Below are positions 1-42,576 of a stretch of DNA of 42,576 bases, piece by piece. Source of the DNA: a virus. Every line of letters begins with the position of its first letter. Within the stretch, counting starts at the first letter, position 1. The stretch is from the IMG/VR virus record IMGVR_UViG_3300049442_000285, positions 1 through 42,576 of that record, one strand, 5' to 3'. The position numbers and the translations under genes are program-made. The notes under the pieces were generated by a model, which worked only from the letters and a program-made list of their open reading frames with translations, did no database searches and was not told the origin of the DNA.

Positions 1-139
1 CCTGGACACCGCGGCGGCGGTCGCCGGCGACCGCTGCCAGGTGTCGCAGAAGGGTCCCGTCCGCCTGACGGTGACGAAGTCCACCAACTGGGCCGCCACC
101 GACGTCGGCGTCGCGGTCTACGGGTCGGACGGCAACACG
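1..139. repeat. Left copy of terminal direct repeat (circular overlap)
   Basis: These bases recur at 42438-42576. The only difference I find is position 13 (G) against 42450 (T), which is synonymous (Ala GCG/GCT). The repeat lies inside a gene and restores its reading frame, so it looks like the overlap of a circular assembly or terminal redundancy and not a biological long terminal repeat. Confidence 0.93.
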
Positions 140-262
140 TTCACGCTCACCGCGGCCTCGAACCAGCAGATCGGCAAGGTCGAGGAGATCGAGAGCGGCA
201 TCGGCACGACCACCGCGGTCGTGTGGGTGTATTTCGAGGGCGGCACGCGCCGGTCGATCTGA
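1..262 (+). CDS. Capsid decoration protein, 3' part (5' part at 42268-42576)
   Basis: This is the C-terminal part of a gene that starts with ATG at 42268. Joined through the terminal repeat the frame is unbroken and gives 143 residues. Here the frame begins at base 2 and ends at a stop at 260-262. The protein is small and beta-rich, with many Val, Thr and Gly and no Cys except near the junction. It lies directly after the major capsid protein, the position of lambda gpD-type cement proteins, so I infer it stabilises the capsid lattice. An internal ATG-like reading from position 41 is only a GTG inside the gene and not the true start. Confidence 0.8.
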   Translation, partial: LDTAAAVAGDRCQVSQKGPVRLTVTKSTNWAATDVGVAVYGSDGNTFTLTAASNQQIGKVEEIESGIGTTTAVVWVYFEGGTRRSI

Positions 263-265
263 TCT

Positions 266-565
266 ATGCGCGCCACTCTCACGCACCTGACCACCCGCAA
301 GGCGCTCGGCGTCGTCGAGCTGCCGGATGGCGTCGACGTCCCCGAGCTGGTGCGCGCCATGCGCAGCAACCAGCTCGTGGTGCATCCGGATCTGCCACCG
401 CGCGAGAAGCATCCGCCCGACTGGACGAAGCCGCCCGAAGGGGCCGCCGCCGCGGGCCCGACCACCGCGCTGCCCGGCGATCCGGCGGGGATGGTCGGCG
501 AGGCGCCTGTCGTCGCCGGCGCCCGCGGCGCGACTGCCCCCGGCCGCAAGGCCGGGGTGCGGTGA
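266..565 (+). CDS. Hypothetical virion-region protein, Pro/Ala-rich C-terminus
   Basis: A 99-residue protein whose ATG lies three bases after the decoration-protein stop. Residues 1-45 look folded, with a pattern of Val-Val-Glu-Leu, Val-Pro-Glu-Leu-Val and Leu-Val-Val-His. From about residue 45 the chain becomes Pro, Gly and Ala rich and is probably disordered. It sits between the decoration protein and the first connector-like gene, and its stop overlaps the GTG of the next gene (GTGA at 562). By position it could be a head-completion or connector accessory protein, but I recognise no family. Confidence 0.6.
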   Translation: MRATLTHLTTRKALGVVELPDGVDVPELVRAMRSNQLVVHPDLPPREKHPPDWTKPPEGAAAAGPTTALPGDPAGMVGEAPVVAGARGATAPGRKAGVR

Positions 566-918
566 CGCTGCGCGATGTCCTGCGCCGCCATGCCCGCGGG
601 CCGCTGACGCGGCTCGATCACTTCGGCGAGCTCGTGGACTTCAAGCAGGCCGGCGCCACCACCTGGCAGATCGGCGTGCACGCCGTCGTCGACCGCAAGG
701 GGCGCCAGGTGCACGAGCTCGGCGACCGTCGCCTCGAGCTGCTGACCGCGTTGCTGTGGGTGCCGGCCGACGCCGCCGCGGTGGCCGGCATTCCCAGTCC
801 CCAGAACGGCGCCCGGTTCCGGTTCGCCATGGATCTCGGCGGCGCCATCGTCGAGACCCGCTGGCAGCGCACCCTCGAGGTCGATGAGGGTGGCTATCAG
901 CTGGAGGTCGTCGCGTGA
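562..918 (+). CDS. Probable head-tail connector / completion protein
   Basis: 118 residues. The GTG at 562 overlaps the preceding stop, which decides the start; an in-frame ATG at 223 lies inside upstream genes and is rejected. The sequence alternates strands and short helices, with Glu-Leu-Gly-Asp-Arg-Arg around residues 53-58 and a beta-rich C-terminal half. It lies between the decoration protein and a tail-completion-like gene, the place where head-tail joining proteins are encoded in lambda-type siphoviruses. Its own stop overlaps the GTG at 915. The function is positional inference. Confidence 0.6.
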   Translation: MTLRDVLRRHARGPLTRLDHFGELVDFKQAGATTWQIGVHAVVDRKGRQVHELGDRRLELLTALLWVPADAAAVAGIPSPQNGARFRFAMDLGGAIVETRWQRTLEVDEGGYQLEVVA

Positions 919-1691
919 CGTCCTTCGCCGCGCCGACGGGGATCGGCACCGCCAGGGCGCTGGTTGTCAGCGTCGATCCAACCCAACTGCAGCGGGTCAG
1001 CGCGGCGTTCCCGTCCCTGCTGTACTTCTGGATGCGGAACTACCTCGGGAGCGTGTTCGGCAAGCATCGCCAGCAGTGGCTGCGGAACAAGGGCATCAAG
1101 TTCGGCCGCGCGTCCGCCGCCAGCCGCGCGATCAAGGTCTGGGGCGTGAACGAGGGCCCTGAGCAGCCGCGTGACAATGAGGTGGTCTATCACGTGAAGC
1201 CGGTGGAGGTGCGGCTCGATCAACACCAGGCCGAGTACGCGCTGCGCAAGGAGTTGCAGGCGGTCGCATTCACCGGCTCGATTCCGCTCGCGGTGCACGA
1301 GTTCGGCGCCACGATCCGATCGCGCGGCAAGTGGATGGCGATCCCGCTGACGCGGGCGACGAAGGGACAGGACGCTTCTGGCCGCACGCCGCGGAAATGG
1401 CTCCAGAACAACCCCGGGAAGACACTGGTGTTCCACCAGGCGAAGGGCGGCTCGGCCTTGCTGCTCGCGAAGGTGAAGCAGAAGCGCAGCGGCGCCGGCC
1501 GGCCGAAGAAGGGTGAAGCGCCACCTCCCCAGCGCCTCGAGCGGCGCTTCCTGCTGGTCAAGCAGGTGCGCAATCCGCCGACGCTGCACATGTACGACAC
1601 CTGGGAGCAGCTGTCCGGTTTCCGTGGGCAGGCATTCGCCCAGGCCTGCGACCGCATCATCCGGCAGGCGGCGCAGGGGAAGCGGGAGTGA
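915..1691 (+). CDS. Neck/tail-completion protein (DUF6441-like, tentative)
   Basis: 258 residues, GTG start coupled to the upstream stop. The N-terminal 70 residues contain aromatic-rich helices (Leu-Tyr-Phe-Trp, Phe-Gly-Lys-His). The middle is basic, and residues 190-215 form a Lys/Arg/Pro-rich linker. Size, basic character and position between connector and tail-terminator genes fit the minor tail or neck proteins grouped as DUF6441, related in role to lambda gpZ or HK97 gp10. This assignment rests on order and general composition and not on a diagnostic motif. Confidence 0.55.
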   Translation: MTSFAAPTGIGTARALVVSVDPTQLQRVSAAFPSLLYFWMRNYLGSVFGKHRQQWLRNKGIKFGRASAASRAIKVWGVNEGPEQPRDNEVVYHVKPVEVRLDQHQAEYALRKELQAVAFTGSIPLAVHEFGATIRSRGKWMAIPLTRATKGQDASGRTPRKWLQNNPGKTLVFHQAKGGSALLLAKVKQKRSGAGRPKKGEAPPPQRLERRFLLVKQVRNPPTLHMYDTWEQLSGFRGQAFAQACDRIIRQAAQGKRE

Positions 1692-1694
1692 CCC

Positions 1695-2162
1695 ATGGCG
1701 AACGTCGCGATCCGCAACCAGATCCTCGACGAGCTGCTTGGCAAGGCGCAGGAGGCGCTGCTGCCGCCGTGGTCGGTGCAGGAGGTTGAGCCTGGCGATG
1801 ACACCGCCGTCGGCGCGCGCATCCTGTGGCTCACCAATGCGGGCGAGGACGTGGTGAACCGCGATAGCATGACCGAGACCAAGGACCTGCGGATCGACGC
1901 GGTGATCCAGTTCGGTCACGAGGATGCTGGCTCTGGCGAAGGGCCGGTGCACCACGAGGCCGACCTGGTCGCGCAGGTCGAGGCCGCATTGGTCGGCGGC
2001 GCCCGCGGCGTCACCTATGACGACCTGCAGGAGGACAGCTGGGCGCCGATCGTCCCGCAGGACGGCGTCACCCGGTCATACGGCCGCGTGTTGGTCAAGT
2101 TCCGCGCCCGCTACCGGCACAACGTCGGCGATCCCTACCACTTCACGCAGGTGGGGTCATGA
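1695..2162 (+). CDS. Probable tail terminator protein (gpU-like role)
   Basis: 155 residues with ATG three bases after the upstream stop; a short purine-rich run (GGGGAAGCGGGAG) precedes it. The N-terminus is a helix with an isoleucine/leucine heptad (Ile-Arg-Asn-Gln-Ile-Leu-Asp-Glu-Leu-Leu), followed by strands and a C-terminal strand (Gly-Arg-Val-Leu-Val-Lys-Phe-Arg-Ala-Arg-Tyr). This alpha-beta layout and length match siphovirus tail terminators, which cap the tail tube and join it to the head. The next gene overlaps it by an ATGA junction. Family assignment is from fold pattern and position. Confidence 0.55.
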   Translation: MANVAIRNQILDELLGKAQEALLPPWSVQEVEPGDDTAVGARILWLTNAGEDVVNRDSMTETKDLRIDAVIQFGHEDAGSGEGPVHHEADLVAQVEAALVGGARGVTYDDLQEDSWAPIVPQDGVTRSYGRVLVKFRARYRHNVGDPYHFTQVGS

Positions 2163-2533
2163 CGCTGGCCTGGCCGCAGATCCCGGTCGGCCAGATGCCT
2201 GGCGAGGCGCTGCCGCCGCCGACCAGCTGGTCGCGGACCGACGGTCTGTCCACGCGAGTCGACGGGCAGGGCAGTGCGCCGCTGCTCGGCCGCGATGCCG
2301 ATCCGAACGTTCGCGAGGAGACCTGGGAGATGTCCTGGGACGGCATCGGCCTCGACGTCGCGGCATCGATCCGCGCGCACTTCCGCGATTGGCGCGGCCA
2401 GTTCTCCTGGCGCAACCCGGAGACCGGCGCCGTCGAGGCCTGGCGCCATGCGGCGCCGCCCAGCATCAACTTCGCGAGCGCGACGTCGGCGAGCGCGCGC
2501 GCCACCCTGATCCGGCTCGCCGCACGCGAATGA
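2159..2533 (+). CDS. Minor tail-region protein of unknown function
   Basis: 124 residues, ATG overlapping the tail-terminator stop. The chain is rich in Pro and Trp (Trp-Pro, Trp-Ser, Trp-Glu, Trp-Asp, Trp-Arg) and has a Trp-Arg-Asn-Pro-Glu-Thr-Gly motif near residue 82. The segment around residues 48-85 recalls the C-terminal part of phage minor tail proteins that end in an aromatic, strand-rich block. It lies just before the tail tube gene. I cannot name a family. Confidence 0.55.
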   Translation: MTLAWPQIPVGQMPGEALPPPTSWSRTDGLSTRVDGQGSAPLLGRDADPNVREETWEMSWDGIGLDVAASIRAHFRDWRGQFSWRNPETGAVEAWRHAAPPSINFASATSASARATLIRLAARE

Positions 2534-2543
2534 GGAGAAACCC

Positions 2544-3983
2544 ATGCTGAAGCGCATCCAGCAGATCACGACCAAGATCGAGCCCACCGACGGCGCGCTC
2601 GCGACGATGACCGGCGCCGACGCGGTGCAGGTCTACGACCCGACGGCGCCCGTCGACGACGTCGCGTTCCTCGACCGCGTGCCGGCATCGCCGTCGCTGT
2701 CGCGCACCAACGCGCCGCCGGGCCTCACGACCCGCGCCCAGACCTGGAAGGAGGACTTCCGCGGCTCTGGCGCGATCGGCACGGCGCCGTCCTTCGGTCG
2801 CACGCTGCGCGCCGGCGGCATGCAGGAGAACCAGCTGATCCGGATCACGTTCACCACCGGCACCAGCACGAAGCGGTTCCAGATCGGCGAGAGCGTGACG
2901 CAGTCGGGCGGCAAGCGCGGCATCTGCCTCACCGATCAGAAGGGCGCCGCCGGGGACATCGTCGTCTACGTGATCGACGCGCCGTCGGCGTTCACGACCG
3001 GCACCCTCACGGGCGACCAGGGCGGCCAATCCGTGACGGTGACCGTGGTGTCGCTGACGAACGAGGGCTTCGGCTACGGCCCCGATTCGCTGCGCCTCAT
3101 CCAATGGAGCTCGGCGGCCTGGACGCCGTCGAACCCGGCGGCGGTCGGCATCATCCTCAAGGTGATCAGCGGCGGCTTCGTGGTCGGCGCGATCCAGGTC
3201 GTGGCACTCGGACCGGCGAGCTCCTGGGTGTCGGGTGTCACCGGTTCGCTGCTGTGGGGCACGGCGCTCAGCGGCAACACGCTGGACGACGGCGCCGGCA
3301 ACACCACGACGCTGTCAGCCGACCCGACGCAGCTGCGCACGCCGTCGCTGTCGATCGGCCACAACCTCGACGGGTTCCTGCGCCAGACCTCTGGCGCCCG
3401 CATCGAGTGGTCGCTCGAGGGCAACGGCGGCGAACCGCTGGTGTTCGCCATGAACGCGCGCGGCCGCCCGGCGGGCAAGTCGGCGGCGCTGACGTTGTCG
3501 ACCTCCGGCCTCAACGCGATCCGCAGCCCGCGGTTGTTTGGCGCGTTCTGCGGCGTCGGTTACCTGGGCCAGTTCTATCGCTTCCCGGTGAAGTCGGTGA
3601 AGGTCTCGCCCAACAACAAGCTGGTGAACCGCCTGGATGCGAACCAGAGCGGCGGCTTGCTGTCGGTGCAGATCGCCGATCGCGAGCCGACGATCATCGT
3701 CGAGTTCGACCAGGTCGGCATGGCGTTCGACTGGATCAGCCGCCGGGACAATGAGGAGAACATCAGCTTCGGCTGCATGCTCGGCGGCGACGGCACCGGC
3801 ACCTATGCCGGCCGCACGACGTCGCCGTCGGTGGCGCGCACGATGATCATCGCGGCGCCCAACTGCCAGGTGGCCGAGTGCCCGGACGGCGACCAGGACG
3901 GCTACGCCACCGTGCAGGTGACGCTGAAGCCGCGCTACCTGCGTGACGCCGGCGACGACGACCTCGTGCTGGCGATGATCTGA
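2544..3983 (+). CDS. Major tail tube protein with inserted domain
   Basis: 479 residues. The ATG has a GAGGAG Shine-Dalgarno site about 8 bases upstream. The gene sits where lambda V lies, between tail terminator and tail chaperones, and is the only large non-enzymatic protein there, so it most likely forms the tail tube. It is longer than a usual tube protein (150-250 residues). Residues about 95-200 look like an insertion with Gly/Thr-rich strands and a Phe-x-Ile-Gly-Glu-Ser pattern, also seen in the esterase-like protein at 34707. The C-terminal half (residues 270-479) is the likely tube fold, with a Ser-Val-Lys-Val-Ser-Pro-Asn-Asn-Lys-Leu-Val-Asn-Arg stretch typical of such tubes. Confidence 0.68.
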   Translation: MLKRIQQITTKIEPTDGALATMTGADAVQVYDPTAPVDDVAFLDRVPASPSLSRTNAPPGLTTRAQTWKEDFRGSGAIGTAPSFGRTLRAGGMQENQLIRITFTTGTSTKRFQIGESVTQSGGKRGICLTDQKGAAGDIVVYVIDAPSAFTTGTLTGDQGGQSVTVTVVSLTNEGFGYGPDSLRLIQWSSAAWTPSNPAAVGIILKVISGGFVVGAIQVVALGPASSWVSGVTGSLLWGTALSGNTLDDGAGNTTTLSADPTQLRTPSLSIGHNLDGFLRQTSGARIEWSLEGNGGEPLVFAMNARGRPAGKSAALTLSTSGLNAIRSPRLFGAFCGVGYLGQFYRFPVKSVKVSPNNKLVNRLDANQSGGLLSVQIADREPTIIVEFDQVGMAFDWISRRDNEENISFGCMLGGDGTGTYAGRTTSPSVARTMIIAAPNCQVAECPDGDQDGYATVQVTLKPRYLRDAGDDDLVLAMI

Positions 3984-3993
3984 TCCTGCAGGG

Positions 3994-4028
3994 TCGCGGG
4001 GGAGGTCGCGGCCGCGCCGCCCCCGCGA
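3994..4028 (+). terminator. GC-rich hairpin between tail tube and chaperone genes
   Basis: A perfect 9-bp stem (TCGCGGGGG at 3994-4002, CCCCCGCGA at 4020-4028) encloses a 17-base loop that holds its own CGCGGCCGCG palindrome. There is no following T tract. It lies in the 80-base gap after the highly expressed tube gene. It may attenuate transcription or protect the upstream mRNA end. Confidence 0.55.
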
Positions 4029-4063
4029 GGCCTTCATCGCGCGCGGCCGCGATCGAGAATCCC

Positions 4064-4387
4064 ATGGAAGAGAACACCACCGATCCCCAGCCGGCAGCGC
4101 CGACCCCCGATCCCGCGCCGCCGGCGCTCGAGGGGCCACCTGCCGCGGTCCCGGTCCCGTTGTCGAGCCCGAGTCGCGAGGAGTTGCGCGAGTTCGCGCT
4201 GTCCTTCGACGACGTGCAGCTGCCGCCGCATCTGGCCGAGGTGTTCGCGCCCTTCGCCGAGTGCGCCAAGCGCACATTCGACAGGCTTCACGAGACCAAG
4301 CGGCCAGAGAGCCTGCAGCACGCGCTGATCAACATCTTCACCGCATCCAAGCACGCACTCGCCGCCGCCGGCGCGGACGAGAACTGA
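4064..4387 (+). CDS. Putative tail assembly chaperone, N-terminal type
   Basis: 107 residues. The first 40 are Pro/Ala/Thr rich and probably disordered. Residues 45-107 are helical and acidic (Glu-Glu-Leu-Arg-Glu-Phe-Ala-Leu, then Ala-Lys-Arg-Thr-Phe-Asp-Arg-Leu-His). It lies between tail tube and tape measure, where tail assembly chaperones (lambda gpG/gpGT) are always encoded. The stop is UGA followed by C. The next gene starts three bases later in the same frame with TTG and no ribosome site, so readthrough or re-initiation may link them. Confidence 0.55.
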   Translation: MEENTTDPQPAAPTPDPAPPALEGPPAAVPVPLSSPSREELREFALSFDDVQLPPHLAEVFAPFAECAKRTFDRLHETKRPESLQHALINIFTASKHALAAAGADEN

Positions 4388-4390
4388 CCC

Positions 4391-4807
4391 TTGGCCGTCG
4401 CCCTCACGATCAAGGAGGCTCGGGCCTATGTGACCCCCGAGGACCAGGCGTTGCCGAAGGAGCGGCAGACGACCTGGTGGCTGCGCGCGTTGCCCTACGC
4501 CTGCCGCATGCTGCTGATGCGGCAGTTCGGCGGCCGCGCGCGCGGCGGCAAGCTCGAGCTGTCGGCCGAGGAGGACGTCGAGCTGATGGCGATGGCGCTG
4601 CGGCTGTGCCTCGTCGGTGTCGACAACCTGGTCGGCGAGGACGGCACCGTGGTGCCGTTCGAACAGGAGGATCTGCGGCTCGCCGGCGAGACGTTCCGCG
4701 TGCCGACCCCGGCCTTCCTCAATCGCCTCGACATGGTGACGCGGCTTCGCGTCTCCACCGCGGCGCTCGATCACCAGTTCCTGGGAGCCGATGACCGCCG
4801 GGGCTGA
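4391..4807 (+). CDS. Putative tail assembly chaperone, second component
   Basis: 138 residues if TTG at 4391 is used; no Shine-Dalgarno site precedes it. It is in the same frame as the upstream gene and separated from it by a single UGA. The sequence is helical, with Trp-Trp-Leu-Arg-Ala-Leu-Pro near residue 30, an acidic helix Ser-Ala-Glu-Glu-Asp-Val-Glu around 56-64, and a Phe-Arg-Val-Pro-Thr-Pro-Ala-Phe-Leu segment near 103. Position before the tape measure supports a chaperone role in tail assembly. An upstream extension by stop-codon readthrough is possible. Confidence 0.55.
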   Translation: MAVALTIKEARAYVTPEDQALPKERQTTWWLRALPYACRMLLMRQFGGRARGGKLELSAEEDVELMAMALRLCLVGVDNLVGEDGTVVPFEQEDLRLAGETFRVPTPAFLNRLDMVTRLRVSTAALDHQFLGADDRRG

Positions 4808-4821
4808 CTATCGCCGCCGCC

Positions 4822-5214
4822 ATGCAGTTCGGCGACGGGTGGCAGCAGGACTGCAGAGTCTGCTGCGCCGGCACGGCGGCGGCGTCGAAGGCGCGCGCGG
4901 AGTGGGGATGCGACGTCGACGCTCCCACACCGCAGTTCGAGCTGCCGTGCGACGAATGCGGCGGCCGGCTCGACGAGTGTGCTGCTTGCGGTGGCTCGGG
5001 CCGGCTGCAGTTCCATCGCTGCCCGAACAGCTTCGTGCTGCCCGAGCACCTGGCGGCCTGCCGGGCACTGCGCATGACCGAGCTCGGCATGCTGCCGGGC
5101 CCGGGCGGATGGGCGGACCAGCCCGGCACGCTGGTCGACGCGATACAGCTGCTCCGGCCGCTGGCGGCCGCGCACGAGGAAGCGGCGCGGCAGCGGCGCG
5201 GGAAGAGCAGGTGA
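4822..5214 (+). CDS. Cys-rich protein with DnaJ-like zinc motif, before tape measure
   Basis: 130 residues. Cys11, Cys14, Cys15 and Cys30 form one cluster. Cys43/Cys46 and Cys53/Cys56, in the form Cys-x2-Cys-Gly-Gly and Cys-x2-Cys-Gly-Gly-Ser-Gly, resemble the CxxCxGxG zinc module of DnaJ; Cys67 follows. The C-terminal half is helical. It overlaps no neighbour and lacks a clear ribosome site. The frame is -1 relative to the previous gene, but the shared open window (4795-4807) contains no good slippery heptamer, so a lambda-G/T-style frameshift is not supported. It may be a zinc-bound co-chaperone in tail assembly. Confidence 0.6.
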   Translation: MQFGDGWQQDCRVCCAGTAAASKARAEWGCDVDAPTPQFELPCDECGGRLDECAACGGSGRLQFHRCPNSFVLPEHLAACRALRMTELGMLPGPGGWADQPGTLVDAIQLLRPLAAAHEEAARQRRGKSR

Positions 5215-5218
5215 GCCG

Positions 5219-7156
5219 ATGACCAGCGGCGGCTCCGAGCAACGGCTACTCGAGATCAAGGCGCTGTTCAACGACGCCGCGACGGCGGCGTTCAAGCGCA
5301 TGGAGCAGCAGGCGACGAAGTCGGCCGGCAGCGTCGGCAAGGCGTTCGCCGACGCTGCCAAGAACGTCTCCAAGTTCGTCAGCAATGCGCTGTCGACCGC
5401 TGCCGGCGTCGCTCTCGAGCGTGCTTTCGAGGGCGCGCTGCACCTGGCGAGGGAGTTCGCCGGGATGGTGGTCGATTCGGCCGAGAAGCTCAGCCACCTG
5501 GGCCGCGTCGCCGACGAACTCGGCACCAGCACCGAGGCGCTGGGGGCGCTGGTCGAGAAGGCTGAGCAGCTCGGCCTGTCGATCGATGACGTCGCCACCG
5601 CCCAGAAGCACTTCCAGGTCGCGGTGGGCGAGGCTGCCGAGGGCAGCAAGCAGCAAGCGATCGCGCTCGACAAGCTCGGGCTGTCGGCGCGCGACTTCGC
5701 GGACGGCCAAATCGATGTCATCGATGCGCTGGCCCGCGTCGCCGACGGCATGCACGGCGTGCAATCGCAGGCCGAGCGCACGCGGATCCTGGTCGAGCTG
5801 TTCGGCCGCGAAGGCCAGCGGCTGGCGCCGCTGCTGAAGGAGGGCGGAGACGCCGTCCGCAGGCTCGCCGAAGAGGCGCGCTCTGCCGGCACCGTGTTCT
5901 CGCGCGATGAAATCCAGAAGGTGCAGGACATGCAGGCCGCCTGGGTGCGGCTGCAGCAGACGATCGAGGCTTTCGCCGCCCGGCTGCTTATCGAGGTGGC
6001 GCCCCTGGTGCAGCACCTGCTCGACGGCATGGTCGAGACTCTGCACAAGCACGCGCCAGAGATCCGCGATGCGCTGTTCGACGTGGCGGACGCGCTGGTG
6101 AGCTTCGCCGAGATCGCGACCAAGGTCGTCGAGAAGGTGCACGACCTGTTCGAGTCGCTGACTTCGCGATTCAACACGACCGTGCTCGGGTGGAAGGTCA
6201 TCCTCGCCGAGCTGACGCGGATCAATTTCGAGATCTTCGGCGGCTCCCCCGCGGCCACGCAGAAGGCCCAGGAGCACGCGGCCGAGCTGCAGTCGCAGCT
6301 GCGGGTCATGGAGCAGGCCGTGAACGACTACGGGAAAGCGGTCGAGTTCACGACCAAGGAGCAGGACGAGTTCTTCGCCAAAATACATGCCGGCATCGCC
6401 GCGTCGCGCGCGGCATTACAGCGCCAGACCGGCGAAGGCGTCCCGCTCGGGCCTCCGGCGCCTGAATCGAAAACGGATGGCTTGAAGAAGGGCGCCGAGC
6501 AGGCCGACCGAGCGTTCGACAACCTGTCCGAGGGCATTACGCATGCGTCGGTCGCATGGACCGACTGGAACAAGGCGGCATTCGATGCCGGCGAGGCGCT
6601 GGTGAACGGGCCGCTCACCGCGTTCCAGGACAACCTCGCCGCAGTGATCTCACACACGAAGTCGGCGAAGCAGGCCTTCCACGACTTCGGCCAGGCGACG
6701 ATCCAGGTGCTGGCGCAGGTGATCGCGCGATTGATCACCGTGCGGATCCTGTCGGCGATCTTCGGCGCCGGCAATGTGAACATCCAAGGGCCAACTGGCG
6801 GCTCCGTCCTGCGCGCGAAGGGCGGAGTCGACCCCGGTGGCGTCGAGAGCCTGATGCCGATCCGCCGGATGGCGATGGGCGGCGTGGTGCGTGGCCCGCA
6901 CCTGGCGATCCTCGGCGAGGGCAGCGCGCCGGCCGAGGCCTTCGTGCCGTTGCCCGATGGCCGGCGGATCCAGGTCGACATGCGCAACTTCCGCGGTGGC
7001 GGCGGCGGCGACACGCACGTCTACATCCAGGCCTGGGATGGCCAGGACGTCGTGCGCGTCCTGTCGAAGCACCGTGGCCTGCTGCGAGCGTTCGCGCAGC
7101 AGGACCTGCAGGAGCGGAACGCGGTCCGCCAGGGCGTGCAGCAGGTGAGGCGCTGA
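5219..7156 (+). CDS. Tape measure protein
   Basis: 645 residues, mostly long amphipathic helices (residues 1-420) with Ala/Glu/Lys-rich coiled-coil character. Two hydrophobic stretches lie around residues 55-75 and 495-520 (Thr-Ile-Gln-Val-Leu-Ala-Gln-Val-Ile-Ala-Arg-Leu). The C-terminal part carries the block Gly-Gly-Val-Val-Arg-Gly-Pro, Gly-Glu-Gly-Ser-Ala-Pro-Ala-Glu-Ala-Phe-Val-Pro-Leu (residues 558-580), typical of lambda-gpH-type tape measures. It sets tail length: at about 0.15 nm per residue the tail would be near 95-100 nm. It follows the chaperone genes and precedes the M-like gene, as in lambda. Confidence 0.88.
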   Translation: MTSGGSEQRLLEIKALFNDAATAAFKRMEQQATKSAGSVGKAFADAAKNVSKFVSNALSTAAGVALERAFEGALHLAREFAGMVVDSAEKLSHLGRVADELGTSTEALGALVEKAEQLGLSIDDVATAQKHFQVAVGEAAEGSKQQAIALDKLGLSARDFADGQIDVIDALARVADGMHGVQSQAERTRILVELFGREGQRLAPLLKEGGDAVRRLAEEARSAGTVFSRDEIQKVQDMQAAWVRLQQTIEAFAARLLIEVAPLVQHLLDGMVETLHKHAPEIRDALFDVADALVSFAEIATKVVEKVHDLFESLTSRFNTTVLGWKVILAELTRINFEIFGGSPAATQKAQEHAAELQSQLRVMEQAVNDYGKAVEFTTKEQDEFFAKIHAGIAASRAALQRQTGEGVPLGPPAPESKTDGLKKGAEQADRAFDNLSEGITHASVAWTDWNKAAFDAGEALVNGPLTAFQDNLAAVISHTKSAKQAFHDFGQATIQVLAQVIARLITVRILSAIFGAGNVNIQGPTGGSVLRAKGGVDPGGVESLMPIRRMAMGGVVRGPHLAILGEGSAPAEAFVPLPDGRRIQVDMRNFRGGGGGDTHVYIQAWDGQDVVRVLSKHRGLLRAFAQQDLQERNAVRQGVQQVRR

Positions 7157-7157
7157 C

Positions 7158-8981
7158 GTGTCCGACGTCCTGTGGGGCGGCATCCTGAATGTGAACGGGC
7201 CGGTGACGGTGCAGGGCCTCGGCCTACAGCCAGGACCGATCGGCGGCGACGCCTGGGCCGTGGTGGCGACGCTGCCGCGCAGCAAGCTGCAGAACAACCG
7301 CCACTACGCGTTCGTTGTCACCGGCCACGTGCACACCGCCGTGGTCGCCGGCAGCCCGCCAGTCCGCGGCATGGTGCAAGTCTGCCTCGGCGACTCGGGC
7401 GGCCTCAAGCACCCGGAGTACCGGATGCAGTTCGCTATCGGTGACGACCCGCACACCGGCGTGGACGTCGCGCGCCCGTTCCAGTTCTTGGTGCTGTTCT
7501 CGAGCGACGCCGGCTTCCCGATCACCGACCCGCTGTGGGGCCCGAACTGGAGCAACGTCGCCGATCTGGTCGTGTGGGCGCGATGCTTCGCCAACGGCGA
7601 TGCGGCCAACTACTCGCCGACGGTCCAGGTCAGCAACATCACGTTCCTGTGGTGGGATCTTGACGCGATCCCGGTCGCCGCGCGCGTCGCTGAGGAGTAC
7701 TACCCCGCGCGACCGCCCGGCGGCGCGCCGGTGCTGAATGCGGCTGCCGGCAGCGGTCCGACCAACTTCTATCAGACCGCGCAGTCGATCGGCGTGGCGG
7801 GTCAGAAGTGGCTCCACTTCTACAACCTCTGGTTCACGCCGCGCGGAAACGGCGCTGGCCCGGCGCGATTCGTGCACGGCTACACGACCGACGGCACGTT
7901 CGGCACCTTCGTCGAGGTCAGCGGCAGCTCGCTGCGCTGGGGCACCGACACACGCGGCACCTGGGTCGGCGCCGGCGGTGAGGAGCCGACACAGCAGTTC
8001 GGCAGCTTCGCAGTGCTGACGCGCCCCAGCGGCGCGTTCGCGCTCGCCTTCCGCGGCACGGATCAGCATGCGGTCGCCGGCCGGCAGACGCAGGTCTATC
8101 GCTGGCGTGTGCTCTCGTTGCGGCTCGAGCTGCTGCCCAACTTCGCCAGCCTGAAGGTGGCGAACGGCGCTCCCGGCCTGATCGTCGCGGCCAACATCGG
8201 TCGCGTGCTGCAGACGCCCTACGTCCCATGGGAACCGGGGCCGCAGCAGACCGGCGTGACGCAGTGCACGACGCTCGTGCACGGCATCCTGGTGCCGCCA
8301 TCGGTGCTGTCGCGCTCGCACGCCTGGTGGATCGAGGACAACCTCGGATCGGTCATGTGGGTCGGCGACTACTGCAACGTGCGCACGGTCGTGGAGGGCG
8401 TGCCCGTGCTGGGCTTCGCCGCACAGGGCCTCGGCCAGGGCGGCCTCGACATGGTGCAGTATCGGTTCCAGTTCTTGAGGATCGACGGCGAGGGCGGCCT
8501 GGTGGCGCACGCGGTGCAAGACTTCGAGGCCGTGCAGTTCTGGTTCCTGCAGGACCCGTCGATCGACGTGGTGCCGCCGGCGCCGCTGGCGAACCCCGTG
8601 GTGCTCGTGCCGTCGCGCGAGGGCGTGGCGCTGGCCGCGCAGGTCGACCTGCCGATCCAGCCCGATTGGGCGATTCCCGAGGACGCTGTGCGCGACAGCG
8701 GCGAGATCAAGGGCGAGACCGGCTACTCGCGGTCCTGGCCGCAATTCTCCATCGGGCGCAGGATCTGGCGGCTCGGATGGAACGTGCTGCGCCCGAGCCA
8801 GTTCGCGACCCTCGATGCTTTCTTCCGCGCCAATCGCACGTTCCGCTGGGTCCCGCCTGGCGACGCCGGCAACGCCGCGCTGGGTCTGCTGGAGCGGCCT
8901 GCCTACCAGGTCGTCGACACCAACGGCCCGCTGCGCACGGCGGCCGTGCGCGTCGCCGAGCTCGTGCACATCGGCCCATGA
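7158..8981 (+). CDS. Minor tail protein, M-like C-terminus with long N-terminal extension
   Basis: 607 residues, GTG start two bases after the tape measure stop. About the last 110 residues (Gly-Tyr-Ser-Arg-Ser-Trp-Pro, Leu-Asp-Ala-Phe-Phe-Arg-Ala-Asn-Arg, Phe-Arg-Trp-Val-Pro-Pro) match the phage minor tail protein M family. Lambda M has only about 110 residues. The N-terminal 490 residues are beta-rich, with many Trp, Tyr and Gly, and look like two or three concatenated sandwich domains (roughly 1-160, 170-340, 350-490). These could bind surface glycans. The stop overlaps the ATG of the L-like gene. Confidence 0.68.
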   Translation: MSDVLWGGILNVNGPVTVQGLGLQPGPIGGDAWAVVATLPRSKLQNNRHYAFVVTGHVHTAVVAGSPPVRGMVQVCLGDSGGLKHPEYRMQFAIGDDPHTGVDVARPFQFLVLFSSDAGFPITDPLWGPNWSNVADLVVWARCFANGDAANYSPTVQVSNITFLWWDLDAIPVAARVAEEYYPARPPGGAPVLNAAAGSGPTNFYQTAQSIGVAGQKWLHFYNLWFTPRGNGAGPARFVHGYTTDGTFGTFVEVSGSSLRWGTDTRGTWVGAGGEEPTQQFGSFAVLTRPSGAFALAFRGTDQHAVAGRQTQVYRWRVLSLRLELLPNFASLKVANGAPGLIVAANIGRVLQTPYVPWEPGPQQTGVTQCTTLVHGILVPPSVLSRSHAWWIEDNLGSVMWVGDYCNVRTVVEGVPVLGFAAQGLGQGGLDMVQYRFQFLRIDGEGGLVAHAVQDFEAVQFWFLQDPSIDVVPPAPLANPVVLVPSREGVALAAQVDLPIQPDWAIPEDAVRDSGEIKGETGYSRSWPQFSIGRRIWRLGWNVLRPSQFATLDAFFRANRTFRWVPPGDAGNAALGLLERPAYQVVDTNGPLRTAAVRVAELVHIGP

Positions 8982-9673
8982 GTTCCCTTCCCGCGAGCAT
9001 CCTGCAGGAGGTCGAGCGACCGCACGGCCGGTCGCCGCTGATCTGGCTCGCCGAGATCGAGGTGTCGCCGGCAACACCGTCCGCGCATCAGCAGCTGTTC
9101 CGGTTCACGACCTACCACCGTGACGTCGAATGGCCGCTGTCGGCGCCGCTGCAGACGATCTGGAACCCGATGCAGATGGAGGTCGGGAACTTGGAGCTGT
9201 CCGGCGAGGGCGACCTGCCGCATCTCGATCTCGCGTTCGGCAATGCGAGCAGGTTCGCCATGCGCTATCTGCACGCCTATGACGGTCTGGTCGGTCGGCC
9301 GGTGACGACCTGGTTGCTTACCGAGGCCGGGCTTTCGATCGCCTATCCGAACCAGGAGTCCTTGAAGCCGTGGCAATGGGAGGTGCAGGGCTGCGTCGCC
9401 AACGCCACCACCATCACGCTGACCCTGGGCACCGCCAACCTGTTCCACGCCAAGTCGCCGCCGCAGCGCTATGTACCCGCGCGCTGCCGGCACATCCCGT
9501 TCGGAGGTCCAGCATGCGGTTACATCGTCAACGCGGCCGCGGCGTTCACGACCTGCGACAAGACGTTCGCCAACTGCATCGCGCGCGGGAACGACGAAGT
9601 CGCCCGCAACTTGCCGCGTCTGCATCCGCGCCGATTCGGCGGCTTCCCTGGCATCCCGCAGGAGCCGCGATGA
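8978..9673 (+). CDS. Minor tail protein L-like, Fe-S tail-tip protein
   Basis: 231 residues. The C-terminal region has Cys170, Cys180, Cys193 and Cys200 in the context Cys-Arg-His-Ile-Pro-Phe-Gly-Gly-Pro-Ala-Cys-Gly-Tyr and Cys-Asp-Lys-Thr-Phe-Ala-Asn-Cys, followed by Arg-Arg-Phe-Gly-Gly-Phe-Pro-Gly. This is the lambda gpL signature, whose four cysteines bind a [4Fe-4S] cluster. The N-terminal 150 residues form the beta-barrel hub domain of the tail tip. The length equals lambda gpL (232). Both ends overlap neighbours by ATGA junctions. Confidence 0.85.
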   Translation: MSSLPASILQEVERPHGRSPLIWLAEIEVSPATPSAHQQLFRFTTYHRDVEWPLSAPLQTIWNPMQMEVGNLELSGEGDLPHLDLAFGNASRFAMRYLHAYDGLVGRPVTTWLLTEAGLSIAYPNQESLKPWQWEVQGCVANATTITLTLGTANLFHAKSPPQRYVPARCRHIPFGGPACGYIVNAAAAFTTCDKTFANCIARGNDEVARNLPRLHPRRFGGFPGIPQEPR

Positions 9674-10107
9674 GTGGAGTGAGCCTGGAGATCTCGGAGG
9701 CGGCCGTGCTCGATGACGCGACGTTCGATCGCCTGCTTCGGCGCACGCCGTTCCGGCGCGCCGGTCGGCAGCTTGGGCCGTTTGGCGGCATCGATTGCAC
9801 CGGCGTCGTAATGGCGCGCCTGCTGCAGCGGCACGGCGTCGAGTTGCTGGACCCCTGGCGAGCGATTGCCGCCGACTGGGCGGCACGCCAGGTGACCCCC
9901 GGCACCTGCATGCCGTCCGGCTGGCAACGCGTGGACGGCCCACCGCGTGACGGCGACGTCGCGTTCCGCGACACCGCCAGGCTGTCGGTTGGCGTGGTCG
10001 ACGGAGGATGTCTGTGGACCGCGATCGAGGACGCTGGCGTCGTGGCGCTGCCGCTCGCGCGCGAGCGCGTGATGCAGCTGTGGCGCCGCGAAGGAGCCGT
10101 GGCGTGA
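9670..10107 (+). CDS. NlpC/P60-like tail-tip protein (gpK C-terminal role), degenerate site
   Basis: 145 residues. Cys43 in Gly-Gly-Ile-Asp-Cys-Thr-Gly-Val-Val is the nucleophile position of NlpC/P60 peptidases, and position between L- and J-like genes matches lambda K. The later block Arg-Asp-Gly-Asp-Val-Ala-Phe-x(6)-Leu-Ser-Val-Gly-Val-Val matches the usual Gly-Asp-x-x-x-Phe...His-Val-Gly, but the catalytic His is replaced by Ser. It may therefore be inactive or use another residue. There is no JAB/Mov34 domain, which lambda gpK carries at its N-terminus. The stop overlaps the GTG of the next gene. Confidence 0.7.
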   Translation: MSGVSLEISEAAVLDDATFDRLLRRTPFRRAGRQLGPFGGIDCTGVVMARLLQRHGVELLDPWRAIAADWAARQVTPGTCMPSGWQRVDGPPRDGDVAFRDTARLSVGVVDGGCLWTAIEDAGVVALPLARERVMQLWRREGAVA

Positions 10108-13100
10108 TCCGGCTGTCGGTGAAGCACGGTCTGATGGGGGACGGTCCAGTCGCGCGCAGCGCCTTGGTCTGGCGGGCCGGACTCACACCGCGCGCCGTGC
10201 TCGAGCAGCTGCGCGTTTCGATGCCAGACTGCGACCTCGGCATCGCGGTCGACGGTCAGCGCGCGCTCGGCGAGGATCTCGACCGGGAGCTGCCGCGGCG
10301 GTGCGATCTGGTGGTCGGCGCCGCGCCGGGCGGCATCGAGATCGGCGCGATTCTGCTCTACGCGGCGATCTCGACAGCCGTCTCGATCGCCATTGGCTAC
10401 GTCGCCAGCCTGTTGACGCCGAAGCCCAAGCCGCCGGGCGTGCCCCAGGAGCGCGGCGATGTCACCAGCGCGGTCAGCGGCTGGGAGGGCGCGACTACCA
10501 ACTACGGGCCGGGCCAGCCGATCCCGTTCGCGTTCGGCCGCTTCCGTCTCAGCGGGCAGGGGATCTACACCAGCGTCGACGCGAGCGGCGCCCTCAGCGG
10601 CGGCCTGGCGCGTGAGTTCCTGGCCTTGGTGATCGCGCTCTGCTACGGCCCGATCTACCGACTCGGCGGCGTGGTGGTGGCCGAGCAGAACGGCCTCGGC
10701 GGCTTCGCGGGCGACCCGCTGCCGCTGCTGCTGATCCCAGGGACGATCAAGATCGGCGGCAACCTACTGGACTCGAGCAACGTGCGCCCCGGCGCGCGCG
10801 TGTGGTTGCGGCCTGGCCGCAACAACCAGTCGCCGCTCCCCTCGACGCCGTTCCGTGGCAGCACCGCGACCTTCACGGTCGGCCAGGAGCTCGCCGCCAC
10901 CGAGGCGGTGGCCATCTTCACGTATGCCGCGACCGACGAGATCGACAGCCTGCTGTTCACGATGTCGTTCCCGAGCGGCATCTATGGTCAGGACGGCCAG
11001 GGGAACCTGGTGCCGGCGCCGGTGACCATTGAGTTCACCTGGCGTCCGGTCGGCACCACGGGATGGCGCGGGCTGTTCCAGCCACAGACCGCGAACCCGC
11101 TCGCCCCGGCGCAGTTCGGCGCGCAGCCGGTGCAGGGCGCGACCGCGGCGACGGTCGGCGCCGACCTGCAGCCGTTTGGCGCCGGCGGCATCCCGGTGAC
11201 GGGCCCGATCGAAGTGCGCGCGCGGCGACTCGCGCCGGCGCCGCCGCCGCCGGCCGGCGTCCAGGTGGTGAACCAGACCACGTTCCGGCAGCTCGGCGTG
11301 AACCAGGCGCAGCTGCTCGCCTACCCGGGCATCGCGCTGGTGGGCCTGCAACTCGAGGCCACCGGCCGCATCAACGGCAGCACGCCGCAGTTCACGGCGG
11401 AGGTCGATTGCGGCGTCGTGAAGGTCTGGGACCAATCCCTGGGCTGGAGCGGCGAGTGCTGGGACGTGCCGGCGGCGCCGTTCAACTGGATGGCGCACCC
11501 GCCCGGCCAGAACAACGCCTGGATCGCGATCGCCTGGTTGCAGGCCGACTACGGGCTCGGTCGCTATGGGCTCACGATCGACCTGCCGGCGTTTCGCGCG
11601 TGGTCGATCGAGTGCGACCGAGAACCGAACCCCGGCAATCCCTGGGGCGAGGCTCAGTACTGCTACGACGGGGCGAAGGACTCGCCGACCGACGCCTGGC
11701 TCGTGCTGACCGAGATCTGCGCGGCCGGCCGTGCGGTGCCGCTGCGCATCGGCAACCAGGTGACGGTGGTCTATCAGTACCGGGACGCGCATTTCGACGC
11801 GCTGGTGACCGTGCCGGCGAAGGCTCCGGTGCAGCTGTTCTCCTCGGGCAACGTCGAGGACCTGCAGATCACCTGGATGCCGAACGCGCAGCGCACCACG
11901 GTGCTGCAGTACCAGTTCCAGAACCGGGCGAAGGACTACGCGCAGGACATGGTCCCGGTGGAGGACCTGGACAGCACGATCAACGTCGCGAACGCGCTCG
12001 ATCCCGATGACGTGATCGAGGAGATCCAGCAGGCCCCCGGCATCGTGCGCGAGTCGCAGCTGCGGCGCGACGGCATGTACACGCACCGCGTGCGGCGACT
12101 CGTGCGCCGCGAGGTGACGTTCAAGGCATCGCCGTCGGCCGTGGCGCTGCGGCCTGGCGATCTGTTCGAGCTCGAACACGACGTCTTGCGGCCGTTCGAT
12201 GCCGACGTGCCCGTCGCGATGTCGGTGGCGATCGGCGGGACCGGCATCACGACGGTCGTCGTCGACCACCCGGTGTCGGCGCCCGGCATCGGCGTGACGC
12301 TCGAGTTCGTTGCCCGCAGCCCCGACCAGGATCCACAGCGCGCCGATGTCGTGACGGTCGCGCCGCATGCCCGCGGCGCGACGCTGACGCTCGCCGGCGC
12401 CGTCGATGCGGCCAATGGCGCTGCCTGCATCGTCGGCAAGAAGGACAAGCTCACCCAGGTCTATCAGACCGTCAACGTCGGCTTCGCCGGCGACGTGAAG
12501 GTGACGGTGCGCGGCGTGCAGTGGGCGCCGGAGGCCTTCGACCCTCTCGATCCGGTGGCGTTCGGCAACCAGTCGATGATTGGCACGCAGGCGCCGCGGC
12601 AGTCATCGTTCCAGGGGCCGCCGGTCGCCGGCGACTTGAGCGTGCGCGCCGCGGCGCAGGGCGGCCACTTAATCAGCTGGACGGCGCCGGGCCAGGTCGG
12701 CTCGCGCAACGCGCGCGTGTGGCTGCAGGACGTCGACACGATGACCTGGGCTCTGCTCGCGGAGGTGACCGGCAATCAGGTGCTCGTGCAGGCCTTCCGG
12801 CCCTGGCGTGCCTGTCGAGTCGCGGTCGCGCTCGAGAGCCGATTCGGCCAGTTCCTGCCGCCGGAAGCGTGCACGCCGTTCGACTTCACGGCGCAGGAGT
12901 TCCCGCCGGCGCCGCCGTCCGCGACGCGCGTGCTGACCGCGGCCACCTATGAGGACAACCAGTGGCTGTTTCAATGGCCGGACTCCTGGTCGCGCGAGCT
13001 CGCGTACTACGAACTGCGGTGCGGCGGCGACTATGGTGCCGCGCGGGTGCTTGCCCGCACGCTGATGCCGCAGCTGCTGCTGCAGTTCCCGCCGGCGACG

Positions 13101-13781
13101 AGCCCATCGGGCAACGTCAGCTTCTGGCTCGCGCAGCGCTGGCGCAGCGGCCTCTACGGGCCGCCGGCGCTGCTGTCGGTCGCCGCCTTTGTGCCGTTGG
13201 GGATCTCGATCAAGGCCGAGAGCGATGAGTTGGTCACCACGCCGCCAGGCACGCTGACGCGCCTGACCTATGGCAGCCCGGGCCCGGCGAAGACGCTCTC
13301 GATCACGGTCGGCGAGTACTCAGGCACCTACGTGTCGAGCGAGCTCGCGCCGGGCAGCGTCGCGAACCGCTTCTGGCAGGTGCGCTGGGACAGCACCGAG
13401 GCCGACAACGTGCTGGCCGCGGCTGAGGAGGGCACCGCAGACGACGGCGACGCCTACTGGGGATCGTCCGCCGCGCGGCCGCCGAGCTCGGGGCGCCCCG
13501 GCGCCGACCTGTCGCTCGACCCCTACGACGCGCTCGACTTCGGCGCCGTATCCGACCTTCCGTCACGCGACACCGCCGGCGGCTATGTCGGCGAGGTCGG
13601 CGCGATCACCGACGTGCTGATCGAGTCCCGCTTCCATGACGGCTCTTCCTATGGCGCCTACGCCCCGCACCGCGATCGCTTCGTGAACGCGCTGAAGATG
13701 CAGGTGAGAGTCACGCTGCGACGGCTGTCCGTGTCCTTTGATCGCGTCCTGACGCAGCTCGACCTGCGCACATACTCGTGA
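10104..13781 (+). CDS. Tail tip attachment protein: gpI-like domain fused to gpJ-like
   Basis: 1225 residues from GTG 10104, which overlaps the upstream stop and has AAGGAG at 10091-10096; an in-frame ATG at 10008 is rejected. Residues 1-72 look like the beta-grasp part of lambda gpI. Residues 75-100 are a hydrophobic segment (Ile-Leu-Leu-Tyr-Ala-Ala-Ile-Ser), followed by Pro-Lys-Pro-Lys-Pro-Pro, as in many gpI/gpJ junctions. Residues 110-700 form the hub repeats, and 835-1035 look like fibronectin type III domains (starting Val-Ala-Gly-Asp-Leu-Ser-Val). This protein recognises the host receptor at the tail tip. Confidence 0.85.
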   Translation: MIRLSVKHGLMGDGPVARSALVWRAGLTPRAVLEQLRVSMPDCDLGIAVDGQRALGEDLDRELPRRCDLVVGAAPGGIEIGAILLYAAISTAVSIAIGYVASLLTPKPKPPGVPQERGDVTSAVSGWEGATTNYGPGQPIPFAFGRFRLSGQGIYTSVDASGALSGGLAREFLALVIALCYGPIYRLGGVVVAEQNGLGGFAGDPLPLLLIPGTIKIGGNLLDSSNVRPGARVWLRPGRNNQSPLPSTPFRGSTATFTVGQELAATEAVAIFTYAATDEIDSLLFTMSFPSGIYGQDGQGNLVPAPVTIEFTWRPVGTTGWRGLFQPQTANPLAPAQFGAQPVQGATAATVGADLQPFGAGGIPVTGPIEVRARRLAPAPPPPAGVQVVNQTTFRQLGVNQAQLLAYPGIALVGLQLEATGRINGSTPQFTAEVDCGVVKVWDQSLGWSGECWDVPAAPFNWMAHPPGQNNAWIAIAWLQADYGLGRYGLTIDLPAFRAWSIECDREPNPGNPWGEAQYCYDGAKDSPTDAWLVLTEICAAGRAVPLRIGNQVTVVYQYRDAHFDALVTVPAKAPVQLFSSGNVEDLQITWMPNAQRTTVLQYQFQNRAKDYAQDMVPVEDLDSTINVANALDPDDVIEEIQQAPGIVRESQLRRDGMYTHRVRRLVRREVTFKASPSAVALRPGDLFELEHDVLRPFDADVPVAMSVAIGGTGITTVVVDHPVSAPGIGVTLEFVARSPDQDPQRADVVTVAPHARGATLTLAGAVDAANGAACIVGKKDKLTQVYQTVNVGFAGDVKVTVRGVQWAPEAFDPLDPVAFGNQSMIGTQAPRQSSFQGPPVAGDLSVRAAAQGGHLISWTAPGQVGSRNARVWLQDVDTMTWALLAEVTGNQVLVQAFRPWRACRVAVALESRFGQFLPPEACTPFDFTAQEFPPAPPSATRVLTAATYEDNQWLFQWPDSWSRELAYYELRCGGDYGAARVLARTLMPQLLLQFPPATSPSGNVSFWLAQRWRSGLYGPPALLSVAAFVPLGISIKAESDELVTTPPGTLTRLTYGSPGPAKTLSITVGEYSGTYVSSELAPGSVANRFWQVRWDSTEADNVLAAAEEGTADDGDAYWGSSAARPPSSGRPGADLSLDPYDALDFGAVSDLPSRDTAGGYVGEVGAITDVLIESRFHDGSSYGAYAPHRDRFVNALKMQVRVTLRRLSVSFDRVLTQLDLRTYS

Positions 13782-13789
13782 GGTGACCA

Positions 13790-14425
13790 ATGTCGCAAGT
13801 GTTTCGTATTCCCGTGGTCGGCGGCGGCGACAGCCGCGCGTCGCTGTTGACAGACGCGCTGCCTAAGAACGATCAGGCCTTGCAGACGCTGTTCGCAGGG
13901 CCGGCCGCACCGAGCGGGGGCGCCGGACCGGTGGCCTATCAGCTCTGGCAGGACACCGGGACGACCATCATCAGCGTCGCGGGCACGCTGTGGCACCGGA
14001 ACGCCGCAGGCACGGGATGGAACATCATGCGGCGCCGGCTGATCCGCTTTGGCGACGTCGCGCTCGCCGCCCGCACCTGGCGCAGCACGCCGCGCGTCGT
14101 CGTGCCCTCCTGGGTGGAATCGATCTGCATCGTGGGCAGCACGACCACGGTCGCCAGCGTCGCGACCACCAAGGAGTGGGTCTGGAACCTGAAGAACCAG
14201 ACCAGCGGCCTGCAGCTGTTCTCGGCGTTGCCCAGTACGGCGACCACGGTTGGCGGCGTCGGTGGCGGCGAGCTCACCGCGGACGTGCCGAAGGTGTTGA
14301 CCGCGAACCAGAACCAGGCGCTCGCGGCCGGCGACGAGCTGCGGTTCATCGTGACGGTGAACGGCGCGCCGACGGCGGTTGCCGACATCGCGTTCGTGGT
14401 GTCGCTGTGGGAACTCACGGCCTGA
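13790..14425 (+). CDS. Tail fibre/receptor-binding-like protein
   Basis: 211 residues, ATG eight bases after the J-like stop. The N-terminus (Pro-Val-Val-Gly-Gly-Gly-Asp-Ser) is short and polar. The rest is strand-rich with Thr/Val/Gly repeats and a C-terminal strand ending Val-Ser-Leu-Trp-Glu-Leu. Proteins of this size right after J are usually side or central fibre tips. A Gly-Gly-Val-Gly-Gly-Gly turn at residue 153 is notable. No enzymatic motif is visible. Confidence 0.58.
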   Translation: MSQVFRIPVVGGGDSRASLLTDALPKNDQALQTLFAGPAAPSGGAGPVAYQLWQDTGTTIISVAGTLWHRNAAGTGWNIMRRRLIRFGDVALAARTWRSTPRVVVPSWVESICIVGSTTTVASVATTKEWVWNLKNQTSGLQLFSALPSTATTVGGVGGGELTADVPKVLTANQNQALAAGDELRFIVTVNGAPTAVADIAFVVSLWELTA

Positions 14426-14439
14426 TCGGAGAGGGTGCG

Positions 14440-14562
14440 ATGCTGACAGGTGCGATCGGATTCGGTGCGGATCGGGTGAACCATCGATTGCCCGCGGCAG
14501 GGCAAGGGAGTCCCCTGCGAACATGCCCCACGTCCTCGTCCTGCGTAGGATTCGGCCGATGA
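14440..14562 (+). CDS. Small ORF between fibre and membrane gene (doubtful)
   Basis: An ATG with GAGAGGG five bases upstream opens a 40-residue ORF that overlaps the next ATG. The peptide has no recognisable domain and contains the DNA of a hairpin at 14488-14505. The good ribosome site is the only support; it could be a leader peptide or chance. Confidence 0.25.
   Translation: MLTGAIGFGADRVNHRLPAAGQGSPLRTCPTSSSCVGFGR
14488..14505 (+). terminator. Small hairpin after the tail operon
   Basis: TTGCCC (14488-14493) pairs with GGGCAA (14500-14505) around a 6-base loop. No T tract follows. It lies between the fibre gene and the membrane-protein gene and may weaken readthrough from the tail operon. 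Confidence 0.4.
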
Positions 14563-14948
14563 TCAACCCAGCAGCAATCGGTCTGGTGCTGGAGTCGGTC
14601 ACCATCGTCGCCGCGGCGGCGCTCGGCTGGCGCGTGTTCGTGCGCCTGCAGGCACCGGGAGACACCATCCCCTGGACCCTGCTGTCGAACGGCGGCGCGG
14701 TGATCGCCGTGCTGTTCACGGTCTGGTTCTTCGTTCGGTTCTGCAGCACGCTGATCTCCGAGTGCCGCGCGGAGCGTGAGCTCACGGAGAAGAGCCACAG
14801 GGAAGAGCGCGAGGCGGCGCTGGCCAGGATGGACACGATCGTGGGGGCAGTGAAGGAGAGCACCGGGCGGCTCGAAGTCGCCATGGTCAATCTCGGCAGC
14901 GAACTGCGGAACAACCAGCGGGGGGCCACAGCGCCCCCAGGGGGATGA
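14559..14948 (+). CDS. Two-TM membrane protein, holin/i-spanin-like position
   Basis: 129 residues; ATG 14559 has AGGA eight bases upstream. Hydrophobic segments at residues about 5-28 and 38-60 are followed by a charged Glu/Arg-rich helix (65-110) with coiled-coil character. The next gene encodes a lipoprotein overlapping the stop, as in i-spanin/o-spanin pairs. Two membrane spans plus a cytoplasmic or periplasmic coil also fit a holin. The sequence cannot decide between these. Confidence 0.55.
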   Translation: MINPAAIGLVLESVTIVAAAALGWRVFVRLQAPGDTIPWTLLSNGGAVIAVLFTVWFFVRFCSTLISECRAERELTEKSHREEREAALARMDTIVGAVKESTGRLEVAMVNLGSELRNNQRGATAPPGG

Positions 14949-15256
14949 CGATGACGACGAGATCGAGAGGGCACCGCGCGGTGCTGTTCCTGCTCCTGAT
15001 GGCCGGCTGCACGCTGGCGAGCGCCTGCGCCGGCCCGAACCTGCAGCGCGTCGTGGCCGACCGCGCGACGTATGACTGGTTCGCGCCGATGACCCGCGGC
15101 TACATCGCGGCCGACCCGCGGCTCGACGATGCCGCGAAGGCCACGCACCTGCGCGGCCTCGACGCCTGGAACGACCGCATCAAGGCCGACGAGTTGGCGG
15201 CCGGCATGCAGGCTCCGCTGCCAGCGCCGGCCACGCCGCCCGGCGGTGCCAAGTGA
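14945..15256 (+). CDS. Small lipoprotein, candidate outer-membrane spanin or exclusion factor
   Basis: 103 residues from ATG 14945; ATG 14951 is better spaced from AGGGGG at 14939-14944 and may be the real start. A basic N-terminus, a Leu/Phe-rich core and Leu-Leu-Met-Ala-Gly-Cys (Cys at residue 22) form a signal peptidase II lipobox. The mature part is about 80 residues, helical, with a Pro/Ala-rich end. It overlaps the membrane gene before it, as o-spanins do, but lacks the high Pro content of lambda Rz1. A role in lysis is positional. Confidence 0.58.
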   Translation: MTMTTRSRGHRAVLFLLLMAGCTLASACAGPNLQRVVADRATYDWFAPMTRGYIAADPRLDDAAKATHLRGLDAWNDRIKADELAAGMQAPLPAPATPPGGAK

Positions 15257-15558
15257 GCGGCGGCTCGGGAGTCGAGGACGTGCTGCGCGACGAGCTGCGG
15301 AAGCTCCAGGCCACGCTCACGACCGACGTCACGGACCCCGCGGAGCGCATCGCGATCGCGCAGATGACCGCCGACCTGGCCCTGATCCCAGTCCGCATGG
15401 CGCGCGGCGAGGACGTCACGAGCCTCCTGGCGGCCCTGAAGGCCGAGGGCATGAACAGGGCGCTGGCGCTGCGCACGCGGGCCGAGGCGGCCGCGCAGCA
15501 GGCCTGGATCAACGTGATCAGCAGGCTGCTGTTCGGGGTGCTGACAGCCGCTGCATGA
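15253..15558 (+). CDS. Small helical protein at end of late operon
   Basis: 101 residues. GTG 15253 overlaps the lipoprotein stop. The sequence is almost all helix: Glu-Asp-Val-Leu-Arg-Asp-Glu-Leu-Arg-Lys-Leu, then Ala-Ile-Ala-Gln-Met, and ends with a mildly hydrophobic helix (residues 82-100, Ile-Asn-Val-Ile-Ser-Arg-Leu-Leu-Phe-Gly-Val-Leu) that may touch the membrane. No enzyme motif is present. It is the last rightward late gene; one base separates its stop from the stop of the convergent minus-strand gene. Confidence 0.55.
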   Translation: MSGGSGVEDVLRDELRKLQATLTTDVTDPAERIAIAQMTADLALIPVRMARGEDVTSLLAALKAEGMNRALALRTRAEAAAQQAWINVISRLLFGVLTAAA

Positions 15559-15559
15559 G

Positions 15560-15943
15560 CTAGCGCGCGCAGCGGCCTGCGAAGATGATTGCTGCAATCA
15601 GACACAGGAACAGGAACGGGACAGCCGACTTCCGTTCGGGCGTCGTTGTGACAGTGATGGTCGGCGGCGCCGTCTTCTGATCGGCTGTCTGCTGATTGGT
15701 GACAGTGGTCACCGACGTCTTTGTCGGTCCCTTGAAACATAGCCATAGGATGCCGAGTGGGATCATTCCGACGACCCAACTGGTCAGGGCCGAACTTGCG
15801 CCCAGGAACATACAGCAGCCACTTCCGACATGTTCGCCTGGGTTCTTCGCGGCCGTTTCGTTCGCGGCGGAAAAGCAAACAAAGGCCCAGGCCCCACACG
15901 CCACGGTATGCAGGCAGATCAGCAGTCGGATGATGTCACGCAT
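15560..15943 (-). CDS. Three-TM membrane protein, last gene of the repressor operon
   Basis: 127 residues. Hydrophobic segments lie at about 5-25, 42-70 and 107-124. A Thr-rich polar linker (residues 73-102, Thr-Lys-Thr-Ser-Val-Thr-Thr-Val) separates the last two. It follows the repressor and two other small genes on the minus strand, a place for lysogenic conversion or superinfection-exclusion genes expressed from the prophage. No family recognised. Confidence 0.58.
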   Translation of the reverse strand: MRDIIRLLICLHTVACGAWAFVCFSAANETAAKNPGEHVGSGCCMFLGASSALTSWVVGMIPLGILWLCFKGPTKTSVTTVTNQQTADQKTAPPTITVTTTPERKSAVPFLFLCLIAAIIFAGRCAR

Positions 15944-15982
15944 TCGCTCGGTCCATTGCCCTCCCAGGCCGCCCGAACGTGA

Positions 15983-16237
15983 TCAGGCTACCAGGAATCC
16001 CAGCGTGTCGCTATTGCCCGATTGGTCGATCAGGAAGCCGCCGGTTGCGCCGGGCGGGATCTTGACCGTCGCGCAGTGCGCCTCGGGAGTCAGCTCGACC
16101 TCGCTGTCCGGGATCGAGTCGGGCTTGTAGTCGATCTTCACGGTGACGGAGGTCAGCGACAGGCCCGAGAAGTCGTAGCAGATCTTCGCGTTCTTGCCTG
16201 CCTTCGCTGGGTCGGGATCGATCGTGATTCGTTCCAT
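15983..16237 (-). CDS. Small beta-rich protein in lysogeny operon
   Basis: 84 residues from ATG at 16237, four bases after the preceding gene's stop; a longer in-frame ATG at 16309 overlaps that gene and is less likely. The sequence alternates strands: Glu-Arg-Ile-Thr-Ile, Ala-Lys-Ile-Cys-Tyr-Asp, Ser-Val-Thr-Val-Lys-Ile, Glu-Val-Glu-Leu-Thr, Ala-Thr-Val-Lys-Ile. This suggests an immunoglobulin-like sandwich of about 80 residues. Two Cys (residues 20 and 55) could be near each other. Function unknown; likely prophage-expressed. Confidence 0.5.
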   Translation of the reverse strand: MERITIDPDPAKAGKNAKICYDFSGLSLTSVTVKIDYKPDSIPDSEVELTPEAHCATVKIPPGATGGFLIDQSGNSDTLGFLVA

Positions 16238-16241
16238 GGGA

Positions 16242-16598
16242 TCAGTGCGCGCTCTCGCGCGCCTTCTTGAGGGCCAGCCGCGCATACTCGCCGATCTTGC
16301 CGGGCTCATCCTTCTTGCCCTGCAGAAGGCGGAGAGCTTCGTCCATCTTGGTCGAGAGCACGGTGATCGACGACTGCGTTGCGCGCTCGCTGGCTGCTTG
16401 GTTCAGAGTGTCGATCGCCTGCTCGAAGGTCTGCAGCTCGGCATGGCTGCGCCACAGCGAGATCGTGCAATAGGCGCAGCACGAGACGGCGCAACCGATC
16501 GCGAGCAAGATGACCGGGATCCGCGTCCTGCGTAGCGAGCGGTACTGGCCCTCACTCGCCCTTGCGCGGCTTCCGTTTGAAAAACCCCGGTTGGTCAC
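16242..16598 (-). CDS. Single-TM protein with coiled coil, next to repressor
   Basis: 118 residues; GTG 16598 has GAGG seven bases upstream and overlaps the repressor gene's 3' end by 47 bases. A basic N-terminus (Arg-Ser-Leu-Arg-Arg-Thr-Arg) precedes a membrane segment at about 28-48 (Ile-Pro-Val-Ile-Leu-Leu-Ala-Ile-Gly-Cys-Ala). The rest is a long helix with Gln/Glu/Ala heptads. The positive-inside rule places the coil in the periplasm. It may be a superinfection-exclusion or lysogenic conversion protein. Confidence 0.55.
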   Translation of the reverse strand: MTNRGFSNGSRARASEGQYRSLRRTRIPVILLAIGCAVSCCAYCTISLWRSHAELQTFEQAIDTLNQAASERATQSSITVLSTKMDEALRLLQGKKDEPGKIGEYARLALKKARESAH

Positions 16599-17082
16599 GA
16601 TCGAGCCTCTCCAGTTTCGATTCTACAGCGACGCGGCGCGCTTCCCATTCCGCGTCGCTGATGACTTCGAACTCCTCCGGAATCCTGTAGCCAAAGACAA
16701 TAGTGGGGGCATTCCGCGGCATGCCCTTGTCGTCGAGCACGGCGCTCAACTGACGCGCATCGGCCTCGGCCTCCTTCCAGGTCCTTGCTCGCAGAACGGC
16801 GCGCTCGACAGCCAAGTCGATGATGCCGCCTGAGCCGCGGATGTTGGGGATCTCTGTCAGCCCGAGGATCCAATCCGAGGAGACGTGATAGAGCTTGCAG
16901 AGAGCCGCCAGGTTGTCGGCGCGCGGCACCTGCTCGTTCCGTTCCCACAGGCCAACGGTGTTGACGCCGAGGCCGAGGGCCTTCGAAGCCTCCTGCTGGT
17001 TCGTGATGCCGGCAAGGCGACGCGCCTTCTCCAGGCGTGCGCCGATGCTCTCGCGCACATCCTCGCGCCTCTCGTGCGGCAT
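16552..17082 (-). CDS. XRE-family phage repressor (CI-like role)
   Basis: 176 residues from ATG 17082; the in-frame ATG at 17163 would run through the operators. Residues 12-72 form an HTH_3 domain: Gly-Ala-Arg-Leu-Glu-Lys-Ala-Arg, the recognition region Gly-Val-Asn-Thr-Val-Gly-Leu-Trp-Glu-Arg, and the Asp-Trp-Ile-Leu-Gly end common to these repressors. The C-terminal half has no LexA/S24 peptidase Ser-Lys pair, so induction may not need RecA self-cleavage. No Shine-Dalgarno site is visible; the lysogenic mRNA could be leaderless. It is divergent from the early operon across 17083-17218. Confidence 0.8.
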   Translation of the reverse strand: MPHERREDVRESIGARLEKARRLAGITNQQEASKALGLGVNTVGLWERNEQVPRADNLAALCKLYHVSSDWILGLTEIPNIRGSGGIIDLAVERAVLRARTWKEAEADARQLSAVLDDKGMPRNAPTIVFGYRIPEEFEVISDAEWEARRVAVESKLERLDRDQPGFFKRKPRKGE

Positions 17083-17138
17083 TGAGCGCGGAAGCCTGAC
17101 TGATGCTGGAACCCATGGCAACCTCGTGCTGCCGAGAA

Positions 17139-17156
17139 TCAACCGCGAACGGTTGA
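17139..17156. promoter_or_regulatory. Repressor operator O1 (perfect palindrome)
   Basis: TCAACCG (17139-17145), spacer CGAA, CGGTTGA (17150-17156): a perfect 7+7 inverted repeat. It overlaps the -35 box of the rightward early promoter. It lies 57 bases upstream of the repressor ATG on the other strand. Confidence 0.75.
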
Positions 17157-17181
17157 CAGGCAACCGGAAACGGTGTAGAGG
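17153..17181 (+). promoter_or_regulatory. Rightward early promoter (PR-like)
   Basis: A perfect -35 TTGACA (17153-17158) is followed after 17 bases by TAGAGG (17176-17181), preceded by TG as an extended -10. The predicted start is near 17188. Both operators overlap it, so the repressor would exclude RNA polymerase. The first gene with a strong ribosome site starts at 17219. Confidence 0.6.
17161..17176. promoter_or_regulatory. Repressor operator O2 (imperfect copy)
   Basis: CAACCG-GAAA-CGGTGT repeats the O1 left half and GAA centre, with a degenerate right half. The dyad centres of O1 and O2 are 21 bp apart, two helical turns, which favours cooperative binding on one DNA face. O2 fills the space between -35 and -10. 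Confidence 0.65.
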
Positions 17182-17218
17182 TTCGCCCCGTGACGTCCAG
17201 CCCCCAGGAGGCTCTTCG

Positions 17219-17569
17219 ATGCGAATTCTCCCGGCTCCGCAGAACAGGCCGCCTCTCGCCCGCGAGGGCGTTGGCGGCGGTGGTCATCCCGTCCTGCGCG
17301 CGGTCGCCGCGACGCCCCAGAGCCGGCCTCATGGCCGGTGCTGGCCGCAAGGCCAGCGGCGCGACCGCGCAGAAGCAGACCTCCCGGCCGGACGTCACAG
17401 CTCGACCGGAGCGGCGCTGACCACCGAGCGAACCGGGTCGGTGCGCGCCGACTCGGAAGGCTCCATCTTCGAGCAGATCGGCGCGTACGCCGGCATCGCC
17501 GCTTGCCTGCTGCTGGCAACCGGCTGGCCGTTCGTGTGGGCATGGAACTGGCTCGGAGGGTGCCGATGA
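17219..17569 (+). CDS. First early-operon protein, C-terminal membrane anchor
   Basis: 116 residues. ATG 17219 has a strong AGGAGG (17206-17211) seven bases upstream and lies about 30 bases from the predicted transcript start. The N-terminal 80 residues are Pro/Arg/Gly rich and look disordered. Residues about 86-110 (Ile-Gly-Ala-Tyr-Ala-Gly-Ile-Ala-Ala-Cys-Leu-Leu-Leu) form one membrane segment. It occupies the cro position but has no helix-turn-helix. Its stop overlaps the next ATG. A second ORF from GTG 17190 in another frame is rejected. Confidence 0.55.
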   Translation: MRILPAPQNRPPLAREGVGGGGHPVLRAVAATPQSRPHGRCWPQGQRRDRAEADLPAGRHSSTGAALTTERTGSVRADSEGSIFEQIGAYAGIAACLLLATGWPFVWAWNWLGGCR

Positions 17570-17706
17570 GCGCACCACAGGGGGGTCTCCTTACAGGTTC
17601 CGGAGTAGACGGCCCGGCCGGAGTTCCGCAAGGGGGTGGGTCCTTCGGCCACCTTAGCGAAATCCGCAATGGAAGTTCGCCCGCGATCGCGGAGGCGTGC
17701 CGATGA
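17566..17706 (+). CDS. Small early-operon protein
   Basis: 46 residues; ATG 17566 overlaps the previous stop and has GGAGGG five bases upstream. The peptide is Gly/Ser/Pro rich with no predicted structure. The start and stop both form overlap junctions with neighbours, which supports translation more than the sequence does. Confidence 0.42.
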   Translation: MSAPQGGLLTGSGVDGPAGVPQGGGSFGHLSEIRNGSSPAIAEACR

Positions 17707-18011
17707 CCACGTTCCGCGAGTTGCAGGCCAGCGCAACCATCGATCGCCGCGAGGCTCGCCTCGCGATCGCGGCAACGCGCGACGAGTGGGCGGCTGACTC
17801 GCGGCACTCCGCCCGTTGGTGGGCTGGCCAGCGGGACCACGCGCCAGCGGATGTGCGCCGGCACACGCTCGCCGCGCTGCTCTGGCAGAACGAGGCGACG
17901 CTCTGGCGGATCCTCGCCACTTCGCATCTGGCGACGCACCGGCCGGCAACGGGTCGAGCGGTCCGGGGGCAAAGCCCGGTCGGTGCGTCCACTTCCTCGG
18001 AGGCACTCTGA
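17703..18011 (+). CDS. Small helical early protein
   Basis: 102 residues from ATG 17703, with GGAGG at 17691-17695. The chain is helical and Ala/Arg/Trp rich (Arg-Trp-Trp-Ala-Gly-Gln-Arg, Thr-Leu-Ala-Ala-Leu-Leu-Trp-Gln). No DNA-binding or catalytic motif can be assigned. Both ends overlap neighbours by ATGA-type junctions, so it belongs to the same coupled operon. Confidence 0.5.
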   Translation: MTTFRELQASATIDRREARLAIAATRDEWAADSRHSARWWAGQRDHAPADVRRHTLAALLWQNEATLWRILATSHLATHRPATGRAVRGQSPVGASTSSEAL

Positions 18012-18226
18012 TGCCGCGCGTCCCGACGGAAGAGGAGGTCCTGCGCCGGCGCGAGGCTCGCGATTGGCGTGCACGAGCTGACGCGCTCGCGAAGGCCGTG
18101 AGCGAGTTCCTGCGCGTCGACACCCAATGCGTCACGCACCCGTGCGACCTCGGGATGCGCGGCCGCCGCGCCGTGACGCTGCTCTCCATGAATACCGCGC
18201 TGGCCGACTACCTGAGGACCGAGTGA
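18011..18226 (+). CDS. Small early protein, basic helix at N-terminus
   Basis: 71 residues; ATG 18011 overlaps the upstream stop and has GGAGG at 17999-18003. Residues 5-40 are a highly charged helix (Glu-Glu-Glu-Val-Leu-Arg-Arg-Arg-Glu-Ala-Arg), and Cys44 and Cys49 follow. The end overlaps a GTG (18223), but the frame from there runs into the tRNA gene and is not called. No family recognised. Confidence 0.5.
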   Translation: MPRVPTEEEVLRRREARDWRARADALAKAVSEFLRVDTQCVTHPCDLGMRGRRAVTLLSMNTALADYLRTE

Positions 18227-18369
18227 CGGCCTCCGCACTCAACCAGCTGCTGCACGTCGTCGTGTTCGGCGACTGGCCATCGATCTCTGGCGAGGAGCGG
18301 TCAGCAAACCGCCGCGGCCTCGCCCGCCCGCGCGCGAAGCACCAGCGCGCGCGGGATCTTCGTCTTCAG

Positions 18370-18445
18370 CGCGGGGTGGAGCAACTGGTAGCTCGGGGCG
18401 CTCATAACGCCCAGGTTGCAGGTTCGAGTCCTGCCCCCGCAACCA
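18370..18445 (+). tRNA. tRNA-fMet (anticodon CAT), initiator type, CCA encoded
   Basis: A full cloverleaf is visible. Acceptor strands 18370-18376 and 18435-18441; D arm 18379-18394; anticodon stem 18396-18400/18108-type partner at 18408-18412 with loop CTCATAA (18401-18407); T stem GCAGG/CCTGC with loop TTCGAGT; A73 and CCA at 18442-18445. Initiator marks are the unpaired C1 x A72 end and the A11:T24 pair (18380:18393). The usual three G:C pairs at 29-31/39-41 read G, C, G instead of G, G, G. It sits in the early operon, about 1.1 kb from the integrase end, so it could be functional or part of an attachment site. Confidence 0.9.
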
Positions 18446-18828
18446 GACCCGATCGGTGCCCCTGCTCGGGGCAGAGCAGCCGATTCGACCGAACGCCAGG
18501 TGAGCGTCGCAGGCGTGACTCAGCCGGGGAGAGACCGGCACCTTCTTCGACGGTGGGCGCGTTGCGAGCGCGTGGGCTCGTGCGAATGGGCCGTTCGAGC
18601 GGACTGTGTGTGTTGCATTCTCTCCTGGGGTCTGCCCGTCGGCGCGCGCACGGCGCCGGCACACCGTCGTTTCCACACTCCGCGGCAGAGGCCGACCTGG
18701 GCCGGACGCGCAAAAGCATAGGTTCCCCAAACCGAAGTTCTCCTTCTTCCTGGCCCGACAGTCGCTCGCGCGTCGCGACGTCCTGCCGCTCTTCTTCTAC
18801 CTGATCGCCCTGGGAGGGGCGCGTACGC
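18446..18828. other. 383-base stretch without a convincing gene
   Basis: Apart from the hairpin at 18457-18473, I see no ORF with a ribosome site on either strand. Long frames cross the tRNA and are shadows. A G+C-rich inverted block near 18545-18570 (CGCG...CGCG) is present. The following gene has GGGAGGGG at 18812-18819. The stretch may hold a promoter or attachment sequences, but no good -35/-10 pair stands out. Confidence 0.4.
18457..18473 (+). terminator. Hairpin just downstream of the tRNA
   Basis: TGCCCC (18457-18462) pairs with GGGGCA (18468-18473) around TGCTC, 12 bases after the CCA end. It may mark tRNA 3' processing or termination. No T tract follows. Confidence 0.45.
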
Positions 18829-19275
18829 ATGGGCAACTTCAAGATCATGATCGAGGCTGTTGGCGGGCACGGAATCCAGCGCGACGTCAAGCAAGGCGAG
18901 ACCATCGACTACGCCGCCGCAGACCCGAAGGAGCCGGACGCGATGGCGGCGGCATTCGTTCGCGAGCTCGGGCACAGCAACAACGTGCTGAATGCCGTGC
19001 TCGTGCACTGGCCGGACAGCTCGCCGATCGTCGACAACCTGCTGACCGGCAAGCGTGAGATCCGCGACTTCAAGCAGCAGTGGGAGGGCGAACCGATCCT
19101 GCAGTTCTTCGCCTTCAGCCATCTGCCGCCGAAGCTGCAGGCGATCTCACGCAGTTTCGCGCACGCGGCCTTCGGCATCGTCGCCGCCCTGCCGCGCAAC
19201 GCCGAGCGCAGCGTCGCATTGCGGAAGCTCCTGGAGGCGAAGGACGCGGCGGTACGCGCCGCCATCGCGAACTGA
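18829..19275 (+). CDS. Acb2/Tad1-hairpin-like protein (candidate cyclic-nucleotide sponge)
   Basis: 148 residues; ATG follows GGGAGGGG. Residues 1-82 form a small domain with Val-Gly-Gly-His-Gly, a His-Trp-Pro-Asp motif, and Ile-Val-Asp-Asn-Leu-Leu-Thr-Gly. Residues 95-147 read Phe-Ser-His-Leu-Pro-Pro-x(3)-Gln-x-Ile-Ser..., Leu-Pro-Arg-Asn-Ala-Glu-Arg-Ser-Val-Ala-Leu-Arg-Lys-Leu-Leu-Glu-Ala-Lys-Asp-Ala. This two-helix pattern resembles the hairpin domain named for Acb2/Tad1, phage proteins that sequester CBASS or Thoeris signal nucleotides. Residues needed for binding cannot be confirmed here. It lies beside the tRNA and the integration genes. Confidence 0.55.
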   Translation: MGNFKIMIEAVGGHGIQRDVKQGETIDYAAADPKEPDAMAAAFVRELGHSNNVLNAVLVHWPDSSPIVDNLLTGKREIRDFKQQWEGEPILQFFAFSHLPPKLQAISRSFAHAAFGIVAALPRNAERSVALRKLLEAKDAAVRAAIAN

Positions 19276-19287
19276 GGAGCCGACAGG

Positions 19288-19551
19288 ATGGCCGCCACCG
19301 ACTTCCTCGACGCCCGCGACGTCGCCGCGCAGCTGCTGCTGCTGAATCGGCGGGGCAAGCCAGACGTCGCGCGCCTGCGCCGTCTCGCGGAGCGGGGTGA
19401 GTACCCGGAGCTGCTGCACGTCTGCCAGGGGCAGTACCGCGTGCGCCGCAGCGACCACGAGGCCTGGATGGCGGCGCGCATGACGAAGGCGGAGCTCGAG
19501 CAGGCCGAGTTCGACGCCGCGCGCATCGCCGCGACGGTCGGGGGCAGCTAG
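19288..19551 (+). CDS. Excisionase-like small protein
   Basis: 87 residues. The start has GAGGAG upstream. Residues 5-60 suggest a winged helix-turn-helix of the MerR/Xis type: Asp-Ala-Arg-Asp-Val-Ala-Ala, Arg-Leu-Arg-Arg-Leu-Ala-Glu-Arg-Gly-Glu-Tyr-Pro-Glu, then Tyr-Arg-Val-Arg-Arg-Ser-Asp. The tail is an acidic helix. Its stop overlaps the integrase stop on the opposite strand (CTAG, 19548-19551). Proximity to the integrase supports a recombination directionality factor, but a helper regulator is possible. Confidence 0.6.
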   Translation: MAATDFLDARDVAAQLLLLNRRGKPDVARLRRLAERGEYPELLHVCQGQYRVRRSDHEAWMAARMTKAELEQAEFDAARIAATVGGS

Positions 19552-20600
19552 CCGTGCTTCGCCGCCTCGTCCTCGCCCCCGACGATCCGCAGCCGCGCCG
19601 TGGCGCCGCGCACGTCGGCCTCGACCATGTGCACATAGCGTTGCGTCATCGCGTAGCTCGCATGCCGCAGGAAGCGCTGCACGGTCCCGGGCGCGGCGCC
19701 CTGCCGCAGCATGATGGTCGCCACGCTGTGGCGCAGCGCGTGCGGGTGGAACCGCGGCTCCTTCAGCTTGCGCTGCCAGGTCCGGAACGTCTCGGCGATC
19801 CGCTCGCGCCGCCCGCGTTCCGTGGCGCCGTCGACCAAGGTCGAGCCCTTCGCGCCCGCCGCCAGTCGCTCGGCGGCCGCCGCGGCCTCGGGCGGCATCG
19901 GATGGCTCTGGGAGCGCGCCTTGCCGCGCACCCACAGCACGCATGCCTGGGCGTCGACATCGGCGAGCTGGAGCCGGGCGAGCTCGGCGCGCCGCAGCCC
20001 GGTGTAGGCCAGGAACACGGCCAGGTCGCGCGCGAACTGGTCGGTCACCTTCACCAGCACGCCGGCCAGCTCGAGCTCAGTGAACACGTCGGGACGATGA
20101 TCCTCGGGCCGCGGCCAGTCGACGTTCGGGACCGGATTGTCCTGCGCGTAGCCGCGGCGCTGGCACCAGGTGAAGAGCCGATGCAGCGTCCGGCGGCAGT
20201 GCTGGATCGTGCGCGCACCCAGCCCGCGGCCGCGCGCCTCGGTGATGAAGGTCCGGAGCGCCGCCGCGTTGATGCGCGCGAGCTGGATCGCCCCCGGGAT
20301 GCTCTTGTAGATCGACGCCAGCTTGCCGCGGTAGAACTCGACCGTGTCCTCGGCGCGCGTCGCGGTCACGGCCGCGAGCCACTCGTTGGCGCGCGCTTCG
20401 AACGTGCCGCCGAACGTCGGCGGTTCGATCAGCTGCCGGGCGTGCATCGCGTCGGTGTGTGCCTGCTGCGGCGTCTTCCGCAGGCGGCCGAACCGGCGCT
20501 TCGTGCCCACGATCCACCAGCCGCGGTACTTCCAGGGTCCTCCCTTGGGTCCGACTCGCTGAACGTACGGCGGCATCCTGCGTGCGGGCATGTGTGGCAT
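19548..20600 (-). CDS. int: Tyrosine recombinase integrase
   Basis: 350 residues from ATG 20600; the longer frame to 20969 carries no protein-like sequence and is rejected. Residues 65-165 are the SAM-like core-binding domain. The catalytic domain shows Arg203 (Tyr-Thr-Gly-Leu-Arg), Lys227, His287 and Arg290 (His-Ala-Leu-Arg-His), His313 and Tyr322 (Thr-Gln-Arg-Tyr-Val-His-Met). The N-terminus has a short basic arm-binding-type region. No Shine-Dalgarno site precedes the start. It integrates and excises the phage at att; it converges on the excisionase-like gene. Confidence 0.88.
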   Translation of the reverse strand: MPHMPARRMPPYVQRVGPKGGPWKYRGWWIVGTKRRFGRLRKTPQQAHTDAMHARQLIEPPTFGGTFEARANEWLAAVTATRAEDTVEFYRGKLASIYKSIPGAIQLARINAAALRTFITEARGRGLGARTIQHCRRTLHRLFTWCQRRGYAQDNPVPNVDWPRPEDHRPDVFTELELAGVLVKVTDQFARDLAVFLAYTGLRRAELARLQLADVDAQACVLWVRGKARSQSHPMPPEAAAAAERLAAGAKGSTLVDGATERGRRERIAETFRTWQRKLKEPRFHPHALRHSVATIMLRQGAAPGTVQRFLRHASYAMTQRYVHMVEADVRGATARLRIVGGEDEAAKHG

Positions 20601-20876
20601 GTAGCAGAATCTGTAGCAGTCGCAAGCGAGGTCTCTTGAACGTGCAGACGCAACCAGTAGGCTCCGCGCCGCTTTCGGTTCCACGGGAGTGCATTCGAGC
20701 TGGTGTTCGGCCTGGTCTTCAAATCCGGCGCCACGTTCGCGGCGATGCATGGAAGACGGCTCGGGAATGGCCGCAACTCGCATCGCGACCTGGCTGTTAC
20801 AGCGGCTCGACGCGGCGGACCGAGGATGGGGGCAGAACCGCGCGCGCCAGACTCGAACGTAGCTGGTCTGTAGCAG
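20600..20876. repeat. Three TGTAGCAG direct repeats upstream of int
   Basis: The 8-mer occurs at 20600-20607, 20612-20619 and 20869-20876. The first two are 12 bp apart. The first begins on the last base of the integrase start codon. They could be arm-type integrase sites or an operator for the int promoter. Confidence 0.5.
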
Positions 20877-20931
20877 CGCTGCACATCGTCGGCTGGGCGT
20901 CGATCGCGACGATCCTCTGCGGAGGCTGGTC
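20608..20931. other. 324-base non-coding region upstream of int
   Basis: Between the leftward integrase and the rightward gene at 20932 there is no well-supported gene. An ATG at 20749 opens a 37-residue ORF (to 20862) with one amphipathic helix but no ribosome site. The region holds the TGTAGCAG repeats and must contain the int promoter. It is the best candidate for attP if the tRNA is not used. Confidence 0.45.
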
Positions 20932-21138
20932 GTGAGTCGCGACGTCGCCGAGATCGCCGCCGAGTTCAAGGCGCTGTCGGTCGGAGAGCAGTTGCGCGTG
21001 GCGGTCTATGCGATGGAGGCCGCGCTGGAACAGCGGTCGACGCACAAGCTGCGTCTGGCAGAGACCATGGTCGAGAGTGCCGTCAGCCGGCTCTCGATGA
21101 TGCGGCGCGCTGCCGAGCGCGGGGAGTGGCCGAAGTGA
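20932..21138 (+). CDS. Small helical early protein
   Basis: 68 residues; GTG 20932 has GGAGG six bases upstream. The chain is helical (Ile-Ala-Ala-Glu-Phe-Lys-Ala-Leu, then Met-Glu-Ala-Ala-Leu-Glu-Gln-Arg, Thr-Met-Val-Glu-Ser-Ala-Val). It starts a run of coupled genes that leads into the methyltransferase. No domain recognised. Confidence 0.52.
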   Translation: MSRDVAEIAAEFKALSVGEQLRVAVYAMEAALEQRSTHKLRLAETMVESAVSRLSMMRRAAERGEWPK

Positions 21139-21332
21139 CCTCGCCCAACACCGATGACGTCCGCCGGGCGCTCGAAGAGGCCGACGACGGCGCGTTCGAC
21201 TCGCCGCTCGACTACCGGTGCAGCTTCTTCTGCCAGCGCCCAGCGCGGCGCCGCCGCAGCCGAGCCGCCGTCGTCCTGACGCTGCTCGCGCTCGCTGCGG
21301 TGGCGGCTTGCGCGCTCTGGGGACGGGCGTGA
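21135..21332 (+). CDS. Small membrane protein
   Basis: 65 residues if GTG 21135 (overlapping the previous stop, with GGGGAG at 21121-21126) is used; GTG 21126 adds three residues. The N-terminal half is acidic. Two Cys lie near residue 30. A basic stretch Arg-Arg-Arg-Arg-Ser-Arg precedes a C-terminal membrane segment (Val-Leu-Thr-Leu-Leu-Ala-Leu). The stop overlaps the methyltransferase GTG. Confidence 0.5.
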   Translation: MTSPNTDDVRRALEEADDGAFDSPLDYRCSFFCQRPARRRRSRAAVVLTLLALAAVAACALWGRA

Positions 21333-22675
21333 ACGCTGCCTCGGCGATCCACGTCGGCGACGCCCTCACGGTGCTGCGCACGCTGCCCGACTCCTCGGTG
21401 CACTGCTGCGTGACCTCGCCGCCGTATTGGAACCTTCGCGACTACAACGTCGACGGGCAGATCGGCCTCGAGGCATCGGTCGACGACTGGGTCCGCGTGC
21501 TCGTGGCCGTGTTCGACGAGGTCCGCCGCGTGCTGCGCAAGGACGGAACGCTGTGGCTGAACGTTGGCGACGCCTACGTCGGCAGCGGCTCCGGCCAGCA
21601 AGGTGCCACCGGGGCGATGGCCGACCGCTCAGTGGTCGCCGCGCGCCGGAGGCGTCAGGGCAAGCACGCCCGCATCGGCGACGATCGGCCGCTGCGCGGC
21701 CGCGCTGCCGGCTCGTTGCAGCCGAAACAACGGCTCGGCCTGCCACATCGGCTCGTCTTCGCTCTCCAGGCGGCCGGCTGGTGGTGGCGCGACGAGATCG
21801 TCTGGCACAAGCGCGCGCCGATGCCGGAGAGCGCGCGCGATCGCGCGACGCAGTCGCACGAGTTCGTCTTCCTGCTCTCCAAGCGGGCCGCCTACTTCTT
21901 CGATCAGGAGGGCTGGAAGGAGCCGGTCACAGGTCAGGCTCATCCGCGCCACGATGGCCGCACGCCGCGCGGCTGGGACACGGGCCCGGGTGACCACCGC
22001 GATCTGCGCGGCCGCTACGATCCTCGCGGCGACCGCGCGGAGGCCTTCGGACGAGGACCTGGCTTCCGCGTGCGCGCGCCGAAGACGCTGAACGCCGGCG
22101 ATGCGTTCGGCGACCTGGTGACCCGCCGAAATCGCCGATCGGTCTGGACGCTGACGTCAGAGCCGTTCCGCGAGGCCCATTTCGCCACGTTCCCGACGGC
22201 GCTGGTCGAGCCATGCCTGGTCGCCGGCACGAGCACCGATGGCTGTTGCTCGAGCTGTGGCACGCCGCGGCGCCGTCTCATGAGGAAGGGCGGGCCCGAC
22301 CTGGCACACCAGCGCGCCTGCGGCGGCGACGCCAACGGCGAGTACCACGGCCAGGCCACCAAGAACTTCGCGGCCGCGGGTGCCGAGAACGCGAGCGAGG
22401 TCAAGGCCAGGATCCTCGCCGGCATGCGCGAGCGGGTGACGGTCGGCTGGAAGACTGGCTGCCACTGCGAAGCCGGCACGGCTCCTTGCCTGGTGCTCGA
22501 CCCGTTCGCCGGCAGTGGCACGACGGGCGTCGTCGCCGCGCAGCTCGGCCGCTCGTTCGTCGGGATCGAGCTCAACCCGCAGTACGCCGCGATGGCGCGC
22601 AGGCGGATCGATCGGGTCGCGCCGCTGTTTGTGAAATCGACCGCAGGCCCAGAAAGCCAAAGGGAGGTCAGTTAG
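21329..22675 (+). CDS. DNA methyltransferase, beta-class (SPPY type)
   Basis: 448 residues from GTG 21329. Residues 29-34 are Thr-Ser-Pro-Pro-Tyr-Trp (motif IV) and Phe393-Ala-Gly-Ser-Gly-Thr-Thr-Gly400 is motif I, so the catalytic motif comes first, as in the beta class. Such enzymes modify exocyclic amino groups: N4-cytosine or N6-adenine. Before motif I lies a Cys cluster (Cys-Cys-x2-Cys-Gly-Thr-Pro, later Cys-His-Cys and Cys) that probably binds zinc, common in phage methylases. No restriction partner is present; it likely protects phage DNA or regulates it. Confidence 0.85.
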   Translation: MNAASAIHVGDALTVLRTLPDSSVHCCVTSPPYWNLRDYNVDGQIGLEASVDDWVRVLVAVFDEVRRVLRKDGTLWLNVGDAYVGSGSGQQGATGAMADRSVVAARRRRQGKHARIGDDRPLRGRAAGSLQPKQRLGLPHRLVFALQAAGWWWRDEIVWHKRAPMPESARDRATQSHEFVFLLSKRAAYFFDQEGWKEPVTGQAHPRHDGRTPRGWDTGPGDHRDLRGRYDPRGDRAEAFGRGPGFRVRAPKTLNAGDAFGDLVTRRNRRSVWTLTSEPFREAHFATFPTALVEPCLVAGTSTDGCCSSCGTPRRRLMRKGGPDLAHQRACGGDANGEYHGQATKNFAAAGAENASEVKARILAGMRERVTVGWKTGCHCEAGTAPCLVLDPFAGSGTTGVVAAQLGRSFVGIELNPQYAAMARRRIDRVAPLFVKSTAGPESQREVS

Positions 22676-23077
22676 ATGGCACTCGAAAAGTTCACTCTCG
22701 GGACGTTGGCCGAAATGGACAACGGCCGCATCAAGACCGCGTTCGAACAGGCGCTCGACCGTTGCCGGTTCGATTGCGAGGACCGGCCCAGCGTCGAGGG
22801 CGCGCGCAAGATCGTGCTCACCGTCACGATGGAACCCATCCCGACGGACGCCGGCGAGCTCGACACCGTCGACGTGTCGTTCGACCTGCAGGAGCGCCTG
22901 CCGAAGCGCGGCAGCAAGACCTACAACATGCAGGCGGTTGCCGGCGGCCTGCTCTTCAACGAGCTGAGCCCCGACGAGGTGCGGCAGAAGACGCTCGACA
23001 TGCAGCCGGCGCCGAAGCCGAAGCAACCCGAGTCGGCACCTGCGAAGGGAAAGGAGGTGAAGACCAATGCTGGCTGA
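22676..23077 (+). CDS. Conserved-looking early protein before DUF2303 gene
   Basis: 133 residues; ATG 22676 with AGGGAGGTCA upstream. Residues 1-100 form an alpha-beta domain (Lys-Ile-Val-Leu-Thr-Val-Thr-Met-Glu, Val-Asp-Val-Ser-Phe-Asp-Leu); the tail is Lys/Pro/Ala rich. It overlaps the next gene by 11 bases. Phages often encode such a protein beside DUF2303 proteins, and the two probably act together. No function can be read from the sequence. Confidence 0.55.
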   Translation: MALEKFTLGTLAEMDNGRIKTAFEQALDRCRFDCEDRPSVEGARKIVLTVTMEPIPTDAGELDTVDVSFDLQERLPKRGSKTYNMQAVAGGLLFNELSPDEVRQKTLDMQPAPKPKQPESAPAKGKEVKTNAG

Positions 23078-23822
23078 GGCAATCAAAGCAGTCGTCGATC
23101 TGGGCCAGAAGGCGCGCCAGATCGAGTTCCACGCCAACGAGAAGCTGCCCAACAAGGTCTTCATCCGCAGCGGCGACCAGCTGATCGAGAAGGACTCGCC
23201 GGCGCCGCTTCGCGCGCACAAGCTGCTCGGCTTCGACGACTTGGTCGCGGCCGTCAAGGACGCATCGATCGCGCCGGCGCCCGAGGTCTACGTCTCCGGC
23301 AGCCGCGTGTGCGCCTTCCTCGATCGTGCCGAGCGCCGGTCGATGGTCGCCGTCGACCTGGTCGAGTCGAAGCGCTTCCAGCTCGTGACGAAGCTGCAGC
23401 AGCCAGTGGCGTTAGAGCCGCGCGAGGCGATCAAGATGCTGCGGTTCGACCTGCATGGCGGCGACGTCGACGCCATGATCCAGGGGCTGCGCCGGGTCGA
23501 CTTCAAGCGGACCAGTGGCGGCACCAGCTCGGTCGAGCACGGCAAGGAGTCGCTCGGCCGCTCGGTCGAGGCGGTGGTGCAGCAGGCCGACCAGATCCCG
23601 GACCGGTTCACCTTGACAGTGCCGATCTGGAGCACGCCCGGCTTCTCGCGGTACAGCGCCAAGGTCGAGTTCGGCGTCTACCTCGACGTCGACCAGCAGA
23701 AGGTCGAGCTGCGCGTCCTGGCCGACGAGATCGATCGGGTCCGCAACCAGTTCCTCGCCGCAGCACACAGCGACCTGGCCGAGGCGCTACCGAACGTTCC
23801 CATCTTCCTGGGCACTCCGTAG
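23067..23822 (+). CDS. DUF2303 (YfdQ-like) protein
   Basis: 251 residues; start preceded by AAGGAGGTGA (23051-23060), a full match to the anti-Shine-Dalgarno. Length and layout (N-terminal helix, Asp-Leu-Val-Ala-Ala-Val-Lys-Asp, central beta region, Phe-Thr-Leu-Thr-Val-Pro-Ile, C-terminal acidic helix) resemble YfdQ/DUF2303 phage proteins. Function in phages is unsettled, though it clusters with recombination and replication genes. It is co-translated with the gene before it. Confidence 0.6.
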   Translation: MLAEAIKAVVDLGQKARQIEFHANEKLPNKVFIRSGDQLIEKDSPAPLRAHKLLGFDDLVAAVKDASIAPAPEVYVSGSRVCAFLDRAERRSMVAVDLVESKRFQLVTKLQQPVALEPREAIKMLRFDLHGGDVDAMIQGLRRVDFKRTSGGTSSVEHGKESLGRSVEAVVQQADQIPDRFTLTVPIWSTPGFSRYSAKVEFGVYLDVDQQKVELRVLADEIDRVRNQFLAAAHSDLAEALPNVPIFLGTP

Positions 23823-23827
23823 CGGCG

Positions 23828-24313
23828 ATGACTCTCGTCGTCGAGTTCCAGGGCGTCACCGCGAGCGTGGCCGAGCACTGCCGGCGCCTCGGGCTGCCGG
23901 CGAACCGCATCTACAAGCGGATGTGGCAAGGCTGGCCGATCGAGCGCGCGCTCAGCGTGCCGATCGTGCCGCGCGCCAGCAGGAAGGCGGAGCCGGCGCC
24001 CGACGCGACCGCGGCGAGCGACGACGGCCGCGAGTTCGCGACCGCAGCGCTAGTCACGGTCGCCGAACCGGAACCGCCGCGGCCGCTGGCGCGCCCGTTC
24101 GTCGCCAGAGCGCTGCCCCCGAAGCTCGACGTCCAGCCGATCAGCGCAGTGCCGGCGCTGCCGCGCGGCACCGTGGCGGCGGTCGCCGAGGCGCGCGCCC
24201 TGATCCAGTTCCTCGCCGATCTGCTCGACGCGCCCGAGACGCTGCCGCTGCGGCGGGCGGCGCTGCGCAGCAGCTGCGCGAACTGGCTGCAGCGGTTCGG
24301 AGGTGCGGCGTGA
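23828..24313 (+). CDS. Small protein with N-terminal HTH-like segment
   Basis: 161 residues from ATG 23828. Residues 8-40 (Val-Thr-Ala-Ser-Val-Ala-Glu-His-Cys-Arg-Arg-Leu-Gly-Leu, Ile-Tyr-Lys-Arg-Met) look like a short helix-turn-helix. A Pro/Ala-rich linker follows (45-105), and a helical end (115-161) with Leu-Ile-Gln-Phe-Leu-Ala. It overlaps the HerA-like gene (GTGA at 24310) and may deliver it to DNA. Confidence 0.52.
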   Translation: MTLVVEFQGVTASVAEHCRRLGLPANRIYKRMWQGWPIERALSVPIVPRASRKAEPAPDATAASDDGREFATAALVTVAEPEPPRPLARPFVARALPPKLDVQPISAVPALPRGTVAAVAEARALIQFLADLLDAPETLPLRRAALRSSCANWLQRFGGAA

Positions 24314-25995
24314 CCGCGCCCGTCCTCGGCACGCTCGACGGCGGCGAGCCGCTCCGTCTCGACCTCGACCGCGTGCTGGTCTCGCGCATGCTGCTGCAGG
24401 CCAACTCCGGCGCCGGCAAGAGCTGGGCGCTGCGCCGCCTGCTGGAGCAGACCCATGGCCGCGTGCAGCACCTGGTGCTCGACATCGAGGGCGAGTTCCA
24501 CACGCTGCGCGAGCGGTTCGACTACATCCTGGCCGCGAAGACTGGCGGCGACACGCTGGCCGATGTTCGCTCCGCGCCGCTGCTCGCGCGCCGCCTGCTG
24601 GAGCTCGGCGTCTCGGCCATCCTCGACCTCTACGAGCTGAAGGCCTTCGACCGCGTGCGATTCGTGCGCCTCTTCCTCGAGGCCCTGATCGACGCGCCGC
24701 GGGCGCTCTGGCATCCGGCCCTGGTCGTCGTCGACGAGGCGCACCACTTCTGCCCACAGACCGGCTCCGCCGAGAGCGCGCCCGCCGTGATCGACCTGAT
24801 GACCCGCGGCCGCAAGCGCGGGTTCTGCGGCGTGCTGGCGACGCAGCGGCTCTCGAAGCTGCACAAGGACGCGGCCGCCGAGGCGAACTGCAAGCTGATC
24901 GGCCGCGCGGCGATGGACGTCGACATGAAGCGGGCGGCCGACGAGCTCGGCCTGTCGTCGAAGGAGGACCTCGCCAGGCTCCGCACGCTGCCGCCGGGCA
25001 GGTTCTTCGCGTTCGGCCCCGGCCTCAGCGACCAGGTCGTCGAGGTGCAGGTCGGCGACGTGGTCACCACGCATCCGAAGGCCGGCCGCGGCGCCGCCCC
25101 GGTGCCGCCGCCGCGCGAGAAGGTCCAGAAGGTGCTGGCGCAGCTCGCCGACCTGCCCAAGCAGGCCGAGGAGGAGACCAAGACGCTGGCGCAGGCCAAG
25201 GCCCGCATCGTCGAGCTCGAGCGCGCCGCGCGCGCGCGTCCGGCGCCGGCGGCGGCCAGGGTCGAACGCGTCGAGGTGCCGGTCCTGAAGGACCAGCAGC
25301 TGAAGCGCGTCGAGGCCATGGTCCAGAAGGCAGACGTGGCCGCGGCGGCCCTGGTCGCCGCGTCGCGGGACCTGCGCGCGGCCGCCGGTGCCGCGCACGC
25401 GCGCCCGCCGGCCCCGCCGGTCGCGCGGAACGGCGCCGCGCACCAGCGCCTGGCGCCGCCGCCCGAGGCCCGCCCGCGGTCTGCGCTCGCCGGCGGCGAT
25501 CTGCTGAAGCTGGGAAAGTGCGAGCGCGCGATCATCGCGGTGCTGGCACAACACGGACCGTCGACTGCGCGCCGCCTCGGGGTTCTGGCCGGCTATGCGT
25601 GGACGAGCGGGAGCTTCAGCAACGCGCTCAGCTCGCTGCGCACGTCTGGGCTGCTCGAGGGCGAGAACACCGCCACGATGCAGCTCACGCAGGCCGGCGC
25701 CGAGGCGGCCGCCGGCGTGCCGCCGCTGCCCCAGGGACAGGCTCTCGTCGCGCATTGGCTCGCGCATCAACCTGCCGGCAAGTGCGGCCGCGAGGTGATC
25801 GAGGTGCTGCTGGAAGCTCCAGACGGCCTGTCGATCGGCGACCTGGCTGCATCCACCAAGAGCGGGTACGCCGCGGACTCGGGCAGCTTCAGCAACGCGC
25901 TGTCAGCGCTGCGCACCGCCGGCATCCTGGTCGGGAGGAACACGGAGCTGATGCGGCTCTCGGACGAGCTGCTGGAGGCGGCGCGCAATGGCTGA
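24310..25995 (+). CDS. HerA/FtsK-like ATPase with duplicated C-terminal winged helices
   Basis: 561 residues from GTG 24310. Walker A is Ala-Asn-Ser-Gly-Ala-Gly-Lys37-Ser; Walker B is Val-Val-Val-Asp142-Glu143-Ala-His-His. The core (1-270) resembles HerA/DUF87 hexameric DNA translocases. Residues 270-400 form a coiled, Ala/Arg/Pro-rich linker. Two winged-helix repeats follow (about 415-475 and 490-560), both containing Ser-Gly-Ser-Phe-Ser-Asn-Ala-Leu-Ser-x-Leu-Arg-Thr. No NurA-like nuclease is adjacent. It probably moves or remodels phage DNA, bound by the winged helices. Confidence 0.72.
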   Translation: MTAPVLGTLDGGEPLRLDLDRVLVSRMLLQANSGAGKSWALRRLLEQTHGRVQHLVLDIEGEFHTLRERFDYILAAKTGGDTLADVRSAPLLARRLLELGVSAILDLYELKAFDRVRFVRLFLEALIDAPRALWHPALVVVDEAHHFCPQTGSAESAPAVIDLMTRGRKRGFCGVLATQRLSKLHKDAAAEANCKLIGRAAMDVDMKRAADELGLSSKEDLARLRTLPPGRFFAFGPGLSDQVVEVQVGDVVTTHPKAGRGAAPVPPPREKVQKVLAQLADLPKQAEEETKTLAQAKARIVELERAARARPAPAAARVERVEVPVLKDQQLKRVEAMVQKADVAAAALVAASRDLRAAAGAAHARPPAPPVARNGAAHQRLAPPPEARPRSALAGGDLLKLGKCERAIIAVLAQHGPSTARRLGVLAGYAWTSGSFSNALSSLRTSGLLEGENTATMQLTQAGAEAAAGVPPLPQGQALVAHWLAHQPAGKCGREVIEVLLEAPDGLSIGDLAASTKSGYAADSGSFSNALSALRTAGILVGRNTELMRLSDELLEAARNG

Positions 25996-26785
25996 CACGA
26001 GCATTGCGTGGACCGACAAGACGTGGAACCCCGTCACGGGCTGCACGAAGGTCTCCGAGGGCTGTCGCAACTGCTATGCGAACGCGATCGCCGACCGCTT
26101 CTGGGGCGCGCGCAAGTTCACCGACGTGCGCATGCACACGGACCGTCTCGACCAACCGCTGCAGTGGCGGAAGCCCAAGCGCGTGTTCGTCAACTCGATG
26201 TCGGACCTGTTCCACGAGTATGTGACCGACGAATTCATCGATCGCGTGTTCGCTGTGATGGCCCTGGCACCTCAGCACACGTTCCAGATTCTCACCAAGA
26301 GGCCGCATCGGATGCGGCACTACATCAGCGGCGAAGGCACTGGTAACGGCGGCAGTTTGCGTCGCGCGCACGAGGTCATCAAGCAAGCCAATCAGGCGAT
26401 GCTCGACGGCAAGGGTGTGTGGCCCGGCTGGCCACTGCCGAACGTGTGGCTGGGCGTGAGCTGCGAGGACCAGAAGACGGCCGACCTGCGTGTCCCCGTG
26501 CTGCTGGAGATCGACTGCGCGGTCCGCTTCCTGAGCTGCGAGCCGCTGATCGGGCCGATTGCGCTCGGATCGGTTCCAGGCGTTGGCGTGCTCGATGCGC
26601 TGCACTGGGTGATCGTCGGCGGCGAGAGCGGACCTGGCCATCGATCGATGGATTTCGATTGGGCTCGATCGATTCGATCGCAGTGTGCGGCGGCTCGCGT
26701 GCCGTTCTTCTTCAAGCAGGGGAATGGGCCGCGGCCTGGCATGAACGTCGAGCTGCTCGGCGAGCTGGTGCAGGAGTTCCCCTGA
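25988..26785 (+). CDS. DUF5131 (phage gp37/gp68 family), radical-SAM-like
   Basis: 265 residues. The N-terminus reads Thr-Trp-Asn-Pro-Val-Thr-Gly-Cys-x6-Cys-x2-Cys-Tyr-Ala, the three-Cys signature of DUF5131, known from mycobacteriophages as gp37/gp68. Further blocks (Val-Asn-Ser-Met-Ser-Asp-Leu-Phe-His, Ile-Leu-Thr-Lys-Arg-Pro, Leu-Ser-Cys-Glu-Pro-Leu, Val-Gly-Gly-Glu-Ser-Gly) are typical. The Cys triad suggests a 4Fe-4S cluster and SAM chemistry. The usual TcmP partner is not beside it. It overlaps the HerA-like gene by 8 bases; its substrate is unknown. Confidence 0.78.
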   Translation: MADTSIAWTDKTWNPVTGCTKVSEGCRNCYANAIADRFWGARKFTDVRMHTDRLDQPLQWRKPKRVFVNSMSDLFHEYVTDEFIDRVFAVMALAPQHTFQILTKRPHRMRHYISGEGTGNGGSLRRAHEVIKQANQAMLDGKGVWPGWPLPNVWLGVSCEDQKTADLRVPVLLEIDCAVRFLSCEPLIGPIALGSVPGVGVLDALHWVIVGGESGPGHRSMDFDWARSIRSQCAAARVPFFFKQGNGPRPGMNVELLGELVQEFP

Positions 26786-27009
26786 TGCCGCTGCTCCCGC
26801 ACTACACGACGACGCCGTGCCGCAGCTGCGGCGAGCCGATCGTGATCGTCACGGCCGCCGGCGGCGAGCGAATCACACTCGACCCGACAGCGCCGGTCTT
26901 CGTGCGCGAGTCGGATGGCGAGGGCGGCGGCGTGTGGGCGCAGGACAACAGCGACACCGTGCTGGTCAGGCACGGCGCCGTCTGCAAGGGATCGAAGAGG
27001 AGGAGCTGA
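26785..27009 (+). CDS. Small zinc-ribbon-like protein
   Basis: 74 residues; ATG 26785 overlaps the DUF5131 stop and has AGGAG at 26772-26776. Cys12 and Cys15 (Cys-Arg-Ser-Cys-Gly) are followed much later by Cys67, with one His before it, a partial zinc site. The middle is a strand-rich small domain. Both ends are coupled to neighbours. Function unknown; perhaps an accessory to DUF5131 or replication. Confidence 0.52.
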   Translation: MPLLPHYTTTPCRSCGEPIVIVTAAGGERITLDPTAPVFVRESDGEGGGVWAQDNSDTVLVRHGAVCKGSKRRS

Positions 27010-27851
27010 TGGCGCTCTCGTGGTTCAAGGTCGACACCGGGATCGCTTCGAACGCGCGCGTTGGCGCGGTCGGCGCGCACGGCGCTCTCGTGTTCCTCGC
27101 GGCCCTGGCGCAGCACGCGCGGCACGGCGCCGAGGGCCGGATCCCGGCCGCACACATGACGCCGCGCGCGCTCAAGATCGAGGCCGCGGCGCTGATGGTC
27201 GAGCTGACCGAGAAGAAGATCGACACCGCGATCGAGAAGTGCGTCGCCGAGGGGCTGTTCGCGCGCGATGAGGGCAGCGCCAGCGTTGCGCTCGTCGGCT
27301 TCGACGAACGGTTCCGGGTCAAGTGCGTTCGATGCCACGGCCAGAACGATTCGCCGCGGTTCTCGTCCTGCTCACGATGCAGGCAGCGAAAGCAGGAGGA
27401 GCGGGCAGCGCCCGGGCAGCGCCCGGGCAGCGACACCGCCAGCGCCCGGGCAGCGGTAGACAGGACCCGACTGGACAGGACTGGACAAGAACCAAACCCT
27501 CAGACGCGCGCGCGAGAAGCTCCCGAGCCCTCGATCGGTCCGCCAGAGGGTTCGGGAGGGCCTTCGGCTTCAGGTCCAGCGGGTTCGTCCGGAGGGTCTC
27601 CAGAGCCAGCGCTGGCGAGCGTGCTCTTCGACGAGACCAGTTGGCGAGCAAACGCAACTCACCGGATCGCCGAGGTTTCGAAGCTCTCCAGACGGCTCGC
27701 TGGCGAGGGCATCACCGTCGACGAACTGCGTCGAATCTGGGCCTGGGCCCAGCGGAACGGCAAGGCGCCAGCGGCCTACTTCAACAGCCTGGTGGCGAGC
27801 GAGGCGACCTGGCGATCCGCGCTGCGGCAGTCCGCGGAGTGTGCCGTGTGA
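27009..27851 (+). CDS. Replication initiator-like protein (lambda O role)
   Basis: 280 residues; ATG overlaps the previous stop with AGGAGG (26998-27003). Residues 1-95 have the helical DNA-binding pattern of phage replisome organisers (Ser-Trp-Phe-Lys-Val-Asp-Thr, then Leu-Thr-Glu-Lys-Lys-Ile-Asp-Thr-Ala). Cys105/108 and Cys119/122 could bind zinc. Residues 125-200 are a low-complexity linker whose DNA contains iterons (27403-27489). Residues 210-280 are a helical C-terminal domain likely to contact the helicase. This layout copies lambda O. Confidence 0.65.
   Translation: MALSWFKVDTGIASNARVGAVGAHGALVFLAALAQHARHGAEGRIPAAHMTPRALKIEAAALMVELTEKKIDTAIEKCVAEGLFARDEGSASVALVGFDERFRVKCVRCHGQNDSPRFSSCSRCRQRKQEERAAPGQRPGSDTASARAAVDRTRLDRTGQEPNPQTRAREAPEPSIGPPEGSGGPSASGPAGSSGGSPEPALASVLFDETSWRANATHRIAEVSKLSRRLAGEGITVDELRRIWAWAQRNGKAPAAYFNSLVASEATWRSALRQSAECAV
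27403..27489. repeat. Iterons inside the initiator gene; candidate replication origin
   Basis: Five 11-bp units follow each other: GGGCAGCGCCC at 27403-27413 and 27414-27424, GGGCAGCGACA at 27425, a variant at 27437-27447, and GGGCAGCGGTA at 27448. All keep CAGCG. Next come 10-bp repeats ACTGGACAGG (27470-27479) and ACTGGACAAG (27480-27489). The 11-bp spacing puts units on one helix face. The following bases are poorer in G+C. Confidence 0.6.
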
Positions 27852-28231
27852 CCGCGCAGCGCCTGCTGTTTGCGCCCGAGGACCTCGCGCCCGCGCCGCG
27901 CGCGCGCCGCACGGATCCGGCCGAGAGCCACGGCGCCGCGGCGCGTTCGAAGCGGATGTCGCACGCCCACAACGAGTGGATCCTCGGCGTGCTGCGATGC
28001 TCCGTGCGGTCGCTCAACTGCCACCAGATCGCGGACCTCACCGCGCGCACCGTGCAGCTCAACGGCCGCGCCGCGACTGAAAGCCTCACGCAGGTCCAGG
28101 TCGCGCGGCGCATGGCGGCGCTCCTCGAGGTCGGGCTGGTGATGGTCGACGGCACGAGCGAGCGCGGGCGCCTCTTCCGGATCGTGACGCCGCGCGATCG
28201 CGCGATCGAGGAGCTCGGGCATGGCTCGTAG
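27848..28231 (+). CDS. Small winged-helix-like protein
   Basis: 127 residues; GTG 27848 overlaps the initiator stop. The first 35 residues are Arg/Ala/Pro rich. Residues 40-125 fit a winged helix: His-Asn-Glu-Trp-Ile-Leu-Gly-Val-Leu, Cys-His-Gln-Ile-Ala-Asp-Leu-Thr, Gln-Val-Gln-Val-Ala-Arg-Arg-Met-Ala-Ala-Leu, then a wing Gly-Arg-Leu-Phe-Arg-Ile. Position after the initiator suggests a helicase-loader or regulatory helper like lambda P, but only the DNA-binding-like fold is visible. Confidence 0.55.
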   Translation: MTAQRLLFAPEDLAPAPRARRTDPAESHGAAARSKRMSHAHNEWILGVLRCSVRSLNCHQIADLTARTVQLNGRAATESLTQVQVARRMAALLEVGLVMVDGTSERGRLFRIVTPRDRAIEELGHGS

Positions 28232-28748
28232 GCCGCGCAAGTTCCGCAGGCCCGATCCGGTGCCGCAGGTCGCCGACTTCAGTCTGCGGCGTTTCCTCGC
28301 CGGCGTGCACGATCGCCTGCAGCAGGGCGCGGCCCAATACGGGAACGAGAGCTTCGAGCGGAACCGGTTCACGAACGTCGGCGAGGTGCTCGCCGAGCAG
28401 CTCGACACAGCCGGCTGGCTCTTCGTGCTGTGGGTCCAGGCCCGCAACCAAGTGCGGCGAGTCCAGCTCACGAAGCCGGTGCTCGCGCGCTTCCAGAAGC
28501 AGTTCCTCACTGCGGTCGGCACCTGGATCGAACTGGGGATCGAGCTCTTCGAGAAGCCCGAGGGCGACCCGCTCACGACGACCGGCGCGATCCTCGACGA
28601 GCTGACGAAGCTCGCCGCGGGCGCCTTCTTCACATGGCGCACGCTGCAGCAGCGTCTCGACCATGTGATCAACAAGCTGGCGCAGATCACGGTCAACAGC
28701 GGCGCTCGGCAAGAACACATTGGCAAGCGCGGCGGAATCAGCGACTAA
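28221..28748 (+). CDS. Helical early protein, possible nucleotide-hydrolase-like fold
   Basis: 175 residues; start preceded by GAGGAG. Residues 24-75 (Ala-Gly-Val-His-Asp-Arg-Leu, Gln-Tyr-Gly-Asn-Glu-Ser-Phe, Glu-Val-Leu-Ala-Glu-Gln-Leu-Asp-Thr-Ala-Gly-Trp) resemble the helical motif of MazG-like or DUF5664-like pyrophosphohydrolases, but the Glu pairs are incomplete. The rest is helix. It overlaps the previous gene by 11 bases. Nucleotide clearance would suit the early region; this is only a suggestion. Confidence 0.48.
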   Translation: MARRPRKFRRPDPVPQVADFSLRRFLAGVHDRLQQGAAQYGNESFERNRFTNVGEVLAEQLDTAGWLFVLWVQARNQVRRVQLTKPVLARFQKQFLTAVGTWIELGIELFEKPEGDPLTTTGAILDELTKLAAGAFFTWRTLQQRLDHVINKLAQITVNSGARQEHIGKRGGISD

Positions 28749-28759
28749 GGAGGGATCGA

Positions 28760-29716
28760 GTGACAGAGACACAGGCATTGACGGTGGCGCACGATCGACG
28801 CGGCGAACTCACGGTGGCCGATCTGCGCCGGCAGGACGACCTGCTGAAGCAGCTCATGAGCGAGGTGCTGCAGCGCGGGCACCACTTCGGCGAAGTGCCG
28901 GGCACCAAGGACGAGCAGACCGGCAAAGCCAGGCTCACGCTGCTGAAGCCGGGGGCCGAGAAGCTCTGCCAGCTCTTCCGCCTGGCGCCGACGTTCAAGG
29001 TCGAGCGCCTCGACATGCCGGATGCGCATCGCGAGATCGTCTGCACTTGCACGCTCACGCACATCGGCACGGGCGCGGTGCACGCCGTCGGCCTCGGCAG
29101 CTGCTCGACCATGGAGTCGAAGTACCGCTGGCGCAATTCCTCTCGCGCGTGCCCCGAGTGCGACGCCGAGGCGATCCGCAAGAGCAAGAACGGCCCAGGG
29201 TTCTATTGCTGGAAGAAGATCGGCGGTTGCGGCGAGCAGTTCGAAGAGGGCGATCGCCGGATCATCGACCAGAAGATCGGCAAGGTGCCGAACCAGGACA
29301 TCGCCGACGTCTACAACACGGTCCTGAAGATGGCCGCGAAGCGCGCCGCCGTCGCCGCGACGTTGATCGCGACTGGCGCCGGCGACCTGTTCGTGCTGCC
29401 CGAGAACGACGCTGAGGACGAGGGTGGCGACGAGCCCGAGCCCGAGGCGAAGCCGCGAAAGGGCGGCAAGCGGCAGGAGCAGCCCGAGCAGCATGAGCCG
29501 CCGCCGCCGCTCACCGAGAAGGAGCAGCTCATCATCGACTGCTCGAAGGCCTGCAGCGCGCTCGGCGGCGACGCGAAGCTGATTGGCGAGGTGCTGGCCG
29601 AGGCGGGCTTGCAGCCTGGTCTGAGGTTCAAGGATCGCAATGAGGAGGACCTGCGCAAGGCGAAAGCCGCGCTGCAGGCAGAGGTCGAGCTACGAAAGGG
29701 AGGGACGCAGAAGTGA
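28760..29716 (+). CDS. Putative ssDNA-annealing/recombination protein with zinc ribbon
   Basis: 318 residues; GTG 28760 with AAGGAGG (28747-28753). Key parts: Leu-Lys-Pro-Gly-Ala-Glu-Lys-Leu-Cys, a block Ser-Cys-Ser-Thr-Met-Glu-Ser-Lys-Tyr-Arg-Trp, a zinc ribbon Cys-Pro-Glu-Cys...Cys-Trp-Lys-Lys-Ile-Gly-Gly-Cys-Gly (about 134-158), and Tyr-Asn-Thr-Val-Leu-Lys-Met-Ala-Ala-Lys-Arg-Ala, similar to the Lys-Arg-Ala helix of Rad52/Erf-like proteins. This protein type is common in phages and conjugative elements. Residues 230-270 are acidic and disordered. A C-terminal helical region follows. Function is inferred. Confidence 0.55.
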   Translation: MTETQALTVAHDRRGELTVADLRRQDDLLKQLMSEVLQRGHHFGEVPGTKDEQTGKARLTLLKPGAEKLCQLFRLAPTFKVERLDMPDAHREIVCTCTLTHIGTGAVHAVGLGSCSTMESKYRWRNSSRACPECDAEAIRKSKNGPGFYCWKKIGGCGEQFEEGDRRIIDQKIGKVPNQDIADVYNTVLKMAAKRAAVAATLIATGAGDLFVLPENDAEDEGGDEPEPEAKPRKGGKRQEQPEQHEPPPPLTEKEQLIIDCSKACSALGGDAKLIGEVLAEAGLQPGLRFKDRNEEDLRKAKAALQAEVELRKGGTQK

Positions 29717-31704
29717 AGACGATTCGTTTCCTGGGAGCGCTGTTCGCGCTCGTTCTCGTGTTGCCCGCGCAGGTCGTGCGCGCGTGCAACTACGGCGGTT
29801 CGCTGTTCTATGGCTGGCACCGCTGCACGACCGATTCGCTGCCGCCGCACTACCGAGGCATGGCCGACGGCGTCGAGTTCGCCGCGGGCAAGGCGGTCGG
29901 CTTGATGGGCTACGTGTGCGATGTGCGACTCAAGCTCGCGCCAGGCACCGGCATCAAGTTCGACCTCGGCCATGGCATCGCGATCGATGGAGCGAGCCCG
30001 AAAGTTGCCACGGACACCGCCGGCATGCCTGTGATCGGCGGCGCGAAGGTGCAGCTGCTCGACGCGGTCGTCGACGGCGCGGGCACCGACTTCCACTGGC
30101 GCGGCCGGCCGTGGGCCGATGCGACGATGTTCTGTGCGGACATCTGGGCGACGGTCTACCCGGGCCAGCCCTGGGCAGTCGGCGAGCTCGTGGTCACCGC
30201 TTCGAACCCATTGGTGCCCGACCTGGTCGCAGCGGTCCCTCCTGGCGGGATGCAGCTCGGCTGGTCGAACGGCATCGCGATCGTCGACGGCCTGACGTTC
30301 GGCGCGCAGCTGCTGCCCGCGGGCGAGACGTTCGGCGATGGGCAGAGCAGAGCCTGGCGCTTCGTATTCGGCTGGCTCGATCGCAGCACGCTCGCCGACG
30401 TGCAGTCGTCGCTGCTCGAATCGGCCGCCGCGATCGCCGTCAATGGGATCAGCAAGCCGGGCCTGCTCGGCGCGTTCGCTCCGGTGCCGCGCGGCTTCGA
30501 TGCCATTGCATGGGGCCATGAGCGCCTGCCGAAAGCTCGCGCTGCGCTGCTGACGTGGGAGATCCTGCGCGACTCGCGCGGCGGCAGCGTGGGCGATACG
30601 AAGCGCGCCGGCGACACGGGCGACCACGAAGACTGGCCAGGGTTCAACAAAGGCGTCGAGGAGCAGGCCAGCCCGCAGCCTGGCACCTACTGGATCGACT
30701 ACTACGCCGGGATGCGGCAGGTGAGCAGGCCCTGCCACGACCTCGAGGCCGACGGCTCGCTGCTCGACCTGAGCAAGCACCCCGATCTGTCGCTCTGGGT
30801 CTCGCGCCCGAACGTCGCCGACACCGCGGTCAAGGATTCACTCGGCAAGCCGCGGCCGCTGGTGCTCGGCGCCGAAACCCATGGGTGGGAAGGCCCGGAC
30901 ACCGAGCACTGGCTCATCGGCCGGTTGTCGCAGGCCCTGCAATGGACCGGCTCGCCCGCGCTGCAGTGGGAACTGCAGCACGAGGCGCGCATCTTCATGC
31001 TGACCGAGACCCTCGATCCGCGCTTCGCCACGACCTCGATCAGCGACGCGTCGCGCGCGTGGGGCTTCTGGATGACGGTCGCGATCTGGTGCTGGGAGCT
31101 GCTCGAGGACCGCGAGCTCGCCGTTGCGGTGCGACAGCGGGCGCTCGACCGCGCGCACCTGCTCATCGCGCGTTGGTCCTCAGTGCCATCGCCGGCCGCC
31201 TGGTTCGACGTGCGGCGCGGCGAGCTCAACGTCGGCGGCGGCTTCGTGCAGGTGACGATGCCCTATCAGCAGAACCTGCCGGCCGCGACCTGGACGATTG
31301 CCGGCGAGCTGTTCGGCGACCAGGCGTTGATCGACGTCGCGCAGCGCATGGCGCGCCCGTGCGTTGACCTCGACTGGACTGTGCAGGGCGGCGTCCTGGT
31401 GGCATGGGACTGGCTCGGCTTCAACAGTGATGGCACGCCGCTGCCACTTCCCTACATCGAAGGCCAGGGCGCACACAGGAGCGGATTCTTCGATGCGAAC
31501 TGGTGCGTCGCAGCCCCGTGGGCGGTGCTGCGCTACCACTCAGACGACGCTCGCAGCAAGGCGATCCTGGCCCAGATAGGAGCGTTGCCAACTGCGCCAC
31601 CGAACCAGCCAGTGCGCACTAACGACTGGCTCTTCCCTATGGGCACGACAAGAGCGCAGGCCGTGGCTGTCGCGATCCCGGTCCCCATTGCACCGGTGAA
31701 GTGA
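29713..31704 (+). CDS. Large secreted protein of unknown function (663 aa)
   Basis: GTG 29713 overlaps the previous stop; GGGAGGGA lies eight bases upstream. Residues 1-24 are a Sec signal peptide (Met-Lys-Thr-Ile-Arg, hydrophobic core, Val-Val-Arg-Ala), with Cys25 next; the -2 Arg makes a lipobox unlikely. The mature part is very Trp rich. Residues about 310-560 are helical with conserved-looking Glu-Asp-Trp-Pro-Gly, His-Gly-Trp-Glu-Gly-Pro and Trp-Glu-Leu-Gln-His-Glu-Ala, like alpha/alpha-toroid glycoside-active enzymes. No known catalytic motif can be named. It could act in the periplasm, on the surface, or as a virion-linked lyase. Confidence 0.6.
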   Translation: MKTIRFLGALFALVLVLPAQVVRACNYGGSLFYGWHRCTTDSLPPHYRGMADGVEFAAGKAVGLMGYVCDVRLKLAPGTGIKFDLGHGIAIDGASPKVATDTAGMPVIGGAKVQLLDAVVDGAGTDFHWRGRPWADATMFCADIWATVYPGQPWAVGELVVTASNPLVPDLVAAVPPGGMQLGWSNGIAIVDGLTFGAQLLPAGETFGDGQSRAWRFVFGWLDRSTLADVQSSLLESAAAIAVNGISKPGLLGAFAPVPRGFDAIAWGHERLPKARAALLTWEILRDSRGGSVGDTKRAGDTGDHEDWPGFNKGVEEQASPQPGTYWIDYYAGMRQVSRPCHDLEADGSLLDLSKHPDLSLWVSRPNVADTAVKDSLGKPRPLVLGAETHGWEGPDTEHWLIGRLSQALQWTGSPALQWELQHEARIFMLTETLDPRFATTSISDASRAWGFWMTVAIWCWELLEDRELAVAVRQRALDRAHLLIARWSSVPSPAAWFDVRRGELNVGGGFVQVTMPYQQNLPAATWTIAGELFGDQALIDVAQRMARPCVDLDWTVQGGVLVAWDWLGFNSDGTPLPLPYIEGQGAHRSGFFDANWCVAAPWAVLRYHSDDARSKAILAQIGALPTAPPNQPVRTNDWLFPMGTTRAQAVAVAIPVPIAPVK

Positions 31705-31845
31705 TGCGTGTCGCGTTGGCATGGCCTGACGCAATGGCGCGGGGGTCGCGGGTCCTTCCGGGGGGGGGGCCGGCCGCAACGTGAGTTGCGAGTCGACCGA
31801 TTTTCGTGATTTGCCGAATCCGAAGTAGAATCGGCCCTTGGCCTT
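31705..31845. promoter_or_regulatory. Non-coding region before terminase: candidate cos and late promoter
   Basis: 141 bases. A run of ten G (31760-31769) is followed by GGCC sequences. CGCAAC-GTGA-GTTGCG (31775-31790) is a perfect 6-bp hairpin with a GNRA loop. A less G+C-rich stretch (31798-31835) has TAGAAT at 31826-31831 as a -10 but no good -35. CCGATT/AATCGG halves flank it. In lambda the cos site lies just before the small terminase gene. Confidence 0.45.
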
Positions 31846-32382
31846 ATGGCCGTGCCCAAGAACGTTCTGCCGCAGGACCAGCTGGCGGCGCTGCTGGGCA
31901 TCGCGGAGTCGACCCTGAAGGTGGCGATCACCCAGGGCTGTCCCCTGCCTCGCAATCGCAAGCAGCTGCAGGAGTGGCCCGCTCGCTGGCACGCCTGGCG
32001 TCGCTCGACCATGGGGGCCGCCGGGCGGCCGCCGAACCCTGTCGACAAGGACCTGCGCGAGATCGATCGGCAGATCCGCGAGGTGCTGCTGCTCGAGCGG
32101 ACGATCCGCGTCGAACGCCTGCAGGGCGAACTGATCAGCCGCACCGACGTCGACGATCAACGCTCGCGGCAGGTCGCGGCCATCCGGTCCAGGCTCTTCA
32201 TGATCGCGCGGCGGATGCGCCGCGCGCTGATCAATGCCACCGAGCAGGAGATCGAGGACAGGCTCACCGAGGAGTTCCGCGCCATCTGCGCGGACTTCGC
32301 CGCGGGTCTCGAGGTGCCGGTTGACGGCAACGTCGCGGCGGCCCCGGCCGCGGCCAAACAGCCCGCTGCCGACGTGGACTGA
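31846..32382 (+). CDS. Terminase small subunit
   Basis: 178 residues from ATG 31846; no clear ribosome site. Residues 8-40 (Leu-Pro-Gln-Asp-Gln-Leu-Ala-Ala-Leu-Leu-Gly-Ile, Thr-Leu-Lys-Val-Ala-Ile) form the DNA-binding helix-turn-helix expected of Nu1-type subunits. Residues 65-150 are long Arg/Glu/Leu helices for oligomerisation. It precedes the large terminase, overlapping it. It recognises the packaging site, probably in the region just upstream. Confidence 0.75.
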   Translation: MAVPKNVLPQDQLAALLGIAESTLKVAITQGCPLPRNRKQLQEWPARWHAWRRSTMGAAGRPPNPVDKDLREIDRQIREVLLLERTIRVERLQGELISRTDVDDQRSRQVAAIRSRLFMIARRMRRALINATEQEIEDRLTEEFRAICADFAAGLEVPVDGNVAAAPAAAKQPAADVD

Positions 32383-34255
32383 TCGACAGCGGGCCTCCTG
32401 GCTGCTTCCTCCTGAGCAGTCGGCTTCCGATTGGTGCGACGCGCACCGTTGGTTGCCGGCGACGTCGGCCGACTCTGGCGCGAAGTGGCGCACCGCATGG
32501 ACGCCCTACCTGCGCGAGCCGCTAGACAACCTGATTCGGCGCTGGGTTCGGCAGACCACGTTCGTCGGCAGCACGCAGATCGGCAAGACGGAGCTGCTCA
32601 ACAACGCGCTCGCGTGGATGGTGGCGCACGAGCCGAGCGCGATCGCCTACGTCTGCGCGCGTGCCAAGGACTGTCGCACGACCATGCGGCACCGAGTGCT
32701 GCCGATGCTGCGCGCGTCGGACGTCCTGCGCGCCGAGATCACGGATCGCGCGCGCGACCTGAAGCATGAGGAGGTGCACCTCCGGCGCTCGACCATCTTC
32801 TTCCGCGCCGCTGAGTCGCCGGCCGATCTTGCGTCGCTGTCCTGTCGCTACCTGCTGGCCGACGAGACGGAGCGGTGGCCCGAATGGTCAGGACGCGAGT
32901 CGTCGCCCTTCTCGCTGCTGCAGCAGCGCACGATCACGTTCGACGACTACCACCTGTTCCTGGTCTCGACGCCGAAGTTCCGGCACGGCGTGATCCAGCG
33001 CCAGTTCGAACAAGGCGACCAGCGACGCTACCACGTGCCGTGCCAGCTCTGCGGCCGCTATCAGGTCCTGCGCTGGTCGCAGGTGCAATGGGATCGGGTC
33101 AAGCTCACGACGCCGCGCGAGATCGAACGCAGCAGAGAGGTCTGGCTCGAGTGCGAGCGCTGCAAGGGGAAGATCGTCGATCAGCACAAGCCGGCCATGC
33201 TCGCCGCCGGTGTCTGGGTGCCGGGCGGCCAGACGGTCGAGGAGTGGCGCCGCCGCGGCGCGCTCGAGGACCGGGAGCCGCATCGCTCTTACCACCTCTG
33301 GGCCGCCTATTCGCCCTGGGTGCAGTTCTGGAGACTCGCGGCTGAGTTCACGCGAACGCGCGACGTGCCGGCCGACTTCATGGGCTTCGTGAACCTTTGG
33401 CTCGCTGAGTGCTGGGTCGATCGCGTTGAGGACACGCCGCAGGAGGCGGTCGAGGCCTGCGTCGACGAGCAGTTGAGCCAGGGCCCGGAGAAGGTTCCCG
33501 AGTTCGTCAAGGTCGTCTGCGCCGCGGCCGACGTGCAGAAGGACCGGATCATCTATGGCGTCGCCGGCTGGGGCGATGGCGAGGAGTGCGCGGTGCTGGC
33601 GCTCGGCGAGGTGGCGACGTTCGAGGACCTCGACGCCGCTGTGTTCGGCTCTTCGTGGGGGAGCAAGCACTTTCAGATCCGCTGCATGGTGGTCGACAGC
33701 CGCCACCGCCGAGACGAGGTGATCGAGTTCGTGCGCAAGCGGCGGCCTGTCGCGCGCGCGATCGCCGGCGTCGAGCGCCAAGCGCCGATCCCATTCGGAA
33801 CCATCAAGATCGAGCGTCACCCGCGCACTGGGCAGCCGCTCGAGCACAGCCTGACCTGCTGGACGGTGAACGTCGGGTTCTTCAAGGACCTGGTGGCGGC
33901 GCGGATCGCCGCGAGCGCCGCCGATCCGGAGAAGCGCGAGGGTCGGCTGCATCTGCCGAAGGATCTCGATCCGCGGTTGCTGCTGCAGTTGTCGGCTGAG
34001 CACAAGGTCCGCGAGCGCTCGGGCAATCGCGAGCGCGCCCGCTGGGTGCTGAAGCCAGGCCGCGGCCGCAACGACGCCTGGGACGTGTTGATCTACCTGC
34101 ATGCTGCGGCGCGCATGGCGCGCGTCGATCTGCTGCGCGGCCGCGGGCCGGGCCCCGGACCGGCCCCCGGCGAGGGCGGCGCGCCGCCGCCGCGCCGCCC
34201 CGGGCCGCCGCGCCGGCAGCGCAGCATCCTGCCGATCCCGCGGCTGTCTCGCTGA
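32321..34255 (+). CDS. Terminase large subunit, lambda gpA family
   Basis: 644 residues from TTG 32321, chosen because GAGG lies six bases upstream; the only ATG (32234) adds 29 implausible residues, and CTG 32402 is another option. The N-terminal block Trp-Arg-Thr-Ala-Trp-Thr-Pro-Tyr-Leu-Arg-Glu is typical of gpA. Walker A is Gly-Ser-Thr-Gln-Ile-Gly-Lys89-Thr-Glu; Walker B is Leu-Leu-Ala-Asp181-Glu182. A Cys pair set (Cys-Gln-Leu-Cys-Gly...Cys-Glu-Arg-Cys) may bind zinc. The C-terminal half holds the nuclease. The end is Gly/Pro/Arg rich. It drives DNA packaging and cuts cos. Confidence 0.88.
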   Translation: MTATSRRPRPRPNSPLPTWTDRQRASWLLPPEQSASDWCDAHRWLPATSADSGAKWRTAWTPYLREPLDNLIRRWVRQTTFVGSTQIGKTELLNNALAWMVAHEPSAIAYVCARAKDCRTTMRHRVLPMLRASDVLRAEITDRARDLKHEEVHLRRSTIFFRAAESPADLASLSCRYLLADETERWPEWSGRESSPFSLLQQRTITFDDYHLFLVSTPKFRHGVIQRQFEQGDQRRYHVPCQLCGRYQVLRWSQVQWDRVKLTTPREIERSREVWLECERCKGKIVDQHKPAMLAAGVWVPGGQTVEEWRRRGALEDREPHRSYHLWAAYSPWVQFWRLAAEFTRTRDVPADFMGFVNLWLAECWVDRVEDTPQEAVEACVDEQLSQGPEKVPEFVKVVCAAADVQKDRIIYGVAGWGDGEECAVLALGEVATFEDLDAAVFGSSWGSKHFQIRCMVVDSRHRRDEVIEFVRKRRPVARAIAGVERQAPIPFGTIKIERHPRTGQPLEHSLTCWTVNVGFFKDLVAARIAASAADPEKREGRLHLPKDLDPRLLLQLSAEHKVRERSGNRERARWVLKPGRGRNDAWDVLIYLHAAARMARVDLLRGRGPGPGPAPGEGGAPPPRRPGPPRRQRSILPIPRLSR

Positions 34256-34261
34256 GCCCCC

Positions 34262-34678
34262 GTGCGCCGCGACCTCGAGCGCGACGACGAGCTGCTGCCG
34301 GTGGTTCCGTACGTCCCGTTCCGTTGTCCAATCTGCGGCGCTGGCAAGCCCGATCACAAGGGTCGCGGCCGGCGGCCAGGCCTGCGCTATCACCAATGCC
34401 GCTGCGGAGCCGCCTATCACAGCCAGGAGCTGCGGCCGTCCGAGATCACCGCCTGGTCCGGCCGCGAACATGAGCGCCCGCCCGTGGTGCCGTTCGTGCC
34501 GTTCCTGTGCCCGCGCTGCGCGGCGAACCGGCCTTTCACCTATGGCGTGAAGGGCTGCTTGCGCTACCACCGCTGCCAGGGCTGCAGCATCCGCTATCGC
34601 AGCTTCGAGGTCGCGCGCGAGGACATGCACCGCTGGCGCGCTGCGTCCAGCGGTGCGGACGCCGCGGCGTTGCCATGA
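34262..34678 (+). CDS. Tandem zinc-ribbon protein
   Basis: 138 residues from GTG 34262, six bases after the terminase stop. Two copies of one zinc ribbon are visible: Cys22/Cys25 with Cys46/Cys48, and Cys83/Cys86 with Cys105/Cys108. Each copy starts Val-Val-Pro-(Tyr/Phe)-Val-Pro-Phe and ends Leu-Arg-Tyr-His-x-Cys...Tyr, then Ser-x-Glu. The first copy has a Cys-x-Cys end, the second Cys-x2-Cys. Position between terminase and portal regions suggests DNA binding in packaging, or a transcription factor; neither is proven. Confidence 0.68.
   Translation: MRRDLERDDELLPVVPYVPFRCPICGAGKPDHKGRGRRPGLRYHQCRCGAAYHSQELRPSEITAWSGREHERPPVVPFVPFLCPRCAANRPFTYGVKGCLRYHRCQGCSIRYRSFEVAREDMHRWRAASSGADAAALP
34644..34660. 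repeat. 17-bp repeat, copy 1
   Basis: CGTCCAGCGGTGCGGAC occurs here, at the end of the zinc-ribbon gene, and again at 39944-39960. It can fold as a small hairpin (CGTCC/GGACG in this copy). The two copies flank the esterase-gpW, portal and 39600 genes. Confidence 0.5.
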
Positions 34679-34706
34679 GCTCGCACCACGGACACGCTGA
34701 GCCTTC

Positions 34707-37700
34707 ATGCCCGTCGCGCGCAAGGCGGTCGCGTTCATCGGCCCGTCGACGCCGACGGGGCCGACGCTCCCGAACGGCGCCGCGCTGACGACGCTGGCGC
34801 CAGGAGGCCTTGGCACCGACCCTGCGCGCGTGCCGGCGCCGGGCTGGGGCACGTTCGGTTGGGTGCGCGTGCTGCACAGCGCGCCGACCGGCGGTGGCTT
34901 CCTGGTGAACGGCCTGGTCACGGGCGGCACCAGCGGCGCGAAGGGGCGAATCGTCCAGCTCGGCACGGGCTTCTCGGTGATGGAGCGGGTCCTTGTCTCG
35001 CCCGAGTTCACGATCGGCGAGACCCTGACGCAGGACAAGAACGGCAGCACCGCGATCGTCGGCGATGGCAAGGAGTCGTCGACCATCGACGCCTCTGGCG
35101 TGATGGTGCAGACCAACACGCAGCTGCCCGACGAGCTGATGACCCCCTGGGTCAACGCGACCTACCCGAGCGACGCGTCGGCGAACCTGTGGTGGGAGCC
35201 AGGCGCCAAGCTCGCCGCGGCGCTGCCGGTCGCCAGCGTCGCGCTGTGGGCTGGCCAGATCCGCCGCATCCAGAATGCACCGAGCGCGCCGACGGCGACC
35301 GCGCTCGTGGTCGGCACGATCGGCGGTGGCTCGCTGGCGGTCGCCGATGTCACCGGCACGTGGACGAACGGCGCGTCCGTCTATCCGTTCGGCGGCGGCT
35401 CGCTGCTCACGACCGTCAACGGGAACTTCACCGACACCGTCGCCGGCGAGATCACGCCCTACAGCTTCCGGCCGGCGCTCGGCGGACTCGCCAGCAAGTG
35501 GGACCTGTTGCCGTTCGGAAGCGACAGCTGCGGCCGCGTCGGCGCGATCGGCCTGGAACCGCAGTTCATCCGCAAGGCGTTCACCGAGTGGGGCGCGGCG
35601 TCGTTCTTCATCAAGCACGACAGCAACGCGTTCCTCGGCACGAACGGCATTGGCGGCCTGGTCTACGCGCGGATCAACTGCACCGGAACCTTCCCGGGCA
35701 CCTGGGTGCTCGGCGAGACGCTGTCTGGCACAGGCGGCTGGACCGGCAAGCTGGTGGCTTACGACGTCGCCAACAAGTTCCTCTATGTGACGCGCTCGCG
35801 CGGTGTGCTGTCGGTCGGCGGCACTGTGTCCGGGGCCGTGGCATCGACCACGGCGCTCGACGTCCCCCTGAGTTTCCAGAAGAACTGCAAGTTCTGGTCG
35901 ACGTGGCTTGCCGAAATCACCAAGGCGCTGGCGAAGGCCTCGGGCGACACCTTCGACTGGCGCGCCGTGGTCAACGCGACGTGGCTCGGCGACATCCTGG
36001 TGCCGGGGATCTCGGCGACCTCGCTTGGGATGGACTTCCAGGACTGCATCAGCGAGATCACGCAGTGGCTGCAGGACGTTCGCAGCCAGCTCGGTGCCGC
36101 GGGCTTGATCGTGCCGGCGATCGTGCATAAGACCACCTGTGGGAACGACATCTCGCCCAACCATTCGGCGATCCTGCGGCTCGCCTATCAGCAGGTGGCG
36201 CGACTGGACTCCGCGTTCCGGCCCGTCTATGGCGACGAGTTCGCGTCGATGGTGCTGGCGACCGGCTATCAGGCCGAGAACCTGAACTCACTGTTCTTCG
36301 AGCCGATCGCGTTGCCTTTCTTGGGCAGGAAGGCCTGGGACACGTTCAAGGGTGCGATCCTCGATGCGATCCAGAGCGACCTCGATGACTGTGCGCTAGT
36401 GTTCGGCACCGGTCAGTCGCAGCTGGCAGGATCCAACTCCTACCTCATGGGCATTCTCGACGATGACCCTGAGCTGTGGAAGATGGGCGGCATCGCGCAG
36501 GGTGAACCAGGCCTCGGTTCGGCGCACATCAGCACCCTCGATGACCGGATCAAGATCTACAACGCCCAGGTCGGCGCCTGGCAGACGATGTCGATCTTCA
36601 GCAACTGCTCGAGCTTCGGCAATCAGTTCGCCAACACGTGGGGGCTGAACGTGCTGTTGGCGCAGCGGCTGCTGTCGCGGCTCGGGCGCATCTATCTGAT
36701 CTGGTGCCCGTTCCTCACCTCGAGCATGCAGGCGGCCGCGCGCGGCCAGGCTGGAACGTGGGACGACATCACCCGGCTGTCGGTCGCGACGTCGGTCACG
36801 GTGCAGTTGGTCACGGTGACCGGGCTCGCCGCGTCGCGCTATGTCGCGTCGAGTGGAACACCGTTCGCGGCGTATCAGGTCGGCGAGAACTGCGAGGTCC
36901 GGAACGCGCGCCTGGCGGCCAACAACACGCCGCCGGACACGGCGAACAACCCGCGCCGCATCCTCGCGGTGAACGGCGGCGGTGCCTCGATCGACCTCGA
37001 GGGCAGCGGCGGCGTGGTCGACGCGACGCCGACCGTGACCACGCTGGTGATGGGCCCAGTCGACCTGAAGCGCATCGCCGCGCAGGTGGTGCGCGACGCG
37101 TTGACGCGCCTGGTGACGCAGGAAGGACGCATTCCGCGCCGCGTGCTGGGAGTCACCTGGCAGGGCGAGGGCGACCTCGACTTCTCGACCACCTACCAGG
37201 CCGCGCTCGAGCGCCACATCGACTGGAAGCGGCAGATCTTCGGCCACCGCGTGGGCAACGAGCTGGAGTGCCCCGAGGTCGTGATCATGCTCAGCGACAA
37301 GACGCCGCTGGGCACCGACCAGGAGGTCGCCAACATCCGCAACGCGCAGCTGGCGGTTGGCAGTTCGCGGCCGCGGGTGTCGGTGGTGGAGACCAAGGAC
37401 CTGCCGCAGCGCACCGAGCAGGGCGTGTGGCCGCGGTCCACGCGAGTGGACAACGGTGTGCATTTCACGATGCTGGCCGACGTCACCGTTGCCGGTCGCG
37501 TCGACAGCAAGCTCGATGCCTGGTCGGACCTGTTCCCACCCCACCCTCCTGACGCCTCGTTCGCCACGGGCGCGGCGGACGGGGCAGGCGAAAGCCTGGT
37601 GGGAGGCGGCGGGGGAGACACGCCGCAGGCGCCGACTGCCGAGGAGACGGTCGGCGGCGGCGGCGTCGATCCAGTGAGCGGCGGCACTTCTGCCACCACT

Positions 37701-37886
37701 GCGGACAGTCTGGTCGACGCGGTCGAGGGGGCGATGGCCGACGGCCTCGACGTCGCCAGCTACATCGTGAACGGCCGCTCGGTGACCATGCGGTCGCTGC
37801 GCGAGCTGATCGAGCTCCACAAGTACATGCAGGCCGAGGCGCGCCGCGCCAACGGCATTCGCAGGACGCGTGTGAGGTTCGGATGA
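34707..37886 (+). CDS. SGNH/sialate-O-acetylesterase-like protein with gpW-like C-terminus
   Basis: 1059 residues, one open frame. Residues 40-115 and 300-380 have Gly-x-Thr-Ser-Gly-Ala type beta repeats. An esterase domain shows Gly-Gln-Ser571 (block I), Trp818-Gln-Gly-Glu-Gly-Asp (block III) and Asn916-Gly-Val-His919-Phe-Thr (block V) of the SASA/SGNH fold; Asp normally at His-3 is Asn, with Asp915 one place earlier. Residues 400-530 may be a second degenerate SGNH unit. After a Gly/Thr linker, residues 1012-1059 (Asn-Gly-Arg-Ser-Val-Thr...Leu-Arg-Glu-Leu-Ile) match gpW head-tail joining proteins. It lies where lambda W lies, and its stop overlaps the portal start. Confidence 0.72.
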   Translation: MPVARKAVAFIGPSTPTGPTLPNGAALTTLAPGGLGTDPARVPAPGWGTFGWVRVLHSAPTGGGFLVNGLVTGGTSGAKGRIVQLGTGFSVMERVLVSPEFTIGETLTQDKNGSTAIVGDGKESSTIDASGVMVQTNTQLPDELMTPWVNATYPSDASANLWWEPGAKLAAALPVASVALWAGQIRRIQNAPSAPTATALVVGTIGGGSLAVADVTGTWTNGASVYPFGGGSLLTTVNGNFTDTVAGEITPYSFRPALGGLASKWDLLPFGSDSCGRVGAIGLEPQFIRKAFTEWGAASFFIKHDSNAFLGTNGIGGLVYARINCTGTFPGTWVLGETLSGTGGWTGKLVAYDVANKFLYVTRSRGVLSVGGTVSGAVASTTALDVPLSFQKNCKFWSTWLAEITKALAKASGDTFDWRAVVNATWLGDILVPGISATSLGMDFQDCISEITQWLQDVRSQLGAAGLIVPAIVHKTTCGNDISPNHSAILRLAYQQVARLDSAFRPVYGDEFASMVLATGYQAENLNSLFFEPIALPFLGRKAWDTFKGAILDAIQSDLDDCALVFGTGQSQLAGSNSYLMGILDDDPELWKMGGIAQGEPGLGSAHISTLDDRIKIYNAQVGAWQTMSIFSNCSSFGNQFANTWGLNVLLAQRLLSRLGRIYLIWCPFLTSSMQAAARGQAGTWDDITRLSVATSVTVQLVTVTGLAASRYVASSGTPFAAYQVGENCEVRNARLAANNTPPDTANNPRRILAVNGGGASIDLEGSGGVVDATPTVTTLVMGPVDLKRIAAQVVRDALTRLVTQEGRIPRRVLGVTWQGEGDLDFSTTYQAALERHIDWKRQIFGHRVGNELECPEVVIMLSDKTPLGTDQEVANIRNAQLAVGSSRPRVSVVETKDLPQRTEQGVWPRSTRVDNGVHFTMLADVTVAGRVDSKLDAWSDLFPPHPPDASFATGAADGAGESLVGGGGGDTPQAPTAEETVGGGGVDPVSGGTSATTADSLVDAVEGAMADGLDVASYIVNGRSVTMRSLRELIELHKYMQAEARRANGIRRTRVRFG
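37734..37886 (+). CDS. Possible separate gpW-like product from internal start
   Basis: ATG 37734 is in frame in the esterase gene (Met1010) and has GAGGGGG at 37725-37731, two to three bases closer than ideal. It would give a 50-residue gpW-like protein, near the size of lambda gpW (68). Internal initiation would supply free connector subunits without the esterase. The evidence is the purine run and the domain boundary only. Confidence 0.4.
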   Translation: MADGLDVASYIVNGRSVTMRSLRELIELHKYMQAEARRANGIRRTRVRFG

Positions 37887-39595
37887 AGCCGCCACCACCG
37901 AAAGTTCCCAAGCCAGGCGGCGTCATCCGCGCGATTGCGCGCGTGCTCGACGCCGCGGTTGAGGCCGCGGCGCCTGGCTGGGCTCTCCGCCGCGCGCAGT
38001 CGCGGTCGCAGTTGCGGCTCGGCCGTGCGCGCGCCGACGTGCGGCTCGCCTATGACGCCGCGAAACGTGACCGCACCCGGCAGCGAATGATCGCCGGCAG
38101 CGCCGACAGCGACTTGCTGCCCGACCTGCGCGCGCTGCGCATCAAGTCTCGGGCATTGGTGCGCGACGACGCGCACGCCTCGGCCGCGGTGAAGACACTC
38201 GTCGACAACATCGTCGGCCGCGGCATGCGCCCGCAGCCGGCGATCACGCCCGAGCGCACGGGGCTGTCGCAGGAGGAGTGCGACGCGTGGAATGAAGCCG
38301 CGGCGCAGCTCTGGCAGCAGCACGCCTCCAGCAACCTGGACGCGACCGAGCACGGCACGTTCGACGACCTGACGCGGCTCGTCTGCCGCACGCAGATCGT
38401 CGACGGCGAGGTGATCGCGCACAGGGTGGTGGTCGGCGTGTCGCCGACGCGCCCTCTGATGGGCAGCTGGGAGCTGATCGACCCCGACCGTCTGCAGGAT
38501 CCGCCCACCGCCTGGGGCATGAACGTGCGCGGCGGCGTCGAGCTCGGCGATCGCGGCGAGCCCATTGCCTACTGGGTGACGCCCTACCATCAGGACGACC
38601 TCGGCCTGCCGCACGCCTGGCCGTTGTCCGTCAACAACCTGCCGGTGCGGATCGACAAGTACCAGGGCTCCTGGCGGAACGTGATCCATCACTTCCGCCG
38701 TGATCGTGTCGCCGTCTCGCGCGGCGCCCCGATGCTGACGCCGGCGCTGCCGCTGTTCGAACACCTGCACCACTACCTCGATTCCGAGCTGATCGCGGCC
38801 CGTGCCAACAGCAACGTGGTGATGACGATCAAGCGGCCGCTCGACCCGCGCGACCCGGACGTCGCGCCCGAACTGTCGCCGCGGGACGATGGCACCGGCG
38901 AGCTGCATTACATCGAGACGCTCGAGCCCGGCACCGTCGAGTACTTGAACGAGGGCGAGGAGATGACGCCCTTCATGCCGACGAGGCCCGGCGTCACGTT
39001 CGAGCCGTTCGTGCTGCGGATTTTGAAGGCGATTTTCAGCAGCGGCGGCCTCAGCTACGAGGTCGCGGTGAAGGACTTCGCCAACATGAACTACAGCAGC
39101 GCGCGTGCGGCGCTGCTGGAGATCTGGCGCGGCTGCGAAGTCGAGCAGGACAACCTGGTGGCCGGCTGGTGCCAGCCCGTCTATGAGGCGGCGATCATCG
39201 AGGGCGTTGCCGCGGGTCTGCTTCCCGTGTTCCCCGCGATGTTGACCGACATGTCGCCGTTCCTCGCCTGCCTGTGGATCCGGCCGCCGCGAGGCTGGGT
39301 CGACCCGACGAAGGAAGTCGAGGCCGCGGCTCTGGCGATTGCCAACAACCTGTCGACGCCCGATGCCGAGGCCGCGCGAGCCGGCATGTCCTACCGGCAG
39401 ATCCTGCGGGAACGCGGCCGCGCCGAGCGTGAGCGCATCGACGTCGAGCAGCAGTACGACCTTCCGCCCGACATCCTGCGGCCGCCGGCTCCTGCGCAGC
39501 CGCCAATCGGCGGCAGCGTGCCGCAGGGCGGTGGTGGCAAACCGCCGGACGAACAAGCACCCAATCCGCCGGCGAAAGTCGGTGCCAAGGAGTGA
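37883..39595 (+). CDS. Portal protein, lambda gpB family
   Basis: 570 residues from ATG 37883, overlapping the previous stop. The N-terminal 80 residues are basic. Diagnostic parts: Arg-Ala-Leu-Val-Arg-Asp-Asp, Asp-Asn-Ile-Val-Gly-Arg-Gly-Met-Arg-Pro-Gln-Pro, Asp-Pro-Asp-Arg-Leu, His-His-Phe, and Tyr-Ser-Ser-Ala-Arg-Ala-Ala-Leu-Leu-Glu, all typical of lambda-type portals. The C-terminal 60 residues are Pro/Gly rich. It forms the dodecameric entry ring for DNA. It follows the gpW-like domain as in lambda. Confidence 0.88.
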   Translation: MKPPPPKVPKPGGVIRAIARVLDAAVEAAAPGWALRRAQSRSQLRLGRARADVRLAYDAAKRDRTRQRMIAGSADSDLLPDLRALRIKSRALVRDDAHASAAVKTLVDNIVGRGMRPQPAITPERTGLSQEECDAWNEAAAQLWQQHASSNLDATEHGTFDDLTRLVCRTQIVDGEVIAHRVVVGVSPTRPLMGSWELIDPDRLQDPPTAWGMNVRGGVELGDRGEPIAYWVTPYHQDDLGLPHAWPLSVNNLPVRIDKYQGSWRNVIHHFRRDRVAVSRGAPMLTPALPLFEHLHHYLDSELIAARANSNVVMTIKRPLDPRDPDVAPELSPRDDGTGELHYIETLEPGTVEYLNEGEEMTPFMPTRPGVTFEPFVLRILKAIFSSGGLSYEVAVKDFANMNYSSARAALLEIWRGCEVEQDNLVAGWCQPVYEAAIIEGVAAGLLPVFPAMLTDMSPFLACLWIRPPRGWVDPTKEVEAAALAIANNLSTPDAEAARAGMSYRQILRERGRAERERIDVEQQYDLPPDILRPPAPAQPPIGGSVPQGGGGKPPDEQAPNPPAKVGAKE

Positions 39596-39599
39596 CGCG

Positions 39600-39938
39600 A
39601 TGGCTCAGCACGGCTCGAACATCTATGCACCGCGCTACCTGGTGATCTCCGGCACCGGCAATGCCGGCGCTCAGTCGTTGGTCGCGGCGGTCCCCAACTT
39701 CAAGATCCGCGTGCTGGGGTTCACCATCGGGGCGAGCGGCGGTTGCAACGTGATCTTTCAGGACGGCACCCCGATCAACCTGACCGGTGCCTTCGTGGTC
39801 GGCAATCTCGTGTCGCAGGTGAATCCTGTCACCGACGCCGGCTGGTTCGTCACTGCGGCCGGCGTCGCGCTCAACATCATCGTGACGAACGCGATCGTCT
39901 ATGCGGGCTTCCTGGTCTACGACCTGGTCCCGGCGTGA
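39600..39938 (+). CDS. Small hydrophobic beta-rich head-region protein
   Basis: 112 residues; ATG 39600 has AAGGAG at 39587-39592. The sequence is rich in Val, Ile, Gly and Asn with short strands (Tyr-Leu-Val-Ile-Ser-Gly, Phe-Lys-Ile-Arg-Val-Leu-Gly-Phe-Thr-Ile, Val-Ile-Phe-Gln-Asp-Gly-Thr). It looks like a single small beta-barrel or sandwich. It lies between portal and protease/capsid genes. It could be a decoration or head-fibre protein. No family recognised. Confidence 0.58.
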   Translation: MAQHGSNIYAPRYLVISGTGNAGAQSLVAAVPNFKIRVLGFTIGASGGCNVIFQDGTPINLTGAFVVGNLVSQVNPVTDAGWFVTAAGVALNIIVTNAIVYAGFLVYDLVPA

Positions 39939-39943
39939 CCTGC

Positions 39944-39960
39944 CGTCCAGCGGTGCGGAC
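39944..39960. repeat. 17-bp repeat, copy 2
   Basis: Same 17-mer as 34644-34660, here in the 69-base gap before the protease-capsid gene. The rest of this gap is G+C rich; no clear ribosome site precedes ATG 40008. Confidence 0.5.
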
Positions 39961-40007
39961 CGGCGCGCGTTGACGCCGCCGCCGCCCGCAGTGAACCTCT
40001 GCGCGCG

Positions 40008-42224
40008 ATGAAACCGCCGCAGCTGCAGGAGGCGACGAAACGCCAGGTGCCTGGGGCCGCGTGCGAGTTCGCGCTCACCGACGTGCAGCTGGCCGACGGC
40101 CCCGCCGGCGAGGGCGGCCCGGGCAGGTTCGAGATGACCGCCTACACGGGCGAGCCGATCCTCGGCCATTGGTACTGGGGAAACCTCGGCATCGACCTGT
40201 CCGGCATCCAGCACAAGGCGCGCGTGCCGATCCTCGCCGACCACCGCACCGACATGCGCGTCGGCCACGGCATGATCTCGGCGAAGACGCGAGCCGCGGG
40301 CGGCCTGAAGCTGTCCGGCGAGCTGTTGTCGAGCTCTCCGCACGCCAAGGAGATCCGCGCGCACAGCCGCGAGGGTTTCCCGTTCGAGGCCTCGGTGCGC
40401 GTGATGCCGACGCACATCGAAGAGGTGCGCGCCGGGGAGACGGTCGACGTCAACGGCGTGCCGCTCCACGGCCCGGGCCACGTGTTCCGCAAGAGCAATC
40501 TGCGCGAGGTGTCCTTCGTGGTCCTCGGCGCAGACCACCGGACTTCCGCCACCGCGCTCGGGCAGGACGACCCGCCGAGCTTCGAGGCAACGATCCAGAG
40601 GGCAGAGATGAAGCCGAAGACGAACAACGGCGCCAGCAACGGCGCTTCCCCCGCGCCGGCCGAGCCGCGCGAGATCCAGGCCGACGCGCCGGAGGCGGTC
40701 GCGGATGGCGCCGTGGCGCTGGCCGAGCACCGCGATGCGCCAGCACCCGCACGCGTGCCCGCGACGCCCGTCGATCCCGCGGCGCAGCTGCGCGACGAGC
40801 GCGCGCGCGCGGACGCGATCCTGGCGGCTGCGGCGCCCGAGCAGCAGGGCCTGGCGCGCGAGCTCGTCACCCAGGGGATCGGCCTCGAGCAAGCCCAGGG
40901 CCGTCTGCAGGAGGACCTGCGCACGCGGTTCTCGGAACTGCGCCGGCAGATGGCGGTGAGCGCCGACCGGCCTCTCGGCCAGCGTGCGCCGGCCTCGCCG
41001 GCCCCGCCGATCGGCGGCGAGCCCGGTGCGCCGGCATTCGGCGGCGGCGACGATCCGATCTCGACGATGCTGGGCGAGGCCTCGGGTCGGTTCGACAGCG
41101 ACCGCAAGCTGCGTCAGCAGTGGCACAGCCGCGAGGCCTTCCTGCTCGACGTGCTGTCGCGCGAGCCCGGCAGCGATCGCTTCAGCGAGCGGTTCCAGGA
41201 TCCGGCGGTGCTGCTGGCATCGTCCAAGGCGATCCGCCTGCTGATGCAGGACCCGCGCGAGCAAGCGCGCGAGGTTCTGTTGGCGGCGTCCACCACGGCC
41301 ACGCCGCTCACGCTGCGCAACGTCACCGGCAGCTATTACCTGAAGCTCGCGCAGCAGCTGGGCGCCGGCTGGTATCGCACGGCGGCGAGCACGTTCACCA
41401 CCGATCAGCCGGTCGAGACCTACCCCTGGCTCGGCCAGGCGCCGAACCTGCGCAAGTGGGAGGGCGAGCGCAGCGTGCAGGAGCTCCGTTCGGACGTCGT
41501 GACCCTGATCAACGACGACTACGAGGGCACGATCACGTTCCGCGGCCCGGATCTGCGGCGTGACAAGACCGGTCAGATGATCGCGCGCGCCGGCGAGCTG
41601 GCGCAACGAGTCGCGCAGTTCCCCGAGCGCCTGATCAGCAACCTGATCCTGGCGAACGGCAACGCGTACGACGGCGCGGCGTTCTTCGCCGACACGCGGA
41701 GCGTCGGCGCCTCGGGCAACATCGACAACAACCTGACGACCGGCGACAACCTGGCCGGCGGTTCGGCACCGACCACGGCGCAGCAGAGCAACAACCTGCT
41801 CATCGGCCTGTCGCGCCTCATGGGCTTCTTGGACGACCAGGGAGAGCCCCTCAATGAGGGCGCGCGCGAGTTCCTGGCCATGGTCCCGGCGTCGCTCTAC
41901 GCCGCGACGGTGGCGGCCGTGAATGCGGCGTTCACGTCGGCCTCGGCGACCAACCCGCTGTCCGAGCTGGTCAACAGCGGCATGCGGTTCCGCGTCGTGC
42001 TGAACGCGCGCCTCGGCACTGGCGCCAACGACACCTGGTACTTGATGCGGACGGACGCCGGCATCCTGCCGTTCATCGTGCAGGAGGAGCTGACGATGCC
42101 GATCAGCCTCGACCAGGGATCCGAGTACTACGCCATGAACAACAAGGCCATCTTCGGCCACGGCTGGGCGGGCGCCGCCGGTTACGGGCGCCCCGAGCTC
42201 ATCTGCAAGCTGAAGAACAGCTGA
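40008..42224 (+). CDS. Fused prohead protease, scaffold and major capsid protein
   Basis: 738 residues in one frame. Residues 1-185 match U35/S78-type prohead proteases: Ala-Asp-His79-Arg and Phe-Glu-Ala-Ser129-Val are the likely catalytic His and Ser. Residues 200-345 are a disordered and helical scaffold-like stretch (Ala/Glu/Arg rich). Residues 350-738 resemble Mu gpT-type major capsid proteins, ending Gly-Tyr-Gly-Arg-Pro-Glu-Leu. ATG 40608 (Met201) has AGAGGG five bases upstream, so a scaffold-capsid product without protease is possible. The protease would cut the scaffold from the capsid domain. Confidence 0.8.
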   Translation: MKPPQLQEATKRQVPGAACEFALTDVQLADGPAGEGGPGRFEMTAYTGEPILGHWYWGNLGIDLSGIQHKARVPILADHRTDMRVGHGMISAKTRAAGGLKLSGELLSSSPHAKEIRAHSREGFPFEASVRVMPTHIEEVRAGETVDVNGVPLHGPGHVFRKSNLREVSFVVLGADHRTSATALGQDDPPSFEATIQRAEMKPKTNNGASNGASPAPAEPREIQADAPEAVADGAVALAEHRDAPAPARVPATPVDPAAQLRDERARADAILAAAAPEQQGLARELVTQGIGLEQAQGRLQEDLRTRFSELRRQMAVSADRPLGQRAPASPAPPIGGEPGAPAFGGGDDPISTMLGEASGRFDSDRKLRQQWHSREAFLLDVLSREPGSDRFSERFQDPAVLLASSKAIRLLMQDPREQAREVLLAASTTATPLTLRNVTGSYYLKLAQQLGAGWYRTAASTFTTDQPVETYPWLGQAPNLRKWEGERSVQELRSDVVTLINDDYEGTITFRGPDLRRDKTGQMIARAGELAQRVAQFPERLISNLILANGNAYDGAAFFADTRSVGASGNIDNNLTTGDNLAGGSAPTTAQQSNNLLIGLSRLMGFLDDQGEPLNEGAREFLAMVPASLYAATVAAVNAAFTSASATNPLSELVNSGMRFRVVLNARLGTGANDTWYLMRTDAGILPFIVQEELTMPISLDQGSEYYAMNNKAIFGHGWAGAAGYGRPELICKLKNS

Positions 42225-42229
42225 CCCGC

Positions 42230-42252
42230 CGCGGCGGCCGCGCGCCGCCGCG
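42230..42252 (+). promoter_or_regulatory. GC hairpin between capsid and decoration genes
   Basis: CGCGGCGG (42230-42237) pairs perfectly with CCGCCGCG (42245-42252) around seven bases, right after the capsid stop. No T tract. It may stabilise the capsid mRNA 3' end or adjust decoration-gene expression. The GAGGA ribosome site for 42268 follows it. Confidence 0.5.
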
Positions 42253-42267
42253 CATCACGAGGAACCC

Positions 42268-42576
42268 ATGACCAACTTGACCGCCAACCTGCCGCGCCAG
42301 TTCCGGGACATCACCGGTGGTCGCGGCCAGGTCACACTCCCCGCTTCCGGCGCGCTGTTCCAGGGCGCCGCCGTCGAGCTCGATGGTTCGGGCAACCTGC
42401 AGAACCTGACCGGTGCGGGCACCACGTTCCGCGGCTTCCTGGACACCGCTGCGGCGGTCGCCGGCGACCGCTGCCAGGTGTCGCAGAAGGGTCCCGTCCG
42501 CCTGACGGTGACGAAGTCCACCAACTGGGCCGCCACCGACGTCGGCGTCGCGGTCTACGGGTCGGACGGCAACACG
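42268..42576 (+). CDS. Capsid decoration protein, 5' part (continues at position 1)
   Basis: ATG 42268 has GAGGA at 42259-42263. The window shows 103 codons; joined through the repeat, the full protein has 143 residues and ends at 262. The N-terminus (Leu-Thr-Ala-Asn-Leu-Pro-Arg-Gln-Phe-Arg) is followed by a Gly/Thr/Val-rich beta domain. In place and size it is like lambda gpD-type decoration proteins, which trim the capsid after expansion. No stop occurs before the window end because the sequence is cut inside the gene. Confidence 0.8.
   Translation, partial: MTNLTANLPRQFRDITGGRGQVTLPASGALFQGAAVELDGSGNLQNLTGAGTTFRGFLDTAAAVAGDRCQVSQKGPVRLTVTKSTNWAATDVGVAVYGSDGNT
42438..42576. repeat. Right copy of terminal direct repeat
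   Basis: 139 bases identical to 1-139 except 42450 (T) against 13 (G). Removing one copy gives a 42,437-bp circle with a restored gene. Confidence 0.93.

Follow-up and report, generated by a model that had tools for sequence, protein, structure and literature searches.

The gene at positions 34707..37886 of the window (the whole stretch of viral DNA analysed here, 42,576 nt) encodes a single protein of 1059 residues that ends in a gpW-type head-tail adaptor domain and that carries, ahead of this domain, a likely member of the SASA/SGNH hydrolase family. The fusion is real and unusual, and it is the sole case in the collections searched. On balance we lean, though not strongly, toward the reading that the protein is a head-tail adaptor of the gpW/Ad1 type, extended at its N-terminus by about 990 residues that would project from the neck as external arms. 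The fusion gene and its features, the terminase genes, and the portal gene all lie on the + strand.

The gene neighborhood of the fusion is that of a phage head module. Upstream are the genes for the terminase small subunit (31846..32382; phrog_57, E=5e-12) and the gpA-type terminase large subunit, TerL (32234..34255; PF05876, E=7e-61; PF20454, E=6e-44). Directly downstream is the gene for a 570-aa lambda-family portal protein (37883..39595; PF05136, E=2.8e-81), whose ATG is overlapped by the TGA stop of the fusion gene as ATGA, as in lambda W/B. The original prediction had placed the gene between terminase and portal, exactly where W lies in lambda; the position was confirmed, except that one 138-aa ORF (34262-34678) intervenes after TerL. 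This ORF encodes two cysteine-rich, zinc-ribbon-like repeats and shows weak similarity (E=0.008) to the Lar family of restriction-alleviation proteins. The terminase genes are closely preceded by a 663-aa orphan (29713-31704), which starts with what looks like a signal peptide and matches nothing in Pfam, PHROG, or NCBIfam. Also in the window are a tRNA-Met (CAT) gene (18370-18445) and a 738-aa ORF (40008-42224) in which a head maturation protease and a Mu gpT-like major capsid protein are seemingly joined, a second fused structural gene in the same phage.

The C-terminus of the fusion, residues 997-1059 (37695..37883), is by homology a gpW-type head-tail adaptor domain. Two PHROG families of head-tail adaptors, phrog_118 (E=3.4e-5) and phrog_2545 (E=1.2e-4), recognized residues 997-1058, and the isolated C-terminal end matched the NCBIfam model phage_HTJ at E=2e-5, a score below the curated cut-off of that model. 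A home-made gpW profile, built from relatives, gave the 75 C-terminal residues 18.7 bits, whereas none of 2000 shuffles exceeded 8.2, and the fusion was the top gpW candidate among all six-frame ORFs of the window. The segment aligned with lambda W and with the gpW proteins of other phages (maximum identity of 35%, to L023), and the alignment spanned a predicted layout of helix, hairpin (SYIVNGRSVT), helix, and C-arm (RRTRVRFG), the last of these matching the relatives. A gpW-like end of 50 residues had been proposed; the kinship with gpW was upheld, but the domain comprises some 63-70 residues, because a segment of 50 would lack the first helix. An AlphaFold2 single-sequence model of residues 540-1059 placed a helix-strand-strand-helix arrangement at the gpW position with a pLDDT of only ∼41-59, and single-sequence models of both protein halves had mean pLDDT values of 32 and 33. 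Since structure models at a pLDDT of ∼32 are unusable, the gpW and SGNH fold assignments rest on profiles.

Twelve copies of gpW form a ring beneath the portal in lambda, where the C-arm of gpW pairs with the wing of the portal (PMC10721106). The fusion shares with this adaptor (gpW/Ad1 type; PDB 1hyw and 8k38) the C-terminal domain, the place before the portal, the ATGA overlap, and the C-arm. It differs in that lambda gpW is a free-standing protein of 68 aa, whereas the gpW domain of the fusion ends a protein of 1059 aa, which exceeds the usual gpW-type size of ∼70-180 aa (a range that is usual, not strictly defining). The adaptor of siphophage R4C is present in 12 copies and consists of an N-terminal Ig-like attachment domain (residues 1-106), which lies at the periphery, a long flexible loop, a tube domain, and a C-terminal hook (PMC10276861). 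A gpW profile weakly matched the R4C adaptor (PDB 8gtd, 178 aa) at residues 120-176 (E=0.0024). Like the fusion, this protein combines an extra N-terminal domain, a flexible linker or loop, and an adaptor domain in one chain; unlike the fusion, it carries an Ig-like domain of ∼106 aa rather than ∼990 residues that include an SGNH-type domain. The adaptor of RcGTA (g6), likened here by description, has a domain layout similar to that of R4C and contacts the capsid (PMC7296036). The expectation that gpW proteins are normally about 70 residues long and lack an enzyme held for all ∼180 relatives surveyed (see below), but N-terminal domains on gpW-type adaptors are already known from R4C. The fusion is therefore less foreign than at first sight; what is new is the enormous, enzyme-like extension.

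The main rival to an arm-bearing adaptor is that the full-length protein is made, but that the gpW of the virion is a separate small product, generated by internal initiation or by proteolysis in the linker. The SGNH part would then have no role or would work at another site, for instance after release or on the tail. Small gpW proteins are used by all relatives, the linker is of low complexity, and an in-frame GTG (V990; 37674..37676) is a potential internal start that would yield a complete, canonical 70-aa gpW. However, SD pairing at this GTG (−5.0, the 25% quantile of background) is near background. A strong, well-placed SD-like sequence, GAGGGGGCG, does precede an in-frame ATG (M1010; 37734..37736), with a duplex value of −10.9 versus a background 5% quantile of −8.0, but the product of this start would lose helix 1 of gpW. 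Moreover, R4C shows that a gpW-type adaptor tolerates an N-terminal domain. A separate gpW product therefore appears unlikely, although it has enough in its favor to be taken seriously.

The region preceding the adaptor domain was compared with the SASA/SGNH hydrolases. Residues 545-942 (36339..37532), delimited by hhalign and by block alignment, likely belong to this family as a divergent domain. When aligned by hhalign with a deeper SASA profile made from 28 SASA proteins from bacterial genomes, the segment gave P=1.6e-5, a probability of 79%, and a score of 42.4; nine other proteins of the same phage scored ≤17.3, and 100 shuffles of an insert-removed version reached 21.6. Residues 545-942 were also the top match to a SASA profile among all six-frame ORFs of the window (14.3 bits, with the next at 4.7). 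The SGNH/SASA blocks of the original prediction were thereby recovered at the residues it had named, albeit in a segment (residues 545-942) that no Pfam or NCBIfam model matches. Ser571 (36417-36419), in the GTGQSQ of block I, falls on the family GQS; the QGExD motif of block III (Gln819-Gly820-Glu821-x-Asp823, residues 819-823; 37161-37175) falls on the family QGE; Ala880-Gln881 falls on the family AQ; and His919 (37461-37463), in block V, falls on the family catalytic His. A gap in the SASA alignment marks an insertion at residues 690-785 (36774..37061), which looks beta-rich; it follows the strand of block II and precedes the helix that comes before the QGE block.

Catalytic competence of this domain, and with it esterase activity, is uncertain because two family features are altered. 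The oxyanion glycine of block II is absent, with CPFLTSSMQ standing where relatives show GGS, GGT, or SGS, and block V reads D-N-G-V-H, so that the Asp is at position −4 relative to His919 and not at the usual position of about −3.

The N-terminal region, residues 1-544 (34707..36338), is an orphan that matched no Pfam or NCBIfam family. Beta-repeat-like modules were placed by eye at about residues 64-124, 197-256, and 322-385. By tblastn, residues 65-124 weakly resembled VrlC/virion proteins of cyanophages (E=7e-3 at best), and residues 200-335 weakly matched the fimbrial adhesin 6h2l (E=7e-4). Residues 431-506 could be aligned, in register, to the part of SASA that contains QGE (P=0.02), although 1 of 100 shuffles scored higher; it is possible that the C-terminal part of the region represents a second, degenerate SASA/SGNH-like copy.

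The altered blocks also bear on a less probable explanation, namely that the arm descends from an SGNH domain that has lost its activity and is now a structural module for attachment or decoration, which holds the neck to the capsid or does no more than bind glycan, in either case without catalysis. The attachment domains of R4C and RcGTA, which contact the capsid, are thought to be structural (PMC10276861 and PMC7296036), and the loss of the block II Gly, the displaced Asp, and the weak resemblance of residues 65-124 to cyanophage virion proteins are all in keeping with such a module. Nevertheless, Ser571, QGExD, and His919 are all retained and correctly ordered, as would not be required of a dead domain, and we consider this explanation rather unlikely. 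Less probable still, and in our view quite doubtful, is that residues 545-942 are not SGNH at all and that the motif matches arose by chance. The TWQGExD string is found in unrelated proteins too, curated families are silent on the segment, and an earlier ad hoc profile of seven SASA sequences scored it no better than shuffles by hmmsearch. With the deeper profile, however, the score was about twice that of the best control, the segment ranked first among the ORFs of the window, and the family blocks aligned in order.

The ORF listing confirmed the predicted frame of 1059 residues, from its ATG start to its TGA stop, at exactly 34707-37886. When codon usage was learned from the remaining large genes of the window, the fusion frame ranked best in 35/35 segments of 90 nt. 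These segments included the linker, residues 943-996 (37533..37694), a Gly/Ala/Thr/Pro-rich sequence that is probably flexible and across which both other frames contain stops. Because the fusion frame was best in every segment, no frameshift joins two genes. Another IMG/VR contig (L002) agrees with the fusion gene at every position and differs from the window in only eight mismatches, all at the very end of L002; this support is only partly independent, because L002 may derive from related reads. The codon-frame check mattered because an apparent fusion can arise by frameshift: in one relative (L143:3653-5869), TerL is read into gpW in one frame, and the C-terminus of TerL looks out of frame, probably owing to a frameshift inside TerL or a sequencing error in that MAG, as judged by eye from the translation. 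Although L143 looks like exactly such an artifact, the in-frame codon usage over the whole junction, the stops in the other two frames, and the identical second contig make it highly improbable that assembly or sequencing joined two genes here.

When the whole protein or either of its halves was searched against phages, plasmids, IMG/VR, and GTDB genomes, only the identical contig L002 was recovered as a homologue, and hence there is no evidence from conservation for selection on the fusion. Caulobacter phage matches (best E=0.02) were judged to be due to chance, as the targets were nucleotidyltransferase/Nudix genes. A degenerate DNA pattern for TWQGExD found 89 stretches in IMG/VR; among the 80 examined, a recognizable relative of the domain was present only in the identical contig.

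The ∼180 gpW relatives surveyed were small genes, none with an enzyme, and no other giant fusion was seen. At loci obtained with a portal alignment, ∼157 gpW genes adjoined the portal gene, and all were small barring a few upstream-extended open frames, which apparently reflect read-through or frameshift. A further sample, 398 genomes of one phylum, added gpW genes of 66-179 aa and five longer frames with weak scores (L318, L320, L321, L322, and L323). Two of these were rejected as long gpW proteins, since the match lies inside what appear by eye to be HlyD-type secretion adaptors (L318 and L321); one has a gpW-like end with an open frame upstream (L320); and two are weak phrog_118 matches in open frames of 474 and 438 aa (L322 and L323, respectively). 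In a class-level sample, frames found by another gpW alignment were no longer than 213 aa. The long gpW ORFs of L006 and L022 were set aside, as they look like upstream read-through. In L317 (1486-2022, minus strand), a 179-aa gpW has a beta-rich-looking N-terminal domain that looks genuine and resembles the layout of the R4C adaptor. In L019 (4724-6574), a 616-aa ORF lies between gpW and the portal gene; it is beta-helix-like by eye, with a possible signal sequence, and is another candidate surface-active protein at the same insertion place, here as a separate gene.

Phage glycan enzymes are usually found on tail fibers or spikes. SGNH receptor-binding proteins of phages include proven esterases and deacetylases, one of which deacetylates lipopolysaccharide (PMC13123978). 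G7C gp63.1 and the receptor-binding proteins of Klebsiella prophages, likened here by description, share with the fusion an SGNH-type domain in a phage structural protein and a proposed role in glycan deacetylation; they differ in being tail fibers or spikes, whereas the domain of the fusion is joined to a neck adaptor. Glycan-active or glycan-binding proteins at the neck are also known, examples being the gp12 neck appendages of phi29 (PMC9863714) and neck passage structures that carry CBMs (PMC6669499). In contrast to the fusion, phi29 gp12 and the lactococcal neck passage structure are separate proteins attached to the collar or neck, with no fusion to an adaptor.

These comparisons suggest how an arm-bearing adaptor might work. 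Twelve gpW domains would come together in a ring below the portal, onto which their C-arms would dock. The N-terminal extension, running from the orphan beta-repeat-like region through the SASA/SGNH domain to the Gly-rich flexible linker, would project outside the neck in the manner of the Ig-like attachment domains of R4C, displaying about twelve copies of the enzyme-like domain. Because phage SGNH receptor-binding proteins are esterases and because glycan enzymes and binding modules exist at phage necks, the arms may bind and deacetylate host glycan. Like whiskers on the neck, they would attach to polysaccharide on the host surface and, with a working active site, strip it of O-acetyl groups. 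We infer the ring assembly, the outward placement, the surface-glycan substrate, and the esterase activity. The O-acetyl esterase at the neck that was first envisaged is a reasonable proposal. The domains, the synteny, and the one-frame fusion behind it have held up, whereas activity is uncertain and the location in the virion is deduced only from the gpW domain. Twelve arms of ∼108 kDa are, in addition, a large load for a siphophage neck and count against arms of this kind. The fullest version of the proposal, in which one translation product forms an adaptor ring with ∼12 active polysaccharide O-acetylesterase arms, such that the neck and not the tail tip processes glycan, is put forward as a tentative possibility that we do not favor outright.

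If an adaptor with such arms is indeed what this phage encodes, then the adaptor N-terminus would be a general site at which the virion neck can gain functions, and an enzyme would be displayed at a fixed copy number beside the DNA gate. The fusion also raises the question of whether the N-terminal domains of adaptors, considered structural in R4C and RcGTA, can have a role in adsorption.
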